The position numbers were made by a program, and so were the translations under genes. The notes under the pieces are model-generated. The model saw only the letters and a list, made by a program, of their open reading frames with translations, had not been told where the DNA came from and made no database searches. A DNA stretch of 64,000 nt, taken from Candidatus Zixiibacteriota bacterium (GTDB taxonomy: Bacteria > Zixibacteria > MSB-5A5 > WJJR01 > JAJRUJ01). Shown here in pieces: positions 1 to 64,000 of the stretch; position 1 is the first letter of the stretch; each line of letters opens with the position of its first letter. Where the stretch lies: contig JAGVQM010000040.1 in assembly GCA_020051695.1 (NCBI GenBank), positions 1 to 64,000 on the forward strand, written 5' to 3'.

Positions 1-2123
<2,123 letters not shown>

Positions 2124-2181
2124 GAAATCCTTGGGTGGTTCGATCGAAGATACTCGGCTTACTTATACGCACCAGTATGAA

Positions 2182-2194
2182 GTTGTCAAAGAAC
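2182..2194 (-). promoter_or_regulatory. boxA antitermination element before 23S
   Basis: The minus strand reads GTTCTTTGACAAC, close to the rRNA boxA consensus (TGCTCTTTAACA), about 60 nt upstream of the 23S 5' end. A near-identical element precedes 16S at 4412-4424. Known role: binding of NusB/S10 and rRNA antitermination; the assignment here is by sequence match and position. Confidence 0.7.
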
Positions 2195-2259
2195 GGATCT
2201 ATGGTTAACCGGCCCCAGGCCGGCAAACAGCCACAATTATTGTTCTGCCCCATGACACA

Positions 2260-2332
2260 TGGAGATGACCGGGATCGAACCGGCGACCTATGGCTTGCAA
2301 AGCCATCGCTCTCCCAACTGAGCTACATCCCC
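2260..2332 (-). tRNA. tRNA-Ala (anticodon TGC)
   Basis: The minus strand folds as a cloverleaf: acceptor GGGGATG paired with CATCTCC, D-arm AGCTCAGTTGGGAGAGC, anticodon loop TTTGCAA (TGC), T-arm with GTTCGATCC. The 3' CCA is not encoded. It sits in the 16S-23S spacer downstream of tRNA-Ile, the usual arrangement. Confidence 0.97.
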
Positions 2333-2452
2333 AAGTATAGAATCATACCGAAGGACGCGCGGCTGGAACTCGTCCCGCGCCGCCTCCGCCTGCCCGCCAA
2401 GCAGCGGGCCCACGGGGCAGATCGTCCATTCTCAAAATTTCAAAGAGCACAA

Positions 2453-2526
2453 TGGGCCTAAGTGGAATCGAACCACTGACCTCGCGCTTATCAGGCGCGC
2501 GCTCTAACCAGCTGAGCTATAGGCCC
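2453..2526 (-). tRNA. tRNA-Ile (anticodon GAT)
   Basis: Minus-strand cloverleaf: acceptor GGGCCTA paired with TAGGCCC, anticodon loop CTGATAA (GAT), T-arm GTTCGATTCC. CCA is not encoded. First tRNA in the 16S-23S spacer. The stretch 2527-2740 between it and the 16S end holds only spacer RNA that I could not assign further. Confidence 0.97.
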
Positions 2527-2733
2527 CTTTTTCTGCGGGCAAGCCGCCGTTGGAGACCTACCCCAACCGGTCCGGGGCTGAGTTTCGATGCTCAACGCGC
2601 TAGTCTGGCGATCCCCGCCCCGGTACTGCAAAAAAAATTTATAAACGAAAATAGCGTGTGCGGTCGACCGATTGATGTGTTCGACCTCGGAAAGCCGCTG
2701 CCCGGCTCTGTCGAGCCCGGGTACGACTAACCG

Positions 2734-4279
<1,546 letters not shown>

Positions 4280-4411
4280 AAATATTCTTGCTTATTTTCC
4301 GCTCATAATGGAACACCAGTACAACATGTTCCTTCTTGACGTAGCCGAACCAGTTCCGAAAAACCAATTCAGCCCGCACCAATTCGATGCGATTACGCAC
4401 ACGCTATTTCG

Positions 4412-4424
4412 TTGTCAAAGAGCT
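4412..4424 (-). promoter_or_regulatory. boxA antitermination element before 16S
   Basis: Minus strand reads AGCTCTTTGACAA, matching boxA. It lies in the leader between the promoter and 16S, as in other rRNA operons; the copy before 23S at 2182 shares TTCTTTGACAAC-like core. Confidence 0.75.
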
Positions 4425-4455
4425 TTGCTACCCGCCGTACTTACGGCAGACGCAG

Positions 4456-4483
4456 AATCTAATACATAAAAATCTGCTGTCAA
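4456..4483 (-). promoter_or_regulatory. sigma-70 type rRNA promoter
   Basis: Minus strand: TTGACA (4478-4483), 16-nt spacer, TAGATT (4456-4461). A second TTGACA lies 15 nt further upstream and the region above is AT-rich, like an UP element. Predicted start of transcription is near 4449, giving a leader of about 170 nt before 16S. Confidence 0.75.
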
Positions 4484-4664
4484 GTGCTATGTTGTCAATC
4501 TTCGAAATATTTTTCAACAACTTCTATCGACATTGTCCCCGAGCGACTTAACCAACCGGTCTTTTCGCCCAACACACTCTACGCGCCAACATCCCGGTCG
4601 TTTGCTCATTACCGTAATCGGGTGACGTTTTCAGTAACTTCCTGTTAACCATCCACTTAGCAAA

Positions 4665-4737
4665 AGCCACCGAGCGGGGTCGAACCGCTGACCTGTCGAT
4701 TACGAATCGACTGCTCTACCAACTGAGCTACGGTGGC
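4665..4737 (-). tRNA. tRNA-Thr (anticodon CGT)
   Basis: Minus-strand cloverleaf: acceptor GCCACCG with CGGTGGC, D-arm AGCTCAGTTGGTAGAGC, anticodon loop TTCGTAA (CGT), T-arm GTTCGACCC. CCA is not encoded. It lies between tRNA-Phe and the rRNA promoter; whether transcripts run on into the rRNA leader cannot be told. Confidence 0.96.
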
Positions 4738-4856
4738 CCAATTCATTCGGTGTTTGTCTCTCCGTTACCTATCCACGAATGCCGGCTTCAGGCCGGACCT
4801 TTTACCCGTCTACTTCTTGTTGTCCGTCGCCATCATCTTCTGCGGGGTAAAAAAAA

Positions 4857-4929
<73 letters not shown>

Positions 4930-4956
4930 TTGTTTTCCCTCGAACCCGCAATCGGG

Positions 4957-4985
4957 TTTTTACAACAATGCGGGCAGGAAGTCAA
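4957..4985 (-). promoter_or_regulatory. Promoter of the tRNA-Phe/tRNA-Thr unit
   Basis: Minus strand TTGACT (4980-4985), 17-nt spacer, TAAAAA (4957-4962), ending 28 nt before mature tRNA-Phe. A 6-bp hairpin (AACCCG/CGGGTT, 4943-4958) lies between it and the tRNA. Confidence 0.55.
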
Positions 4986-5064
4986 TAGGCAAACGAGGAC
5001 CGCACAAAAATCTCGTCAGTTTTCATTCGCGGCGTCTGCTTGCCCTCCCCTGCCGTCACGCCGC

Positions 5065-5604
5065 TTATTTCTCTGCGTGCTTGAACTCAAAAGTCGGTTC
5101 AATGCCAATGAACTGGTCGGTGACATACATCAATTTGTTTTCCGGCGGCAGTTTCACCGGGCCGATCTGAAACGCGGCCAGCGGGAACTCCTGCGCACAA
5201 CTGAAATGGATGCGCGCGATCTCACCGGAGCCCGGCGGGAGGTCACTATATTTCTTGTCCGCGAACGGCGCGAGCATCAGCAACAGCACCGCATTGCGGT
5301 CCGGAAATAATGTATGCGGTTTGTTTTCAAAGTGCTGTACGCGTGTGCCGGCATAACTGATCGAATCAAACTTGACAGTGATGTCGCCGGCACCCCATTT
5401 CAGCGGAAAAGACAGCACCCGGGCCGGGTTGACATTGGCCGCGAACAGGGTCGCTACGGCATGATTTTTATCAGCGCCTGGGTGTAGCTCCACAATCACC
5501 TGATCTTTGAGCAGTTCCGGTTGTTTCGCCACTTTGTCCTGGGCCCCCGCCCCCGCCGTAATGATAAACAGCGCGATCAACGCAAACACAAATCCTCGAC
5601 GCAT
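5065..5604 (-). CDS. Secreted single-module cohesin-like protein
   Basis: 179 residues. A clear signal peptide (MRRGFVFALIALFIITAGAGA, cut probably before Gln-Asp) is followed by one beta-rich module. Its core (normal Pro-Leu-x-Trp, then Phe-Asp-Ser-x-Ser-x-x-Gly-Thr-Arg, then Leu-Pro-Pro-Gly-Ser-Gly-x-Ile-Ala-x-Ile-His-Phe) matches the order of landmarks in the four cohesin-like modules of the 1.8-thousand-residue protein at 28922-34363. I therefore call it cohesin-like, by internal comparison rather than a database hit. Start ATG has GGAGG seven nucleotides upstream. It has its own promoter at 5711-5740 and no operon partner. It could act as an adaptor for dockerin-like tails, which is inference. 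Confidence 0.7.
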   Translation of the reverse strand: MRRGFVFALIALFIITAGAGAQDKVAKQPELLKDQVIVELHPGADKNHAVATLFAANVNPARVLSFPLKWGAGDITVKFDSISYAGTRVQHFENKPHTLFPDRNAVLLLMLAPFADKKYSDLPPGSGEIARIHFSCAQEFPLAAFQIGPVKLPPENKLMYVTDQFIGIEPTFEFKHAEK

Positions 5605-5710
5605 GACACCTCCATCGGTTTATCTTCTCTATCTTTTTGTATATCGGCCGCTTCGCGGTTTCCCGTTACTCGCGGACCCCGCTGGCCGGCCGACCCGCTT
5701 TCGACCCGAC

Positions 5711-5740
5711 ATTATACACCCGGCTGGCTGTCTTTGTCCA
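5711..5740 (-). promoter_or_regulatory. Sigma-70 promoter of the cohesin-like gene
   Basis: Minus strand TGGACA (5735-5740), 18-nt spacer, TATAAT (5711-5716), in the context GTGTATAATGT. The untranslated leader would be about 100 nt and includes a GC-rich stretch (5650-5700). Confidence 0.65.
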
Positions 5741-5778
5741 GTCCGGAGGAAAACAATGGACAGAATGCATGGGCTGTT

Positions 5779-6222
5779 TCAGACGTCCGGATGCTCCCGT
5801 TTGGAGTAATAGCAGATATGTTCTCCGTGGGCATAGCCGCATTTGGCAAACAGGCGCCGTGACGGTGCATTGTCCTGTTCGATCAGGGCGGCAATAATCG
5901 GGGCCCCGTATGTTTCACGGAGCATTTCCTCCGCGGCAGCAACCAGCTTCCGGCCGTAACCTTTGCCGCGGAAATCCGGGTCGACTGCCAGACGGTTAAT
6001 CCAACCCTTGCGCCCGTCGAACGTGGCGATAATCGAGGCGGCAAGACGGCCCTCGACGAATAGACCGAGGTAACTGTCCGGGGCACGGGCCAGCTCCCGC
6101 GCGATGGCCTCACGTGAGTCGCGCCCGTGCGGCCGGTGCGACAATCCCGCCCGCTGCCAGAGGGTGATGAGGGCGTCGTAGTCGGCAATGGTGAGAGGAC
6201 GGATTTTTGTTATATTAATCAT
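5779..6222 (-). CDS. GNAT-family N-acetyltransferase
   Basis: 147 residues, the length of a single GNAT domain. The acetyl-CoA-binding motif A is plain: Asn-Arg-Leu-Ala-Val-Asp-Pro-x-Phe-Arg-Gly-Lys-Gly-Tyr-Gly-Arg-Lys-Leu (about residues 77-94), followed by the motif-B segment with Asn-Ala-Pro-Ser-Arg-Arg-Leu-Phe-x-Lys-Cys-Gly-Tyr. RimI-like in outline, but the substrate (protein N-terminus or small amine) cannot be told. Start is ATG with a weak ribosome-binding site. It follows the AT-rich gene at 6265-7611 by 42 nt on the same strand. Confidence 0.85.
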   Translation of the reverse strand: MINITKIRPLTIADYDALITLWQRAGLSHRPHGRDSREAIARELARAPDSYLGLFVEGRLAASIIATFDGRKGWINRLAVDPDFRGKGYGRKLVAAAEEMLRETYGAPIIAALIEQDNAPSRRLFAKCGYAHGEHICYYSKREHPDV

Positions 6223-6264
6223 TGGCTGTTCAAAACGAAAATGTCGCGTGCCAAAAATTTTGGC

Positions 6265-7611
6265 CTATTCCTCTCTTACTCTGAATGCTTCAACAAAATA
6301 ACCCCGCAACTCATCCAAATCAATGCAGGGACCGACATACCAAAGAGGCAAATTGCCCATGCTTTTGTCTCCGACCTCATTGGCCTGGAATTCAATCGGG
6401 CCTCCGCTCCAAAAAGTGATGTGGTTAGCCGAGGCATCATATTTATTTACAAACCCTCGCACATACGCCCTGATCTCATCCGTGTGACTCCATTCCGCAA
6501 GCAACACGCCCATAAAGTGAGATAGATCTGCTTTCCTGAATTCCCTCATACCTCCATACGCCTCGGATAATCCCTGCAAAATGCAAAACCGCATCCCACA
6601 TGTCAGTTCGGATGTCATACGGCATCGATTGGCTACTGCCAAAGCATAATTGTATAATTCTATGGCTTTTGCATTATCTCCCAAATCGTAGAATTGGGAC
6701 GCAAGAAAGAGGCTGACCAAGAACTTGAATTCATCAGAGAATTCTGCTTGTTCTTTTTTCATCAATTCATACATCTTTATAAGCGAAGACATGGTAATGC
6801 CGTTAGTGTACCAATTGAAAGCCAAGAAATGCGCAGCTAAGTCTATGGAAAGGCGTTCCTCGAAATCCTCAAAGAAACCCGGGCCAATAGAATCTACTTC
6901 CACACATTCCTTCAAGTATTCTTCCGGTTTGAAACTGCCGCCTGATTGACAGAACTCGATCGTGAAATAGGCGCGGGCCGTGACATTAGAACAAATATAT
7001 ATGGAGTTCCTTTGATCGATGACATCACCCCATATCGCAAGATGGGCTTTATATTTTCGGGCAAGTTGAAGGGCTTCCAAAGAATCACTTGGCTGCCGAA
7101 ATGTATGCTTTACGGAGATATTCGAAATGCCCGCCCGCCTGGCCGCGTGATAGACTGCTCGGGCAAAGGTGCCTTCTATTTTTCTTCTTCCGAAAATGTC
7201 GGCGAGATTTGTACCACTAAAATTACAAACTAGTACACCCATTTCATCCGCCTTGAATGGCCTCCTGAATAGAAAGGGATCAAAATGCACCCCAAGGAAA
7301 AACATAAAAGCATATAACGGAAATGACCGTGGAATTATGTAATGTATCCATACCAACCACCTTCGCGGCGATGATCGAATAGGCCGTTCGCGGTCATCTA
7401 AGACCTTTAGGGTCTTCGGCTTCGGCCGGAACGGCATTATAGTCTTGCAAGCCCAGTAGAATCCATAAATCGCTGAAAATCCACAATATGCAATTAAGAT
7501 TTGCCAATAGTAGTCAGGTAAATTATCCCAAAACCAAGGCAGTAGAGGAACCCCAATTACAAGAATTGGCATCTTAGCAGCAAGCCGCAGCAACGTACTT
7601 AGAGTATTCAT
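6265..7611 (-). CDS. AT-rich membrane protein with FlgO/CsgG-like and TPR-like parts
   Basis: 448 residues from ATG at 7611. Three hydrophobic segments (about residues 10-26, 34-58 and 87-109) are followed by a soluble alpha/beta stretch (about 115-225) with Gly-Val-Leu-Val-x-Asn-Phe-Ser-Gly and a later Ala-His-Leu-Ala-Ile-Trp-Gly-Asp, the pattern seen in FlgO/CsgG/TolB-N-like domains, then helical repeats resembling TPRs (about 255-400). Function unknown; a sensory or signalling scaffold is possible. Its DNA is visibly richer in A and T than all neighbours, with codons such as ATA and AAT common, suggesting recent acquisition. An 11-bp inverted repeat lies immediately before the start (7618-7658), and a short palindrome GCCAAAAATTTTGGC overlaps the stop. 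Confidence 0.7.
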   Translation of the reverse strand: MNTLSTLLRLAAKMPILVIGVPLLPWFWDNLPDYYWQILIAYCGFSAIYGFYWACKTIMPFRPKPKTLKVLDDRERPIRSSPRRWLVWIHYIIPRSFPLYAFMFFLGVHFDPFLFRRPFKADEMGVLVCNFSGTNLADIFGRRKIEGTFARAVYHAARRAGISNISVKHTFRQPSDSLEALQLARKYKAHLAIWGDVIDQRNSIYICSNVTARAYFTIEFCQSGGSFKPEEYLKECVEVDSIGPGFFEDFEERLSIDLAAHFLAFNWYTNGITMSSLIKMYELMKKEQAEFSDEFKFLVSLFLASQFYDLGDNAKAIELYNYALAVANRCRMTSELTCGMRFCILQGLSEAYGGMREFRKADLSHFMGVLLAEWSHTDEIRAYVRGFVNKYDASANHITFWSGGPIEFQANEVGDKSMGNLPLWYVGPCIDLDELRGYFVEAFRVREE

Positions 7612-7617
7612 ATATGA

Positions 7618-7658
7618 CCCCAAATAGCAAACTGATTGGCAGTATAGGCTATTTGGGG
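7618..7658 (-). repeat. 11-bp perfect inverted repeat before the AT-rich gene
   Basis: Arms CCCCAAATAGC (7618-7628) and GCTATTTGGGG (7648-7658) with a 19-nt loop. In the transcript of the downstream gene, the second arm ends 6 nt before the ATG and contains the only G-rich stretch (TTGGGG) that could serve as ribosome-binding site. It has no U-tract on either side, so it is not a typical terminator. It may be a translational switch or an insertion scar. Confidence 0.7.
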
Positions 7659-7707
7659 GCGTTTAACAAACAACTATCTCATCTGACGCCAGACAAAAAT
7701 CGAGACT

Positions 7708-8550
7708 TTACTTGTCGGCCGGCTCCCAGCGGACGATGCGGTCCAGCCGAAAGGTGCGTTCGGCCTGCTTGGCGTAACAATAGGCGACCAGGTAGACGTA
7801 ATCGCGCATCGCTGCGACTTCCTTGAGCAGGACCTTGCGCGTGCTCTTGTTGCCCGAAGCATCGATGTAATCAATAATCATCGACTCGCGCCGCTTGACC
7901 GGCCCGCGCAGCGATGGCGGCAACAGCATTAACGGATCGGTGCGGTCTTCGGGTACCGACCAGCCGCTGACCCGGTCCAAAAACAACCCGACTGTCGGCT
8001 CTCCATCAGGGAAGATCCCAATCATCAGTTTCCGAAAGACCTGAAAGGTCGTGCGGCAATCACCCAAAGCGCGATGGGCATCGGGTGCGGGCACCTGAAA
8101 ATGGCGCGCCAGAAACCCCAGCGAATGGGAAGGCAGCCGCAGATAACGGCGGGCGATTTGCAGGGTGTCGATAATCTGGTTGCGCGGCTGCGGCAACCCG
8201 GCCGCCCGCAACTCCACCGACAAAAATCCCAGGTCGAACGGGGCATTATGCGCGACGATGAACGCCTCTCCGACAAACGACAGGAACGCAGCAGCCACCT
8301 CGCCAAACAGCGGCCGGCCCAGCAGCATCTCATCGGTAATGCCGTTGACCGCCGCCGCGCCGGGAGAGATGGGCCGCCGCGGATCGAGCAGCTCGCAGAA
8401 CTCATCGATTTCCCGCCCGTCACGGACTTTCAACCCCGCCAATTCGACAATACGGTCACCGAATACCGGGTACAAGCCGGTGGTCTCCACGTCAATGAAT
8501 ACCAAATCGACGTCGGCCAGCGGTATCGTCGGGTCGGGTAGGGACATCAT
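7708..8550 (-). CDS. DnaQ-like 3'-5' exonuclease fused to a WYL-like domain
   Basis: 280 residues. Residues 14-185 form a DEDDh exonuclease: ExoI Phe-Ile-Asp-Val-Glu-Thr-Thr-Gly (Asp20, Glu22), ExoII Val-Ala-His-Asn-Ala-Pro-Phe-Asp, ExoIII His-Arg-Ala-Leu-Gly-Asp. Residues about 215-280 look like a WYL domain: a basic segment, Ile-x-Tyr-x-Asp-x-x-Gly, a Tyr-Leu-Val-Ala-Tyr-Cys core, and the closing Arg-Thr-Phe-Arg-Leu-Asp-Arg-Ile. WYL domains normally bind nucleic acid or nucleotide ligands and control transcription factors or defence proteins; DnaQ-like enzymes degrade single strands or proofread. The fusion suggests a ligand- or DNA-gated nuclease. It is not the replicative epsilon subunit by architecture. 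Start ATG at 8550 has AGGA upstream. Confidence 0.85.
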   Translation of the reverse strand: MMSLPDPTIPLADVDLVFIDVETTGLYPVFGDRIVELAGLKVRDGREIDEFCELLDPRRPISPGAAAVNGITDEMLLGRPLFGEVAAAFLSFVGEAFIVAHNAPFDLGFLSVELRAAGLPQPRNQIIDTLQIARRYLRLPSHSLGFLARHFQVPAPDAHRALGDCRTTFQVFRKLMIGIFPDGEPTVGLFLDRVSGWSVPEDRTDPLMLLPPSLRGPVKRRESMIIDYIDASGNKSTRKVLLKEVAAMRDYVYLVAYCYAKQAERTFRLDRIVRWEPADK

Positions 8551-8603
8551 CTGCCGTTATTCCTGAGGATTTTCGTCGCCCGCAGCAACCCCGGGCAGCG
8601 GAC

Positions 8604-9059
8604 CTACATCGCAAAGGCCACAATCCGCCAATGATCGTCATAAAAGACCAGGGCCATTTTGCTGTAGAACTGAATGCGCGTATCGCGATCAATGAATGAG
8701 ACTTCGACAGTGGCGGAATCGGCTTTGATTTCGGTCTCGCCGATAACCACCTGCATTTTTGTCCAACGCGAACGCAGCCGCCCGTCCCCGGTCAACGCTG
8801 ATTCCAGGCGTTCGCCCCACGGGATGGCGGTCAGCAATGAATCATCGGGTTGTTTCAAATCCAGCGAAACCGAACGCCAGGCCCGCCCGGTATCGACACT
8901 CCGCAGGACCATCGTGGTGTCGTCGGCATGCAAGGCGGTAAACAAATCCATGACCGTATCTTTGGGATTCGGCTTACCGGCACAACCCAGGGACAGGCAG
9001 ACCGTGATCGCCGCAAAAATCGCGAGCCCCGGGAATCGGTATCTGATTTGAGTGTCCAT
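8604..9059 (-). CDS. Small lipoprotein with an NTF2-like (DUF4878-type) outline
   Basis: About 151 residues. A signal peptide ends in the lipobox Leu-Ser-Leu-Gly-Cys, then a ~110-residue alpha+beta domain begins with Pro-Lys-Asp-Thr-Val-Met-Asp-Leu-Phe-x-Ala-Leu, and ends with Ala-Leu-Val-Phe-Tyr-Asp-Asp-His-Trp-Arg-Ile-Val. That head-and-tail pattern (a helix about 'events per step', a strand pair with measured input) is typical of DUF4878/NTF2-like lipoproteins, but this is an outline match only. The ATG at 9059 is used here; a TTG three codons upstream (9068) has the better Shine-Dalgarno (GGGGGAG) and may be the true start. A terminator separates it from the upstream barrel gene. Confidence 0.7.
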   Translation of the reverse strand: MDTQIRYRFPGLAIFAAITVCLSLGCAGKPNPKDTVMDLFTALHADDTTMVLRSVDTGRAWRSVSLDLKQPDDSLLTAIPWGERLESALTGDGRLRSRWTKMQVVIGETEIKADSATVEVSFIDRDTRIQFYSKMALVFYDDHWRIVAFAM

Positions 9060-9104
9060 CGTCGGCAATGTACTTCTCCCCCACCGGGCCGTCAAGCCCG
9101 CAAT

Positions 9105-9136
9105 AAAAAAGGCGCCCGCCAATAACAACGGACGCC
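9105..9136 (-). terminator. Intrinsic terminator after the PorV-like gene
   Basis: Minus-strand stem GGCGTCCG / CGGGCGCC (one G-U pair) with a 10-nt loop, followed directly by TTTTTT. It lies 28 nt past the stop of the barrel gene. Confidence 0.85.
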
Positions 9137-9163
9137 GGTTGATTGTCGTTTACCGGGTTATCG

Positions 9164-10153
9164 TCACAACCGCGCGGTCAAACCGACGCGATGCACCGTA
9201 CCCAGTTCGGAAAGCTGTCCCAAGGCATAATCGATGCGCAGGGAATTGAATGTCACCCCAAAGCCGCCGGTGAATCCGGCATATTTGTCGTTGCTTGAGC
9301 CGGTCTCAATATCGGCGCGCCGGGACGAAAAGCCGGCCCGCAGATAAAACGGCGAAAAATAAACCAGCTCAGAGCCCAGTGAAAACCGGATCTGGTCGTC
9401 GGAGGATTTGCTCACATCCCCGACGACAATCAGCGGCAGGCCGCGCATTTTATGTGAGGCGCCCAAAGCGAATTGGATCGGCAGTTCATCTTTATGTGAT
9501 TCGGTTAAACCATCCATTTGCGCGCCGAGATTAGTTACGGCGGCGCCCAACCGGGTACGGTTGTCGGCGAAAGTGTAGAGAAAACCGAGGTCGGCGGCCA
9601 TGCCCCAGGAGGTTGAATCCTCAATCGATTCCAGAATGAGCCGGCCGGTCATGCCCATGCTGAGACGGGCGGAGAGGCGATAGGCCCCGGTCAGGCCGAA
9701 GGCCATATCCGACGCGGTGAAAGTCCCCAGCCGGTTGCCATCGGCATCGGCGGCGATCAAATCCCCATAGCTCATATACTGCACCGAAGCGCCGAAGGAG
9801 GCCCGCTCACCGAGGGGGCTGACCAACGCCAAAAATCCCGATTGCAAATCAGAAATCCAGGAATTATAGGAGGCGGCAACGTATGTCGCACGGGGTGCCG
9901 CGGTCAGTTCCTCGCCGTCATTCCATGGTTCAGCCAGCCGGATTCCGGTAATCCCCGCCGGATTATAGTATAGCGCCGCATAATCATCCGCCAACCCGAC
10001 ATATGCGCCACCCAGGGCCGCGGGGCGTGCCCCCACGCCGATTTTAAGAAAACTGTACCCGGCGGTCCCGGCATTGTCATCAATGGCCTCCGCCGGCAAC
10101 CAGGTGGCGAACATCATCACCAAAACCGCTGCAATTAAAATCGGTCGTCTCAT
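9164..10153 (-). CDS. PorV/PorQ-family outer-membrane beta-barrel protein
   Basis: 329 residues with a signal peptide (cut after Ala-Glu-Ala) and the family's N-terminal hallmark: Phe-Leu-Lys-Ile-Gly-Val-Gly-Ala-Arg-Pro-Ala-Ala-Leu-Gly-Gly-Ala-Tyr-Val, then Ala-Leu-Tyr-Tyr-Asn-Pro-Ala-Gly. The rest is alternating beta strands ending in Val-Gly-Leu-Thr-Ala-Arg-Leu, as in barrels. PorV is the outer-membrane shuttle that receives cargo bearing type IX sorting tails; PorV/PorQ-family relatives without that role also exist. Five genes in the window have such tails, so a cargo role is plausible but unproved. Start ATG has GAAGGTG upstream. The 250-nt gap above it (10154-10403) holds a possible TATAAC -10 box near 10231-10236 and nothing else I could assign. 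Confidence 0.85.
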   Translation of the reverse strand: MRRPILIAAVLVMMFATWLPAEAIDDNAGTAGYSFLKIGVGARPAALGGAYVGLADDYAALYYNPAGITGIRLAEPWNDGEELTAAPRATYVAASYNSWISDLQSGFLALVSPLGERASFGASVQYMSYGDLIAADADGNRLGTFTASDMAFGLTGAYRLSARLSMGMTGRLILESIEDSTSWGMAADLGFLYTFADNRTRLGAAVTNLGAQMDGLTESHKDELPIQFALGASHKMRGLPLIVVGDVSKSSDDQIRFSLGSELVYFSPFYLRAGFSSRRADIETGSSNDKYAGFTGGFGVTFNSLRIDYALGQLSELGTVHRVGLTARL

Positions 10154-10403
10154 TAAGCACCTTCCCGACAGTCACTTAATCCCTGGCCGGCGGCCCAAAC
10201 CGTACCTCAGACCCGCGCAGCAATCATCATTGTTATACGCCGTCGACGCCAGTCGGCGCCACACTATTTTGCCGCTGTTATTGTATTCGGCGTTAATCAT
10301 CAAATTTTTTGCCCGTTTTGCAATATTTCGGTACTTCATCCCCCGAAAAATACTCCATTGCAGCAGATATATTCCAAGCCCAACGGATGCGACAACATTA
10401 ATT

Positions 10404-10907
10404 TTACCAACCCTTCACCGTGCGGTCCAGGATTTCTTCGGTGAGTTTTTTAATAGCCCGGGTTTGGCCGTCCTGCTCGGTTTCACTGTCGGCGGCATAC
10501 ACGCCCCACGCCCGGATGGACGGGGCGTCCCAAATGGTAGTCTCGCCGTCAGTAGAAACGAGATTGGCCCGGACCGTGATTTCGACGATATATTCCTGAA
10601 CATTTTCTCCGGCGTCAAACGTATACGCTGAGCGAGAATACGTCAGGATCGTCGCTTTGAGAACACTCGCGGCACGTGAGGGATCGACGACATCGATGAC
10701 ATTTTCGGCGATCAGCCCGTCGGTTACCCCCGAAGTTAACTGCTCGGCCAGACCATATTCAGGGGTCTGGTTTTCCATGAGCGGAATGCCGATCGAGGAA
10801 ACCAGGGCTGTGCGGCCGGATTTCGGCGAATACCAGCCGCAGCCGGTGCACAGGAGCACGAGGATGAGCAACACTCCAATTTGTCCCAGCGCCGGTCGCG
10901 ATTTCAT
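10404..10907 (-). CDS. lptE: LptE-like LPS-assembly lipoprotein
   Basis: 167 residues with lipobox Leu-Cys-Thr-Gly-Cys followed by Gly-Trp-Tyr, then the LptE pattern: Ser-Ile-Gly-Ile-Pro-x-x-Glu-Asn-Gln-Thr (usually Ile-Pro-x-Phe-x-Asn-x-T), Glu-Gln-Leu-Thr, Asp-Gly-Leu-Ile, Ala-Ser-Val-Leu-Lys-Ala-Thr-Ile, and a tail Ala-Ile-Lys-Lys-Leu-Thr-Glu-Glu-Ile-Leu-Asp. LptE plugs the LptD barrel and delivers lipopolysaccharide to the outer leaflet, so the cell is diderm with LPS-like lipids. Its ATG overlaps the stop of hutI (ATGA), indicating translational coupling, with AAGGTGG as ribosome-binding site. Confidence 0.8.
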   Translation of the reverse strand: MKSRPALGQIGVLLILVLLCTGCGWYSPKSGRTALVSSIGIPLMENQTPEYGLAEQLTSGVTDGLIAENVIDVVDPSRAASVLKATILTYSRSAYTFDAGENVQEYIVEITVRANLVSTDGETTIWDAPSIRAWGVYAADSETEQDGQTRAIKKLTEEILDRTVKGW

Positions 10908-12166
10908 GAGACCACCTTACCCTTTTTAATGACCACTCGGGCCAGATTGACCCCAAAATGGTACGGGACCTGCCGGTAATTTTCTGCGTCCCAGATAACC
11001 AGGTCGGCGCGACGGCCCACGCTCAGGATGCCGATTTCCCGGCCGCGATTGATGGCATATGCAGCATTTGTTGTGGCGGCAACAAAGGCCTCGGCCGGTG
11101 TCATTTTGTATATTACGCACGCCAAATTCAGCACCATTTGCATGGACTCGGTCATGCAGGAACCCGGATTGCAATCGGTGGCCAAGGCCACCGGAACGCC
11201 GGCCTGAATCATTTTTCGCACCGGCGGGCGTTGGGGCAAGTCAAGATAATACGCCGTGCCCGGCAACAAAACGGCAAGCACCCCGGCAGCGGCCAGCTGC
11301 CGAATACCGTTATCCGAAATGCATTCCAGATGGTCGGCGGAGATTGCGTTCATTTGCGCGGCGAGAGCTGCCCCACCCTGATCGGTGATCTCATCGGCAT
11401 GGAATTTCAGGCCCAGCCCCAGAGCTTTGGCTTTTTTCTGCACGACAATAGTCTGTTCTCTGTTGAACACCCCTTCCTCGAAAAACACATCGGAAAACTC
11501 GGCCAGGTTCCGCCGGGCAACTGCCGGGAGGATTTCTTCGGTAATCAAGCGGACGTAGCCGTCGCGGTCATCCCGGTATTCCGGCGGGAATTCATGTCCC
11601 GCCAGGACCGTCGGCACAAGGTCCAGCGGGTGTGTTTCGTTGAGGATGCGGATGACTTCCAGCGTCTTGATTTCATCCTCAACGTTCAGCCCATAGCCGC
11701 TTTTGGCTTCGATCGTCGTTGTTCCATGCCGCAACATGCGGTCCAGCCGAGGCCGGGCCAGGGCCAGCAGTTCGCCGTGACCGGCCTTGCGCAATGAAGC
11801 CACTGAGACGATGATCCCGCCCCCGGCTGCGGCGATCTGGGAATACGATTTGCCCAGGGCGCGCATTTCGAATTCCATTTCGCGGGTTGCGGCAAAAACC
11901 GGGTGCGTATGCGCATCAACCAGGCCGGGAGAAACAACAGCGCCTGCGGCGGATAGCTCCACCCCGCCGGGGCATAATTCAATGTCGTCTTCCGGATGCT
12001 GCCCCAGCCAGACAATGCGTCCGTCCCGTACAGCAATCGATGCATTGTTGACAATATCGAGTTGAGCGAGATCGGCGCCGGTGCGCGGACCGTTCCGGGC
12101 ATTGCCCATCGTCAACAGTTCGCCACACTCGGTAATCAGCAAATCCGCCGGTGTTTTTTTCGCCAC
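10904..12166 (-). CDS. hutI: Imidazolonepropionase
   Basis: 420 residues, full length for the family. It opens the imidazolone ring in histidine breakdown (4-imidazolone-5-propanoate to N-formimino-L-glutamate). Metal-binding Asp-Ala-His-Thr-His-Pro is near residue 85, and the family segments Ser-Lys-Ser-Gly-Tyr-Gly-Leu, His-Ala-Asp-Glu and Leu-Ala-Thr-Asp-Cys-Asn-Pro-Gly are present. Start is GTG at 12166 with GGGGGAG eight nucleotides upstream. hutH and hutU are not in the window; it is followed by lptE with a 4-nt overlap and preceded by the DUF2344 gene by 38 nt. Confidence 0.95.
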   Translation of the reverse strand: MAKKTPADLLITECGELLTMGNARNGPRTGADLAQLDIVNNASIAVRDGRIVWLGQHPEDDIELCPGGVELSAAGAVVSPGLVDAHTHPVFAATREMEFEMRALGKSYSQIAAAGGGIIVSVASLRKAGHGELLALARPRLDRMLRHGTTTIEAKSGYGLNVEDEIKTLEVIRILNETHPLDLVPTVLAGHEFPPEYRDDRDGYVRLITEEILPAVARRNLAEFSDVFFEEGVFNREQTIVVQKKAKALGLGLKFHADEITDQGGAALAAQMNAISADHLECISDNGIRQLAAAGVLAVLLPGTAYYLDLPQRPPVRKMIQAGVPVALATDCNPGSCMTESMQMVLNLACVIYKMTPAEAFVAATTNAAYAINRGREIGILSVGRRADLVIWDAENYRQVPYHFGVNLARVVIKKGKVVS

Positions 12167-12204
12167 AAAACGACTCCCCCGCGACTCCCGACTACCGCGC
12201 CCGA

Positions 12205-14478
12205 TCAGATGAAAGCCATCGGCTCGGTCCGGCGCGCGCCCTCCTGAATAAACACCTGCAGCCGTTCCAGGACCAGCTCGCGCGGATCAAGGTCCTCCGC
12301 CCCGCCTAGATACGTGATAATGTCTGCCGGACGCACGCCTCCCTGAGCGGTGATGGCGATTTCCATTTCTATAAAGAGGTCTACTCCAGCTGTATTCAGG
12401 CGCAGCTCCCGGACATGCGGACGCAAATCGACACGCTTAGTCCCGCTGTCGGCAACCCGTTCAAACCAGACAGAGGACTGGGCCATAAATTCTTTTATCC
12501 GCCCCTCCCACGCTCGGGCCGAATGCGGCAGTTTCACCCGGTAGCTCATCACATTGATACGTTCGAATAATGAGACTGCTTTTGCCGGCAGTGGCAGGGT
12601 CGCAATGATTTCCAGACCGACCGGGAAGTTCGCTTTCAGGGAATTGACGTGGCCGGGTTCAAAATCGGCATCGAGGACGACGTCAAAATATTCGGCCCGG
12701 GAAATAGCGCCCCAGGGCAACGGCGGACCAAAGGAAATTTTCGGCCGAGGGTGGTAGCCGGCCGAGTATTCGACCGGAATCCGACTGCGGCGGACGGCAC
12801 GTTCGACCATGCGGGCGACGTCGAGATGGGAAAAGAAACGCAATTGTTCGGTTTTGGCATATTGTACGCGCAGCCGCCGCTGGGGAACAGTACCCAGCCG
12901 CCGGGTGAACGCCGCTTTCCGCTGGCGGCGGCCGAAAACCTCGGCCAATACCGGCAAGTCCGTCGGTTCCGGAAAACGGTCGCTCGGCAGATCAGCATTA
13001 TGCTTCGGTTCGAGGAACGGCGACAACGACAAGTCAAGCGGCCTGCCGAATTCCGGCAAGGCCACGCCCGCTGAGTGAGCGCCGGCCAGAATGGCGGCAA
13101 ACAACTCCGCGGCAGGCAGCGGCCGGCCATCGGTGGCGCCAAACGGCAGTTCAGCCAAAACACGAGTCAATTCCGGCCCGGCCCGCAAGAGAAACTGACG
13201 GAGCAATTCGGCGCAGGGTTCAAAATAATTTTCCATGGGCACGCCGGGAAGCCGCTGAGCAGCACCCTGATGGATGGCATTCAGCACTGCTTGTATCCGG
13301 CCATCATATTCAAGGGGGCCCTGCCAGTCGATTCCCGCCGCGGGCACCCAGTTGATCCGCACGACACGTTTATCAGCATATGATTTGCACTGCCGGACAA
13401 GGTGGTCGGCCATCGCCACCAGCGATGAAAGTCCGCCGCGGTATTCGTTCCAATCGTTAAAACAATACGCGAGCACGATAACCTGCCAGCCCAGAGCCAA
13501 TGCCTGCCGGCCGGCCTCGGCCAGGGGATGTGATTCGATATCATCAATATGCTTACCACCCGGGAAAACCAGGGGCAATTCCGATTTGAGAAAGTGCGGG
13601 CGAATGCCGGTCCAATTCGCCAGAAAATCGTCGGGGGTAATCGGCGGCACGCGGATTTGCAGATGCGCGAGGTTGGCCCGCTGCGACAGATGAGTAAAAA
13701 TATCGGGAAACTTAGGATAATGCCGACCACGTGGGGAGATAAACCGGACATTTTCCAAGCCGGTTTTGTCCAGCCCCAGCAGCAGATCACGCGCGACCGA
13801 ACCGGGCTGACGCGGCGTGGTTTCCCGTGCTGTGTTCAGCGGTCCGGAAAACAACGGAATTTTCAATTCGTCGGTCTGCGTTCCGGTCAGGGCCACCAGC
13901 TGCGTGGTTTCGCCCCGGGAAAAAAATTGTTCGACCGCATGACCGGAATCGAATCCCAGCTTTTCACCCAACGTGCGCACCAGATCGGTGAACGAAAGAC
14001 CGCCGATGAATATCGCAGAGCAGCAGCCGAGGAAAGGCGGAAAAACCGCGCCCGCGCTGATGAACACCACGGGCGGACCTGCACCGGCAGCGCGAAACTC
14101 CACCAGCATGCGCGGGATGCGCAGGGCATCCAGCGGATCCGAAATATAAAAAATCAGAAAATGGAATGCAGTCCAGGGACTTTTTGTTTCCAGCGAGAAC
14201 GGCGGGACACGCAGTTGATCCAGGCGCTGACGGGCGTCCTCATCAAAAAGTATTGCCCGTTCGGCGGCGACGCCGGGGACCAAATTGAGGATGTGGTACA
14301 GCCGCTGGTAATCCAGGTCGGCCAGATGCGCACCCGGTTCGCCCGGATGAACCAGCAATAAGCGCACCGCAGCATCCGGCTGGGGAATAACGACACCCGG
14401 TTCATTGCCGGCGTACCGCCCCGGTTTTATGACATAGGGAAATAGATGAATAACCGGATCGAAGCGGTTTTCGGTCAC
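12205..14478 (-). CDS. DUF2344 protein with a degenerate, cysteine-less radical-SAM half
   Basis: 757 residues from GTG at 14478 (GGGGAGGG upstream). The family (TIGR03960 radical-SAM protein fused to DUF2344) is recognisable throughout: N-terminal Lys-Pro-Gly-Arg-Tyr-Ala-Gly-Asn-Glu, Ala-Glu-Arg-Ala, Pro-Pro-Phe-Ser-Leu-Glu-Thr-Lys, and at about residues 530-757 the DUF2344 core (Val-Gln-Tyr-Ala-Lys-Thr-Glu-x-Leu-Arg-Phe-Phe-Ser-His-Leu-Asp, Tyr-His-Pro-Arg-Pro-Lys-Ile-Ser-Phe-Gly-Pro-Pro-Leu). Where the radical-SAM loop with CxxxCxxC should be (near residue 215) there is Ser-Gly-Pro-Leu-Asn-Thr-Ala-Arg-Glu-Thr and no cysteine cluster. The enzyme therefore seems to have lost SAM radical chemistry while keeping the fold and DUF2344. 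Function of DUF2344 is unknown; it often lies beside ribonuclease G or ribosomal genes. Confidence 0.85.
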   Translation of the reverse strand: MTENRFDPVIHLFPYVIKPGRYAGNEPGVVIPQPDAAVRLLLVHPGEPGAHLADLDYQRLYHILNLVPGVAAERAILFDEDARQRLDQLRVPPFSLETKSPWTAFHFLIFYISDPLDALRIPRMLVEFRAAGAGPPVVFISAGAVFPPFLGCCSAIFIGGLSFTDLVRTLGEKLGFDSGHAVEQFFSRGETTQLVALTGTQTDELKIPLFSGPLNTARETTPRQPGSVARDLLLGLDKTGLENVRFISPRGRHYPKFPDIFTHLSQRANLAHLQIRVPPITPDDFLANWTGIRPHFLKSELPLVFPGGKHIDDIESHPLAEAGRQALALGWQVIVLAYCFNDWNEYRGGLSSLVAMADHLVRQCKSYADKRVVRINWVPAAGIDWQGPLEYDGRIQAVLNAIHQGAAQRLPGVPMENYFEPCAELLRQFLLRAGPELTRVLAELPFGATDGRPLPAAELFAAILAGAHSAGVALPEFGRPLDLSLSPFLEPKHNADLPSDRFPEPTDLPVLAEVFGRRQRKAAFTRRLGTVPQRRLRVQYAKTEQLRFFSHLDVARMVERAVRRSRIPVEYSAGYHPRPKISFGPPLPWGAISRAEYFDVVLDADFEPGHVNSLKANFPVGLEIIATLPLPAKAVSLFERINVMSYRVKLPHSARAWEGRIKEFMAQSSVWFERVADSGTKRVDLRPHVRELRLNTAGVDLFIEMEIAITAQGGVRPADIITYLGGAEDLDPRELVLERLQVFIQEGARRTEPMAFI

Positions 14479-14548
14479 GCAGCCAGCCCTCCCCGTGGTC
14501 AGGACCGGCAGAGTGGTCCTTACTATCGCGGGACATCAACTCATGGAA

Positions 14549-14740
14549 CTATCCGTAGATCTCCTTGTGATTGCACTTGCACACGCCGACGAAATGCTCG
14601 CGGAACCGCAAAGTCCCCTTCGGGTTATCACGGTTAGAGTCCACCAGCAAGACGTTTTCGACCGGCCCGCCGCATTCCGGACAGATCTTCACTTCCGCCT
14701 TTTTACTCATCTTGTCAGCGAATGACACTGTTTTCGGCAT
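14549..14740 (-). CDS. Zinc-ribbon miniprotein
   Basis: 63 residues. Cys-Pro-Glu-Cys-Gly-Gly (residues about 20-25) and Cys-Lys-Cys (about 54-56) give four cysteines in a zinc-ribbon-like spacing; between them is Phe-Arg-Glu-His-Phe-Val-Gly-Val. Very strong translation signal (AAGGAGGTGA, 6 nt before ATG) and its own near-consensus promoter suggest an abundant housekeeping protein. No function is known to me. It is transcribed toward the DUF2344 gene 70 nt downstream. Confidence 0.8.
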   Translation of the reverse strand: MPKTVSFADKMSKKAEVKICPECGGPVENVLLVDSNRDNPKGTLRFREHFVGVCKCNHKEIYG

Positions 14741-14764
14741 ACCTATTCACCTCCTTGCCGAGAC

Positions 14765-14792
14765 ATTATACCCCAAAACTGCAAAAAGTCAA
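14765..14792 (-). promoter_or_regulatory. Strong sigma-70 promoter for the zinc-ribbon gene
   Basis: Minus strand TTGACT (14787-14792), 16-nt spacer, TATAAT (14765-14770), context GGGTATAATGT; predicted leader about 18 nt before the ribosome-binding site. Probably also serves the DUF2344, hutI and lptE genes downstream. Confidence 0.8.
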
Positions 14793-14844
14793 ATAAGTTA
14801 TGACACGGTAGAAGAATTCACGTTTCAATTGTCCGGCACATTGA

Positions 14845-15483
14845 CTAAACCAGCCCTTTATGTGCTTGCGCGGCTGCATCAATGGATTCCGGAATTGGCC
14901 GGATAATCGCGGTATTTTCGGGTATGGCAAAAGAACAGGGCGGCGGTTCGAGGTCGGTCTTGCGGCCGTCCCGCCGGACGATCCGCCCCGGAGCGCCGAC
15001 GACAGTGCAATTGCGGGGGATATCTCTCATGAAAATGAACGACCCGGCACCGACGCGAGAATTCCGCCCAATCCGCACCGGACCCAGAATAACCGCGCCG
15101 GTACCGATATAGACATTATCTTCCAGCGTCGGATGGCGTTTCCCGCCGTGTTTGCCGGTCCCGCCCAGGGTCACATTGTGGAATAAAACACAATCGTCAC
15201 CGATCTCGGCAGTCTCACCGATAACCGTCCCGGTCCCGTGGTCGATAAAAAATCCACGCCCGATCCGGGCCCCGGGATGGATTTCCACTCCGGTGAAAAA
15301 CCGCGCAAAAACGGAGATCAGCCGGGGGACGATCGGGAAACCGATGCGGTACAGCGGGTGAGCCAGCCGGTGCAGGAAAATCGCATGCAGCGGCGTATGG
15401 CACAACAGGGTCTCCACGACGTTGCGCGCGGCCGGGTCGTTTCGCTTGACGGCCTTGATATCGGCGATGATTTTGCTGAACAT
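14845..15483 (-). CDS. cysE: Serine O-acetyltransferase
   Basis: 212 residues; transfers acetyl from acetyl-CoA to L-serine, the first step of cysteine synthesis. The left-handed beta-helix is plain: Phe-Phe-Ile-Asp-His-Gly-Thr-Gly-Thr-Val-Ile-Gly-Glu-Thr-Ala, Asn-Val-Thr-Leu-Gly-Gly-Thr-Gly-Lys, and Val-Gly-Ala-Pro-Gly-Arg-Ile-Val. The N-terminal helical domain is short, as in EpsC-type enzymes. Followed by about 30 residues of non-family tail ending in Ala-His-Lys-Gly-Leu-Val. Lies directly downstream of cysK (95-nt gap), so the two steps are probably co-transcribed. Confidence 0.95.
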   Translation of the reverse strand: MFSKIIADIKAVKRNDPAARNVVETLLCHTPLHAIFLHRLAHPLYRIGFPIVPRLISVFARFFTGVEIHPGARIGRGFFIDHGTGTVIGETAEIGDDCVLFHNVTLGGTGKHGGKRHPTLEDNVYIGTGAVILGPVRIGRNSRVGAGSFIFMRDIPRNCTVVGAPGRIVRRDGRKTDLEPPPCSFAIPENTAIIRPIPESIDAAAQAHKGLV

Positions 15484-15578
15484 TTCTGTTTATCCGTTTT
15501 TACTGTTGACCCGAGATGCCGTCGGCTTGGGGTCATATATAGTGATATTATCGGTATACGCCGTATTTCCGCCACCGG

Positions 15579-16514
15579 TTAGCCGTTCTCCCGTACGGCG
15601 GCAAACAGGTCTGTTGATAAATATCGCTCACCGGTATCGGGCAAAATGACTAGTACGTTTTTGCCGATTCCAGCCCGGACCGCCACCTGCAGCGCGGCGA
15701 ACATACTCGCCCCGGAAGAAATCCCGGCCAAGATCCCCTCGTCAACAGCCAACTGCGCGGCTGTGCGCAGCGCGTCCTCCTCGCTAACCTGGATTATCTC
15801 ATCCACAACCGAGGAATCGTACACCGCCGGAACAAAGCCCGCGCCGATGCCCTGGAGACGGTGAGGCCCCGGCTTGCCGCCCGAAAGAACGGGCGATTTG
15901 GCGGGTTCCACCGCGACTACCTTCAATTCGGGGAAATGCCTTTTCAAAACCTCGCCTGCGCCGCTGATGGTCCCGCCGGTCCCTACGCCCGCGACGAAAT
16001 GATGTAGACCGATATCCTGAAAATCCGCCACGATCTCCGGCCCGGTGGTTTCCCGGTGGACCAGCGGATTGGCGGGATTATCAAACTGACGGGGCTGGAA
16101 CCAGCCATTCGAGTCGGCCAGCTCCTGTGCTTTGGCGATGGCTCCGGGCATGCCTTTGGCGCCCTCGGTCAAAACCAGTTCGGCGCCGAAAAACCGGAGA
16201 ATGGCCCGCCGTTCACGGCTCATCGTTTCGGGCATGGTAAACACCGTCTTGTATCCCCGGGCGGCAGCGACCATGGCCAGGGCAATGCCGGTGTTGCCGG
16301 AAGTCGGCTCGACAATGGTCATCCCCGGCCGCAGCGCGCCGTCTTTTTCTGCCGTGTCAATCATCGCCAGCCCAATGCGGTCTTTGACACTGGCGCAGGG
16401 ATTAAACGACTCCAGCTTGGCATAGACAGCCGCCGCCTTTGCCGGGGCCAGGCGGTTGATCCGCACATGTGGGGTGTTCCCAATGGTTTCGGTGATATTG
16501 CGATAGACGGCCAC
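15579..16514 (-). CDS. cysK: Cysteine synthase A (O-acetylserine sulfhydrylase)
   Basis: 311 residues. PLP enzyme making cysteine from O-acetylserine and sulfide. PLP lysine in Asn-Pro-Cys-Ala-Ser-Val-Lys-Asp-Arg, substrate loop Thr-Ser-Gly-Asn-Thr-Gly-Ile-Ala, phosphate loop [10 protein letters not shown], and Gly-Ile-Ser-Ser-Gly-Ala near the end. I chose GTG at 16514 (Met-Ala-Val-Tyr-Arg-Asn) because GGGAGGG lies 8 nt upstream; an in-frame TTG seven codons earlier would include that site. Its typical partner cysE is next. Confidence 0.95.
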
Positions 16515-16680
16515 GATCGATTCCCTCCCGCTCAATAATTCGGGGCTTTTTTAGTAAGACGCATCCGGCGGCAAATTGTTGACAATATTAGTTATATATT
16601 AGATTTTTTCCACCTGTCCGGCTGCATGGCCAACACTGCATCGTCCGGCACGCTTAAAGTGCGTTGAGATACAGGCTACG

Positions 16681-19600
16681 TTACTTCGCCAGCACCATTT
16701 TGCGGGTTTGACGAAAATTCCCTGCCGCAAGGCGGCAGAAATATAAACCGGAACCGGCGCAGACGCCGTCAGTGGAGCGGCCGTCCCAGACCACGACATG
16801 ACGGCCGGCAGACAGGTGGCCGGAAGCGATTACGGCAACTTTTTCGCCGCGAACATTGAAAATAACGAGCTCGGCGGAGCTTGCCACAGGCAAAGTGAAG
16901 GTTATCACCGTCCGCGCATTGAATGGGTTGGGATAATTCTGCGCTAAGGCAAAGTCCTGAGGAGTGCCGCTCCCCTGCTCGAGCCAGCCGGCGAGAATAG
17001 TTTTTAAAGCGGCACCCGCGGCGGTCGCCGGACAATAATCAATGGCGCTATAGATGGCCCGCAAAATCCCCGCATCGAGGGCGGCCAACTCCTGCAGCAA
17101 GCGTTGTTGGCTTGCCGGTTTTGCCTGTTGGGCGTCGGTCCAGAATTCGAGAATCGGACAAACATCGAGGGAATCAATGACCCCGTCCCCGTCGGCGTCG
17201 GCATAAGTCGCCGCGACGTCGGCCCACGCGTAAGCCGGCTGCCTGCTGAAATCCACGTAATCGGCGGGCCGCGGCGGGCCAGTCTGCAGCCAGTAACGTC
17301 CGATGGGAAGGACATCACGCTCATCCGCGGCTCCATCATCATCAGTATCGCCGGGGAATACGCCGGGACCGGTGACAAAGTGGAAAACGAAATCATCGGC
17401 GGGCGAACGTTCCTCTGCACCATCGCCGTCGCCATCCACCGTGTTGTATACCGAGTCGTAGACCCGGTCCGCCACGAGGCGGACATCGAGCGTGTCCAAT
17501 GGCGGCCAGAGCTCCGCACCATAAAATGTCAGCAAGCTGTTGGTGGCCGTCCAAGCGCCCTCCAGCCGCCAACCCAGGCGCCGCGAGGATATAACCATGG
17601 TCGTATCGGTGTTATCCACTTTGACCGGCTCGGAAAATTCAAGGACCACCGAATCGCTAATCAATATATCATTGTCGCCCGGGGAGGGATAAGTCCTCGT
17701 CACCGTGGGAGCGGCTTGCTCGGGTATCCCACGGCCGAGCAGGACAATCATTGTGTCCCGGACGGCCGGATCATCGGTCACAATATTCAACACTCCGGCA
17801 TACTCTGCCCGTCGGCGGGGCCGGAACCCGACGGAGAAGGAAATCGACGAATCCGGCAACACGGGCACATCGATGATTGTCGGAGCGCTGAAACCGTCCC
17901 CGGCAGCAGTGACCGACAGCGCGGTAAGCATTTCAGTCGGGGACGTGTTGATGATTTCTACGGGCAGATAAACCGTCTTATTGACCACGGCGGAATCAAA
18001 ATTTAGGGTATCCGGCCGCAAGGATAGGAAGGTCTGCCCCTGATGGTTAAAGACTATCGTCTTGTTTATTTGATACTTGAAAACTGAGTCAATCGCCGAG
18101 ATGGTGATTGTATACAACTCGGAGGCCAAATCGTGCGAGGGAATGACCGCTACCCGGGAGGTGAACGGCGGGACCCCGGATGAACCGGAAAATACCGTCG
18201 TCAGCTTCCCCCGCTCGGGCGTGGGCTGCACCTGTGCCCGGAGATAGATCGTATTAGGATAAGCCGTCAGGACAGTATCAAGGTCGAGGGAGTAGAAAGT
18301 GGTATCTCCCGCGACCGAGGGATTACCGACGGTAAACTCATAACTGCCTACAATCACACACGCTTGTTTTTCGACCTGCGTCCCCACACCGCAGGAATTC
18401 CCCGCAGTGAGTGAAACGGTATATATGCCGGGGCTTTGATAGACATGTGCCGGATGGGCCAGATGCGAAAGCTCGCCGTCGCCAAAATTCCAGGTCCAGT
18501 AGGACGGCAGGTTTTCCGATTGATCGGTGAAATACACCGAATCCCCGACGTAGGCATCGCCGGACGGGCAGGTGAACGCGACAATCGGCCGGTCCTGACC
18601 GACGATCGGCGCGGCCAGCGGGATCGTATCGGTCCCACACTCGTGGACGGCGATCAGTTTCACGTAAAACGTGTCAATCGATGAATAAGTATGTGACACG
18701 GATGGCCCCGAGGCCGAGGTCCCATCCCCGAAAAGCCACAGGTACGAGGTAACCGGCCCGGTGGCGGCCGCGTTAAAAGTGACGGTCAGGGGCACACAGC
18801 CGGTAGTTTTATTCGCCGTGGGAGTGATTGTCGGCCGGGCGTGCACGGTAATGTACGCCTGCCGAATGACCGTGGTGGAACCGCAGATCCCGGTAGCGAT
18901 GAGCCGGACGGAATATGTCCCGGCTGTTTGATAAACATGGACCGGGTCCCGTGCGATCGAAGTCGTGTTATCGGCGAAATCCCACAGGTACGAGGAAATG
19001 GAATCATCCGACACCGTATAGAACCGCACGGTCAGCGGATTGCACACCGAGCCCTCAATTGTGGAATCCGGGTCATGGGAAGAAGTGATGGCCACGGCGG
19101 GTTTGGCCTGGGTCCAGATAAAATCCTCTTTGATCACCGTGATGGTGTCGCAGGGGCTGCTCACGGTGAGAGTAACGGCATATTTTCCCGCCGCAGTATA
19201 CACATGAATCGGCGAGGGTTGGTTCGAGACATTGCCGTCGCCAAAGTCCCAGGTGTACTCCTCGGCCAGCCCGTCAATCTCAGCAGCAAAGGGTACGGTG
19301 TACGGCACACAACCGAACAGCGAATCGGTGGTAAAATCGGCGGTGAGTTCGTCATAGACCTGGATGTAACCGGCGCGAATCAACGTATCGGAATCAAGAT
19401 CACCCCGGGCGATCAGGGTGACATCATATACCCCCGGTGATACATACGTATGCGAGGGGTTCTTCGCCGCCGACGTGGTGCCGTCGCCGAAATCCCACTG
19501 CCAGAGTTCATCGATACAGGTGGAGATATTGGTAAATTGCACGGTAAGAAAATCGCAACCCGCAGTCACCGAGGCAGAGAAATCGGCATGCTTGTCATAA

Positions 19601-21522
19601 TCCAAAAACTCCAATGCCCCAAGATCAGGTTTGAGATATGCACTGCGCAGGTGCCCTTCCAGGTCGGTTTTAGTGAGAGTGTCGATGGCGTAGATATCGC
19701 CCTTGTTATAAGCCCCGGCGTTACAGATCAGGTGGTAATCACCGGCCGCTGGATCGACGAAACCCGGATCGGCGGAAATCACGCTTTCCCCGATCGTCAG
19801 GCCGGTCGCAGGATAGGCGCCGGCGTCATTATTATGAAAAAGCGAATAACTGACCCTGGCATTATTGCCGGGGTCACTTTGGAGCCCCCAGCCAACCCGG
19901 TTGGAGGCAATGATAGAGTTTTTTATATGGAGATCAGCCAACGGCGCAATGTGGATGCCTGCCCCGGCATTAGCGTTACCGGAAGCATTTTCCGCGATGG
20001 TGTTGTTGATCATGATCGGCGAGGCGTTATCGTCAATGTATACCCCTCCGCCCGCCAAAGCCGTATTGCCCGCGATGATATTATTATAGATAACCGGTGA
20101 ACTGGAAATCAGGTACATTCCGCCGCCCAGCGACGGTGTGGTGAGGGTGTCGAGCTTATTATCGATAATCATGTTGTTTCGGATCACCGGTGCACCACCG
20201 GCAACAACCACGCCGCCGTGCAGGAGTTCCGCACACGAAGGGCACGTCACTGTGAAACCGTCGAGCACGGAATGCAGGACTTCCACCCCCGGAGGGCCGG
20301 CCGGCAACGGTGGAAACGTGACCGGAGTGCCTTTTCCATTCCCGTTAATAATCGTGGCCCCAGCCCCGGACTGGCTGCGCAGTTCGACCGGCCAGATATC
20401 ATAAGCCACGTCTTCGTTGTATTGCCCGGGGTATACGACAATGACGTATCCCGTATCGGAATGGTCCAGCGCATACTGGATGGTCAAATATGGTGCGGTC
20501 CGGGACCCCGCGCCCAGCGTGTCGGCCCCGGTCTTGGCCACGAACAGGGTATCAGGACCGAATTCGGGCGGGCGTTCAAGCACACTGATGGTTACCATCG
20601 CCGAATCGGCGTCCTGACCGTCCGAGGCAATGAACCGGACGGTATAACTGACTGGCGCTGCGCCGGTGGGGGTAAAGGCAAACTGCCCGGAACCATCCCC
20701 ATCGTCTGAGAAGACCGCGGCCGGCGGCAATGGACGGGCCATCAGTACAGGAATCGTCCCGTCCGGATCAGTGGCCGTAACGGCAAATGTCAGGGTCTCT
20801 TCGATACGAACGCTCTGGTCGGCGATCTCGGCGAGTTGGGGAGGACCATTGACATTAATCACAGTGACTTGTGCGGTTATATTCGCAGTTGAATCGCCGT
20901 CGGAGGCATGAAATTGAACCTGGTAAACACTGTCCTGATCGTAGTCTGGCTGGAAGGTAAACGAGCCGGTTCCATCGCTGCTGTCGATAAACACAGCATT
21001 GGGCAAAATCGTCACCATGGACAAGGCCAGCGAATCCCCGTCGGGGTCAGTCGCGCTCACCAGAAAAACCAAAGTATTGCCCTCGTTCACCTGCTTCGGG
21101 CTGATATCCGCAAAAACCGGCGAGCAATTTACATCCACGACGGTAATATCCACTTGTACCGACGCCGTGTCAAAATCGCCCTCGATTCCGGCCGGAGCAA
21201 TGGCGTATAATGTCAGGGTATAATCACCGGCCTGAGTACAATTGGGTGTCCAGTCAATATCGGCTGTCCCCGGCCCGGTGTGAGTCAGGATCAATCCCTC
21301 TGTTCCGAATGAATAACCGAAGGTGATGCTGTCGTCATCAGGATCGGTTGCACTGACGCTGAAACTCAGCAGTTCTGTTTCCTGAACTGCCTGCTCATCG
21401 ATATTGCCCACAAAGGACGGCGGCGCGGCCAGGGCTGCCGGGACCGACCCGAAGCCGGCAACCAGCAGTCCGCCGATGCAGACCAACGTTGCCCGCCCCA
21501 AAATACTGAGACATTTCATCAT
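16681..21522 (-). CDS. Giant secreted multi-domain protein: Ig-like, beta-helix, PKD, dockerin-like, sorting tail
   Basis: About 1613 residues. Order seen: signal peptide (to about 32, Ala-Leu-Ala-Ala); three cadherin/Ig-like domains with Thr-Asp-Pro-Asp (36-318); a right-handed beta-helix with many Asn-Asn-x-Ile turns (325-620); five PKD domains each with Trp-x-Phe-Gly/Ala-Asp and His-Val/Thr-Tyr (about 640-1080); a HYDIN/ASH-like domain (1180-1300); a Big_5-like Ig domain (1305-1405); two calcium-loop segments, Asp-Thr-Asp-Asp-Asp-Gly-Ala-Ala-Asp and Asp-Ala-Asp-Gly-Asp-Gly-Val-Ile-Asp (1415-1490), dockerin-like; and the C-terminal Tyr-Pro-Asn-Pro-Phe-Asn tail ending Lys-Met-Val-Leu-Ala-Lys. 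Likely a surface adhesin or polysaccharide-binding protein exported by a type IX-like route. No catalytic residues recognised. Start: ATG 21522 (another ATG follows at once). Confidence 0.85.
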   Translation of the reverse strand: MMKCLSILGRATLVCIGGLLVAGFGSVPAALAAPPSFVGNIDEQAVQETELLSFSVSATDPDDDSITFGYSFGTEGLILTHTGPGTADIDWTPNCTQAGDYTLTLYAIAPAGIEGDFDTASVQVDITVVDVNCSPVFADISPKQVNEGNTLVFLVSATDPDGDSLALSMVTILPNAVFIDSSDGTGSFTFQPDYDQDSVYQVQFHASDGDSTANITAQVTVINVNGPPQLAEIADQSVRIEETLTFAVTATDPDGTIPVLMARPLPPAAVFSDDGDGSGQFAFTPTGAAPVSYTVRFIASDGQDADSAMVTISVLERPPEFGPDTLFVAKTGADTLGAGSRTAPYLTIQYALDHSDTGYVIVVYPGQYNEDVAYDIWPVELRSQSGAGATIINGNGKGTPVTFPPLPAGPPGVEVLHSVLDGFTVTCPSCAELLHGGVVVAGGAPVIRNNMIIDNKLDTLTTPSLGGGMYLISSSPVIYNNIIAGNTALAGGGVYIDDNASPIMINNTIAENASGNANAGAGIHIAPLADLHIKNSIIASNRVGWGLQSDPGNNARVSYSLFHNNDAGAYPATGLTIGESVISADPGFVDPAAGDYHLICNAGAYNKGDIYAIDTLTKTDLEGHLRSAYLKPDLGALEFLDYDKHADFSASVTAGCDFLTVQFTNISTCIDELWQWDFGDGTTSAAKNPSHTYVSPGVYDVTLIARGDLDSDTLIRAGYIQVYDELTADFTTDSLFGCVPYTVPFAAEIDGLAEEYTWDFGDGNVSNQPSPIHVYTAAGKYAVTLTVSSPCDTITVIKEDFIWTQAKPAVAITSSHDPDSTIEGSVCNPLTVRFYTVSDDSISSYLWDFADNTTSIARDPVHVYQTAGTYSVRLIATGICGSTTVIRQAYITVHARPTITPTANKTTGCVPLTVTFNAAATGPVTSYLWLFGDGTSASGPSVSHTYSSIDTFYVKLIAVHECGTDTIPLAAPIVGQDRPIVAFTCPSGDAYVGDSVYFTDQSENLPSYWTWNFGDGELSHLAHPAHVYQSPGIYTVSLTAGNSCGVGTQVEKQACVIVGSYEFTVGNPSVAGDTTFYSLDLDTVLTAYPNTIYLRAQVQPTPERGKLTTVFSGSSGVPPFTSRVAVIPSHDLASELYTITISAIDSVFKYQINKTIVFNHQGQTFLSLRPDTLNFDSAVVNKTVYLPVEIINTSPTEMLTALSVTAAGDGFSAPTIIDVPVLPDSSISFSVGFRPRRRAEYAGVLNIVTDDPAVRDTMIVLLGRGIPEQAAPTVTRTYPSPGDNDILISDSVVLEFSEPVKVDNTDTTMVISSRRLGWRLEGAWTATNSLLTFYGAELWPPLDTLDVRLVADRVYDSVYNTVDGDGDGAEERSPADDFVFHFVTGPGVFPGDTDDDGAADERDVLPIGRYWLQTGPPRPADYVDFSRQPAYAWADVAATYADADGDGVIDSLDVCPILEFWTDAQQAKPASQQRLLQELAALDAGILRAIYSAIDYCPATAAGAALKTILAGWLEQGSGTPQDFALAQNYPNPFNARTVITFTLPVASSAELVIFNVRGEKVAVIASGHLSAGRHVVVWDGRSTDGVCAGSGLYFCRLAAGNFRQTRKMVLAK

Positions 21523-21561
21523 TAACAACCTGTAACCGAGCGACTTATTTCCGTAATGTTC

Positions 21562-22380
21562 CTAGTTTGCTCCCGGTGTATTACCGACGACTATCACACC
21601 CGTTTCCAGCACGATCTTAGCCGCCTCCGGGATTGGTTCGCCGTCTTGGTCGGTGAGCTTCAGGCGTGTTGGGTCGAACTCCAGGGTGGACTCACCACCG
21701 GCAACTGTGTTGAACACGATGGCGGCCAGTCGGCCGGATTCGCCGACAAGACCCGTGGCCGTGGGCAACCGGGATATCCCGACCGCCACATACCCCTCTT
21801 GTACATTCGGGGTAAACAGAATGCTCTCGCCCAGCAAAGCTCCCGGCGAAACCGACTTGATCGACAGCACGTTGTCGTCGAAGTACAAACGAAACGCCGC
21901 ACCATATAACTGACTGATATTATATACATCGATGCCGACAGTAACTTCCGACGCCACCACAACACTCTGATACATCGGTGAAGGCCGCAGCATCGAAACC
22001 ACCGGTTCCATCAGGATAGTCACCACTGTCGAGCCGCCGATGACGACATCCAGCGTGTCATACCCTTCATAGAGAACTGTGTCTTGCGCGGACAGCGCCT
22101 GCAGGTGAAATTCGACGTTATTGCCCGGCGTGAGGACCAGCGTATCGCGGATGGTACCACCGGCGATCGACGGCAGTTCCTCGCGGGTCTCCCCCGTTCC
22201 CGGATAATAGATGTGCAACCGGACCGCGCTGATCAAGGTAGTCAATAGCGAGGGTTTGAAGGTGATGCGCAGGTCAACCGGCGCCTGCGGTTGATATTGC
22301 GTAGGAGTATTCGAACACGAACACAGACCCAGCAATACAAAACAATAAAGTATTCTGTAGACGCTTAATCTGATCTTCAT
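21562..22380 (-). CDS. Lipoprotein with a cohesin-like domain
   Basis: 272 residues from the ATG at 22380; signal peptide with lipobox Leu-Gly-Leu-Cys-Ser-Cys. After a beta-rich N-half (about 30-130) the C-half (about 135-260) reads as a cohesin: Val-Thr-Val-Gly-Ile-Asp-Val-Tyr-Asn-Ile, Leu-Tyr-Gly-Ala-Ala-Phe-Arg-Leu-Tyr-Phe-Asp-Asp-Asn-Val-Leu, Gly-Arg-Leu-Ala-Ala-Ile-Val-Phe. Cohesins bind dockerin repeats. It is the immediate upstream partner of the giant protein that carries dockerin-like loops (gap 39 nt), probably one operon, which makes a lipid-anchored dock for that protein an attractive inference. Confidence 0.8.
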   Translation of the reverse strand: MKIRLSVYRILYCFVLLGLCSCSNTPTQYQPQAPVDLRITFKPSLLTTLISAVRLHIYYPGTGETREELPSIAGGTIRDTLVLTPGNNVEFHLQALSAQDTVLYEGYDTLDVVIGGSTVVTILMEPVVSMLRPSPMYQSVVVASEVTVGIDVYNISQLYGAAFRLYFDDNVLSIKSVSPGALLGESILFTPNVQEGYVAVGISRLPTATGLVGESGRLAAIVFNTVAGGESTLEFDPTRLKLTDQDGEPIPEAAKIVLETGVIVVGNTPGAN

Positions 22381-22507
22381 CCGTTGCCTACTCCCGTTGT
22401 CCGCGAAAAAGCCGGGAATACGCACACTTGTCAAGGGCAAAAAATCAATCCGCCCAAGAGTTTACCGGCTAGCGGTTTCCGATTTAATGTCGGCGGCGTG
22501 TACGCCG

Positions 22508-23092
22508 TCATTTTTGCGCGGCAGCCCAATTAGATAATTCCGGGCCGCCCAATTGATGCCGGGCGCACCATTCGGCCAATTGCCGGGCAGCGGCCGACCG
22601 TCCGGCAGCGGTCAGATGAATGACCTGAGTGTCCGGCCGGTCAATTAATCGGCGCACGATTGGCAGCGGAGCGGTCGGGATGGTCGCCAGCAGCAGACGA
22701 TTACCGGCGATCAGCCGGTCCAGAAAAGCGACGAACCGCGGGGAAAGCAATTCCATCTTGCCGATTTCATCAATGATAAAAAGGCTGGCCCCGGAAGCGG
22801 CGGATAATGAGGCCACAATTTCACGTTCGAAGGCGGCAAGATCCACTCCATATGCACCGATACGGCGTCCTGAATGAATCCGCCGATGCGCCAAGACACA
22901 CGAACAGCCATCGAAACAACGCCCCGTGAAGCCCTGCCGCTTCCCTTGTTCCCGGATTTCCTCCGTGAGGAATCCGGCATATGAAAAGTTGCTGAGTTTT
23001 CCGGCCAAGCCATGGAGCAGTGTGGTTTTGCCGCAACCCGGAGGGCCGCATAACAGGCAAATCCGGGGGGGCGTGTCCATGACATCGGCCAT
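22508..23092 (-). CDS. THEP1-type nucleoside-triphosphatase
   Basis: 194 residues. Walker A Gly-Pro-Pro-Gly-Cys-Gly-Lys-Thr-Thr, Walker B Leu-Phe-Ile-Ile-Asp-Glu-Ile-Gly-Lys-Met-Glu-Leu, and the family's Gly-Phe-Leu-Thr-Glu-Glu-Ile-Arg after the P-loop. NTPase_1/THEP1 proteins hydrolyse NTPs; their cellular role is unclear. It is transcribed away from the kinase gene at 23238 (divergent), so the two promoters share a 145-nt region (23093-23237). Confidence 0.9.
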   Translation of the reverse strand: MADVMDTPPRICLLCGPPGCGKTTLLHGLAGKLSNFSYAGFLTEEIREQGKRQGFTGRCFDGCSCVLAHRRIHSGRRIGAYGVDLAAFEREIVASLSAASGASLFIIDEIGKMELLSPRFVAFLDRLIAGNRLLLATIPTAPLPIVRRLIDRPDTQVIHLTAAGRSAAARQLAEWCARHQLGGPELSNWAAAQK

Positions 23093-23188
23093 CTGTACCG
23101 CACTGGGCCGGGACGATTACCCGAGCCGGCTGTATAAAAAAGAACGATGTGGGGCGGTTTTAAAGACCAATTCCCCACGACCAATATA

Positions 23189-23217
23189 TTGACAGCAGCG
23201 GGAGATGTCACTACGTT
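23189..23217 (+). promoter_or_regulatory. Possible promoter of the kinase cluster
   Basis: TTGACA (23189-23194), 17-nt spacer, TACGTT (23212-23217). The -10 is poor. The leader would be only about 15 nt before the GGGAGA ribosome-binding site. Confidence 0.4.
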
Positions 23218-23237
23218 TCCTGCCGGGAGATCGAACG

Positions 23238-24935
23238 ATGATTGGCAAAAAATTCGATATTTATACGATCACTGAAAAACGGGGTGAAGGCGGGATGGGC
23301 ATCTTCTATAAAGCCCGGGACGAACGCCTGGACCGCAATGTCGGGCTGAAGACCCTGCATCCCGAGCTGGTCTCGGACCCCGATTTTCGGGAAAAACTCG
23401 AGCGGGAGGCCAAATCACTGGCCCGGCTGAACCACAATAATATCGTCACAATTTACCAATATCTCATTTCCGAGGGCCACCATTTCATTGTCATGGAATA
23501 TGTTGAGGGGCGGACGGTCGGCGAGACCATCGCCGACTGGGGGGCATATTCGTTTGCCGATGCGGCCAAAATCGTCCTGCAGATCCTGGATGCCATCGGC
23601 TACGCACATAAAAACCATGTCATCCACCGTGACATCAAACCATCGAATATTCTGATCAACACCGAAGGGACGGTCAAGGTTACCGATTTCGGGATCGCCA
23701 AGCTGGTGGATTCGGCCCACAAAACCCGCACCGGCCAGGGCGCGGGGTCGTTATATTACATGTCACCGGAGCAAATCCAACACGGGGACATCGACGGCCG
23801 GTCAGATATTTATTCGTTGGGTGTTACATTTTTCGAGATGGTCACCGGGCTGGTGCCGTTTACCGCCGAATCCGAATTCGGGATCATGAAGCAACACCTC
23901 GAGGAACCGCCCCCGCCGCCAACAAGGTTTAACTCTGATCTCACCAGAGTGCAGGAAGAAATCATTCTGCACGCGATGGCCAAGCCCCCGGCAGAGCGGT
24001 TTGCCACGGCAGGCGATTTTGCCGCGGCCATTCGTGATGCTTTATCATTTGAAGACAGTGCAACTCGGCGGCCCGTCCCGCCCAAAAAGCAGGTCGGCAG
24101 GGAAATTTCGCGACCCGACGAAACCACTCTGCCGATCACGACCGAAAAACGAAAAGACCAACAGCCACCGCAGCAAAAAGAGCCAAAGGTGAAGAGCTCA
24201 TTTGTGGCGCGCTGGGTCTTGTATCCGTTGCTGCTCATCGCGGCCGTGGCTGTGGGGTATATGATCTTCGCGCCCCAGCCGGAGCCGGAATTGCCGCCGC
24301 TAATCCTGGAACACAACCGGGATACAGCCACCGACAGCTCGTTTGCGGTACGCGACGACACGACGATCATCCCGAAAAAAGATACGCAATTGGTCATTCG
24401 CGAAGAGCCGGTCAAACCCGTGGAAGACAAACCGGTTGTCGTCCCGGACCGCAAGCCGAAACCGGTCCCGGCGGCGGCGAAGTTGACCATTAATGCCACC
24501 CCGTTTTCGTTGCGGGAAGTTGTTGAGGGAATCTGGATCGACGGGAAACAGGTGGCATCTGTGGCGCCGTTCTCCGCGGCAGACCTACCCCCCGGCCTGC
24601 ATTGGGTCAGGATTGAGGCCGGGGATTATGGGTCCTGGACTGATACCGTGACCTGGAACGGCATCGATTGTGAACTCGACTTTTTCATTAATTCCAACAG
24701 CGACGGGCGAGCGAGCATTTCGGCGATTTTTCCCGACGGCGACAATTTCGCTGATATCTATATTGACGACAGCGATTATGGATTCGGCACCCCCCATGAA
24801 GCGCGGACATTGAGCGAGGGACCACACAAAATCGAAGTGCACAGGGAGGGGTATCAGGCAGTCGGCGGGCCCCGCATCGTGCGCATCGAACGCGCGAAAC
24901 GGGCGACGGTGACATTCGAAATGCGCCGCAGGTAA
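23238..24935 (+). CDS. Transmembrane Ser/Thr protein kinase with PEGA-like extracytoplasmic domain
   Basis: 565 residues from ATG 23238 (GGGAGA upstream). Hanks-type kinase domain at 1-275: glycine loop Gly-Glu-Gly-Gly-Met-Gly, catalytic Lys38, His-Arg-Asp-Ile-Lys-Pro-Ser-Asn, Asp-Phe-Gly-Ile-Ala, and Met-Ser-Pro-Glu-Gln. A low-complexity linker leads to one membrane segment (about 325-345), then two PEGA-like beta domains (about 415-485 and 490-565) instead of PASTA repeats. PknB-like kinases phosphorylate cytoplasmic targets on cell-wall or envelope cues. Followed by a lipoprotein, barrel and exported protein on the same strand, so an envelope-stress or secretion-control role is a reasonable inference. 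No partner phosphatase was seen. Confidence 0.9.
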   Translation: MIGKKFDIYTITEKRGEGGMGIFYKARDERLDRNVGLKTLHPELVSDPDFREKLEREAKSLARLNHNNIVTIYQYLISEGHHFIVMEYVEGRTVGETIADWGAYSFADAAKIVLQILDAIGYAHKNHVIHRDIKPSNILINTEGTVKVTDFGIAKLVDSAHKTRTGQGAGSLYYMSPEQIQHGDIDGRSDIYSLGVTFFEMVTGLVPFTAESEFGIMKQHLEEPPPPPTRFNSDLTRVQEEIILHAMAKPPAERFATAGDFAAAIRDALSFEDSATRRPVPPKKQVGREISRPDETTLPITTEKRKDQQPPQQKEPKVKSSFVARWVLYPLLLIAAVAVGYMIFAPQPEPELPPLILEHNRDTATDSSFAVRDDTTIIPKKDTQLVIREEPVKPVEDKPVVVPDRKPKPVPAAAKLTINATPFSLREVVEGIWIDGKQVASVAPFSAADLPPGLHWVRIEAGDYGSWTDTVTWNGIDCELDFFINSNSDGRASISAIFPDGDNFADIYIDDSDYGFGTPHEARTLSEGPHKIEVHREGYQAVGGPRIVRIERAKRATVTFEMRRR

Positions 24936-25033
24936 ATTTACAAGCCCATGCTAAATTGCTGCGGAGCAAATTGATGTTGACACCCGGGGGGCGGCACAAC
25001 TAACTAGTGCCCTGTGGAAGGGAGTCGGGTGCA

Positions 25034-26362
25034 GTGGAGTTGTTGACGGTACGGCTGTTGATTGTTCTATTGTCGGCTGTCGTTGTGGGCGGCTGCGCGT
25101 CAAACAGTGATGGACATCGCGGCCTCCAGCGCCTGATTGCGCGCGGGCAATACCGGCAGGCCGAGCAGGCGCTGTTGCTGCAGACGGCGGACCATCCGCA
25201 TGATGCGGTCATCCGCCGCATGCTGGGGATTAGCTACTATCATTTGCAGGATTATAATTCGGCGGCAAACTGGCTAAACCGGTCGCTGGAGTTGGACCCG
25301 CACGATGCGGTCACTCGTTTTTACGCGGGGATGCTGGCCGAACGCACCGGAGATTTGGAAACCGCCGTCCACCATTATGAGAATTTCCTGCATGAAAAAC
25401 CAACCGGCGAGCTGGCCAGACAAACGCGGCGCCGCATAGTGGAATTGCGGCTGGAAAGTGCCGGCCAATTCAGCCGCCAGGCCCTGGCCGAGGAAAAAGA
25501 CATCTCGCCGGGTGCCATCTCGGATTCGACGGTGACGGTAGTCTATTTCAGCGACCGGTTTCTTTCAGAAGCCCTGCGGCCGCTGACTACGGGCCTGGCG
25601 GAGTTGCTGGCCGCCGATTTGGCGCGGGTCGGTACGCTCCGTGTTGTGGGGCGGGGCAGATTAAACGCACTACTCAGCGAACTGCAGATATTGCATGCGG
25701 CGGCATTTGACACCTCTTCGGCGCCACGGCTGGGAAAACTTTTGGGCGCCGCCAACGTTCTGGGCGGGACTATTGCCGAACTGCCCGGCGAAAAATTGCG
25801 CATCGATCCTGGACTGGTAAACACCAAAAGCGGCGAGGTCGCCCTGCCCAGGGAGGCGGTCGGCAATCTTGATGAAATCATTCATCTGGAAAAACAGGTG
25901 GCGCTGGCCGCAATCGATGGGCTGGGGATCAAGCTGACCAAAACCGAGCGGGATTCGATTGTTGCGGTACCCACAGAGTCGTTTGTTGCCTTTTTGATGT
26001 TTTCCCGCGGGCTCGAATGGTTTGACCAGGCGGAATACCGCAAAGCAGCGCAGGAATTCAACCGGGCGGTGGAAGCCGATCCGGGTTTCACCGAGGCCCT
26101 GGAGATGGCGCTGTCGGCCGAGGCCATGATCCACGCGCCGTCGTTCGGCACCATCGACTATTTCGAGAATAACGCAATATTCGACCCGTTTATCCGCGGG
26201 CGCTCCGGTGAAATCGAAAAGGCGTTGGCCGGCACCAGCCATCGCCTGGGTTTCATGCCCGAAACGGGCGGTGGATACGATGAGCCGTATGTCGGACCCT
26301 ACGGCAAACGGCCGATTACCGCCACAGTGATCGTTCAGGGACAATTTGATAATGAACCATAA
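25034..26362 (+). CDS. TPR lipoprotein with CsgG/FlgO-like domain
   Basis: About 442 residues; start taken as GTG 25034 (GGGAG 9 nt upstream). Lipobox Val-Val-Gly-Gly-Cys, then two TPR motifs (about 30-130), then a CsgG/FlgO-like alpha/beta part (about 155-320) with Val-Val-Gly-Arg-Gly-Arg-Leu-Asn-Ala-Leu-Leu-Ser-Glu-Leu and Ala-Asn-Val-Leu-Gly-Gly-Thr-Ile, then a third TPR (about 325-370). In other systems such proteins sit at the periplasmic face of the outer membrane and sense or gate export. The tail is low in structure. It overlaps the next gene by 11 nt, so they are coupled. Confidence 0.8.
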   Translation: MELLTVRLLIVLLSAVVVGGCASNSDGHRGLQRLIARGQYRQAEQALLLQTADHPHDAVIRRMLGISYYHLQDYNSAANWLNRSLELDPHDAVTRFYAGMLAERTGDLETAVHHYENFLHEKPTGELARQTRRRIVELRLESAGQFSRQALAEEKDISPGAISDSTVTVVYFSDRFLSEALRPLTTGLAELLAADLARVGTLRVVGRGRLNALLSELQILHAAAFDTSSAPRLGKLLGAANVLGGTIAELPGEKLRIDPGLVNTKSGEVALPREAVGNLDEIIHLEKQVALAAIDGLGIKLTKTERDSIVAVPTESFVAFLMFSRGLEWFDQAEYRKAAQEFNRAVEADPGFTEALEMALSAEAMIHAPSFGTIDYFENNAIFDPFIRGRSGEIEKALAGTSHRLGFMPETGGGYDEPYVGPYGKRPITATVIVQGQFDNEP

Positions 26363-27536
26363 GTACCGCCAAGCTCCTTTCAGCAATATCCGGCTGCACA
26401 TTGCGCTGGTCCTGCTATGCTGGTGCTGGGGGACCGGGAGCGGCGCAGCACAGGTGGTCTATAACGATCCCGCGCGAATTAATCAATCGTTTGTGTACCT
26501 CCACTGGAACCTGGCCGGCGATACCACCGAGGTCTCGATTTCCCAGTGGGCGTTCCCGGTATCGGGTATGGTCCCGCTGGGGGATGACACGGAGCTGCGG
26601 TACTATACTGCACTCTCGGGAGCGGATGCCTCCTCTGATTTATTTAATCGGGACTTGTCGGGTATGACCGATACGCGTGTCCATGTTGCGCGCACGCTGC
26701 TCGAGGACCAGGTATTGGTTGCCGCGGGCATTAACCTGCCCACCGGACATGCAAAACTGGGCGGCGACCAATTGGAATTGTTGCGCGTGTTATCAGCGGA
26801 GAAATACAATTTCCCGGTGAAGACCTACGGCGAGGGGCTGGGCTTGTACAGTGAAATACTCGGGGCGACCGAGACCGGCAAGTGGATCGTCGGCGGCGGC
26901 GCGGGTTTCTATTACAGCGGCTCGTACCAACCGGCAGATGACGACGTCTCTTATCAGAGCGGGCCCCGTTTGTACCTGACGGGCTCCGCAGAGATCAACA
27001 CCGGTGAAAACAATATCGATCGCGTGAAATTCGGCGCGGTGTTGGTGCTGGCTTTGGCCGATCAGGCAGGCAACCGCGATGTCTTCCGGGACGGTATTCT
27101 GTTTGACCTTTCTGCAACCGGGACTCGGCGGTTGGGCCAATGGACAACTCAGGCACAGGCCCGGCTCATTATGCGCGGCAAGGACCAGCGCCTTGCGCAA
27201 GGCGGCAATCTTGCCGCTGAAAGTTATGTTTCCACCGGCAGTGAATTCCGCTTTGCCGCCGAAGCACATCACCATTTATCGGGACGGTGGTACGGAAACC
27301 TCGATTTTTCCGCCAAGGTGGTGACCGCCAATGGCTATCCTCAGGATGATCTGCTCCATGACGGCGGGGCCACGCTGATCGGGTTCGGCGGCGGAATCAA
27401 CGCCCGGTTATCGGCGGCGGCCAGCGCTGCTTTCGGCTTACGCAAATGGTTCGGCAATGCAGCGGAAAGCGGCCTGACTGAAGTTCTCGATTTGCAGGGG
27501 TGGGAAATTTCGCAGCATATCACGGTTCTTTTCTGA
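26352..27536 (+). CDS. Exported outer-membrane barrel-like protein
   Basis: 394 residues from ATG 26352; signal peptide ends Gly-Ala-Ala-Gln. The mature part alternates short beta strands and ends Ser-Gln-His-Ile-Thr-Val-Leu-Phe, the aromatic-terminal pattern that BAM machinery recognises. Some features (Leu-Pro-Thr-Gly-His-Ala-Lys-Leu-Gly, transporter-like Gly-Gly-Gly-Ala-Gly-Phe-Tyr) resemble porin-like transporters (phenol/alkane MetA type), but the family is not certain. It lies in the kinase cluster between the CsgG-like lipoprotein and an exported protein. Confidence 0.7.
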   Translation: MNHKYRQAPFSNIRLHIALVLLCWCWGTGSGAAQVVYNDPARINQSFVYLHWNLAGDTTEVSISQWAFPVSGMVPLGDDTELRYYTALSGADASSDLFNRDLSGMTDTRVHVARTLLEDQVLVAAGINLPTGHAKLGGDQLELLRVLSAEKYNFPVKTYGEGLGLYSEILGATETGKWIVGGGAGFYYSGSYQPADDDVSYQSGPRLYLTGSAEINTGENNIDRVKFGAVLVLALADQAGNRDVFRDGILFDLSATGTRRLGQWTTQAQARLIMRGKDQRLAQGGNLAAESYVSTGSEFRFAAEAHHHLSGRWYGNLDFSAKVVTANGYPQDDLLHDGGATLIGFGGGINARLSAAASAAFGLRKWFGNAAESGLTEVLDLQGWEISQHITVLF

Positions 27537-27550
27537 TCCATCGCAAACTC

Positions 27551-28687
27551 ATGAAAATTATAGTCCGGACAACTTTATTTTTGGCGCTATTGTTTGCCGG
27601 TCGTGTGGGTTACGCCGAGTCGACAGATTCAATTCGTTTTTTTTTCATTGAACAATTTTTCACACCGCCAAAAACTCTCGCCGAAGGTGTGCATTATCAT
27701 GATCCGGCCTGGGCGGCCGCCCGGTTCCTGGCCGGATATGATGCAGAGGAAAATTCCGGCACAGCTATTGGATCATTCACCCGCGATCCCGATCCCCTGC
27801 GCATCCCCAATCCGTTTGCACCCCCCGGCGGACGCAGCATAAACCTGTCGCAGAGAATGACCAATTGTCTCGAGCGCTTTGGCTTTTCCTACGAAATCAC
27901 TTATCCGGAAGATTTTTCGAGCGCGGCGCAGATTGCGGCACGGCAGATCAGCCGCGGGTTTCCGGTAATCGCCCTTCACCCCCGGCCTTATGTGCTGTTC
28001 GGTTTCGATTACCGGGAAACCGAACCCTTCTGGTTCGTTGTACGATTTTCACCGGCCGACAACATCGAGTTAATCACCCGCAGCAACTGGCGCTCCGAAT
28101 GGTGGCTGTGGGAGCCGGACCCCCGGTCGGTCACATTGATCAGCGTTACCGGGAGGAACAGCGCCGCCAAAGTCCCTGACCAACCTGCTGTAGTCATAGC
28201 CAAATTGCTCGAGTCAGCCAGGACCGACTCGACCTCGGGACGAGTGTCCTATATCAAACCCATCCTGCAAATGATTGATTCACTCACCGAAGCGCCGGAA
28301 ATGCCCCGGATCGTTGTGCCACCCGAGGACTCGGCCGATCCGCTCTACTTTCGGCGAGCGCAAACCCAGCGATTGGAGCTGCAGACATATCTTGAGTCAC
28401 TTGCCTCTCGCGTGCAGGACACCCAGGTACAGCAGAATCTGCGGCTGGCGATGTATTCGGCCGGCAAGGCCGCGGATGAATTTGCCGCGGCCGGCCAGGC
28501 CCTGTATGGTGAGCCGGCGGATCCCGCTCCGGCCAATCCACAAACGGTACTTGAAAATATCCAGCGACGCTGGGTCGAGCAGCACCTTAATGCCGCCGAT
28601 CATCTCTCCGAAGTCGTCCGCTGGGACCACCAGACACTGGCTTCGCTCAAAGATGTCCTCGCCGCAGATAAGCCCTTCAACAAGTAA
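27551..28687 (+). CDS. Exported protein with possible papain-like (C39/BtrH-like) fold
   Basis: 378 residues from ATG 27551; signal peptide ends Val-Gly-Tyr-Ala. Residues about 75-195 run in the order of a papain-like domain: Asn-Cys-Leu-Glu-Arg-Phe-Gly-Phe, then Ile-Ser-Arg-Gly-Phe-Pro-Val-Ile-Ala-Leu, then Phe-Gly-Phe-Asp-Tyr. The usual catalytic Cys/His cannot be confirmed, so it may be inactive or different. The C-terminal 150 residues are helical. The gene is last of the tight kinase cluster; the next gene is 234 nt away. Confidence 0.45.
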   Translation: MKIIVRTTLFLALLFAGRVGYAESTDSIRFFFIEQFFTPPKTLAEGVHYHDPAWAAARFLAGYDAEENSGTAIGSFTRDPDPLRIPNPFAPPGGRSINLSQRMTNCLERFGFSYEITYPEDFSSAAQIAARQISRGFPVIALHPRPYVLFGFDYRETEPFWFVVRFSPADNIELITRSNWRSEWWLWEPDPRSVTLISVTGRNSAAKVPDQPAVVIAKLLESARTDSTSGRVSYIKPILQMIDSLTEAPEMPRIVVPPEDSADPLYFRRAQTQRLELQTYLESLASRVQDTQVQQNLRLAMYSAGKAADEFAAAGQALYGEPADPAPANPQTVLENIQRRWVEQHLNAADHLSEVVRWDHQTLASLKDVLAADKPFNK

Positions 28688-28921
28688 TTGTCCTCCGTTT
28701 TTACTTCATAAAGCGACGGTCTCCTCGGATGCGGATTTTTTGTTGGTAAGAAAACATTTCCGGCTCCGGGAGAGGAATCTTCCCGCTTGAGACCTGCCCG
28801 TTGGCAGGCCGTATTTTACCCTCGGTAAACCACTGTACCCCAGCGGTTTAATCTGCAGCCCCGCCGGTCCGGCGTGGCACGGTTTATGCAATATCGACCG
28901 TGATAATACAGGGGGAGGACC
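28688..28921 (+). other. Intergenic region before the 1.8-thousand-residue protein
   Basis: Contains a small hairpin CCTGCC-CGTT-GGCAGG (28794-28809) followed by a short T stretch, possibly a weak terminator for the kinase cluster, and near its end GATAATAC as a possible -10 element. No clear -35 was found. Confidence 0.4.
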
Positions 28922-31900
28922 ATGTCCACACGGAAGCGGATCAAACTACTTTTTCCATTCGCGTTATTGAATCTGATGCTGGCGGTCATTTTTGGTTTCA
29001 TCTGGCCGGGGTATTCCAACGAAAACAGCCGGTCCGCCACTCAGGAAGACCCGGAAGAATTTCTGGTCAATGATGATTTTTCAGCAGCCGACCAGGGGTA
29101 TTCGGATATTGGTGTCGACGGGATCGGCAATTTCTGGATTGTCTGGCAGGACAACCGCGAGGGTGATTACAGCACCTACGCCCAGCATTTCGCCTGGGAT
29201 GGCGAGCGGCTGGGCCCGAATTCGCCGGTTAACGATGATACCAACGGCGATGAACAAAACGACCCGCATGTCGGAGTCTCGGCGGCGGGATATACAAAAA
29301 TCATCTGGCAGGATTTCCGGGTCACCGGGTATCCGGACAACCCGGATATTTACGGACAGGATATCAACGCCGACGGTACGACCAACGGCGGCAACCATCG
29401 CGTAAATACCGATTTCGGCCAGGCCAAACAGCGCAAGCCGAACCTCGATGTCTCCCTCGCCGGAGCGGCGGTGGTGGTCTGGGAGGATTACCGGCTGAAT
29501 AATTGGGACATCTACGCCCAGTGGTATGCCGCAGGCGGGAATGCCGCAGGCGGGAATGTCAAAGTCAACGACGATGTCAACAGCGCCGTGCAACACCGCC
29601 CATTTGTGGCCGCCGACGGCTTGGGCAATGCGCTGGTCTGCTGGTATGACGACCGCAACGGCGACGACGAAGTATACGGCCAGATATATAATTCGGGCCG
29701 CAGTAAAGTCGGCGTGAATTTTATCATCAACGATGCCGCCGCGGCCTCCGTTCAAAAATTTTCCGCCGCCGCAGGACTGCCCGGCGGGGGGTTTGTGGTG
29801 GCGTGGATCGATTATCGCAACGGCCCGTATCCGGATAACCCCGACGTCTACGCGCAGATTATCTCGCCGACTGGGACAAAAAGCGGAGGGAATTTCCGGG
29901 TCAACGATGACGGGGGCCGGGTCGAACAAAGTGAAGTGCAAGTCGGCGCGGCGCCCACCGGCGGGTTCGTGGTCTGCTGGCGCGACGAACGCGGCGGCGA
30001 TGCAGACATTTATGCCCGGCGGTATGAGCCATCGGGTGCTGCGGCGGGCGCCAACTTCATGGTCAACGCGCCGGATGCCGCGGTGCTGCAATCGACACCG
30101 GCGGTGGCCATGAGCGACGCCAAAATGTATTTCACCTGGACGGACAACCGCAATGGCGGATTATTTGATATCTACGGCAGCATCATCACCTACGATAATC
30201 CGATGATTTCACCCATTCCCTCGTTCATCTATTTTGAAGCCGAGGACGGGGGCCCCAACCCGGCAGCGCAGCAACTCATGGTCACCAACTCCGGCGCCGG
30301 CGTGCTGGAATGGGCGGCAGTCGATGATGCCGACTGGTTGTCGCTTTCACAAAATTTCGGCACGGCGCCGGCGACGATCAATGTGCTGGTGAATATCAGC
30401 GGCCTGGCTATCGGTGATTATTCAGCGACGATGACGTTTACCGATGTAAACAATCCGCAAATCACCGGCATGGCGACTGTCGAGTTGAAAGTCGACTACG
30501 GCGCACCGCTGATTGTCGTCAGCCCGTTAGCGCTCGATTTTGAAGGCGGACTGGTCGGCGCGCCGCCCGCGCCGCAGCAAATCCACATCACCAACGCCGG
30601 CGGCAAAACACTCAACTGGAATTACAGCAGCTCCGCCGCCTGGCTCTCGCTCGAACCGGCGACGGGGACGGCGCCATCGACCGCACTGGCGGCGGTGAAC
30701 CCGGCAGGATTGGCCATCGGCACTCATAACGGCACGCTGTCGATTCTTGATCCGACGTCGTACAACCTCCGGGTGGACATAGCGGTCGCGCTGGAAGTAA
30801 TTGACAACGCTCCGGAGATCGCGCTTTCGGCAAGTACGCTCGAATTCACTGCCTTCGAACAGCAGGGTAATCCGCCGCCACAATCGGTGGAAATCACCAA
30901 CATCGGATACGGCGACCTTGATTTCACCGTGTCCACCGGTCCGACCGGATTGCTTGAGGCCTCGCCCCTGACCGGCACTGCGCCCGAGATTATCGATGTC
31001 TGGGTTTTTTCCGACACACTCGCTCCCGGCAATTATCGCGACACCCTGGTCTTCAGTGATCCGCTGGCCAAGAATTCGCCGGTGAAGCTGCCGGTGCACC
31101 TGGAAGTCTGGGAAATCCCCCCGGAAATCCTGCTGTCAAAAAGCGAATTGACGTTTACAGGAGTGCGTTTCGGGGCACAACCGGCAGCAACCGATTTTCA
31201 AATTTCCAACAACGGCGGCGGTGTATTGCACTGGGCAATCGGCCATGCTTCGGGATGGTTGTCCTGTGATCCCGATTCGGGCAACGGCGCGCAGACAGTC
31301 AATTGTCAGGTTGACATTACGACCATCTGTTCCGGCGAGTTCGCCGATACAATTCAGGTCAGCGACCCTGCGGCCACGAATTCGCCGCAGCCAGTTCTCG
31401 TACACCTGAATCTGGATGAACCGGATACGTTGATTATTCCAAGCATCAACGCCGTACCGGGGGAAAAAATCATCCTGCCCTTGAACCTGACTAACAAAGA
31501 TTCGGTCACCGACATCTCCCTGCCAATCGGCTACGACCCCACGCTCCTGGTCCTTGATTCGGCTGCATTCACCGGCAGCCGGATCACCAACTGGAGATTC
31601 AAATCAGTGTTTACCGACCCGGTTGCCGGGACCGTCAAATTCTTTGCGACATCCCATGCGGTGCCGGTACCGGACAATCCTCTCCCCCCCGGGACGGGCG
31701 CAGTGGCTTTCCTGCATTTCACCGTGAAAGGATCGACCCCCGGCGGGACAATCATGGATATCGATACGGTGACACTTGATTTATCGCCGCTGTCCCTGGG
31801 CAATACCCGTGAAGTGGCTTTTGTGCCCCGCGTACAACCGGGAAGCATTGCCGTCGGTGTTCCGGCCGAGCTGTCGGTGACGCCGAATACTCTGTCGTTT

Positions 31901-34363
31901 ACGGCGCTCCGTGGCGGGACCGCCCCGCCCGCAAAAGAATTTGTCGTCACCAACACCGGCGGCGGGACACTGGCCTGGACGGCGACAGCGGCAGCCGGTT
32001 GGCCGAGTATTGCTCCCGATCACGGCGAAAATGCGCAAAACGTGGCTTGCACAATCAATCAGTCCGGTTTGGCAGCGGGCACACATACGACAAGTGTGAT
32101 AATTACCGATCAGCAGGCAACGAATTCTCCACAAACAGTCAATGTGGGGCTGACACTTGAGGAAGCCGACACCGTGGTGCTCCCGATAGTAGACGGGTTG
32201 CCGGCGCAACAACTGGCAATTCCCGTCACATTCACGAATATCGAACCGGTCAAGCAGGTGCTGGTGCCGTTGAAGCTCAACCCGGCCTATGTCCAATTGG
32301 ATTCGGTCTCGTTCGCCGGGACGCGGCTGGCCGGTTGGCCGACACGCTCGTCCACGATCGACGGTCAAAACGGCACGGTGGTCTTTTCGGGAAGCACGGC
32401 ATCATCCATGCCGCCCGGGACCGGAATGATTGCCGTGGTTTATGCCAAGCTTGCCGCCGGCGCACCGGGGGGACTGATCAGCACCATCGATACGGCAACG
32501 GTCAGCGGGAACAGCTTGTCATTCGTCAGCGCGGATAATGCAGTTTTTCAGCCGGGTGTCGTGCCCGGTCGGGTCCAGGCCGCGCAATCACCCCAGATAT
32601 CATTGACGCCGAAACAAATGAGCTTTGCCGCCGTCCGTAACGGTGCGGCGCCCGCCGGGCAACAATTCGTTGTGGCCAATATCGGCGGAGGGACATTGGC
32701 CTGGACCGCGGCATCCTCGTCGGGATGGATTTCCGTGGCGCCGGGTAGCGGCGGCGATAACCAAAGTGTGACCACGACTATCGCCACATCGACACTGGCC
32801 TCCGGGGTATTCACCGGCAGCGTCACCGTTTCCGACCCGGCTGCCGGCAATTCACCGCAAGCGGTTGCGGTCACGCTGAATCTCGCTGAGCCGGATACGG
32901 CAGTGTTCCCGCTCGTCAATGCCGATGCCGGGACGAATGTGGTGATTCCGGTCAACCTGACCAACTACGACGGAATCAAAGCGTTGAATATTCCGATCAA
33001 GGTATATCCAACATACGTTCGATTGGATTCGGTGTCATTTACGGGTGCGCGCCTTGCCGGTTGGACGGTCAAATCGGGAATAATCAACGCCGCGGCCGGG
33101 ACGGCAGTCATCAGCGGTAGTTCGACTGCCACGCCCCTGCCGCCGGGGACCGGGACGATTGGTTTTGTCTATGCTTTCATCGCAGCCGGCGCGCCGGGCG
33201 GACAACTCAGTACCATCGATACTGCAACTGTCGGCGGCGCCGGATTGTCGGCCACGAATTCAAATAACATCACCTTTATTCCCCGTGTTTCGCCGGGCCG
33301 CATCCAGGCGGGTTATCCACCGGCAATCGCCCTTAATCCCACGCGGCTGGATTTCACCGCCGTTCGTGGAGGACCATCGCCGGCGGCACGCCAATTCGGC
33401 GTCGGGAACTCCGGCGGGGGGACATTCAACTGGTCCGCCACGCCTTCGGCCGGCTGGTTTGCCCTGACTCCGCCAACAGGCGCGGCAAATCAGGCGGTGA
33501 GCTGTGCGGCGAACAATTCCGGCTTGTCCTCCGGCACATATTTCGGCAGCGCGGTCATCACCGCGCCGCTGGCCGTAAATACACCGCAACAGGTCACGAT
33601 TGTATTGTCGGTGGTCGAACCCGACACGCTGCATATGCCCGACCTCGATGCCGAACCCGAACAGGAAGTCATCGTTCCGGTCCTGCTGTCCAACAGCGAT
33701 TGGTTGAAACAGCTGACCGTGCCCCTGTCGTTTGACCCGGCGTATGTCTTCCTGGACTCGGCGTCCTTCATCGGCTCGCGGATTGCAGGATGGCCGGCGA
33801 AATCGGCAACAGTGAACAATCAATATGGGACGGCAATATTTTCCGGGAGTTCGCTGTCCTCACCACTTCCTCCCGGCTCGGGGATCATCGGGCACGTCTT
33901 TTTGCACGTGTACCCCAACCTCACCGGCATGATTATCATGGAGATGGATACGATCAGCGTCGGCCAGACCGGGTTGACAGTAACCGACACTGCCGGAACA
34001 GCAATCGTCCCCAGAGTTGTGCCGGGACGGCTGCAAATTACCGGATTGACCGGAATACTCGATGACCCGCGGCCACTGGACCGGACGCTGCCGGCGCTGG
34101 TGAATTATCCCAATCCGTTTAATTCTGAAACAGTGATTTTTATTCGAGGAGATGTCGGTAGCAGCTCAAGTCTGGTGGTGTATGATGTCCTGGGGCGGAT
34201 GGTCCGCGATTTATCGGCTGGGATAGAATCAGCCGACGGTTCCGGCCGGGTGATATGGGACGGTTGCAGCGCCAACGGGCAGCCATTGGGATCGGGAATG
34301 TATTTTGCGACGTTGCGTACGGCACAGCGCCAGGTGACACGAAAAATTCTCCTTTTGCGCTAG
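28922..34363 (+). CDS. Giant surface protein: propeller repeats, BACON-like and cohesin-like modules, sorting tail
   Basis: 1813 residues. After an N-terminal hydrophobic signal (about 9-30) come at least seven propeller-like repeats (40-420) each with Val-Asn-Asp, Gln-x-x-Pro, and Trp-x-Asp-x-Arg-x-Gly-x-x-Asp-Ile-Tyr-Ala-Gln. Then seven BACON-like modules (Leu-x-Phe, Asn-x-Gly-Gly-Gly-x-Leu-x-Trp, Trp-Leu-Ser, with Asp-Pro-Ala-x-Asn-Ser-Pro): four in series (427-830), then three alternating with four cohesin-like modules (Ile-Pro-Val/Leu-Asn-Leu-Thr-Asn, Leu-Asp-Ser-Val-Ser-Phe-x-Gly-x-Arg, Leu-Pro-Pro-Gly-Thr-Gly). The repeating unit is about 725-740 nt. The C-terminus (about 1718-1813) has Asn-Tyr-Pro-Asn-Pro-Phe-Asn and ends Lys-Ile-Leu-Leu-Leu-Arg. 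Probably a type IX-exported surface scaffold. ATG has GGGGGAGGA upstream. Confidence 0.85.
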   Translation: MSTRKRIKLLFPFALLNLMLAVIFGFIWPGYSNENSRSATQEDPEEFLVNDDFSAADQGYSDIGVDGIGNFWIVWQDNREGDYSTYAQHFAWDGERLGPNSPVNDDTNGDEQNDPHVGVSAAGYTKIIWQDFRVTGYPDNPDIYGQDINADGTTNGGNHRVNTDFGQAKQRKPNLDVSLAGAAVVVWEDYRLNNWDIYAQWYAAGGNAAGGNVKVNDDVNSAVQHRPFVAADGLGNALVCWYDDRNGDDEVYGQIYNSGRSKVGVNFIINDAAAASVQKFSAAAGLPGGGFVVAWIDYRNGPYPDNPDVYAQIISPTGTKSGGNFRVNDDGGRVEQSEVQVGAAPTGGFVVCWRDERGGDADIYARRYEPSGAAAGANFMVNAPDAAVLQSTPAVAMSDAKMYFTWTDNRNGGLFDIYGSIITYDNPMISPIPSFIYFEAEDGGPNPAAQQLMVTNSGAGVLEWAAVDDADWLSLSQNFGTAPATINVLVNISGLAIGDYSATMTFTDVNNPQITGMATVELKVDYGAPLIVVSPLALDFEGGLVGAPPAPQQIHITNAGGKTLNWNYSSSAAWLSLEPATGTAPSTALAAVNPAGLAIGTHNGTLSILDPTSYNLRVDIAVALEVIDNAPEIALSASTLEFTAFEQQGNPPPQSVEITNIGYGDLDFTVSTGPTGLLEASPLTGTAPEIIDVWVFSDTLAPGNYRDTLVFSDPLAKNSPVKLPVHLEVWEIPPEILLSKSELTFTGVRFGAQPAATDFQISNNGGGVLHWAIGHASGWLSCDPDSGNGAQTVNCQVDITTICSGEFADTIQVSDPAATNSPQPVLVHLNLDEPDTLIIPSINAVPGEKIILPLNLTNKDSVTDISLPIGYDPTLLVLDSAAFTGSRITNWRFKSVFTDPVAGTVKFFATSHAVPVPDNPLPPGTGAVAFLHFTVKGSTPGGTIMDIDTVTLDLSPLSLGNTREVAFVPRVQPGSIAVGVPAELSVTPNTLSFTALRGGTAPPAKEFVVTNTGGGTLAWTATAAAGWPSIAPDHGENAQNVACTINQSGLAAGTHTTSVIITDQQATNSPQTVNVGLTLEEADTVVLPIVDGLPAQQLAIPVTFTNIEPVKQVLVPLKLNPAYVQLDSVSFAGTRLAGWPTRSSTIDGQNGTVVFSGSTASSMPPGTGMIAVVYAKLAAGAPGGLISTIDTATVSGNSLSFVSADNAVFQPGVVPGRVQAAQSPQISLTPKQMSFAAVRNGAAPAGQQFVVANIGGGTLAWTAASSSGWISVAPGSGGDNQSVTTTIATSTLASGVFTGSVTVSDPAAGNSPQAVAVTLNLAEPDTAVFPLVNADAGTNVVIPVNLTNYDGIKALNIPIKVYPTYVRLDSVSFTGARLAGWTVKSGIINAAAGTAVISGSSTATPLPPGTGTIGFVYAFIAAGAPGGQLSTIDTATVGGAGLSATNSNNITFIPRVSPGRIQAGYPPAIALNPTRLDFTAVRGGPSPAARQFGVGNSGGGTFNWSATPSAGWFALTPPTGAANQAVSCAANNSGLSSGTYFGSAVITAPLAVNTPQQVTIVLSVVEPDTLHMPDLDAEPEQEVIVPVLLSNSDWLKQLTVPLSFDPAYVFLDSASFIGSRIAGWPAKSATVNNQYGTAIFSGSSLSSPLPPGSGIIGHVFLHVYPNLTGMIIMEMDTISVGQTGLTVTDTAGTAIVPRVVPGRLQITGLTGILDDPRPLDRTLPALVNYPNPFNSETVIFIRGDVGSSSSLVVYDVLGRMVRDLSAGIESADGSGRVIWDGCSANGQPLGSGMYFATLRTAQRQVTRKILLLR

Positions 34364-34387
34364 TATCATCGCATGTCCTTCCCGGCG

Positions 34388-34421
34388 AAGCCCTGCCGCG
34401 GACTATCTGCTGCGGGGTTTT
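34388..34421 (+). terminator. Intrinsic terminator after the giant gene
   Basis: Stem AAGCCCTGC (34388-34396) with GCGGGGTTT (34412-34420), two G-U pairs, and a T-run. It lies 25 nt past the stop, between convergent genes. Confidence 0.65.
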
Positions 34422-34446
34422 CTGTATTGCACAATACGATGGATAC

Positions 34447-34833
34447 CTAGTGGACCATACTTTCGCCGACTGCCACAGCCAGCGCCATATCACCTTCGTG
34501 TGCGATGCTGATGTGCCACCACTCAATGCCTCTGGCACGCGCGATTTGTGCGGTTTTCCCATGTAATAGAAGGATTGGCCGGCGATCCGGCCCGGTGGTA
34601 ATTTCGATCTCGATGAAACGCGCGCCCCCGGACCATCCTGTCCCGAGGGCTTTGAGTACTGCTTCTTTGGCGGCAAACCGGCCGGCGAGGGCGGCCGCGG
34701 GGTCGGGCCGGTTTTGACCAGCCATCAACTCAGCGGGGGTGAATATTTTGGTCCCGATCCGATCGGGGAAGCGCCCAATCAGGCGCCGGATACGAGAAAT
34801 GCAGACCAGGTCGGTGCCGATCCCGATAATCAT
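34447..34833 (-). CDS. acpS: Holo-[acyl-carrier-protein] synthase
   Basis: 129 residues from the ATG at 34833. Moves the 4'-phosphopantetheine of CoA to acyl carrier protein. Gly-Ile-Gly-Thr-Asp-Leu-Val with the metal Asp, Gly-Arg-Phe-Ala-Ala-Lys-Glu-Ala-Val-Leu-Lys-Ala-Leu, and Ile-Ser-Ile-Ala-His-Glu are intact. The frame extends upstream but Met-Ile-Ile-Gly is the family's start. Last gene after the ABC exporter operon, 87 nt past the DUF4340 stop. Confidence 0.93.
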   Translation of the reverse strand: MIIGIGTDLVCISRIRRLIGRFPDRIGTKIFTPAELMAGQNRPDPAAALAGRFAAKEAVLKALGTGWSGGARFIEIEITTGPDRRPILLLHGKTAQIARARGIEWWHISIAHEGDMALAVAVGESMVH

Positions 34834-34920
34834 ACTCAACAACCCGAGCGCGGAGAACGCGGATACATATTGCAGGAAGAGTAAACGAATTGAGCACTGG
34901 TACGTCGGGGACACATGGAA

Positions 34921-35877
34921 CTAAGTCCCGCTGGTATCGGCGGCCAACAAATCATTGTCGTCGGCCAGCAGCCGTTCATAGCGCTGCGTGAACAGGATCC
35001 CGATGGGACGCGGACGCCCCTCGGGGATAACAAAAACGCGCGTCGTCACCGAAGTATCCTCGGCAAAAAGCACCCGGTGTTCGGCGCCCGCGGTATCAAA
35101 GACCGACAACCGCAGGAGAGGACTCTCGAACGACGCTTCATGTTCGCGTTCGGGGGGTTGGAACGCGCTATAGAACAGCTTGCCGATCAGGTTGAACTTG
35201 GCCGCCGCCTTGGCCGAATCGCAGGCAACCCAGGCAAGACCGGGATTGCGGGAAAGCTGATATATCCCCTGCTCATCACGACGCAAACGGATTTCCCGGT
35301 CGGGAAAAGCCCAACGCACTTCGCGCAGCTCATCGGGCTCATAGTTGAACACCTGCCGGTCCATCCAGCTTGATGGCGGTTTGGTAAAGATGGACGAAAA
35401 ACGGCCCTTGGCCAGAAAGACCGAATCAGAACCGACGCGACGCACATAGGTGTGGGTCATGTCCTGCCCGATTTTGCCCAGGACGAACTCGGACAGCGAT
35501 TTCCCCCGGCCGTAAAATTCGATGACTGTGCCCATGATTGTATCAACGGTAAACTTGCTCTGTTTGTCCGGGTTGATCGAGATTAAATCCGAAAGCACCA
35601 TCTCATTGGTCGAACGAATGGCCTCCGAGATATCCGCGCCCGCGGCGGGATAGACCAGATCGGCATCGACAATCATCTGCCAACCGTCAGCGCCACGGAA
35701 CAAGTGCGTCCAAGTGCCGTACTTGATCGCCAGGCTGTCGATGAGGTTGGAATCGGCCCAAAAAAATTCATGGATGTTTTCCGCGGATAGGTGTTTTTTT
35801 TCGGCCGATTTATACAGAAGGAAAACTGCCAGAGCGGCGACAAACAAGGCAGACAGGATTAGCACCTTCTGTTTCAT
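34921..35877 (-). CDS. DUF4340 protein, membrane-anchored
   Basis: 318 residues from the ATG at 35877; the frame runs upstream but Met-Lys-Gln-Lys-Val-Leu-Ile-Leu begins the single membrane anchor (about 4-24). The rest is extracytoplasmic, with the DUF4340 pattern Trp-Gln-Met-Ile-x-x-Ala-Asp near residue 65. Such proteins follow GldG-type genes in ABC export operons and probably belong to the complex. It follows GldG by 19 nt. Confidence 0.85.
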   Translation of the reverse strand: MKQKVLILSALFVAALAVFLLYKSAEKKHLSAENIHEFFWADSNLIDSLAIKYGTWTHLFRGADGWQMIVDADLVYPAAGADISEAIRSTNEMVLSDLISINPDKQSKFTVDTIMGTVIEFYGRGKSLSEFVLGKIGQDMTHTYVRRVGSDSVFLAKGRFSSIFTKPPSSWMDRQVFNYEPDELREVRWAFPDREIRLRRDEQGIYQLSRNPGLAWVACDSAKAAAKFNLIGKLFYSAFQPPEREHEASFESPLLRLSVFDTAGAEHRVLFAEDTSVTTRVFVIPEGRPRPIGILFTQRYERLLADDNDLLAADTSGT

Positions 35878-35896
35878 GGTCCATCTCTCCCCGGTC

Positions 35897-37489
35897 TTAT
35901 TTCTTGCGCCATGCTGCGGCCAGCGAACGCCGTCTGGCGATCCGCACCCGCCATCTGATAATCCCGGCCACGACCACCAGTACGGCCGGGCCGAAGATAT
36001 TGGCATATTTGTAGCGCCAGCGGGCGCCATCGGTGAGTGTCGGATCGAGGGGCCGTGAGGTCGATTCACGGGCACGAATAGTAATCAGCCCTTCATCCTG
36101 CGAGAGCCAGTCGACAATGTTCAAAAAGAAGGCCAGGTTTTCCGGGTTCCGGGCCGAACGGTCGCGCATGAAATCGCCGTCGGCGACCACGACCATGCGG
36201 TTGATTGGACTGTGTGTTTGCAATTCCGGCATGGTACCCAGCCCGCTGTCCGGCAGCGGATGCTCATTATAATAACTGGTAAACATCCCGACCGCCGTCG
36301 CCGCCAGAGGAATATTCGCTTCCGGGAAATCGTTCAGCGTATACTGGGTTTGGGGCGCGAGGTGATAGGGGGCCCGCCGCCGGCCGGAACGTTGGGACGA
36401 ATAGACGATGGGTTTAAGCACGACACCCAGGTTTTCGGCAGCCGTAGTGTCGATTGAACTGACGTAAGGGAAACTGATGGCGCCCAGGTCCTTGGTGATC
36501 AGGTTCCCCTCGTCAAAAGTGACCGCCTCGGGAAAGAGCGGGTACTCCACGACACTCTGGAACTGGATCCCGCCCTGTCGTTGCATGACCGCCACACGGC
36601 TATTGCGGGTATCGATGATCAATTCTTTATTGAGGACAATCCCATAAGTCTGCAGCAACGTGTCGAGATTGATCGTCAGGTTTTCGGCCGTTTGCGTCAT
36701 CAGATCGACCTGCACCGGATCGAGGAACCAGCCGACTTTGCCGCCGCGCATGATGAACTGGTCCATGGCATATATGTCGAATGCGGAAAACGGCGCAGTG
36801 GGCCCGATGACCAGCAGCGTGTGAATGCGTTCATCGATGAGTTGGCCGTGAGCGATGGTGACCGGTTCAACTTTGTACTGTTTCTGTAACAGCTGAGCGA
36901 TAGTATTCAAATCTTCGGCGGCGGACGGTTCGCCGTGCCCGGCCAGCAGGCCCACGGTTACCGTCGTATCGGTCGTAACTCGTTTGATCGCCGAGGTGAT
37001 TTCATATTCGAGGTTGCGGGTCGACTGAATCAGCGGCAGGACTTCCTGCTTGTTCTCAAACAGAACAGCCAGTCCCATGTACACCCGTTTCAATTCAATT
37101 TTGTCTTTCTCGATGGCGTTGACCTGCACCGCCGGGATATTCAGACCGCGGGCCTCGTCTTCTTTGTTATCCCGTACCGGGTCGATGATTTCAAACTTCA
37201 TTTTGCCGCCGGAGAAGGCCTTGTATTCGTATAACTGGTCTTTGATATAGCGGGCATTGGCGTTGTAAGGCGCAGGGAGGTCTTCGGTGAAGTACAGTTT
37301 GACCAGGATCACATCATCGAGTTCCCGCATGACTTTTTTGGTGAAATCGGAAAGTGAATAAATCCGGCCGTCGGTGAAATCCCAGTGTTCGTAAAACGCG
37401 AGCCCCAGCAGATTGACAACCACCAGGACCGCCGCAACCAGCAGTACCGCAGTCATCGATCCCGCACCGAATTGTACTTTTTTACGCAT
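35897..37489 (-). CDS. GldG-family ABC exporter auxiliary protein
   Basis: 530 residues: an N-terminal membrane segment (about 13-32), a large periplasmic alpha/beta part including Tyr-Phe-Thr-Glu-Asp-Leu-Pro-x-Pro and Leu-Leu-Ala-Gly-His-Gly-Glu, and a C-terminal membrane segment (about 500-517). GldG works with GldA (ATPase) and GldF (permease); gliding needs it in Flavobacterium, but relatives occur in non-gliders. Operon order here: ATPase, permease, this gene, DUF4340. Confidence 0.88.
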   Translation of the reverse strand: MRKKVQFGAGSMTAVLLVAAVLVVVNLLGLAFYEHWDFTDGRIYSLSDFTKKVMRELDDVILVKLYFTEDLPAPYNANARYIKDQLYEYKAFSGGKMKFEIIDPVRDNKEDEARGLNIPAVQVNAIEKDKIELKRVYMGLAVLFENKQEVLPLIQSTRNLEYEITSAIKRVTTDTTVTVGLLAGHGEPSAAEDLNTIAQLLQKQYKVEPVTIAHGQLIDERIHTLLVIGPTAPFSAFDIYAMDQFIMRGGKVGWFLDPVQVDLMTQTAENLTINLDTLLQTYGIVLNKELIIDTRNSRVAVMQRQGGIQFQSVVEYPLFPEAVTFDEGNLITKDLGAISFPYVSSIDTTAAENLGVVLKPIVYSSQRSGRRRAPYHLAPQTQYTLNDFPEANIPLAATAVGMFTSYYNEHPLPDSGLGTMPELQTHSPINRMVVVADGDFMRDRSARNPENLAFFLNIVDWLSQDEGLITIRARESTSRPLDPTLTDGARWRYKYANIFGPAVLVVVAGIIRWRVRIARRRSLAAAWRKK

Positions 37490-37513
37490 CGTTCATCAAC
37501 CGGCGGCCAAACC

Positions 37514-38230
37514 TTATTTCCATTTGCGGCTTTCCAGCGCGCGCACGGCCAGGAACAAAAACAGGAAAATCATGCTCAGATAATATAACAGGTCCCGGCT
37601 GTCGATCACGCCGCGGGCCATATTCTCGAAATGATAATTAACGCCAAGGAATTCCAGCACAGACGCCAGCGGCCCGGGGAAAAACGGCGTAAATTTATCG
37701 ACCAGGAAAAAAGCGGCGATGATCACAATGGCGACCAGAAACGCAACGATCTGGTTGGCGGTGATGCCCGAGGCAAACAAGCCGATCGCCAGATAGGTCG
37801 CGCCCAATAAAAACAGCCCGGCATACTGGCCGAAAATCGCGCCGCCGTCGGGGTCCCCCAACAGGGAAACCGTGATGATATAGGAAAACGTCAGGACAAT
37901 GGTTACCCCCAGCAGCGCCAGCGAGGCCAGATATTTCCCCAAGACGATTTCCCAGTCGGTGACCGGAAGGGTAACCAGTAGTTCGACCGTGCCGGACTTT
38001 TTCTCCTCGGCGATCAGGCGCATGGTAATCGCCGGGACGAAAACGAGAAAAACCATCGGCAACCAGCCGGTCAGCAACGGCCGCAGCGTGGTCTGCCCGG
38101 CCAGAAAGAAATCGAGGAAAAACAGCCAGCCGGAGATCACCAGCGCCAGGACAATAATGATATACGCAATCGGCGAATTGAAGTATACCTTCAATTCCCG
38201 CCGCGTAAATGCCCAGGTATTGGTCAACAT
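37514..38230 (-). CDS. ABC-2 type transporter permease (GldF-like)
   Basis: 238 residues with six hydrophobic segments. The Glu-Glu-Lys-Lys-Ser-Gly-Thr-Val-Glu-Leu-Leu motif (about 74-84) is the hallmark of the ABC-2 permease superfamily. It is the membrane half of the exporter whose ATPase gene ends 11 nt upstream. Confidence 0.9.
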   Translation of the reverse strand: MLTNTWAFTRRELKVYFNSPIAYIIIVLALVISGWLFFLDFFLAGQTTLRPLLTGWLPMVFLVFVPAITMRLIAEEKKSGTVELLVTLPVTDWEIVLGKYLASLALLGVTIVLTFSYIITVSLLGDPDGGAIFGQYAGLFLLGATYLAIGLFASGITANQIVAFLVAIVIIAAFFLVDKFTPFFPGPLASVLEFLGVNYHFENMARGVIDSRDLLYYLSMIFLFLFLAVRALESRKWK

Positions 38231-38241
38231 CGGTCTGCCTC

Positions 38242-39180
38242 TTACGCCGCGCGGGTGAGATCGCGGAAGACATCTTCCAGTGATTGGATTTCGCGCCGCA
38301 TTTCCAACAGCACCCAGCCCGCATCGGCAACCAGACGGAACACCTGCTCGCGGAGGTCCTGGTCTTTGTTGCTGGTAATTTCCGCTCCGACAACCCCGGC
38401 TTCCATCGCGGGGCGGGCCGCGATTTCCGCCCCGGGCAGGTCGCCCAGCTTCCGGGTGACTGCCGCCGGGTCGGCGGCCGCCCGGATTTGCACCAGCAGC
38501 CGTTGTTTGCCGTGCAATCCCGCACGCAATGTCTGTGGAGTGCCGTCGGCCACAATTTTCCCACGGTTGATAATCAGGACCCGATTGCAGGCGGCTTCAA
38601 CTTCCGAGAGAATATGCGTGCATAAAATCAGCGTTTTCCGTTCGCCAAGCGTGGAAATCAACTGCCGTATTTCCACGACCTGATTGGGGTCCAGACCGAT
38701 AGTCGGCTCATCGAGAATCAGGATTTCCGGATCGTGAATGATCGCCTGGGCCAGCCCCACCCGCTGGCGATATCCTTTGGACAGCTCACCGATGTCCTTA
38801 TGCATGACTTCACCAAGGCCGCACAGTTCGACCATTTCCTGCAGACGGCTACGGCGGCGCGATTGCGGCATTTTGCGCAGAACCTGGATGAAGCCCAGGT
38901 ATTCGGTGACATTCATTTCAGGATACAGCGGAGTGGTTTCCGGCAGGTAACCTATTTTGCGCCGAATTTCCAGAGAATGATCGAAAACATCGAGTCCGTC
39001 GATTTCCACCTTCCCGGAGGTCGCGGGCATGAAGCAGGTAATGATTTTCATGGTGGTGGTCTTCCCGGCGCCGTTTGGCCCCAGGAATCCCAGAATTTCC
39101 CCGGCCTCGATCTCAAAGGAAATGGCGTCGATCGCCCGTTGCTCGCCGTATGTCTTGGTAAGATCTTGAACTCGAATCAT
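38242..39180 (-). CDS. ABC transporter ATP-binding protein (GldA-like)
   Basis: 312 residues. Walker A Gly-Pro-Asn-Gly-Ala-Gly-Lys-Thr-Thr, signature Leu-Ser-Lys-Gly-Tyr-Arg-Gln-Arg, Walker B Ile-Leu-Ile-Leu-Asp-Glu-Pro-Thr. The ATPase ends at about residue 230 and is followed by a C-terminal alpha/beta segment of 80 residues as in GldA/CcmA-type exporters. First gene of the operon, promoter at 39225-39252. Confidence 0.92.
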   Translation of the reverse strand: MIRVQDLTKTYGEQRAIDAISFEIEAGEILGFLGPNGAGKTTTMKIITCFMPATSGKVEIDGLDVFDHSLEIRRKIGYLPETTPLYPEMNVTEYLGFIQVLRKMPQSRRRSRLQEMVELCGLGEVMHKDIGELSKGYRQRVGLAQAIIHDPEILILDEPTIGLDPNQVVEIRQLISTLGERKTLILCTHILSEVEAACNRVLIINRGKIVADGTPQTLRAGLHGKQRLLVQIRAAADPAAVTRKLGDLPGAEIAARPAMEAGVVGAEITSNKDQDLREQVFRLVADAGWVLLEMRREIQSLEDVFRDLTRAA

Positions 39181-39224
39181 TTCGGCAAATTACCGCCCTG
39201 TCAGCGGCCCCCAGAACTCTCAAT

Positions 39225-39252
39225 TTTATATCATACAGTACAATCCCGTCAA
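39225..39252 (-). promoter_or_regulatory. Promoter of the ABC exporter operon
   Basis: Minus strand TTGACG (39247-39252), 16-nt spacer, TATAAA (39225-39230). An overlapping alternative TTGATT-17-TATGAT exists a few bases upstream. Leader about 40 nt. Confidence 0.6.
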
Positions 39253-39384
39253 AATCAAGTACTTTCCTTTTTCCAATCGACTCCCCGGCCTGCCGATAAT
39301 GCCAGGGCCTTCCAAGGGAATTCTTACCGCGAATGCCCGTTCGGGTTCCGGCAAAATAAAATCTTTGACACTCCCCCGCGACAA

Positions 39385-39417
39385 CCAAAAAAAACCGGGC
39401 CGTTGCAAGGCCCGGTT
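39385..39417 (-). terminator. Intrinsic terminator after the OmpA-like gene
   Basis: Minus strand stem AACCGGGCC (39409-39417) with GGCCCGGTT (39393-39401), loop TTGCAAC, then eight T. One of the best terminators in the window. Confidence 0.93.
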
Positions 39418-39438
39418 AAAATACGGCTTTTTTGTCAA

Positions 39439-40077
39439 CTATTCGAGGGAATAGCCAAGCACGGAAATCGTCGCGCGCCGGTTTTTCGACCGCCCGTCAT
39501 CGGTGTCGTTGGTAGCAATAGGCTGAGTCTCACCGCCGGAACGGATGGCAATACGCGAAAATGAAATGTGTTGATTATCGACCAAATACGCCCGCACCGC
39601 ATCCGCGCGTTTCTGGCCGAGCACGATATTATAATCCGTGCCGCCAACGGCGTCGCAATGTCCCGCGATCTCGATGATGTAGTCGGGGTCTTCTTTTAAT
39701 TTCGTCGCAACCCGATCCAGCTTTTCTTTCGACTCCGCATCCAAATCGTATTTGTTGAAGGCGAAGTTGACTTCCTCAGCCAGAATGGTGATAAATTCTT
39801 TGCGACAACATTTCAAGGCCTTCTCCGCGGTCATCATGGCATCCGCGGCGGCCTTTTCGTTGGCATCAACACGGTCTTCCAGCAGGTCGACTCTTGAATT
39901 CAAGGCATCCAGATCACCTTTTTGGACACAATCGACCGGCGGTTCTCCCGCCTTTGCTTCACCTTTTACTCCAATGCAGTCGTCTTCATGGTTCCGCCAC
40001 GCGCAACCGGTAAACACCCCGAGGATGACGACCATTAGGACTGCAAAACCAAACTTCCCCAACCTGACTCCGTTCAT
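39439..40077 (-). CDS. Pal/OmpA-like peptidoglycan-associated lipoprotein
   Basis: 212 residues from ATG 40077 (AAAGGAGGACC upstream). Lipobox Val-Phe-Thr-Gly-Cys; a coiled-coil segment with heptads (about 45-85, Leu-Asn-Ser-Arg-Val-Asp-Leu-Leu-Glu-Asp-Arg-Val) like Lpp; then an OmpA-C domain (about 100-210) with Ile-Glu-Ile-Ala-Gly-His-Cys-Asp and Arg-Ser-Lys-Asn-Arg-Arg. It anchors outer membrane to peptidoglycan. Two cysteines adjacent to each other (Lys-Cys-Cys-Arg) precede the OmpA domain. It has its own -10 (TATAAT, 40105-40110) and terminator. Confidence 0.9.
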   Translation of the reverse strand: MNGVRLGKFGFAVLMVVILGVFTGCAWRNHEDDCIGVKGEAKAGEPPVDCVQKGDLDALNSRVDLLEDRVDANEKAAADAMMTAEKALKCCRKEFITILAEEVNFAFNKYDLDAESKEKLDRVATKLKEDPDYIIEIAGHCDAVGGTDYNIVLGQKRADAVRAYLVDNQHISFSRIAIRSGGETQPIATNDTDDGRSKNRRATISVLGYSLE

Positions 40078-40104
40078 CGGTCCTCCTTTGTGGACTGATT
40101 TACT

Positions 40105-40110
40105 ATTATA
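40105..40110 (-). promoter_or_regulatory. -10 element for the OmpA-like gene
   Basis: Minus strand GCGTATAATAG; no good -35 at the expected distance. Leader about 20 nt. The wider gap 40078-40350 otherwise holds A-rich tracts and no recognised feature. Confidence 0.5.
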
Positions 40111-40350
40111 CGCCAATATTTTGCTTTGGAAAGACTTATCGCCCCGATTCCGCCTTTGGTACATAAGTTATCGACCGGCATCCGCCGGTGCTCCATACAC
40201 TCCCTACCCGCAGCCAAATAATCGGGGGGGTGCAATCACGTCAAGCAAAAAAAAACCATAATTTGCCGTTGAAACCACAAAAAATGCCTTTTTCGCCATT
40301 TGCGCGGCCCCGCGCCGAGAAGAAACCGGGAAATGTCCGTCAAATGGCGG

Positions 40351-42033
40351 TCACTCACAGGGGGCCGCCCCGGATTTAAAGACATAGTTGACCAGGATGG
40401 TCACATCAAGCGGTGTGATCATATCGTCACAATTGCAATCGCCAAAACTGTCGTGGGGCTGGATTCCGGTATAATAACGGTAGACATAATTGACCAGCAC
40501 GGTGACATCCAGCGGATTGACAGCCCCGTCATCGTTCACATCACCCGGCCTCAGCGCAGTAGCCGTATACTGATAACTCGCGCCGGAGGTCGTGGGACCC
40601 ATATTGGCCACGACCGCGACCACATAATCGAGGTCGGGGAAAAAAGGTACGTATAGTGTGTCGTCCCCTACGGACGGGTCCAATTCGTGATAGGAAAATT
40701 CCGCGCCACCTGCCGCTTTGTGGGCAATCAGCGTAATCCCCCAGGGAATAAGGTTCTGCCCGTTGAACGCTAGTCTCAAAATCCGGTTCGTCCCCGGGTT
40801 GAAGCGGATATAATTGGCAGCCCAGCCCTGGGGCTTGGCTGAACTCGTCTGCGAGCGGGTTATTGGATATGAATTCTCCGTATAGGTCGGATTCAGGTAC
40901 GGATATTCTCCGGCTTCCTCGTAATGCAGCCCATCATCCCGGTACTCGGTGAAGTAATTCCATTCGACAAACCGCGGGAATTGAGCGGAAAATGACGTGC
41001 TGTAATCGTTCAACCCCTGATCGACCGCCACCGAGGCATCGCTGTAGCGCATATAATCCCAGATCCCCGGCATGATCGAAGGACCGAATTCCTGGTGCAG
41101 AAAGACCCCGAAAATAAAGACCGAATACGCGTGGTAACTTTCCTCTTTCAGCGAGGTGTACGGCGCAGTGAAAAACGAGCCAAGATAATTGTAATTGTCG
41201 TTGACGATATCGTACACCTCGTCTTCCATATAGGTGGCCGACAGTTCGTAAAAATAGAACTCGTTGAAGGCATCATACGCGTACTGGCAGGCATGGTTAA
41301 ATTCGTGGGCCAGGGTCACCTTGGCCGCGCCCGCAGGAACGCCGTCCGGGTCATCGTTGTCCGGAAAACCGATAAAATTGTTGTGGACGGAAATATAGGA
41401 CGCGTAATCGGCCCACGGTTCCGGGCCGGGTCCTTCCCGGCTGCAATAGCCATAATAGCTCATATTCTCGGTGTACACGTCATAGCGGCCGTCACCTCCG
41501 GCGGCGCCGTCCGACGGCGGCTGGCGCCAGCCCAGCGTGAAAGTTTCGTGCTCCCAGCAGGAATCGGCATACCAGCCGAGATTTTCGATGTAATCCGGGA
41601 TACCGTTGGTATTGGCGTCAGTCAGCGGGACAGCGTGGATGCCCTCGGTATCGTAATGGATCTTGTAATATCCGCCGGGAGAATCGTACGAGTACGCCCG
41701 CACGGGCCGCGCTAGGGCGGCGGCGATAGCCAATTGAATATCCGGGCCAAATTCCGACGCGGCTTTTTGCGCTTCATGGATGATCCTGGTCGCACACCGT
41801 TCAAACGTACCGGCCGGCGTGCGGTAGGTGACCGGAATTTTCTCGGGCGAACGGACACTGTATACTTTATAGAGTGTGCCTAATTCGCGAGTCAGCGTCC
41901 CGGCAGCGACGGCCTGATCGATCTTATCCGCAGCCGACATCCTCGCTTTTGCCGTGTATCCGGAGGTGGGTGACACAACAGTAATGACCATCGAGATGAT
42001 CGCAACCGTGAGAAACTTTATTACCAATCTCAT
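40351..42033 (-). CDS. Secreted metalloprotease (MXAN_6640-like) with C-terminal dockerin
   Basis: 560 residues with a signal peptide (to about 27, Gly-Tyr-Thr-Ala). The zinc site His-Glu-Phe-Asn-His is near residue 243, followed about 20 residues on by Glu-Leu-Ser-Ala-Thr-Tyr-Met-Glu-Asp-Glu, a likely third ligand. The C-terminal 65 residues are a dockerin: Gly-Asp-Val-Asn-Asp-Asp-Gly-Ala-Val-Asn and a second Cys-Asn-Cys-Asp-Asp-Met-Ile-Thr loop, each followed by Leu-Asp-Val-Thr-x-Leu-Val-Asn-Tyr-Val. No sorting tail, so it may be retained at the surface by a cohesin rather than by T9SS. Driven by a near-perfect promoter at 42082-42109. Confidence 0.85.
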   Translation of the reverse strand: MRLVIKFLTVAIISMVITVVSPTSGYTAKARMSAADKIDQAVAAGTLTRELGTLYKVYSVRSPEKIPVTYRTPAGTFERCATRIIHEAQKAASEFGPDIQLAIAAALARPVRAYSYDSPGGYYKIHYDTEGIHAVPLTDANTNGIPDYIENLGWYADSCWEHETFTLGWRQPPSDGAAGGDGRYDVYTENMSYYGYCSREGPGPEPWADYASYISVHNNFIGFPDNDDPDGVPAGAAKVTLAHEFNHACQYAYDAFNEFYFYELSATYMEDEVYDIVNDNYNYLGSFFTAPYTSLKEESYHAYSVFIFGVFLHQEFGPSIMPGIWDYMRYSDASVAVDQGLNDYSTSFSAQFPRFVEWNYFTEYRDDGLHYEEAGEYPYLNPTYTENSYPITRSQTSSAKPQGWAANYIRFNPGTNRILRLAFNGQNLIPWGITLIAHKAAGGAEFSYHELDPSVGDDTLYVPFFPDLDYVVAVVANMGPTTSGASYQYTATALRPGDVNDDGAVNPLDVTVLVNYVYRYYTGIQPHDSFGDCNCDDMITPLDVTILVNYVFKSGAAPCE

Positions 42034-42081
42034 TGTCCCGCCTTCAGTTAGATACCGGTCGTTAACTTCACATACTAATAC

Positions 42082-42109
42082 ATTATACGCAAAATTCCGA
42101 TTTTGTCAA
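42082..42109 (-). promoter_or_regulatory. Consensus sigma-70 promoter of the dockerin metalloprotease gene
   Basis: Minus strand TTGACA (42104-42109), 16-nt spacer, TATAAT (42082-42087), context GCGTATAATGT. Both hexamers are perfect. Leader about 40 nt. Confidence 0.9.
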
Positions 42110-42240
42110 GCAATGGGGGATAGGTCCATGGTATCGGCTTCCCCACTATTACTCTATCGGCATACGGCGCAGACGGTTGTACTGATGGCGCGGACCGCTG
42201 TTACGCAAAGCATGCTGCCCTAAAACCAGAGGAAAACGGG

Positions 42241-43041
42241 TCAATCGTCAGGGGGAAGAAACAGACGCTCCGGCAAGTCCGGATTGTATTTTTGCGCCAG
42301 GACTTCCCAGTCGTACTGCCCAGGGCCGCGACGGTTATCCCAATGGGCCGAGAGCAAGTCCCAAAAGGGGTACATGGAGTTGAAACGCCCATAACGCACT
42401 GTCAAAACCCAATCGTTATCGGCCTCCTGCCGCTCCCAGATGATCTCTTTCAGCCGTGAGCGGTCCAGGTCCATCTCGATGTGCCGACCGAGATCATCTA
42501 CCCAAAGATATTTCCGCAGGTCGGCGTCAAGCCCCCCCGCAGGATTGAAATCGGCCGAATCAGGCAACTGAATGCCGCTGTTCCCCGCAAACAGTTCCAA
42601 GAAACCGCCAATAGGCCGGATATCGAGCGTGAACTCGGCCGGATTCAGCGTGCGCAGGTGCCCCCGGACAATTTCGTTTTCACGGTGGGCCAGCAGAACA
42701 TACTGAGAATCGGCAACCCAGGCGGTAAATACCGGTACATCCATGGGACCTTTCCCGACGATGTGGTACGAACCCGGCGCCTTGTAATCGATCCGCAAAA
42801 TCATGTCACTATGTGGTTCGACCTCCCGGACCCGCCAGCGGACGCGATATGAGGCGGTATGCGTGGAATCCCCGCGTTCGGTAATGCGCCGAGACATGTC
42901 GGTGAACAGACGCGGCAGATCGGATGACACAGAAGCCGGCCGTGCCCCGGCGCAGCCCCCCAGCAGCAACGGGCATGAAAACAGCAACAGCCCGCAAAGG
43001 AATATTCCGCACCCGAGGATGTCCGTCCTGTCGCGCATCAT
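42241..43041 (-). CDS. Lipoprotein of DUF4292/LolB-like type
   Basis: 266 residues from ATG 43041, whose ATGA overlaps the stop of the M50 gene. Lipobox Leu-Leu-Gly-Gly-Cys. The beta-rich body has Thr-Ala-Ser-Tyr-Arg-Val-Arg-Trp-Arg, Met-Ile-Leu-Arg-Ile-Asp-Tyr and Ile-Val-Gly-Lys-Gly, and a central Phe-Thr-Leu-Asp, order as in LolB/DUF4292 lipid-binding lipoproteins. Role inferred: lipoprotein or lipid transfer to the outer membrane. The 207-nt region 42034-42240 behind its stop has only the upstream gene's promoter. Confidence 0.65.
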   Translation of the reverse strand: MMRDRTDILGCGIFLCGLLLFSCPLLLGGCAGARPASVSSDLPRLFTDMSRRITERGDSTHTASYRVRWRVREVEPHSDMILRIDYKAPGSYHIVGKGPMDVPVFTAWVADSQYVLLAHRENEIVRGHLRTLNPAEFTLDIRPIGGFLELFAGNSGIQLPDSADFNPAGGLDADLRKYLWVDDLGRHIEMDLDRSRLKEIIWERQEADNDWVLTVRYGRFNSMYPFWDLLSAHWDNRRGPGQYDWEVLAQKYNPDLPERLFLPPDD

Positions 43042-43691
43042 AATCCCAGCGCGACCCCCGCAAACAGCCAAGCGAATAATTTTACAAACGGTCCAATCAA
43101 CATCCATAGCGGCGAGACATGGACAATAAAACCGATGGCGATTAATCCGAAGAGGAACATTGGTCCGATCTGTTGGAAACGCAGCAGCGGGCCTTCCCAG
43201 CTGTCCGGCGCCAAGCCCAGGATAATTTTTGAGCCGTCCAGCGGCGGGATGGGAATCAGGTTAAAGAACGCCAGCGAAAGATTCATCACCAACCCCCAGA
43301 ATAGCACCTGAGTGACTGCCCCGAGGAGACTTTCGCTGCCCCCGAACATTCCGCCGCCGGTCAACCGCAACAGAACGCCGCAACACAACGCCAGCAAAAT
43401 ATTGGAAGCCGGGCCGGCGGCAGCCGTGACAAACATCCCGAACTTGGGGTCACGGAAATTAAACACATTGACCGGGACCGGCTTGGCCCAGCCAAAACGA
43501 AATCCGGACATAAACAGCACCAGTGTGCCGAAAATATCCAGATGGCGCAGCGGATTCAGCGTCAGCCGCCCCAGGGCCGCGGCCGTGGGATCACCAAGCC
43601 GGTAGGCCGACCAGGCATGGGCAAACTCATGGAATGTCAACGAAAACAACAATACCGGAACAAAGGCCACCAAGAATGACGGATCCCACAT
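43038..43691 (-). CDS. Site-2-type membrane metalloprotease, M50 family
   Basis: 217 residues, six hydrophobic segments, no PDZ. Zinc motif His-Glu-Phe-Ala-His (residues 21-25) in segment 1 and Ile-Pro-Pro-Leu-Asp-Gly-Ser (about 150) as the third ligand. Small PDZ-less M50 proteins (YdiL/Rv-like class) cut membrane proteins within the bilayer; substrate unknown. Couples by overlap to the LolB/DUF4292-like gene. Confidence 0.9.
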   Translation of the reverse strand: MWDPSFLVAFVPVLLFSLTFHEFAHAWSAYRLGDPTAAALGRLTLNPLRHLDIFGTLVLFMSGFRFGWAKPVPVNVFNFRDPKFGMFVTAAAGPASNILLALCCGVLLRLTGGGMFGGSESLLGAVTQVLFWGLVMNLSLAFFNLIPIPPLDGSKIILGLAPDSWEGPLLRFQQIGPMFLFGLIAIGFIVHVSPLWMLIGPFVKLFAWLFAGVALGL

Positions 43692-43732
43692 TATCTATGT
43701 CCCCATATATTCCCAACGATGATCATCTCGGA

Positions 43733-44380
43733 TTACTTTCGTTTGTTGGCTGCCACATTCCGCCGCCCCGCTTTCGTCCCTTTTCTATACGCGGAAACGG
43801 CCGGGTGATCGAGATAGAAAAACCGCCATGGTTTTTCCGAACCGTCGTTTACGCCAATGCGGCCGCTGCTGCCGATGGCCGGGCGCCGCGCCGCATTTTG
43901 ATACACTCCCAGGCGTTTGCCGTCCAATGGTAAGCCATTGTCCTTTCGTGTTATACCGAAGGCGGCCGTAAGGTTTCCCGGTCCCCGGCATAAGCGGGTC
44001 GGGTCGTCCGTCGTCCGCCGATCACTCATCCGCCGTAGCCCCTGTTGCGGTTCGATGGCGCGGATCAGCACCGCGGCCGGGAAACCCTCCCGCTCGGTCA
44101 CGAAATTCAACATAAAATGGTTACCATAGGTAAAATACACATACGCATGTCCGGGAGGCCCCCACATCACTTCATTGCGGGCGGTGCGACCTACCACGGC
44201 GTGACAGGCCGGATCATCGCAGCCGATATAGGCCTCCGTCTCGACGATCATGCCACTGAGAGTGTTTCGCCCCTCCCGGACCACCAGGACTTGTCCCAAC
44301 AAATCACGGGCGACCTTAAGTGTTGGTCGATTGAAAAACCGCGGCAAAATTAGTCCTGTGTTGTTCGAATGTCCCGTCAT
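43733..44380 (-). CDS. mpg: 3-methyladenine DNA glycosylase (Mpg/AAG)
   Basis: 215 residues. Removes alkylated purines from DNA. Glu-Thr-Glu-Ala-Tyr-Ile-Gly with the active-site Glu, Tyr-Val-Tyr-Phe-Thr-Tyr-Gly and Cys-Arg-Gly-Pro-Gly-Asn-Leu-Thr are all intact. Directly downstream of uvrC (70-nt gap), a small DNA-repair unit. Confidence 0.95.
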   Translation of the reverse strand: MTGHSNNTGLILPRFFNRPTLKVARDLLGQVLVVREGRNTLSGMIVETEAYIGCDDPACHAVVGRTARNEVMWGPPGHAYVYFTYGNHFMLNFVTEREGFPAAVLIRAIEPQQGLRRMSDRRTTDDPTRLCRGPGNLTAAFGITRKDNGLPLDGKRLGVYQNAARRPAIGSSGRIGVNDGSEKPWRFFYLDHPAVSAYRKGTKAGRRNVAANKRK

Positions 44381-44450
44381 CCGGTCCCCTGCGCTGGGAC
44401 TAACGTGTCATCCACGAGGATTTCAGGCAAGCAGAATATTTCGCCTCAGC

Positions 44451-46268
44451 TTACGCGGGATGAAAATAGTCGAAAACCCGGCGGGCCGTCTTTTTATCCA
44501 CGCCTTCGATTGCCTCCAACTCCGGCAATGGGGCCTGGCGCACGCCATCCACCGAACCCAATGCGCCAAGCAGCGCCCGGCGCCGGGCCGGGCCGACACC
44601 TTTGATCTCGTCCAGTTCGGAGCGCAATGTGCGTTTTTTTCGTTTGGCCCGTTGATAAGTGACCGCGAAGCGGTGGGCCTCGTCACGCGCACGCTGCAAC
44701 AGCTGCAGCGACGGCGACGACCGCGGGATGGTCAGTCCTGCATTGGAGGGCAGGATGACTTCTTCCAGACGTTTGGCCAAGCCGATAATTGACTGTTCAG
44801 TAATATTCAGCGAGGCCAGCGCCGCCTGCGCGGCGGCTAGTTGCCCCTTGCCGCCGTCAACGAGTACCAAATCGGGAAAATCCCTCCCTTCTTCGGCCAG
44901 CCGGCTGAAATAGCGGGTAACGACTTCGCGCATCATCGCATAATCATCCTGCCCGGTGACAGTCTTGATCTGAAACCGGCGGTACTCCCGCTTCAGCGGT
45001 TTACCGTCCCGGAAAAACACGAGTGAACCGACGGGGTCGGTGGGTCCCAGATTGGAAATGTCGAAGGCCGCCACGGTGCGCGGCGGAAAATTCAAGTGCA
45101 GGTCTTTTTGCAGCAGGAACACACTTTCGGGAATCCGCTGCGCCACTTCCGCTTTCTGGGCCATGATCTCATTGAGCGTCAGACGGGCATTGACCTCAGC
45201 CATGGAAAGCAGTTTGTGTTTCTCCCCGCGCTGAGGAAAAATCAGGTGTACCTGTTGTCCGCGCTGACGGGTGAGCCACTGCCCGACCAGCTTTTCCTCC
45301 GGAATGCGGCAGGGAAGCAAAATCTCCTGCGGTACCATCGGTGAATTGAGATAATACTGCTTCATGAACGCCGCCAGGATTTCCGGTTCATCGTCGCCGA
45401 GATTCACCGATAACTGAAAATTCCGGCGGCCGATCATCAACCCCTCCCGCACCTGCAGGGCCACCGCCGAGACAACCGTATCGGCGCGGGCCAGGGCCAG
45501 GATATCGCGATCGACATACTCCCCCGCGGAAATTTTCTGCTTTTCCTGGACCGAGCTGATGGCGCGGATTTTGTCGCGCAGCTCGGCGGCCTGTTCGAAT
45601 TCCCGGCGTGCGGATGCCGCTTTCATTTGTGTCGTCAATTCGGCCACCAGCGTTTGCCCGCGGCCCTCCAGCAGCCGGCAGGCGCCGTCGATCAATGTCC
45701 GGTACTCCTCCTGCGAAATTTTCTCCTCGCACGGCCCGGGGCAGCGTTTGATGAAATAATCCAGGCACACCCGGTATTTTTTCCTGCTCGGAATCGTCAG
45801 GTTGCAGCCACGGATGGCAAAAATGCGGCTGAGCATTTTCAGGGTATCGCGCATGCCCTTAACGTTGGTGTATGGCCCGAAATAGCGGGCGCCGTCGCTG
45901 GTCATCCGCCGCACCACCAGCAGGCGCGGGAACGGCTCGTTGGTCGTGACTTTGATGTACGGATAGCGTTTGTCGTCCTTGAGGTTGACATTGTAACGGG
46001 GCCGGTGTTCTTTAATCAGGTTGGCCTCTAAAATCAACGATTCGAGTTCGTTATCGGTAGTGAGAATATCAAAATCATCAATGCGTTCGATCAGCGCGGC
46101 AGTGCGCGGATGTTCGACCGGCCGATGTTGGAAATAGGAGCGGACGCGGTTTTTTAAGATTTTGGCCTTGCCGACATAAATGATTTTGCCGGACTTGTCT
46201 TTCATCAGATACACGCCCGGCCGGGGAGGCAGCAAGGCGAGTTTCCTTTCCAGCTTGTCATTGGACAT
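44451..46268 (-). CDS. uvrC: UvrABC system protein C
   Basis: 605 residues. Dual-incision endonuclease of nucleotide excision repair. GIY-YIG domain at the start (Gly-Val-Tyr-Leu-Met-Lys, Ile-Tyr-Val-Gly-Lys-Ala), a Cys region (Cys-Pro-Gly-Pro-Cys), UvrB-binding UVR motif near 205-235, RNase-H-like C-half (Val-Asp-Gly-Gly-Lys-Gly-Gln), and a helix-hairpin-helix at the end. All complete. Confidence 0.97.
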   Translation of the reverse strand: MSNDKLERKLALLPPRPGVYLMKDKSGKIIYVGKAKILKNRVRSYFQHRPVEHPRTAALIERIDDFDILTTDNELESLILEANLIKEHRPRYNVNLKDDKRYPYIKVTTNEPFPRLLVVRRMTSDGARYFGPYTNVKGMRDTLKMLSRIFAIRGCNLTIPSRKKYRVCLDYFIKRCPGPCEEKISQEEYRTLIDGACRLLEGRGQTLVAELTTQMKAASARREFEQAAELRDKIRAISSVQEKQKISAGEYVDRDILALARADTVVSAVALQVREGLMIGRRNFQLSVNLGDDEPEILAAFMKQYYLNSPMVPQEILLPCRIPEEKLVGQWLTRQRGQQVHLIFPQRGEKHKLLSMAEVNARLTLNEIMAQKAEVAQRIPESVFLLQKDLHLNFPPRTVAAFDISNLGPTDPVGSLVFFRDGKPLKREYRRFQIKTVTGQDDYAMMREVVTRYFSRLAEEGRDFPDLVLVDGGKGQLAAAQAALASLNITEQSIIGLAKRLEEVILPSNAGLTIPRSSPSLQLLQRARDEAHRFAVTYQRAKRKKRTLRSELDEIKGVGPARRRALLGALGSVDGVRQAPLPELEAIEGVDKKTARRVFDYFHPA

Positions 46269-46345
46269 AACGCATCCGCGCCGGCCGCAAGGCCCGGACC
46301 GACGAGTTCTTCCCGTTATACGACACGACGAACACAGCAGAGCGT

Positions 46346-46903
46346 CTAATCAGGCCGGCGGGCGCCCCGGTAATTTTCCACGTAGGTATCTTCATCGAGG
46401 GAGGAAACAATCACGCCGCGCTTTTCCGAAGCATGGACAAATTTGCCGTTCCCGATAAAAATGCCCACGTGCGAGACCCCCCGCGTGCCGAAGGCGAAGA
46501 AAACCAAATCGCCGAATTCCAGGTCTTCGCGTTCAACCGAAGTGCCGGTTTGGTAGAGGCGGCGGACATCCGGGGGCAACGATCTGCCGTCCAGTTCATA
46601 AAAGACGCTGCGGACTAAACCGGAGCAATCAATGCCGTTGGTCGTGGAGCCGCCCTCTTTGTACGGCGCGCCTAGATAGTCATCGATAATGCGGGCCATG
46701 GCCGCTTCATCTAGGCCGGCGCTAGGCGGATGATCGTCGTCGCTTACCGGAGCATTCTCGGCATTTTCCTCGGCCGGATTAGGTTTTTCGTATTCTGTGG
46801 TATTTGAATAGCGCGGGTACGACCGGCACGTGGACAGGGTGCATAACAGAAAACAATCCAATAGAATGACCAGCCCGCACATAAGAAATCGACGACAAAC
46901 CAT
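46346..46903 (-). CDS. NlpC/P60 cysteine peptidase (exported)
   Basis: 185 residues from ATG 46903 (AAGGGGGTGA upstream); the frame is open further but this is the SD-supported start. Signal segment (about 6-25) ends Leu-Ser-Thr-Cys, an imperfect lipobox. NlpC/P60 triad: Asp-Cys-Ser-Gly-Leu-Val, Ser-His-Val-Gly-Ile-Phe, Phe-Val-His-Ala. Cuts gamma-D-glutamyl-diaminopimelate or related peptide links in peptidoglycan. Starts 2 nt after the ubiA stop, so coupled to the phospholipid operon. Confidence 0.9.
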   Translation of the reverse strand: MVCRRFLMCGLVILLDCFLLCTLSTCRSYPRYSNTTEYEKPNPAEENAENAPVSDDDHPPSAGLDEAAMARIIDDYLGAPYKEGGSTTNGIDCSGLVRSVFYELDGRSLPPDVRRLYQTGTSVEREDLEFGDLVFFAFGTRGVSHVGIFIGNGKFVHASEKRGVIVSSLDEDTYVENYRGARRPD

Positions 46904-46905
46904 CT

Positions 46906-47883
46906 TCACCCCCTTGCCCCCAACCGCGGGTACACAATCCCAAAGCGGCGGCGATAATACCACCGGGTCGAGAAAAACAACCCCACTAAGATAAGAAAAT
47001 ACGGCAGAAAAGCCAGGCAAGCAAAAAACGACAGTAAAAGCAGCGCCACCCGGATCGCCGACCCACAGAATTTCTCGGAAATCACCGCCCCCACAAACAG
47101 CGGCCAGGAAATCCCCGCGGCAAGGGCCATCGGCCACTGCCGATAGACCACCGCGGTGACGAGGGCGCCCAGGACGCAAAAGGCGGCCAGCGCCGACGTG
47201 GTGTGTGGGCCGTAAGCCACGCTCATCGTGCGTTTACCAGCGGCGGCATCACCACCGCGGTCGGGGACAGTGGTCAACAGGTACACCCCCGCCACCGCCA
47301 GGGCGTAAGAAACCGAGGCGCCCCCCGGTGGAATCGAATCCGGTTCAACCAGTGCCCGACCAAGATAATAGACCAAAACGCCGTGCCCCACAGCATTGGC
47401 CACCAAGCCAGCGAACGGCCGGTCTTTCAGGCGGAAAACCGGCATTGAATAGGCCAGACCTAACAGGGCAAGAAGCACGGTACATGCAAACCACACTCGA
47501 CCCAAAAACCAACCACCACCCACGGCCAGCAGTAAAAACGCAATTGATTGCATGACTGCGACTTGCAGTGAAACGACACCCCGATGCAGGAAAAAAAGCT
47601 TGTCGTTGGCACGATCTGAGGCAATATCGAAAACCTGATTCAGGATATACACCGCACCGGCCAGAAAAAAACACAGCACCAGCCCCCCCCAAATCCGAGG
47701 CGCAAAAGGTGGCAAAATATCGAAAGGAAGCAGGATCCCCTGCGGAACGGCGGCCAGCAGCACGATTGTCCACACCGGCGGCATCAAGACCGGGCGGGCG
47801 AGAAACCAGTGATCGAGAACGTGGAGATATCCGGGGAAACGCGACAGCTCCGGCGGCGGTGTGTCGGGGCGTTGCGAACTCAT
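46906..47883 (-). CDS. UbiA-family prenyltransferase
   Basis: 325 residues, about eight hydrophobic segments. First Asp motif Asn-Gln-Val-Phe-Asp-Ile-Ala-Ser-Asp (about 86-94) and second Pro-Asp-Arg-Gly-Gly-Asp (about 209-214). Moves a polyprenyl group to an aromatic or other acceptor; the acceptor cannot be told (menaquinone, haem O, chlorophyll-like or archaeal-type lipids are options). Its ATG overlaps the cdsA stop by 4 nt. It takes the place where dxr and rseP usually follow cdsA. Confidence 0.9.
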   Translation of the reverse strand: MSSQRPDTPPPELSRFPGYLHVLDHWFLARPVLMPPVWTIVLLAAVPQGILLPFDILPPFAPRIWGGLVLCFFLAGAVYILNQVFDIASDRANDKLFFLHRGVVSLQVAVMQSIAFLLLAVGGGWFLGRVWFACTVLLALLGLAYSMPVFRLKDRPFAGLVANAVGHGVLVYYLGRALVEPDSIPPGGASVSYALAVAGVYLLTTVPDRGGDAAAGKRTMSVAYGPHTTSALAAFCVLGALVTAVVYRQWPMALAAGISWPLFVGAVISEKFCGSAIRVALLLLSFFACLAFLPYFLILVGLFFSTRWYYRRRFGIVYPRLGARG

Positions 47884-48710
47884 ATATATGAGTAGACGAT
47901 TGCTTTAAGTAAAAAGTACAATAATGGCGCCGCGAATAATGCCGAATCGAAGCGGTCCAGCACGCCGCCGTGCCCGGGAATAATCGCGGAAATATCCTTA
48001 ACTCCCGCGCGGCGTTTAAGCAGCGACTCGAATAAATCGCCATACTGCCCCACCCAGGATACGGAAATGGCCAGGAGCATGATCTTCCAGGCCGCGGCCG
48101 GCAGCCAGCCGCCGAAGATAAAGACCAGACCGACCAAAGCCCCACCGGCCAGACCGGCCCAGAAACCGACCCAGGTTTTGTTCGGTGAGACAACCGGGGC
48201 GAATTTCTTTTTGCCCCACAGGGCGCCGAACAGCATGGCACATGTATCGGCAATCCATAAATCGGCAAACATGAACATCAGCCAGCGGGCGCCCTCGAGA
48301 TCGGAGCCACAATGGCGGACACCGACAAAAAAACCGAAACCCAGGCCGACGTACAAGACCGCGACGGTCAGATCACTGAGGTTCGATTCAGCCGCCAGCG
48401 GTTCGGGGCGGCGGACATTATGGTACGCCATTACGGCAATGACCAGAAAAGCCCAGGGCGCCATCCACTGCCATAAATAGAAATGAAACAACAGCGGAGG
48501 AATCACGCATAACTCCAGCAGATAAAACCATGGCAGCTTGCGTTGTTTCATGCGGAACAACCGCAGTAGTTCCCAGAAGGCAAGTACAACCAGCAGTTCC
48601 ACGAACAACGTCCAGAACCACCCGCCGAGGATAAACAGATACACGAGGGCCGGGATGGCCACGACGGCCACGGCGATACGCGCGATCAAGTTGTGGGCTT
48701 TGGGGTTCAT
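47880..48710 (-). CDS. cdsA: Phosphatidate cytidylyltransferase
   Basis: 276 residues, about eight hydrophobic segments. Makes CDP-diacylglycerol. The family signature is complete: Ser-Leu-Leu-Lys-Arg-x4-Lys-Asp-Ile-Ser-Ala-Ile-Ile-Pro-Gly-His-Gly-Gly-Val-Leu-Asp-Arg. Couples to ubiA by ATGA. 102-nt gap to the upstream uppS. Confidence 0.96.
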   Translation of the reverse strand: MNPKAHNLIARIAVAVVAIPALVYLFILGGWFWTLFVELLVVLAFWELLRLFRMKQRKLPWFYLLELCVIPPLLFHFYLWQWMAPWAFLVIAVMAYHNVRRPEPLAAESNLSDLTVAVLYVGLGFGFFVGVRHCGSDLEGARWLMFMFADLWIADTCAMLFGALWGKKKFAPVVSPNKTWVGFWAGLAGGALVGLVFIFGGWLPAAAWKIMLLAISVSWVGQYGDLFESLLKRRAGVKDISAIIPGHGGVLDRFDSALFAAPLLYFLLKAIVYSYI

Positions 48711-48812
48711 CCGGTCAACAAAAAACCACCTGAATTCGAGGTGGCCGGCTGGTCAATAGACAATTCGTGAAGAACAGGTGTTCCACGTACCGATCAAATC
48801 ACTAGTGCTGTT

Positions 48813-49586
48813 TCATTTCTTTTTCTTTTGGCCGCCCTTCGGCACTGCGCCAAACCGCCGCTCGCGTTTCTGATAATCTTCCAGGGCAGCGAAAAATTCG
48901 GCCCGGCCAAAATCCGGCCAGAGGGTGTCGGTGATATACAACTCGGTATACGAGGTCTGCCACAACAGAAAATTCGACAATCGGTACTCACCGGAAGTCC
49001 GGATCAATAAATCCGGGTCGGGCAGACCGTTCGTTTGTAGATAGCCGGCGAACGTCGTTTCGGTGATATCGTCCAACTTCATCTTCCTGCCGGCCACGTC
49101 GGCGGCAATCCTTTTGACGGCCTGCAGGATTTCCGCCCGCCCGCTGTAATTAAGCGCGAGATTCAACACCAGCCCGGAGTTGTCTTTGGTCATGGCCATG
49201 GCCTTGCGCAGGATCGTGCGCTGCCGGAGAGAAAGTCCGTCCAGATCACCGGAGGCGGTCAGGCAAATGTTGTTTTCGAACATTTCACGCATTTCGCGTT
49301 TGGTGGTCTCATACAACAGGTGCATAATCGCCGCGACCTCTATCCGGGGCCGGCGCCAGTTTTCGGTCGAGAAGGCGTACAGCGTCAAAGCCCGGACACC
49401 CACCTCGATAGCTGCTTCCACCGTTCGTTTGACGGCTTTGACGCCCTCGCGGTGGCCGGCTGTGCGCGGCCGGCCGCGTTTCCCGGCCCAGCGCCCGTTG
49501 CCGTCCATGATGATTGCTACATGGGCCGGCAGATTGTCACGGGCTTTGATGCGCTGGAGCATTTGATCGGCAGCCGAAGCAGCCAA
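48813..49586 (-). CDS. uppS: Undecaprenyl diphosphate synthase (cis-prenyltransferase)
   Basis: About 258 residues. Makes the C55 lipid carrier for peptidoglycan. Met-Asp-Gly-Asn-Gly-Arg-Trp-Ala near residue 25 and Arg-Thr-Ser-Gly-Glu-Tyr-Arg-Leu-Ser-Asn near 205 are the family marks. I chose TTG at 49586, one base past the frr stop, since the GGAGGT at the end of frr is then well spaced; an ATG eight codons later is the alternative. Confidence 0.95.
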   Translation of the reverse strand: MAASAADQMLQRIKARDNLPAHVAIIMDGNGRWAGKRGRPRTAGHREGVKAVKRTVEAAIEVGVRALTLYAFSTENWRRPRIEVAAIMHLLYETTKREMREMFENNICLTASGDLDGLSLRQRTILRKAMAMTKDNSGLVLNLALNYSGRAEILQAVKRIAADVAGRKMKLDDITETTFAGYLQTNGLPDPDLLIRTSGEYRLSNFLLWQTSYTELYITDTLWPDFGRAEFFAALEDYQKRERRFGAVPKGGQKKKK

Positions 49587-49587
49587 C

Positions 49588-50145
49588 TCAGACCTCCATG
49601 ATCTCCCGTTCTTTGGCCTCGAGCATCTCGTCAAGCAGACTGATGTGCTGATCGGTCGCTTCCTGGATTTTTTCGGTGGTGCGGTGCATATCGTCTTCGG
49701 AGATGTCCCCGGCTTTTTCCGCTTTTTTCAACTGTTCGTTGGCGTCGCGGCGGATATTCCGGATAGCAACCCGGCCGTCCTCGATAATATTTTTGACCTG
49801 TTTGACCAGATCGCGCCGGCGTTCTTCATTCAACGGCGGGATGGGCAGCCGAATAAGGTTGCCTTCGGCGATGGGATTAAGCCCGAGATCGGATTTCATT
49901 ATTTCCTTCACGATTTCGGGAATCATCTTCTTTTCCCACGGTTGGATCACAATCATCCGCGGTTCGGGGACGGAGATGGTTGCCGTCTGCGAGATCGGCA
50001 CCAGGTTGGTATAATAATCAACCCTGAGACCGTCGAGAAGACTGGGGGTTGCCTTGCCTGTCCTAATCCGGGTCAGGTCCCGCGCCGTCGCCTCGACCGA
50101 CTTTTTCATTCTGTCCCAGGCCTGGCTTAATATGTCGTCCGCCAT
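49588..50145 (-). CDS. frr: Ribosome-recycling factor
   Basis: 185 residues, the family's usual length. Splits ribosomes after termination with EF-G. Thr-Gly-Lys-Ala-Thr-Pro-Ser-Leu-Leu-Asp near residue 30, Pro-Glu-Pro-Arg-Met near 60, Pro-Pro-Leu-Asn-Glu-Glu-Arg-Arg near 105. Last bases (GGAGGTC) double as the uppS ribosome-binding site. Confidence 0.97.
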   Translation of the reverse strand: MADDILSQAWDRMKKSVEATARDLTRIRTGKATPSLLDGLRVDYYTNLVPISQTATISVPEPRMIVIQPWEKKMIPEIVKEIMKSDLGLNPIAEGNLIRLPIPPLNEERRRDLVKQVKNIIEDGRVAIRNIRRDANEQLKKAEKAGDISEDDMHRTTEKIQEATDQHISLLDEMLEAKEREIMEV

Positions 50146-50259
50146 GGCAGCTCCTTTCAGAGTGGTTTACGTCCGAATTCGGACGAAACTTCGCTAATGC
50201 AAGATGGACGCCGAACCAACCGCCGTCAAGCAAAATGTCTGAACGGAGGGTGAAATCCC

Positions 50260-50979
50260 TCACGCCGAGGAAATAATGGTGCCGACTTTCCGGCCGGTGA
50301 CGACTTTGAGGAGGTTATCGGGAGTGAATAAATTAAATACAATAATGGGTATGTTGTTTTCCATGCACAGCGAGGCGGCAGTGGCGTCCATCACGCGCAG
50401 GCCCTGTTGCAGGACCTGCTGGTGGGTCAGGGTCTCATATCGCCGGGCGGCCGGATCAACCAGCGGGTCCGCCGAATATACCCCGTCGACTTTGGTAGCT
50501 TTCAGGACAACCTGGCAGTCGATTTCCGCGGCCCGCAGGGCGGCGGCGGTGTCGGTGGAAAAAAACGGGCGCCCGGTGCCCGCGGCAAGGATGACAATGC
50601 GCCCTTTTTCCAGGTGCCGGATGGCCCGGCGCCGGATGTACGGTTCAGCGACCGCATCCATGCGGATGGCGCTCAGCACGCGGGCGGGAATGCCTCTTTT
50701 CTCGAGCGCTTCCTGCAAGGCCAGCGAATTGATGACGGTGCCGAGCATCCCCATATAATCGGCGGTGGCCCGATCTGCGCCCTGGGCCGAGGCGGCAATC
50801 CCCCGGATGATATTGCCGCCGCCGACGACCACGGCCAGTTGGACACCCAACGCCGCCGCGGCAGCCAGCTCGCCGACCACTGCGGCCAGGACGGCATTAT
50901 CGATGCCGTGCCCGGTCCCGCCGGCCAGGGCCTCGCCCGATACTTTCAGGCAAACCCTGCTGTATTTCGGCCCGGACAT
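50260..50979 (-). CDS. pyrH: UMP kinase
   Basis: 239 residues. Phosphorylates UMP to UDP; hexameric amino-acid-kinase fold. Leu-Lys-Val-Ser-Gly-Glu-Ala-Leu near the start, [10 protein letters not shown], Ala-Thr-Lys-Val-Asp-Gly-Val-Tyr. In the classical tsf-pyrH-frr order; 114 nt separates it from frr. Confidence 0.97.
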
Positions 50980-50991
50980 ATTCGTCTGTGA

Positions 50992-51585
50992 TTACTCGCC
51001 GACCCGGAACCGCACGAAACGGCGCACGACCATGTTCTCACCAAGCTTGGCGATAATTTCGTCGAGCACGTCGCTGACCGTCCGGTCCTGGTCTTTGATG
51101 AAGGTCTGCTCCATTAAGCAGCTTTCGGCGAAAAATTTATCGAGTTTGCCCTCGACGATCTTGTCGATGATCTTTTCCGGCTTCTTTTCGTGGAGTGCCT
51201 GAGAGCGATAGATTTCCCGCTCGCCGGCGATGAGGGTTTCGGGGACCTCTTCCCGGCGCACGGCAACCGGGCTGGTCGCGGCAACCTGCATCGCGATATC
51301 CTTGGCTACATTCCGGAAATCATCGGTTTTGGCCACAAAATCAGTCTCACAATTGATTTCCACCATTGCCCCCAGTTTGTCTCCAGGGTGAATGTAGGTA
51401 ATAATGATACCCTCGGTCGTCGACCGTCCGGCTTTTTTGGCGGCCTTGGCAATGCCTTTCTCCCGAAGATACGCAATGGCTTTTTCCGTGTCGCCGCCGG
51501 ACTCGACCAGCGCTTTTTTACAGTCCATCATTCCCGCGCCGGTCTTATCGCGAAGATCCCGTACTTGTTCGGCAGTGATGCCCAT
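50992..51585 (-). CDS. tsf: Elongation factor Ts (short form)
   Basis: 197 residues: N-terminal UBA-like part with Thr-Gly-Ala-Gly-Met-Met-Asp-Cys-Lys-Lys-Ala-Leu, core with Asn-Cys-Glu-Thr-Asp-Phe-Val-Ala. About two thirds the length of the E. coli protein, missing the second core repeat, like the short form of Thermus and cyanobacteria. Exchanges nucleotides on EF-Tu. Confidence 0.97.
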   Translation of the reverse strand: MGITAEQVRDLRDKTGAGMMDCKKALVESGGDTEKAIAYLREKGIAKAAKKAGRSTTEGIIITYIHPGDKLGAMVEINCETDFVAKTDDFRNVAKDIAMQVAATSPVAVRREEVPETLIAGEREIYRSQALHEKKPEKIIDKIVEGKLDKFFAESCLMEQTFIKDQDRTVSDVLDEIIAKLGENMVVRRFVRFRVGE

Positions 51586-51635
51586 TGTGCTCTATCCTTT
51601 CAACCCGCGAGGGGCCCACGTCGTTGTTTGCCGGA

Positions 51636-52394
51636 TTACTCTTCCTCGAAATCCTCGACGACCATATTCCGGGACGGCATCGGTTTGAGCTCTTCGGTCG
51701 GCTTGTCGTCTTTCTTTTTTGCCCGTCCCTCGATGACCGCATTGGCCACGGCCTGGGTCAGGATCCGAATCGATTTGATAGCGTCATCATTGCCCGCGAC
51801 CGGAAAGGTGATCGGGTCGGGGTCGGCGTTGGTGTCGACAATGGCGACGGTCGGAATACCGAGTTTGACCGCTTCGGCGATGGCGATTTTTTCTTTCTTG
51901 GCGTCGACCACAAATACCAGGCCGGGCAGGCGGTTCATATCTTTAATCCCGCCCAGGACGCTGTTGAGTTTGTCGATATCACGTTCGATTCTCAGCCGTT
52001 CTTTCTTGGTCAGTTTTTCGAACGTGCCGTCCTCGCGCATTTGTTCCAGATCACGCAGCCGTTTGATGGATTGGCGGATGGTCTGGAAATTGGTCATCAT
52101 GCCGCCGAGCCACCGCTCGATGACATAAAATTGTTCGCTGCGCGTGGCTTCTTCCTTGATGACGCCTTTGGCCTGCATTTTGGTACCGACGAACAGGACC
52201 GGTTTTCCCTCAGCGGCGACTTCTCGGGCTTTCCGGCAGGCGACATTGAGGGACTTGAGTGTTTTTTGCAGGTCGATGATGTAAATCCCGTTCCGGGAAG
52301 TAAATATGAACGGTTTCATTTTCGGGTTCCAGCGTCGTGTCTGGTGCCCGAAATGAACACCGGCCTCCAGCAGTGAGCGGATATCCAGCTCCAA
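51636..52394 (-). CDS. rpsB: 30S ribosomal protein S2
   Basis: 252 residues. [15 protein letters not shown] and later [10 protein letters not shown] are typical. The start is TTG (52394) with AAAGGAG 8 nt upstream. Promoter not obvious: the 149-nt gap to rpsI holds a strong hairpin (52489-52512). Confidence 0.97.
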
Positions 52395-52488
52395 GAAGAA
52401 CTCCTTTCGGTTTTTCCTCCACCGGGTTCATCCGCGGCATCACGGGCCTGCGCCCGACCGATTACCTTGTCCCCCGGTGTGTGTTTTG

Positions 52489-52512
52489 GGTCCGGGAGCC
52501 GCCTCCCGGACC
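52489..52512 (-). other. 10-bp perfect hairpin between rpsI and rpsB
   Basis: Arms GGTCCGGGAG and CTCCCGGACC with a 4-nt loop. There is no T-run on either strand, so a standard terminator is unlikely; an attenuator, processing site or RNA-stabilising element for the S2 operon would fit. Confidence 0.6.
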
Positions 52513-52543
52513 GGACATCATCCGGCGCAACTTCGAATCCGCG

Positions 52544-52936
52544 TTAACGCTTTGAGTATTGGAAGCGTTTACGCGCCTTGACCATGCCGTATTTCTTGCG
52601 TTCGACCTTTCGGGCGTCGCGGGTTAAAAATCCCGCGCGTTTCAGTCTCGAACGATAATCCGGATCGAGCGTAATCAAAGCCCGGGAAAGCCCCAGCAAA
52701 ATGGCACCGGCCTGACCCGAGAGTCCACCGCCGTGGGTCTGGCAGATAACATCCAACTTGCCGAGCTGGTCGACCACGCGCAAGGGCTGCTCGACGACCA
52801 TCACCAGCGTTTCACGGCACAGAAAATCGGCCAGGGGTTTGCCGTTGACGACAAAATTCCCGTTGCCGCTTTTAATGCCGACGCGGGCAGTGGCTTCCTT
52901 ACGGCGTCCGGTCGCAAAGATAGTATCTTCGGCCAA
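52544..52936 (-). CDS. rpsI: 30S ribosomal protein S9
   Basis: 130 residues; Thr-Gly-Arg-Arg-Lys-Glu-Ala-Thr-Ala-Arg-Val, Gly-Gly-Gly-Leu-Ser-Gly-Gln-Ala-Gly-Ala-Ile, and the basic C-terminus Lys-Ala-Arg-Lys-Arg-Phe-Gln-Tyr-Ser-Lys-Arg that reaches the P-site tRNA. Follows rplM after 3 nt. Confidence 0.98.
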   Translation of the reverse strand: MAEDTIFATGRRKEATARVGIKSGNGNFVVNGKPLADFLCRETLVMVVEQPLRVVDQLGKLDVICQTHGGGLSGQAGAILLGLSRALITLDPDYRSRLKRAGFLTRDARKVERKKYGMVKARKRFQYSKR

Positions 52937-52939
52937 CTA

Positions 52940-53419
52940 CTACTCTCCTATCAGCACTTGTGTTTTATTATTCGAATGTACCGGCCATTTCTGCAAATCA
53001 AGGATTTCCGGCACCTGGGCAGCATGCGGGTGATCGGGCCCGGCGTACACTTTCAGTTTGGTGCCCAGTGACCGTCCCAGACGGCTTTTCGGCAGCATGC
53101 CTCTCACCGCGCGGCGAATGATTTCTTCGGGCCGCCGGTTGCGCAACCGCCGCAGCGTTTCGGACCGCGCACCGCGCGGATAACCGGTGTAGCGAAAATA
53201 CGTTTTCTGGTCTTCTTTGGCACCGGTGACTTTTACTTTTTTGGCGTTGACCACAATGACGAAATCGCCGGTGTCCATGTGGGGGGTGAAGATGGGCTTA
53301 TCTTTGCCGCGCAGGATGCGCGCAATCCTGGCCGCCGCCCGGCCCAGAACCTGCCCCTCGACATCCACAACATACCAGCGGCGGTCGATTTCGTTTACTT
53401 TTGGGAGAACCGTCTTCAT
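52940..53419 (-). CDS. rplM: 50S ribosomal protein L13
   Basis: 159 residues; Trp-Tyr-Val-Val-Asp, Gly-Asp-Phe-Val-Ile-Val-Val-Asn-Ala, and [10 protein letters not shown]. Slightly longer than the usual ~145 because of the C-terminus. First gene of the long operon; promoter at 53495-53522, GGAAGGAAATGCG before the ATG. Confidence 0.97.
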
Positions 53420-53494
53420 CGCATTTCCTTCCAGGACCGGGACTTTACCCCTGTCATACGTATTCCCCGGCCCACTGCCGGAGGCAAATTTAGC

Positions 53495-53522
53495 AATTTA
53501 GGGAATTTTTCGCGGATGTCAA
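53495..53522 (-). promoter_or_regulatory. Promoter of the rplM-rpsI operon
   Basis: Minus strand TTGACA (53517-53522), 16-nt spacer, TAAATT (53495-53500). Leader about 70 nt, in the range where r-protein leaders of L13 act, but I could not assign a motif. Confidence 0.65.
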
Positions 53523-53599
53523 GGATTCTGTTGCCGATTTTGCCTTTTGTTTTTTTCTGCCCGGCGCCTGCCTGTATTATCGGATAGCCCATGGGGAAA

Positions 53600-54448
53600 T
53601 TAATTCTCCGGGAGATCGGGAAACGGCGGCTCCAGCCCCGCCGCGCAGGAATCGATAAACTGTTGCAAATAATTGAGATAGTCCATACCTCCGAGTTCCA
53701 GGACATCATTATGCATGGCATTTTTAATAGGATAAAACCGCTTGGGCTCTGTGGCGGCGGCAAACAGCGCTTGTCCATGGGCGAAGGGAATTGTCTCATC
53801 ACGGCGGCCGTGAACGATCAATTTCGGGCATTTGACCCTGGCAATGGTGCCCACATTATCGAAACGATAGGTCATGAGCAGCCACAACGGCAGATAGGGG
53901 ATTATTTGCCGGGCCATATCCGCGGCCGAGGTCATGCTTGCTTCGATCACCAGACCGGCGACCTCCCGCCGCCGCGCGATTTGAGTGGCAACCGTGCCGC
54001 CAATCGATTGCCCATACACGATAAGACGTTGCGGGGCAATTGCTTGTTCGCGGCAAATAAAATCGTAACTGGAAAGCCCGTCGCGATAAAGACCTTTCTC
54101 AGAGGGTGAACCTTGCGAACCACCGTACCCGCGGTAGTTCACCCCAAGAACACCGCAACCGTTAGCGGCCAGCGTTTCCAGAAACATGGCACGGTCGGCA
54201 ATTGTGCCGGCATTGCCGCCAAAGAAAAGGATCACCGGGCGTTCCGGATCCGGGGGGCGCCACCAACCGATTAACAGGAGATTATCGGTGGTGCGGATTT
54301 CGACTTCACGAAATCCCATGGCCTTCGCGCCGCCCAGGGGCTGCCGTTCCGGGTCGGGCCAGAAACTCATCCGCTTTTGCGCCCAGAGCACCCAAATTTG
54401 CAGAGTCCCGCCCAGGACAACTCCAAGAATGACCCACCACCAAATCAT
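53600..54448 (-). CDS. Membrane-anchored alpha/beta hydrolase (BEM46/YfhR-like)
   Basis: About 282 residues from ATG 54448. N-terminal membrane anchor (about 2-20), then an alpha/beta-hydrolase fold: Phe-Gly-Gly-Asn-Ala-Gly oxyanion area, nucleophile in Tyr-Gly-Gln-Ser-Ile-Gly-Gly, acid in Gly-Arg-Arg-Asp-Glu, His in Asn-Ala-Met-His-Asn-Asp. Substrate unknown. The frame extends 34 codons upstream but that part does not look like family sequence. Confidence 0.85.
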   Translation of the reverse strand: MIWWWVILGVVLGGTLQIWVLWAQKRMSFWPDPERQPLGGAKAMGFREVEIRTTDNLLLIGWWRPPDPERPVILFFGGNAGTIADRAMFLETLAANGCGVLGVNYRGYGGSQGSPSEKGLYRDGLSSYDFICREQAIAPQRLIVYGQSIGGTVATQIARRREVAGLVIEASMTSAADMARQIIPYLPLWLLMTYRFDNVGTIARVKCPKLIVHGRRDETIPFAHGQALFAAATEPKRFYPIKNAMHNDVLELGGMDYLNYLQQFIDSCAAGLEPPFPDLPEN

Positions 54449-54609
54449 TTTCACTACTCTGCCAACCCATTTTCTTTCAAACCATGGCCAATATACTGCC
54501 GCAAGGTGCCTCGGCCCCCCTGAAAACACAACTGATAATAATTTTGCCACTACGGGAAAGGGGATCGCCCCGCTTGATCTGATACCCGCCTCGACTTATT
54601 TTAACCGTG

Positions 54610-55602
54610 ATGAGCATGAGATTGAGCATTTTCTTTCTGGGGACCCCCGACCGATATTTCGGGGGTCTTATGCTGCTGATCTTCATGACACTGCCGACAC
54701 CAGTGCTTGCCGCAAGTCCAAAAGCGGATCGGTATGTCGAGGATAAGTTTATTTTTGCCGGAAAGTCGGGTGAACAACCGGTGCTTCTCGTCCTGACCAT
54801 CAGCCGGGGGACAAGTGACCGTGAGGGCCACAAGTATACAACTGAATGCACCGGCCATATCTTCCGACGCGACGGCTGGTTGCATATCGGACCGGGATTG
54901 TATGAATGGCCGGAGACCTCGCTGGTGATCATCCCCTCCGGACCGGGCTTCACTGTCGACAGGAGCGGCACTTCAGCCGGATATGATATTGAAGTCCATG
55001 ACCGGATACCGGCCGTGCAGCTCAGAACAGGGCAGCTGCGCCCGTTGTACAGCGATACGGCAGATGCGGATTATTGTCAGCATTATACCGTCGGTCAGGC
55101 CACGGCAATTGTCGGCACAGACACCATCAGCGGGAATGTGTTCCAGCGGCGGCTGGATTTGGCCGGGTACAATCGGTTGGCGGGGAACACCGGCGGTTAT
55201 TTCCCCGGCCTGGCGGAGTTGACTTTTTTGACCGGCGATAGCGGTCTGACTTTCGTGTTCGTTACTGATCAGGTCATCCCCCTCGATGCGGGCAACCGGC
55301 TGCGCACCAACTTCGCAATTGCTCATCTCCCCCGGAGCGATACGGTCCTGGTTTGCGACTCGCTGATTACGCAGTGGCCGGAAGTTGATGATACGTCACA
55401 CCCGGGCAAACCTGTCCCCCAGCGCTGGCGGACGGAAGTCGGCGGCGGGTCGTGGAGTGCGGAATATCGCGACCGCGGACATTTTTTTTATTTCACCGGC
55501 TTCGGGGTTTTCGGCGTTAAAGGGACGGTACAGTTCGCTGATTCGCTGTATCAGGTCATCGGTGTAGTGGAACATATTCACGCCCGCGACAATCCGCGAT
55601 AA
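54610..55602 (+). CDS. Exported protein of unknown function
   Basis: 330 residues from ATG 54610 (another ATG follows at 54616). Hydrophobic signal segment near 18-37 ends Ala-Ala-Ser. The mature part is beta-rich with Val-Leu-Leu-Val-Leu-Thr-Ile-Ser-Arg-Gly near the start and Phe-Ala-Asp-Ser-Leu-Tyr-Gln-Val-Ile-Gly-Val-Val-Glu-His-Ile near the end, vaguely like lipocalin/AttH (CrtC-type) proteins. I do not recognise the family. Divergent from the hydrolase gene, 161-nt gap. Confidence 0.65.
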   Translation: MSMRLSIFFLGTPDRYFGGLMLLIFMTLPTPVLAASPKADRYVEDKFIFAGKSGEQPVLLVLTISRGTSDREGHKYTTECTGHIFRRDGWLHIGPGLYEWPETSLVIIPSGPGFTVDRSGTSAGYDIEVHDRIPAVQLRTGQLRPLYSDTADADYCQHYTVGQATAIVGTDTISGNVFQRRLDLAGYNRLAGNTGGYFPGLAELTFLTGDSGLTFVFVTDQVIPLDAGNRLRTNFAIAHLPRSDTVLVCDSLITQWPEVDDTSHPGKPVPQRWRTEVGGGSWSAEYRDRGHFFYFTGFGVFGVKGTVQFADSLYQVIGVVEHIHARDNPR

Positions 55603-55627
55603 AAAAACGGCGCGGAAACCGCGCCGT
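55601..55627 (-). terminator. Intrinsic terminator after the M6 protease gene
   Basis: Minus strand ACGGCGCGG-TTT-CCGCGCCGT followed by TTTTTTA: 9 bp perfect stem and strong U-run, 28 nt past the stop. It touches the stop codon of the convergent exported-protein gene. Confidence 0.93.
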
Positions 55628-55655
55628 CACCACCCCCCAAAACCCAACCCAATTT

Positions 55656-58478
55656 CTATTTCAAATAGACCATGCGGCGAGAGACCGTCTCCCCGTTCCG
55701 CTCTGCAAGACGATAGAAATACACGCCGGAGGCCACGGCAATTCCCCGATAATCGCGGCCGTCCCATTCCACGCGGTGGATTCCCGGTTCCGATAATCCT
55801 TTAAACAGCGTAATCACTCTGCGGCCGAGGATATCGAAAACATCCAGGGAAATTTCCTCCGGTCCGCCGACGCCGACGGTGAATTCGATAATGGTCCGGC
55901 CGTTGAAGGGATTCGGGTAGTTTTGCGCCAAGGTGAAACGCGCCGGGATATTGTTTTCCGCTGCGTCCCCGGCGAAGGACTCTTCATCTTCGAGGATGCC
56001 GGTGCTGAGCCCCACCAGCCAATAGAGAATATCGGCGAGGATTTCAGTGCGACTGAGGCCATATTGCGGGTAGGTAGAATTCACCGCTTCGAATCCGAAT
56101 GCCCAAAATACAGTTTTGAATCCAGCGTGCGCATACGTAACCCCGGCAATTTTCCCGGATGAATAGAGCGTATCATAGATAAAACTCACCGAGGCACCCG
56201 CGACCGGTTCAAGGTTGTCGGGACTGTGTTGATTGGCCGCTGTCCCCGAACCACCTAAGACCAGCGAGATTCCATCACCGATAGGATCACCTGCAATACC
56301 ACGGACAAACGGCGGTTCAACAGTCGAACCACCAGCATAACGCGCACCAAGGTAATTGACCAGGAACAACGAATCGGCCGTTTTCGATAATTTTTCAGCG
56401 ATGTCCTGGCCGGTCAGAAACAATCGTCCGCCGGCATCCAGATATTGCTGCAACGCTGCGACGTCATCATGCACCAGCATCGAATCGGGACGATCAAGGC
56501 CGGTATACCAGCAGACCATGGGATAGCCCGTCAATAACCCCGGCGACGGCGAGCCGGAAAGGTCCTTATCGTATCCCTCATGAGGAATCCGCAAAGTGGT
56601 CAGCGCATCGGCGTAGTAATGGGCGTAATCTTTGCCCGAATACTGTGCATCATCATCAACGATCAGCACCTGCTTGGGCCCCAGGTCCACGCTCAGGGTT
56701 TCGGCAAAAGTGAACGCGCCGTCCTCGCAGGAATAGGTGATATAAAAGTCGCTGATGGTCGGTTGCATCCCGGCGGCGACAGTCAAGAGTATTTCATTCC
56801 CGGCATTATTCTGATCGTAGCTCTTGGTCCCCAATTGTGAGATCGTGTACGAATCCCTGGTGAAGATTACTTCCGGTGTCGAGCAGGATACCATGACCTC
56901 AATATTCGTGGTTGGTTTCCAGAAATTATACGTGGTGATGATCATTTCCACGGTTTCACCAGGGTCGGGAATATCGTCCCCGTCGCCGCTCTCGTCGTTA
57001 AACACATGGCTCGAGCAGACCAGCAGCGGCCGGGAATAGGTGACATCAAGATTGGCGGTCATGGCCGGGCCGGACGGCGAGATATTCCAGACAGCAACTT
57101 GTGTGGAAAGCGCCTCGCCATAGGCCCGCGAACCGGGCGTTGTCAGATCATCGAATTCCTGCGAGTTATTGTCATAAAGGTCCGTGCCGTCTCCCGGATT
57201 GCCGGCGTCATACCGCTCCAGATCATAATCGCCGTCGGCCTGCACCACTGCGACTTTGTAGTGCTGTGAGGGAATTCCCACGCCGGGAATATACTCATTG
57301 GTATTGTTGGATTTGTTTTCGTCACAATGCAAAAGCATCAAGCCGTCGTCAGGCAATTGGCTGTCGAACCCCGTACGCTGCCGGTTGCAGACCAGAAAAT
57401 ATTCATTGCCGGTAATGCCGGCCATCCACAGGCGGTAGATAGTCGGGGATTCAGCATACGCGGGGATCGCCTGATCGACCAGGTTGGTTTGCACATTGAC
57501 CACATTCACCCAGCCAAGGAATGATTTACACCAGGGATCGAAATGCGCCGGTGTCCGCGATTGATTCAAATAATTGCCGCTGCCCATAATCGACCAGTAC
57601 CCGACACCCCATGAGGAGAAATCCTGATCGTATAAATCGGGCAGACCGATAATATGCCCCCATTCATGGCACCAGACACCGATACCGTTGGTGGCTGTCC
57701 CGACCACCGGGCCATGCTCCTCGGGTTGTACGGTATATTCACGGACCATCTTACCGTCGAGAATAACCGGGGGATTGTCCGACAAAGTCCACTGGTGTGA
57801 TTGAATAGTCTGCGATTCCTCATCAGCGGCCTCTTCATAGCCGAAACCGGCGAAGATGACCATGACCCCGTCGACTTCGCCGTCACCATCGACATCATAG
57901 TCGGAGAAATCAATGTATGAATTTGCGGCGAGGAGCGCATCGCGGGCCAGGGTCTGTGAATTCGGTTCGATCGTGGAGATGCCATGGTCCGCCCCGACGT
58001 AATAGGCGTACGTGTCCGGCATCAGCAGGGGACCGACGACTTCGCCGGTGATATTAAACAGGCCATAAGAGTTTTCCTGGTAATATTCCCGCATGCTCCC
58101 GGTGGCAAACTCGCCTGCCGAATAAATCATGCTTTCGATCAATGCGGGGGATGTATATACCCGGCTGGCCCAGAGGTTATCGGAAAATTCGACAAGGATA
58201 CACGGGATACGGCTGGCAAATTGTTCGGTCTGGACTCCAGCGGCCAATTTGTGGGCGGGGCGTATCTGTGGTGTATCCATGCCGGCGGCCCGCGCGGCCT
58301 GGATACGCTGTTTGTGTATCTCCCAGCTCCCCTGTTCGATCAGCTGTTGTTTGGTCAGCGGGTGCAGATCGACAGCCCAGCCGGACGCCGCCGGAAACAG
58401 CAACAGCATCGCGCAGCTTGCCGACACCGCGACCCACCACATTATCGTCCGCTTTTGTCCGGTGCACGCCATCTCCAT
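55656..58478 (-). CDS. Secreted M6-family metalloprotease with sorting tail
   Basis: About 940 residues. Signal peptide near 12-34. Zinc motif Cys-His-Glu-Trp-Gly-His-Ile-Ile-Gly-Leu-Pro-Asp-Leu-Tyr is typical of M6 (immune inhibitor A-like) peptidases; calcium-type Asp-Val-Asp-Gly-Asp-Gly-Glu-Val-Asp lies before it. A later part has the CARDB-like Asp-Pro-Gly-Glu-Thr-Val-Glu and a Val-Leu-Ile-Val-Asp-Asp-Asp-Ala domain (about 615-800, putative Gingipain-like Rossmann). The C-terminus has Asn-Tyr-Pro-Asn-Pro-Phe-Asn and Arg-Met-Val-Tyr-Leu-Lys. Starts 16 nt after the S8 stop, so one operon. The first of several ATGs is 58478; SD favours 58472-58478. Confidence 0.9.
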   Translation of the reverse strand: MEMACTGQKRTIMWWVAVSASCAMLLLFPAASGWAVDLHPLTKQQLIEQGSWEIHKQRIQAARAAGMDTPQIRPAHKLAAGVQTEQFASRIPCILVEFSDNLWASRVYTSPALIESMIYSAGEFATGSMREYYQENSYGLFNITGEVVGPLLMPDTYAYYVGADHGISTIEPNSQTLARDALLAANSYIDFSDYDVDGDGEVDGVMVIFAGFGYEEAADEESQTIQSHQWTLSDNPPVILDGKMVREYTVQPEEHGPVVGTATNGIGVWCHEWGHIIGLPDLYDQDFSSWGVGYWSIMGSGNYLNQSRTPAHFDPWCKSFLGWVNVVNVQTNLVDQAIPAYAESPTIYRLWMAGITGNEYFLVCNRQRTGFDSQLPDDGLMLLHCDENKSNNTNEYIPGVGIPSQHYKVAVVQADGDYDLERYDAGNPGDGTDLYDNNSQEFDDLTTPGSRAYGEALSTQVAVWNISPSGPAMTANLDVTYSRPLLVCSSHVFNDESGDGDDIPDPGETVEMIITTYNFWKPTTNIEVMVSCSTPEVIFTRDSYTISQLGTKSYDQNNAGNEILLTVAAGMQPTISDFYITYSCEDGAFTFAETLSVDLGPKQVLIVDDDAQYSGKDYAHYYADALTTLRIPHEGYDKDLSGSPSPGLLTGYPMVCWYTGLDRPDSMLVHDDVAALQQYLDAGGRLFLTGQDIAEKLSKTADSLFLVNYLGARYAGGSTVEPPFVRGIAGDPIGDGISLVLGGSGTAANQHSPDNLEPVAGASVSFIYDTLYSSGKIAGVTYAHAGFKTVFWAFGFEAVNSTYPQYGLSRTEILADILYWLVGLSTGILEDEESFAGDAAENNIPARFTLAQNYPNPFNGRTIIEFTVGVGGPEEISLDVFDILGRRVITLFKGLSEPGIHRVEWDGRDYRGIAVASGVYFYRLAERNGETVSRRMVYLK

Positions 58479-58494
58479 TATCCTTTTGATCCGC

Positions 58495-61452
58495 TTACCT
58501 GAGTAAGACCATCTTGCGGGCCGCAACGCCGGTAGTTGATACGGCCCGAGTCAGATAGATGCCCGAAGCGACCGGCCGCCCGGCATCATCGGTACCATTC
58601 CACGTCACCGAATGGTTTCCTGCCGGGCAGTATTCGTCAAAAAGTGTCGCGATCTTGCGCCCGAGGATATCGTAGATCGCCACTGCGACCGGCCCCTCGG
58701 CCGACACCGCGAAATCTATACGTGTTTCCGGATTAAACGGATTGGGATAATTCTGGTACAAGACCAGGTCGTATTCGCGCGGCCGGTTGGTTTCATCATC
58801 AGTGACATCAGTGGTGATAGAATACCGGTTGCGTGCGGTCGCGGCGGCCGCATAAAACTCGGCAACGGACGCGCCGGAACATAAAGCGAACGTGACGGTC
58901 ACCGAATCGCCCTGGGCCAGATCGTAAGGTCCGGCGCCGATGAAGCCGCACCAGTCGGCCGCAGTATTTTCATCGGGATGAATAACGCCCTCAGTAATTG
59001 ATTGCATCTTCTCGGTGTCGGAGAAACCGCGTTTGCCGGACTCATTGGCGTAAAACCGCGCGGCCCCTAAAGGCGCGTTGAGCAGCACCACACCCACGGT
59101 CGGGCTGGACAAATCAAGGTAGTGATAAAAAAGGTCTTCGGCGGCATCGAGGGTAACCTTCTCCCCGCCCAGGTCACCGGGGAAATCCCAATCGGAGAAC
59201 AGCCCGACATGCAGCCCGTTAAGATCGGCGCCCGCGTCGTTGATCAGCGTGTATTCCATAATAATACAGCGGTCACCCGGAGCCGCGCCGAAGGCCGCGG
59301 CATGCTGGCGGACGGTGACCCCCAGCGGATTTTCCGCGCGGATGTCGGCATATTCGGCGTTCACCTGCTGGTCACCAAGCAGGCCCGGCACAAAGGTGTC
59401 CAGCGGACTCGGCGATGCCGGCTTGAAATCAACATTGTATTTCCCGGAGACGCCGTTGCGCATGGCATCCGAAACGTCATCCCCCGCACCGAGTACCAGT
59501 GCGGCCTCATACAAATGATTGCCGCCCGCGGCGGGAACATCATAACCCCTGCCGCCCAACGGGACGTACGAATCCGGATGCAGACCAAGCATACCGAAAT
59601 TCGACACCGTCAGGGCCACCGCACCAAAATCAAGAGTGTTCCAGCGGCCGTTGTGCGGCACGCCCAGGACAATATAAAAATCGCGCTGGAGGTGGCCGGT
59701 AATGCCTGAACCGGCCAGCGACAGGGTAAAATGAACCGTATCGCCAAGAGGCAGTGAGGAATCGGTCGAAATGATGAAAGGATCGCTGCTGTTGTCCCGC
59801 TCGCCGCCGACGGCAAGATCACCGAAATACGCGGTGTCTTTGTCGATCCGGATTCCCGGCTCGATACTCGACAGGTAGCCGATCACGCTGGTTGCCCCGG
59901 CCACGTCACCATGCAAGGCGACAATCAGGTTACCCGTTTCGCGGGGGTCAAGCAGGTCGTTGCCGCCCTCGGCAAAGAGGATATCGGTGATGTGCGGTTC
60001 GGGGTTTGTCGACGCAGGGAGCAGCTCAAAGGCAGCGGCGAGGTCGATGAAACCCATGCCCGATTCGTTGTCTTCGCCGGGTTGGTCCACATCGATGGCG
60101 GTGACCAGAATTGCCGATTTAATCTGCTCGGGGGTCAGGTCGGGATTGTACTGGCGGAACAGGGCCACGGCAGCGGCAACATGCGGCGCCGACATCGACG
60201 TGCCGTTAATCAGCTTATAATCTCCGTCTTTATATGACGAGCGGATGGCAACGCCGGGGGCGACGACTTCCGGTTTCTTGTCGGCGAAATCGCAGGGGGA
60301 CGGCCCGCGCGAAGAGAACGAGGCGACGGGCAGTTCACTGTCCGTGGCATCGACCGAACCCACGGAAAACGTATTGACCAGCGAACTGGTGCGAGTCGCC
60401 GGGTTGCGGATCGTCATGGAGTTTGGACCTTCGTTGCCCGCGGCAAAAATGCACACGATGCCGAGCGATTCCAGGTTGTCGATGGCTTCCCAGAATTTCT
60501 GATCGCAGGGCTGCATGAACCCGGTGGGGATACCCCAGGAATTGCACACGACATCGGGAACATCGTCCATCGTCCGGGGATCGCCGTCGGGATTGGCCGC
60601 CCACTGGAACGCACTGAGGATATCGCTCATCGTCTGGGGGAGCGCCTTGCCCCGGTCAATGACCGCCGCACTGATCCAGCGCGCGTCGGGGGCCAGCCCG
60701 ATTGTATCGGCCCCGTCATGACCGACCATGATGCCCATCACGTGGGTGCCGTGGCCGCTGGCATCATCGGGGAACATGGTGCCGTACGGATCAAACCAGC
60801 AGGCGGCAGTGTCGGTAGTGTAGTTGCCGCGCCACTTGGCGTATAAGGCCGCGTGACTACCCTTGACTCCGGTATCAAAACTGCAGATGAGCCGTCCCGA
60901 GCCGGTCAGCCCCCGGTCCCATAATGCCCGGGCGCCGACAGCCACCAGGTTTTCAGCCGCCCCAACCTGGGCTGCAGCGGCGGCCGAGGTTCCCACCGGT
61001 TCAATCAATCCCACCGGCAGGTCACTGATGATCTGAGCGACATCGTCGCGGCCGGCAAGTTGCTCGATGACTGCGCTTGTCGCCCGCAGGTAAATCATAT
61101 TGGTAATCCAGTAGGGTTTAAACGTCGTGACTGCGCCGGAAGCCAGTTCGTTTTGCAGCAACTTGATCAATTCGGCCTGGGCGGCCACGGTTTTTCTCTG
61201 TAGTTGCTGATATGCGGTCTGGTATCGTTCCGTAAATGCGCCCCGCTTGCGGGCCAGGACGGAAGTTTCCATGCTGATTTGATCGCCGCCAGCGAGGACC
61301 ACGATGGCTTCGACGAAACCGTCCGAGGCGGCAGAATCGATCATGGCGAGCAACTGTGCATCAATTTTCACTGCCCCGGAGACAGCCGCGGGAATTAACC
61401 AGCCAACAAGCAGAGTAATAATGAAATAAAAAATGGTATGTCTAAGTTTCAT
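58495..61452 (-). CDS. Secreted S8 subtilisin-like protease with sorting tail
   Basis: About 985 residues from ATG 61452 (GGGAGACAAG upstream). Signal segment (5-26), propeptide-like region, then S8 domain: Asp in Ser-Phe-Asp-Thr-Gly, His in Gly-His-Gly-Thr-His-Val, Ser in Gly-Thr-Ser-Met-Ser-Ala-Pro-His. A beta region with two Ig-like parts follows, and the tail begins Asn-Tyr-Pro-Asn-Pro-Phe-Asn and ends Lys-Met-Val-Leu-Leu-Arg. Together with the M6 enzyme it forms a secreted peptidase operon. The frame is open a further 42 codons upstream, but those lie in the leader. Confidence 0.92.
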   Translation of the reverse strand: MKLRHTIFYFIITLLVGWLIPAAVSGAVKIDAQLLAMIDSAASDGFVEAIVVLAGGDQISMETSVLARKRGAFTERYQTAYQQLQRKTVAAQAELIKLLQNELASGAVTTFKPYWITNMIYLRATSAVIEQLAGRDDVAQIISDLPVGLIEPVGTSAAAAAQVGAAENLVAVGARALWDRGLTGSGRLICSFDTGVKGSHAALYAKWRGNYTTDTAACWFDPYGTMFPDDASGHGTHVMGIMVGHDGADTIGLAPDARWISAAVIDRGKALPQTMSDILSAFQWAANPDGDPRTMDDVPDVVCNSWGIPTGFMQPCDQKFWEAIDNLESLGIVCIFAAGNEGPNSMTIRNPATRTSSLVNTFSVGSVDATDSELPVASFSSRGPSPCDFADKKPEVVAPGVAIRSSYKDGDYKLINGTSMSAPHVAAAVALFRQYNPDLTPEQIKSAILVTAIDVDQPGEDNESGMGFIDLAAAFELLPASTNPEPHITDILFAEGGNDLLDPRETGNLIVALHGDVAGATSVIGYLSSIEPGIRIDKDTAYFGDLAVGGERDNSSDPFIISTDSSLPLGDTVHFTLSLAGSGITGHLQRDFYIVLGVPHNGRWNTLDFGAVALTVSNFGMLGLHPDSYVPLGGRGYDVPAAGGNHLYEAALVLGAGDDVSDAMRNGVSGKYNVDFKPASPSPLDTFVPGLLGDQQVNAEYADIRAENPLGVTVRQHAAAFGAAPGDRCIIMEYTLINDAGADLNGLHVGLFSDWDFPGDLGGEKVTLDAAEDLFYHYLDLSSPTVGVVLLNAPLGAARFYANESGKRGFSDTEKMQSITEGVIHPDENTAADWCGFIGAGPYDLAQGDSVTVTFALCSGASVAEFYAAAATARNRYSITTDVTDDETNRPREYDLVLYQNYPNPFNPETRIDFAVSAEGPVAVAIYDILGRKIATLFDEYCPAGNHSVTWNGTDDAGRPVASGIYLTRAVSTTGVAARKMVLLR

Positions 61453-61476
61453 AATCTCTTGTCTCCCTATGGGAGG

Positions 61477-61530
61477 CCTCTTGCGCAAAAGGGGTGCCCG
61501 AACCGACCTGCCCGGCGAAATGATGTCGGC
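61477..61530 (-). promoter_or_regulatory. Shared leader element, copy A
   Basis: Upstream of the S8 gene by 24 nt. The minus strand contains TCGGGCAC-CCC-TT-TTGCGCAAGAGG and, 15 nt before that, GCCGACA. Copy B is at 63757-63813. 21 of 27 bases agree over the core. May be RNA; this is a candidate only. Confidence 0.5.
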
Positions 61531-61594
61531 TATGTTTCCGACAAAAATCTCGGCAAAGCAGGTCCCCCAATTGACCAATCAACAATAAGTTATG

Positions 61595-61600
61595 ATTATA
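61595..61600 (-). promoter_or_regulatory. -10 element of the S8-M6 operon
   Basis: Minus strand GACTATAATCA. The -35 is poor at normal spacing. It would give a leader of about 135 nt that contains the hairpin and copy A. Confidence 0.45.
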
Positions 61601-61964
61601 GTCTTTCTCCTGCCCCCAGTGTCTCCTCCACAGAGATGCGTTCAACTCCACCACAAGGCGCTGGAGAGTCTGCAAATCAATGCACGCTCATCTGCTTTAC
61701 CCGCTTGATTATGCAACAAGCTGCGCAATGCAATCCATTCCTCCACCGCGTCACCGCCACCCAGCAAATTCATTGGGGATTCGAGTTCCTGCTCGGCGCG
61801 TCAGTTGCGGTTTCCACATAGATAAGATAACAATTTATGTGATTTTATCAAGTCAGGGCAGAGTATTATATATTGCGTCACTTTAAATAAATTGCGTAAT
61901 ATAATAGATATGAATGCTTTAAAAGAATTTCAATGAGCTGGGATGTTCTCTGTGACGTGGGGTT

Positions 61965-61994
61965 GCCCGGCCGTCGGAGGTCGCACGGCCGGGC
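61965..61994 (-). terminator. GC-rich 10-bp hairpin after the 567-residue gene
   Basis: Minus strand GCCCGGCCGT / ACGGCCGGGC, loop of 10 nt, 21 nt past the stop at 62015. No U-run follows, so termination is uncertain; RNA stabilising or Rho-assisted end are options. Confidence 0.5.
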
Positions 61995-62014
61995 GGCTAG
62001 ATGTAGCGCGAGTT

Positions 62015-63718
62015 TTATTTCATCAATAACATTTTGCGGGTCTGAGATTGGCCGCCGGTACTCAAGCGATAGAAATAGATCCCGCTGGTCACCCGGCGTC
62101 CCTGATCGTCGCTGCCATCCCATAATATCTGATGGTCCCCTGCCCCCTGAATGCCGAGGTCAAAATTGCGGACGCGCTGGCCCAGAGTGTTGTAGACCGT
62201 CAGCGTGACATACGCCATCTCCGGCAAAGCATAACTGATGGTCGTCTGCGGGTTGAAGGGATTGGGGTAATTCTGTGCTAGTGCGAACGCCGCAGGATGT
62301 ACACCGTCTTCGCCCTCGACAATGCCGACCGAACTATTATACACGGCACGGATCATCCAGTCGGCGTAGGGCCAGGCGGTCCAGCCCTGTGATTTATCAT
62401 ACCACATCGACCGGCCGTCTACATTCATAGTGTCTGAGGCCACACCAGGGGTCGTCGGTGTATTGGACAACCATTCCAGCACAACAAAGAAGTGCCCGGC
62501 GGTAATCAGCGGTTGCGTGCTCTCCGGGATCGAGACCTCAGCCCAACCGGGAGCGAAGGCCGAATTGACCGTGAACGGTCCGGCCATGACGGTGCCGGGT
62601 TGTCCCATACCGGCGGTAGTCACGGAAAGCTTGAACGGCGTGGTCTCATTCACATAGACGCGGAGTTTGCTGACGGTGATCGGAAAGGTCGTGGGCGTGA
62701 ATAGGACGGCGAAGGCGTTATCGTTAGCGGCGACTTCGGACACAATCAGGAATTGCGCGGGCCAGCCGTCGTCATATTTCAACTGCCGTCCGGGCAGGGT
62801 CGTGTATTGATACGGCGCGGCTGCGCCGCCGGCAGGTTCAGTTGCCTGATTATGCGCCGGAGCGCTGTCAATGACTTCCAGGTAGTACTTGATCGTGGTC
62901 AACGGCAACTGCCCCGGGATTGTTGCCCGATACAACCCCTGAATCAGCGACATGGGAACAGTATTGTACGAGGCGCCCATATTTGTCGAATAACGCAAGT
63001 TGACAGACTGCAGACCGCTAGCATCGGTGATTGCCGCAGTGATCGGGGTTTGGCCATCCTCGGCAAAAGCGGAATTGTCGGGATAGTGCAGGACCACCGG
63101 CGCCGAGACATCTTCACCATATAGCTGGACATAGGCCCGGATATTCATATCGACATCCTCGACCCAGTCCCAGGCCTGCGTCGGCCCGCGGTACCAGGTG
63201 CGGCCGGTCCCCCCGTCACCGTCGCCGGTAATGTGCGGTCCTTCAAGATCGACCACCTTGATACTGATAAAAAAGTCGCCCGCACCGACATCGAACGGCG
63301 TATCGAATGAAATCTGTTGGCGGCTGGCGTCGCCGCTGGCGTCAAAACTGATAGCGGACGTCAAGGCGGTGACCGGACCATTGGTACTGTCGCCGTCGTA
63401 AATCGTTACGGCGACGAGGCCCCCGGTCCCGGATTCATCATATGTAGTCAACTCGAAATACGATAACTTGCACGCCTGAGGTGGAGAAAACCGGACGGCC
63501 CACTCGGCGCCCAGCGAGTCCATGGTTGGAAAATAATATTCCGGGTCTGAATCATACGCCAACTTGGTCTCCCCGGCCGTGGCGGCCAGGCTCAATACCG
63601 GCGTCTGCGGCTGGTTGTAGACCGTGTTACTCGGGACTTTTTCGGCCAAATCCAGGTCCAGGGCGACGACCGGCGTGGCGGCCATCAGCAAACCGGCGAT
63701 CAGTAGTACGTATCTCAT
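62015..63718 (-). CDS. Secreted modular protein with sorting tail
   Basis: 567 residues, signal peptide to about 19 (Val-Val-Ala-Leu). First part resembles a jelly-roll domain (about 60-200), then an Ig-like 'Asn-x-Arg-Tyr-Ser' domain (about 205-300), a second jelly-roll-like domain (about 310-460), and the C-terminal Asn-Tyr-Pro-Asn-Pro-Phe-Asn-Pro tail ending Lys-Met-Leu-Leu-Met-Lys. No catalytic motif seen; possibly a carbohydrate- or peptide-binding partner. Its leader carries copy B of the shared element. Confidence 0.8.
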   Translation of the reverse strand: MRYVLLIAGLLMAATPVVALDLDLAEKVPSNTVYNQPQTPVLSLAATAGETKLAYDSDPEYYFPTMDSLGAEWAVRFSPPQACKLSYFELTTYDESGTGGLVAVTIYDGDSTNGPVTALTSAISFDASGDASRQQISFDTPFDVGAGDFFISIKVVDLEGPHITGDGDGGTGRTWYRGPTQAWDWVEDVDMNIRAYVQLYGEDVSAPVVLHYPDNSAFAEDGQTPITAAITDASGLQSVNLRYSTNMGASYNTVPMSLIQGLYRATIPGQLPLTTIKYYLEVIDSAPAHNQATEPAGGAAAPYQYTTLPGRQLKYDDGWPAQFLIVSEVAANDNAFAVLFTPTTFPITVSKLRVYVNETTPFKLSVTTAGMGQPGTVMAGPFTVNSAFAPGWAEVSIPESTQPLITAGHFFVVLEWLSNTPTTPGVASDTMNVDGRSMWYDKSQGWTAWPYADWMIRAVYNSSVGIVEGEDGVHPAAFALAQNYPNPFNPQTTISYALPEMAYVTLTVYNTLGQRVRNFDLGIQGAGDHQILWDGSDDQGRRVTSGIYFYRLSTGGQSQTRKMLLMK

Positions 63719-64000
63719 GCGCTACTCCCTTCGTGACGGGACACGTTTGTACGAAAACCCCTTGCGCAAGCGGCATGCCCGATCACCGGCCGGATAGGAT
63801 TCCCGCTGTCGGCGGCACCAAGTTCGGGGCAACTGCATGCCGGATAACGAAAACCATATCCCCGAGCGGAGTCGGGATGAAACTCACCGGCTGCCGATGG
63901 GTATGATTCTCCTGCAACCGGATGCACATATGGTGCGTGGCTGGTGGATAACTACGAAGAAAATGGAGACCGGCACGAGCGCACGCAAAATGTCGGACGG
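63719..64000 (-). other. Leader and upstream region of the 567-residue gene, to window edge
   Basis: 282 nt without a credible gene. Contains the shared element (63757-63813). No clear -10/-35 was found. Several GC-rich inverted repeats (for example CCCCGAGCGGAGTCGGG, 63860-63876) suggest a structured leader. Confidence 0.6.
63757..63813 (-). promoter_or_regulatory. Shared leader element, copy B
   Basis: 38 nt before the ATG of the 567-residue gene. The minus strand contains GCCGACA, then 37 nt later TTGCGCAAGGGG with TCGGGCATGCC just before it. See copy A at 61477-61530. Confidence 0.5.

Follow-up and report, generated by a model that had tools for sequence, protein, structure and literature searches.

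The window, the whole 64,000-nucleotide stretch of a Candidatus Zixiibacteriota contig analysed here, carries a gene that joins a radical-SAM-like half to a DUF2344 domain, and it raises the question of what such a protein does when the cysteines of its cluster site are gone. Fusions of this kind occur in many phyla, and in the literature we found no described function for them and nothing useful on DUF2344, TIGR03960 or TIGR03936 except a remark on Pfam clan membership (PMC7955657). A preliminary description proposed that the protein is a pseudoenzyme in which the function of DUF2344, and not radical chemistry, is what is kept.

The window gene and its predicted folds

The features that bear on this question are as follows.

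12205..14478, minus strand: whole gene, radical-SAM pseudoenzyme half plus DUF2344, 757 aa, GTG start (open frame, profile scores, AF2)
13177..14370, minus strand: predicted cobalamin-type radical-SAM fold, residues 37-434, cluster and SAM motifs gone (VIA-align)
13825..13848, minus strand: SGPLNTAR in place of CxxxCxxC, cluster loop deleted (alignments and DNA reading)
13444..13464, minus strand: CFNDWNE in place of the relatives' SAM-binding GLPTET motif (alignment)
12208..12876, minus strand: DUF2344, predicted TruA-type pseudouridine-synthase fold, residues 535-757 (PF10105, AF2, Foldseek, VIA)
12709..12735, minus strand: SFGPPLPWG loop of DUF2344, placed over the TruA catalytic-Asp loop GRTDAGVH, Asp-less (hhalign, probability 43%; residue counts)
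14549..14740, minus strand: zinc-ribbon miniprotein, 63 aa, upstream neighbour (conservation at class-native loci)

The 757-codon frame is open from end to end, and the encoded protein matches both PF10105 (DUF2344; 156.9 bits, cut-off 23.8) and TIGR03936 (176.6 bits, cut-off 71.9) over their full length and well above threshold. It keeps SHLD, GYHPRPK and SFGPPLP, so that the DUF2344 landmarks are intact as claimed, although the radical-SAM partner to which this domain is fused, or next to which it lies, is intact elsewhere and dead here. With the TIGR03960 family of B12-binding radical-SAM proteins it shares the domain order, an N-terminal similarity to Radical_SAM_N2 and the predicted cobalamin-radical-SAM fold, but it reaches just 31.8 bits (residues 16-112) against a cut-off of 462.3 and has lost both CxxxCxxC and the SAM-binding GLPTE motif. 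Family alignments place SGPLNTAR where relatives read RGCxxGCRFC, confirming the loss first noted at this segment, and CFNDWNE where they read GLPTE. No CxxxCxxC is encoded in any of the six frames across the gene and 300 bp on either side, the sole loose cysteine triplet there, CQQCIDCC, being out of frame; nor does the protein offer an alternative cluster site, since its seven cysteines are scattered and form no in-frame triplet, just as the preliminary description had read their spacing. Judged by motif or by score, the window protein is not a radical-SAM enzyme. Its closest named relative, from Zixiibacteriota Dive96_bin10.176 (L094), is 49% identical.

A frameshift or sequencing error as the source of the missing motif is ruled out: the motif stands in no frame, and none of the native copies in the window's order has it (G001-G005, G008 and L098 were compared, and G007 is split at contig ends). 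The degenerate L098 copy groups within the window's Zixiibacteriota order although its contig is titled Acidobacteria (NC_groundwater_986), which is probably a wrong label.

An AF2 model of the full-length protein has a mean pLDDT of 86.9, and VIA-align superimposes residues 37-434 on MgmA (9ccb) with Z 12.8 over 328 aa and on CysS, TsrM, MiaB and MtaB with Z 10-11. The front half is thus predicted to retain the cobalamin-radical-SAM fold of methyltransferases such as MgmA and TsrM/CysS, which bind [4Fe-4S] and SAM, whereas the window protein lacks the ligands. Sequence searches for solved relatives return none with the profile of the degenerate copies and only a weak match, to MgmA 9ccb, with the intact copy described below.

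DUF2344 modelled alone has a mean pLDDT of 93.5 and best matches TruA, PUS3, PUS1 and PUS10 (VIA Z 13-14 over about 200 residues; Foldseek E 2.6e-8 against TruA-type structures). This model agrees with the Pfam-based link to pseudouridine synthases, in which one clan unites DUF2344 and PseudoU_synth_1 as components of the pseudouridine synthase domain (PMC7955657). The likeness to TruA, PUS1 and PUS3 extends over the whole domain, but identity is about 10-15% and neither the invariant Asp nor the RTD motif of TruA is present: the only invariant residues of 102 DUF2344 sequences are His32, Gly55 and Pro58, with no Asp among them. At the position of the TruA Asp these sequences carry Pro (61), Ala (19), Ser (10), Gly (10) or Thr (2), an assignment of modest confidence because it was mapped by one profile alignment (hhalign, probability 43%) that lays the SFGPPLPxG loop over GRTDAGVH. 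We therefore describe DUF2344 as a predicted TruA-type fold that lacks the invariant catalytic Asp. TruA-fold chains also occur in small-subunit assembly intermediates of the trypanosome mitoribosome (6sga FB/FC and 9hny FB/FC, Z about 13), which share the fold and offer a ribosome-assembly setting, but these are eukaryotic, sit in a large assemblosome and have no radical-SAM relative attached.

A second, intact copy and opposite patterns of conservation

The same genome encodes an intact homologue (G000:C23:21877-24417, 899 aa, 661.6 bits) that carries the motif CTEGCRFC. Radical-SAM chemistry is not wholly lost from the genome, because this copy keeps the motifs; the claim that such chemistry is not retained stands for the window copy and does not extend to the genome. 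Eight of the nine genomes of the order pair a degenerate native copy (about 757-846 aa) with an intact second copy (about 900-957 aa), and in the ninth, G006 (93% complete), the native copy was not found. In a tree of DUF2344 the degenerate copies group with the class-native copies (support 97/93) and the intact copies of the order stand apart in a clade of their own (98/99). The tree built from the radical-SAM half gives the native Zixiibacteriota clade an SH-aLRT of 100 and puts the order's intact copy outside it, among copies from other phyla. On these phylogenies, the B12-type radical-SAM/DUF2344 fusion has its native Zixiibacteriota orthologue in the window gene, and the intact copy was probably acquired by horizontal transfer from another phylum, since it groups with the copies of other phyla. 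Read most simply, an intact copy entered the order horizontally, after which the catalytic half of the native copy decayed; that the second copy is instead an old paralogue lost elsewhere is less simple.

The two copies also differ in their surroundings. Class-native copies are followed by rsmB, a gene for a PASTA protein and often rpe, with rsmB present at 16 class loci; rsmB encodes the 16S rRNA m5C967 methyltransferase. In the window's order the genes downstream of the native copy are instead hutI and lptE, with rsmB located on a different contig, and the acquired copy is preceded by def and followed by mtaB/miaB. RNase E/G follows the copies of Nitrospirota, Desulfobacteraceae, Prochlorococcus, Bacillota and one unclassified bacterium.

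Constraint on the two halves was compared as the log ratio of front-half to DUF2344 distance, calculated for both copies over the same genome pairs of the order and hence over the same divergence time. The ratio is +0.28 (95% interval 0.14 to 0.42) for the native copy, whose front half diverges faster, -0.60 (-0.76 to -0.43) for the acquired copy, whose radical-SAM half is the better conserved, and -0.27 for canonical single copies. Conservation is swapped between the halves: the native copy keeps DUF2344 better, as expected were this its kept part, and the acquired copy keeps the radical-SAM half better. Both halves of the native copy are still constrained, because dN/dS is low in the closest pair of the order, G005/G007: about 0.02 for DUF2344, which is 97% identical, and 0.08-0.11 for the front half. 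Saturation of dS makes the ratio unreliable for G000/G001, the pair that includes the window's own genome. The pseudoenzyme claim accordingly holds, as the active-site motifs are dead, with the refinement that the dead half is not junk, since it is folded in the model and under purifying selection; for the latter reason it may serve a separate function.

Loss of the motif across Zixiibacteriota

DUF2344 is found in 123 of 132 genomes of the class (77 of the 78 good ones), and TIGR03960 exceeds its cut-off in just 98 of the 132, a shortfall that is partly due to contig breaks; the genomes are mostly metagenome bins, and several copies are truncated at contig ends. Members of the family that lack the motif occur in several Zixiibacteriota lineages, with differing lesions. 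Some are substitutions, leaving SCC in G039, ACC in G011 and G037 and ACA in G034, and others are deletions of different lengths (G020, G023, G016/G030, G079, family f17 and the window's order). Genus g24 (G028, G048 and G078) has dropped the entire front half and encodes a stand-alone DUF2344 protein of about 250 aa, with no TIGR03960 match in any of the three genomes. CxxxCxxC is present in all full-length copies fetched from the remaining class genomes and in all full-length rows examined from outside Zixiibacteriota, with L098 counted in the window's order. Thermotoga and Synechococcus genomes, used as controls, also gave matches and are carriers of an intact homologue.

Mapped on a careful tree of 113 rows, the state of the motif changes 8 times, and at least 4 of these changes are forced by well-supported branches; a quick tree of 127 rows gives 10 changes, of which only 2 are forced. 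These reconstructions suggest that the motif was lost about 8-10 times across Zixiibacteriota, a count that leans partly on weakly supported branches. Outside the window's order the degenerate copy is the genome's only copy, so that these lineages have no intact one, and where the surroundings were read it keeps the rsmB neighbour of intact copies, which argues that the losses happened in place. The recurrence of motif loss in the phylum with DUF2344 retained, even as a stand-alone protein, further supports the original proposal that DUF2344 is the part being kept.

Three further observations concern the family in these genomes. One TIGR03960 copy (G098:C79:64456-66798) contains an in-frame TAA, which is either a sequencing error or the beginning of another loss. 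A second CxxxCxxC-like motif, DCRxxCxGC, lies about 320 residues past the first in canonical Nitrospirota and Bacillota relatives (L118, L101, L122, L150 and others) and is absent from every Zixiibacteriota copy that was read, even the intact ones. Of the 16 genomes with a single, degenerate copy, 13 have a heme-copper oxidase gene, vs 40 of 89 with an intact one (class genomes G011-G131), with a Fisher p of 0.013 that is uncorrected for relatedness, a corrected pair test having too few informative pairs; a link between motif loss and oxygen or an aerobic lifestyle is possible, as a lead that may be due to chance.

The zinc-ribbon gene reported upstream of the window gene is real. Its 63-aa product has the pattern SFADK...CPxC...CKCNxxEIYG and is encoded on the same strand upstream of the native locus in the order and in families f5, f6, f10, f13, f17, f18 and f19, usually within 450 bp and farther away in some loci; at the loci examined it never accompanies the order's acquired intact copy. 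It is present as a single copy in 19 of 19 Zixiibacteriota genomes tested, is absent from three genomes outside the phylum, and appears to be universal within it. At the window and 30 or so related loci it gives only weak Pfam and NCBIfam matches, and it is possibly an undescribed miniprotein linked to the ribosome or to RNA.

Proposed function and alternatives

We favour, with a probability of roughly 0.6, a reading in which the native copy has lost its cluster and SAM sites and kept its fold, with DUF2344 doing the kept work as an RNA-binding maturation or assembly factor on a pseudoenzyme scaffold while the acquired copy carries the radical-SAM chemistry. An intact homologue, probably from another phylum, would have come to carry that chemistry in the window's order, and the native copy would then have lost its [4Fe-4S] and SAM sites with the fold retained. 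DUF2344 would perform the remaining work, putatively as a TruA-like dimer that binds structured RNA, either tRNA or precursor rRNA, and acts as an RNA chaperone or as an assembly or maturation factor; we infer RNA binding from the predicted fold and the gene neighbours, and by analogy the domain may work like those relatives of RNA-modification enzymes that serve as chaperones or assembly factors. The dead barrel might provide a scaffold or a surface that touches the RNA, with the zinc ribbon encoded upstream as a possible partner.

An alternative that we regard as unlikely is a split enzyme, in which the dead copy is the non-catalytic subunit of a complex with the acquired intact copy and supplies the RNA-binding domain for a radical-SAM reaction on RNA. 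TruA-type folds do dimerise, the halves kept by the two copies are complementary, and the copies occur together in eight of nine genomes of the order, G006 having yielded no native copy; however, the two lie at separate loci with different neighbours, and the dead copy needs no intact partner, because it is the sole copy in several other lineages. The idea that the degenerate TIM-barrel half was rebuilt into a different, cluster-free enzyme sits poorly with lesions that are unrelated from lineage to lineage, and with the one genus that dropped the front half entirely and kept DUF2344. Despite the modelled fold of that half and the purifying selection on it (dN/dS about 0.08-0.34), we consider such new chemistry improbable, the front half being the faster-evolving one in the native copy.

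There is a slim chance that DUF2344 is itself an active pseudouridine synthase with a different catalytic residue, for which one can cite the TruA-type fold, complete over about 200 residues (Z 13-14), and an Asp that 89 of 102 sequences carry at domain position 80; yet neither this nor any other Asp joins the three invariant residues, the RTD motif is missing, and a genuine TruA is encoded in 10 of 10 Zixiibacteriota genomes tested. Simple decay to a pseudogene would account for the lost active-site motifs in a genome with a homologous copy elsewhere, but it is scarcely credible for an open 757-codon frame whose loss is order-wide and old, whose DUF2344 is so strongly conserved in the closest pair and whose locus persists along with its zinc-ribbon neighbour.

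The favoured reading, DUF2344 as the working half, can be widened tentatively to the phylum, and we hold the wider version at somewhat less than even odds. Because the chemistry of the front half is lost and the rear half is kept, the rear half is suggested to do an essential job; DUF2344 would be a nearly universal RNA-maturation or ribosome-assembly factor of Zixiibacteriota, a dead TruA fold partnered by a 63-aa zinc ribbon specific to the clade, and the radical-SAM enzyme an optional accessory discarded about ten times, with the window's order having split the two jobs between a dead native and a live acquired copy. The pattern amounts to a repeated natural separation of function in which radical chemistry is dispensable and DUF2344 is not. 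It shows experimenters which half to study, with a minimal protein of about 250 aa to work with and, in one genome, two paralogues between which the halves are divided. It is also a further instance of pseudoenzymes arising more than once in the radical-SAM superfamily, on whose pseudoenzymes a literature search returned no relevant paper.

Elsewhere in the window, a partial rRNA operon occupies positions 1-4929 (minus strand), with a complete 16S gene, a 23S gene cut by the window start and four tRNA genes, two of them within the 16S-23S spacer. A gene at 16681-21528 (minus strand) encodes a probable surface protein of 1615 aa that contains PKD-like repeats and ends in a sorting-like tail at the C terminus. 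Together with a PorV/PorQ-family gene near it (9164-10153), this protein suggests type IX-like secretion.

Follow-up and report, generated by a model that had tools for sequence, protein, structure and literature searches.

What is the short sequence that two secreted-protein genes of a Candidatus Zixiibacteriota bacterium share shortly ahead of their start codons? The stretch of 64,000 nucleotides analyzed here (the window) carries on its minus strand a gene for an S8 (subtilase) peptidase and a gene for a secreted protein of 567 residues, and the original prediction described before each of them a leader element, made up of a conserved core and the heptamer GCCGACA, that might be a cis-acting RNA or an operator. 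The other end of the window holds a 16S-23S rRNA operon with tRNA genes (2743-4929, minus strand). We compared the two upstream regions with each other, with the rest of the genome and with the corresponding regions in relatives; the features discussed are collected in Table 1.

Two copies of one core

The core is present before both genes. Copy A (TCGGGCACCCCTTTTGCGCAAGAGG, 61477-61501) precedes the S8 gene and copy B (TCGGGCATGCCGCTTGCGCAAGGGG, 63758-63782) precedes the 567-residue gene, both on the minus strand and about 2.3 kb apart, with 20 of 25 bases identical and at the distances from the start codons (ATG at 61452 and at 63718) that had been given originally. With up to three mismatches allowed, the 3.53-Mb genome contained no copy beyond these two, and the reversed pattern had none. 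The heptamer GCCGACA is incidental rather than part of the element, for 33 copies of it turn up in the window when both strands are counted. Its supposed pairing with TGTCGG does find a perfect partner in copy A but is absent from copy B and from the homologues; we also rejected this dyad as an activator site, because it is not common to both copies and is frequent by chance.

The two genes had been described as otherwise unrelated, which does not hold: both encode a T9SS type A / FlgD-Ig tail, and their homologues adjoin in at least nine relatives (G001, G005, G007, G008, G017, G024, G036, G041 and G057), so that the pair represents an old neighbourhood. About 48 T9SS type A tails score above the cut-off in the genome, and the full 567-residue protein, used as a query, retrieved mostly tail matches from many phyla. 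The M6 metallopeptidase gene, which adjoins the S8 gene and has its true start downstream of the listed TTG, is probably in the S8 operon; in 12 of 30 loci, this one included, S8 is followed by an M6 relative.

Table 1. Features of the window and genes coupled to the upstream element elsewhere in the genome
Feature	Position	Strand	Description and evidence
Predicted sigma-54 -24/-12 promoter, S8 gene	61485..61498	-	GGCACCCCTTTTGC; consensus match, within copy A; homologue spacing, logo
Predicted sigma-54 -24/-12 promoter, 567-aa gene	63766..63779	-	GGCATGCCGCTTGC; consensus match, within copy B; homologue sites
Putative enhancer (activator) site, copy A	61671..61684	-	TGCATTGATTTGCA; TGCA-N6-TGCA; recurs before S8 homologues
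Putative enhancer (activator) site, copy B	63913..63926	-	TGCATCCGGTTGCA; TGCA-N6-TGCA; also upstream of the G001 homologue
TGTCGG-N8-CCGACA dyad	61524..61543	.	Probably incidental; without counterpart in copy B or homologues
Further sigma-54-like site	28874..28890	+	GTGGCACGGTTTATGCA; matrix score 14.4, best in window; before a T9SS-tailed gene (1818-aa frame)
S8 (subtilase) peptidase gene, 985 aa	58495..61452	-	PF00082 (E 6.5e-49), PF13860 (FlgD-Ig), TIGR04183 (T9SS type A tail)
M6 metallopeptidase gene	55656..58526	-	PF05547, TIGR03296, TIGR04183 (T9SS type A tail); next gene downstream of S8
567-aa secreted protein gene	62015..63718	-	PF13860 (FlgD-Ig), PF18962, TIGR04183 (T9SS type A tail)
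Coupled gene C26			T9SS-tailed protein (955-aa frame)
Coupled gene C14:269181	L332 3442-4221 (G000:C14)	-	259-aa protein, PEP-CTERM-like end IPEPATLLLLGSGLVGGMVVRRRRK; TGCA-N6-TGCA 111 bp upstream of the sigma-54 site
Coupled gene C17			164-aa protein
Coupled gene C14:106410			214-aa protein
Coupled gene C3			Response-regulator-like

The core as a probable sigma-54 promoter

The sigma-54 -24/-12 consensus is TGGCAC-N5-TTGCW (PMC12316311), and a list of bound sites is available (PMC3844500). Both copies fit GGCAY-N5-TTGC with GG and GC ten bases apart, and they resemble known sigma-54 promoters in this fixed spacing, in the TTGC box, in their position before a gene and in a host that has rpoN and activators; they depart from the consensus chiefly at -26, where each has a G for the usual T, and the -12 box in this class is extended to TTGCTCAA or TTGCGCAA. 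Counting 12 bases on from the -12 C places the predicted transcription starts at about 61473 (S8) and about 63754 (567-residue gene), which would leave short leaders, some 21 and 36 nt long; because these starts fall just downstream of the shared core, the core would lie upstream of the predicted RNA. With a probability of about 0.93, and judging from sequence comparison, we interpret the shared element as a pair of sigma-54 (RpoN) -24/-12 promoters, one per gene, each with a putative enhancer upstream. The -24/-12 core by itself is not significantly rare in the window (3 found versus 3.3 expected); its significance derives from genome-wide evidence, from relatives and from the second element described below, rather than from its frequency in the window.

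The machinery that such promoters require is encoded: the genome has one rpoN (PF04552, 193 bits) and 18 strong Sigma54_activat (PF00158) proteins, that is, enhancer-binding activators, and rpoN was found in 94 of the 98 genomes of the class. In genome-wide counts (pattern searches plus fetched stretches), GGCAYN5TTGC occurs 106 times versus 55 for the reversed pattern. Upstream of 50 T9SS-tailed genes, a matrix scan found 10 sigma-54 sites of at least 11 bits, compared with 3 for the opposite strand and none for the reversed matrix (scores are relative, since the matrix encodes the known consensus and was not trained).

Homologues of the S8 protein occur in 97 of 98 genomes. Of 70 regions ahead of S8 homologues, 50 contain GGCA-N6-TTGC, whereas the other spacings from 0 to 11 give 0-3, the opposite strand at most 3 and the reversed pattern at most 1 (these homologues, like the others counted here, are not independent of one another). 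In a logo of 59 such sites GG is invariant (100%), C and A stand at 95% each, TTGC at 90-100% and T at -11 at 73%, with almost no information in the flanks, and the sites lie mostly 15-60 nt ahead of the start codon. The -12 box in most of these sites extends to TTGCTCAA (later positions C 75%, A 71%, A 61%), compared with TTGCGCAA in this genome and the shorter textbook TTGCW; TTGCGCAA as an operator palindrome was rejected, most homologues having the TTGCTCAA-like sequence instead. In G001, the nearest relative, GGCATCCCATTTGCGCAA stands 27 nt ahead of the start of the S8 homologue, and 12 of 17 homologues of the 567-residue gene have a sigma-54 site upstream. Some lineages (for example, L303, L306 and L314) have no site before the S8 homologue. 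The strict 25-base pattern is only slightly above control in relatives, one match (G034) being the promoter of its S8 homologue. Copies exist in relatives at the expected place before the same gene class, as had been anticipated, albeit as a promoter and not as an RNA.

A second element further upstream

A second shared element, TGCA-N6-TGCA, had been missed in the original prediction; it was first suggested by dyads upstream of S8 promoters. Exactly two occurrences exist in the window, one ahead of the S8 gene and one ahead of the 567-residue gene, at 186 bp (copy A) and 147 bp (copy B) upstream of the respective promoters. Among the 59 S8-homologue upstream regions, the half-sites are spaced by 6 in 24, by 5 in 6, by 0-4 or 7-9 in 0 or 1, and by 14-16 in at most 10; this last excess may reflect tandem half-sites. 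The genome has 41 occurrences, versus 12 of the reversed pattern.

The element is coupled to sigma-54 sites in the genome. Among the 100 listed of the 106 sigma-54 sites, TGCA-N6-TGCA lies 60-300 bp upstream of GGCAYN5TTGC in 7 cases, versus 0.28 expected (Poisson P 2e-8, in a test made post hoc after the motif had been noticed in S8 upstream regions), and at the same distance downstream in none. Two of the seven couplings are the window's own sites and five are independent of them (Table 1; some of the coupled genes were judged from their translations alone). A looser sigma-54 site with an upstream TGCA-N6-TGCA also precedes a 2180-residue T9SS-tailed protein on C37. TGCA-N6-TGCA is therefore well supported as a shared element, and we infer that an activator binds there. 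No TGCA-N6-TGCA was found near the high-scoring site at 28874-28890, which may thus answer to another activator.

The explanation that competes best with a common activator accepts the sigma-54 promoters and assigns a different activator to each gene, TGCA-N6-TGCA being there by chance or serving some unrelated factor. It draws on the lack of an exact TGCA-N6-TGCA in 35 of the 59 S8-homologue regions and in most homologues of the 567-residue gene, on the 18 activators that the genome has to offer, and on the fact that in the one activator gene that bears TGCA-N6-TGCA the element is not conserved. We nevertheless judge it unlikely, while according it some weight, given that the sole two occurrences in 64 kb precede these genes, that one TGCA spacing is preferred, that the excess of couplings falls entirely on the upstream side, and that the AtoC site of Escherichia coli is laid out in the same way. 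That site, the enhancer of atoDAEB (GCTATGCAGAAATTTGCACA, -184 to -165; PMC3118216), serves other target genes, and none of the 10 of 18 activators that were scanned reaches the AtoC family cut-off.

The activator gene just mentioned, L055 (also L346, G000:C6:117648-119012), encodes receiver, AAA+ and Fis-type HTH domains of the NtrC/AtoC type, is conserved in 32 of 38 relatives and scores closest to the AtoC family among the 10 activators scanned (454 bits versus a cut-off of 714). In this genome only, TGCA-N6-TGCA lies 287 bp before its start; it is upstream of the homologue in none of 29 loci, and L055 was rejected on this ground as an autoregulated cognate activator. A PrsR is also present (L050, 528.6 bits versus the TIGR02915 cut-off of 502.6), and was rejected as the activator because its described motif differs from TGCA-N6-TGCA. 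The same genome has the PEP-CTERM-like 259-residue gene (L332) behind a sigma-54 site and a TGCA-N6-TGCA.

Leader RNA, chance and duplication

A cis-acting leader RNA in the 5' untranslated region, riboswitch-like or protein-binding, is the reading that the position of the core shortly ahead of the start codon and a hairpin that can be drawn in copy A would favour. The two leaders, however, fold no better than shuffled sequences (z -0.94, +0.85, -0.41 and +1.54), and RNAalifold on 25 homologous regions gave three nearly invariant pairs without a compensatory change, against the covariation expected of an RNA. Rfam matched nothing in the element, and rRNA and tRNA were its sole hits in the window; this agrees with the original view that no known riboswitch is involved. 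The conserved part coincides exactly with a -24/-12 promoter, in its fixed spacing and with uninformative flanks. We regard an RNA as highly improbable. Of the earlier alternative between cis RNA and operator, the RNA fails on folding, covariation and position, the core is better read as the promoter, and what resembles an operator is TGCA-N6-TGCA, about 150-190 bp further upstream; the broader idea of a cis element linking genes for extracellular proteins, peptidases included, stands. A chance or recently duplicated likeness of two neighbouring upstream regions, to which the 2.3-kb distance and the ordinary frequency of the core in the window might point, is refuted by conservation: across many families of the class the core keeps its place ahead of the homologous genes while the flanks have diverged. 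We give this reading next to no credence.

Relation to known systems

That sigma-54 controls the cell exterior is a familiar theme (PMC3162934). The remFG-sprCDBF operon of Flavobacterium psychrophilum, which encodes a T9SS cargo adhesin, is driven by a sigma-54 promoter that was tested by mutagenesis (PMC9723704); the likeness lies in sigma-54 control of genes with T9SS-exported products, and the differences are that this is an adhesin operon of Bacteroidetes and that the evidence here is comparative only. PEP-CTERM genes have a two-part upstream element of activator site and sigma-54 box, with PrsK/PrsR (PMC1569441). There too, genes with a common carboxyl-terminal sorting signal share an activator site and a -24/-12 box, but the PrsR motif contains TTTACA and is separated from the -24/-12 box by about 63 nt, and the window's genes have T9SS type A tails in place of PEP-CTERM. 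A search of the open-access literature found no paper linking Zixibacteria to either RpoN or type IX secretion. The present case is a predicted, conserved sigma-54 regulon of secreted proteins in an uncultured class, and its kind, activator plus sigma-54, is already known.

Proposed mechanism and implications

In the mechanism that we propose, sigma-54 polymerase would wait as a closed complex at -24/-12, and an activator of the NtrC/AtoC family, switched on by its sensor, would sit at TGCA-N6-TGCA and contact the waiting polymerase, on which the promoter would open. The S8 peptidase (probably the M6 peptidase too) and the 567-residue protein, all three T9SS-tailed, would be turned on together. 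Transcription start at these sites, binding at the upstream site, the involvement of an activator and the sensing of a signal are each predicted from sequence; the arrangement suggests that a single signal-dependent activator turns on the genes for these extracellular proteins jointly. For the class as a whole, we lean somewhat towards an ancient sigma-54 regulon in which one AtoC-type two-component activator, acting at TGCA-N6-TGCA, would control T9SS-tailed exoproteins (S8, M6, the 567-residue protein and others).

If this is correct, extracellular proteolysis would be coupled to one sensed signal. On the sigma-54 reading in general, the sigma-54 box together with TGCA-N6-TGCA offers a readable regulatory code for secreted-protein genes in a class without genetics, from which regulons could be predicted and the activator sought. 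It would be one more case of sigma-54 governing the cell exterior, here through genes with T9SS-type sorting tails, and an apparent orphan leader RNA would become a promoter of a well-understood kind.
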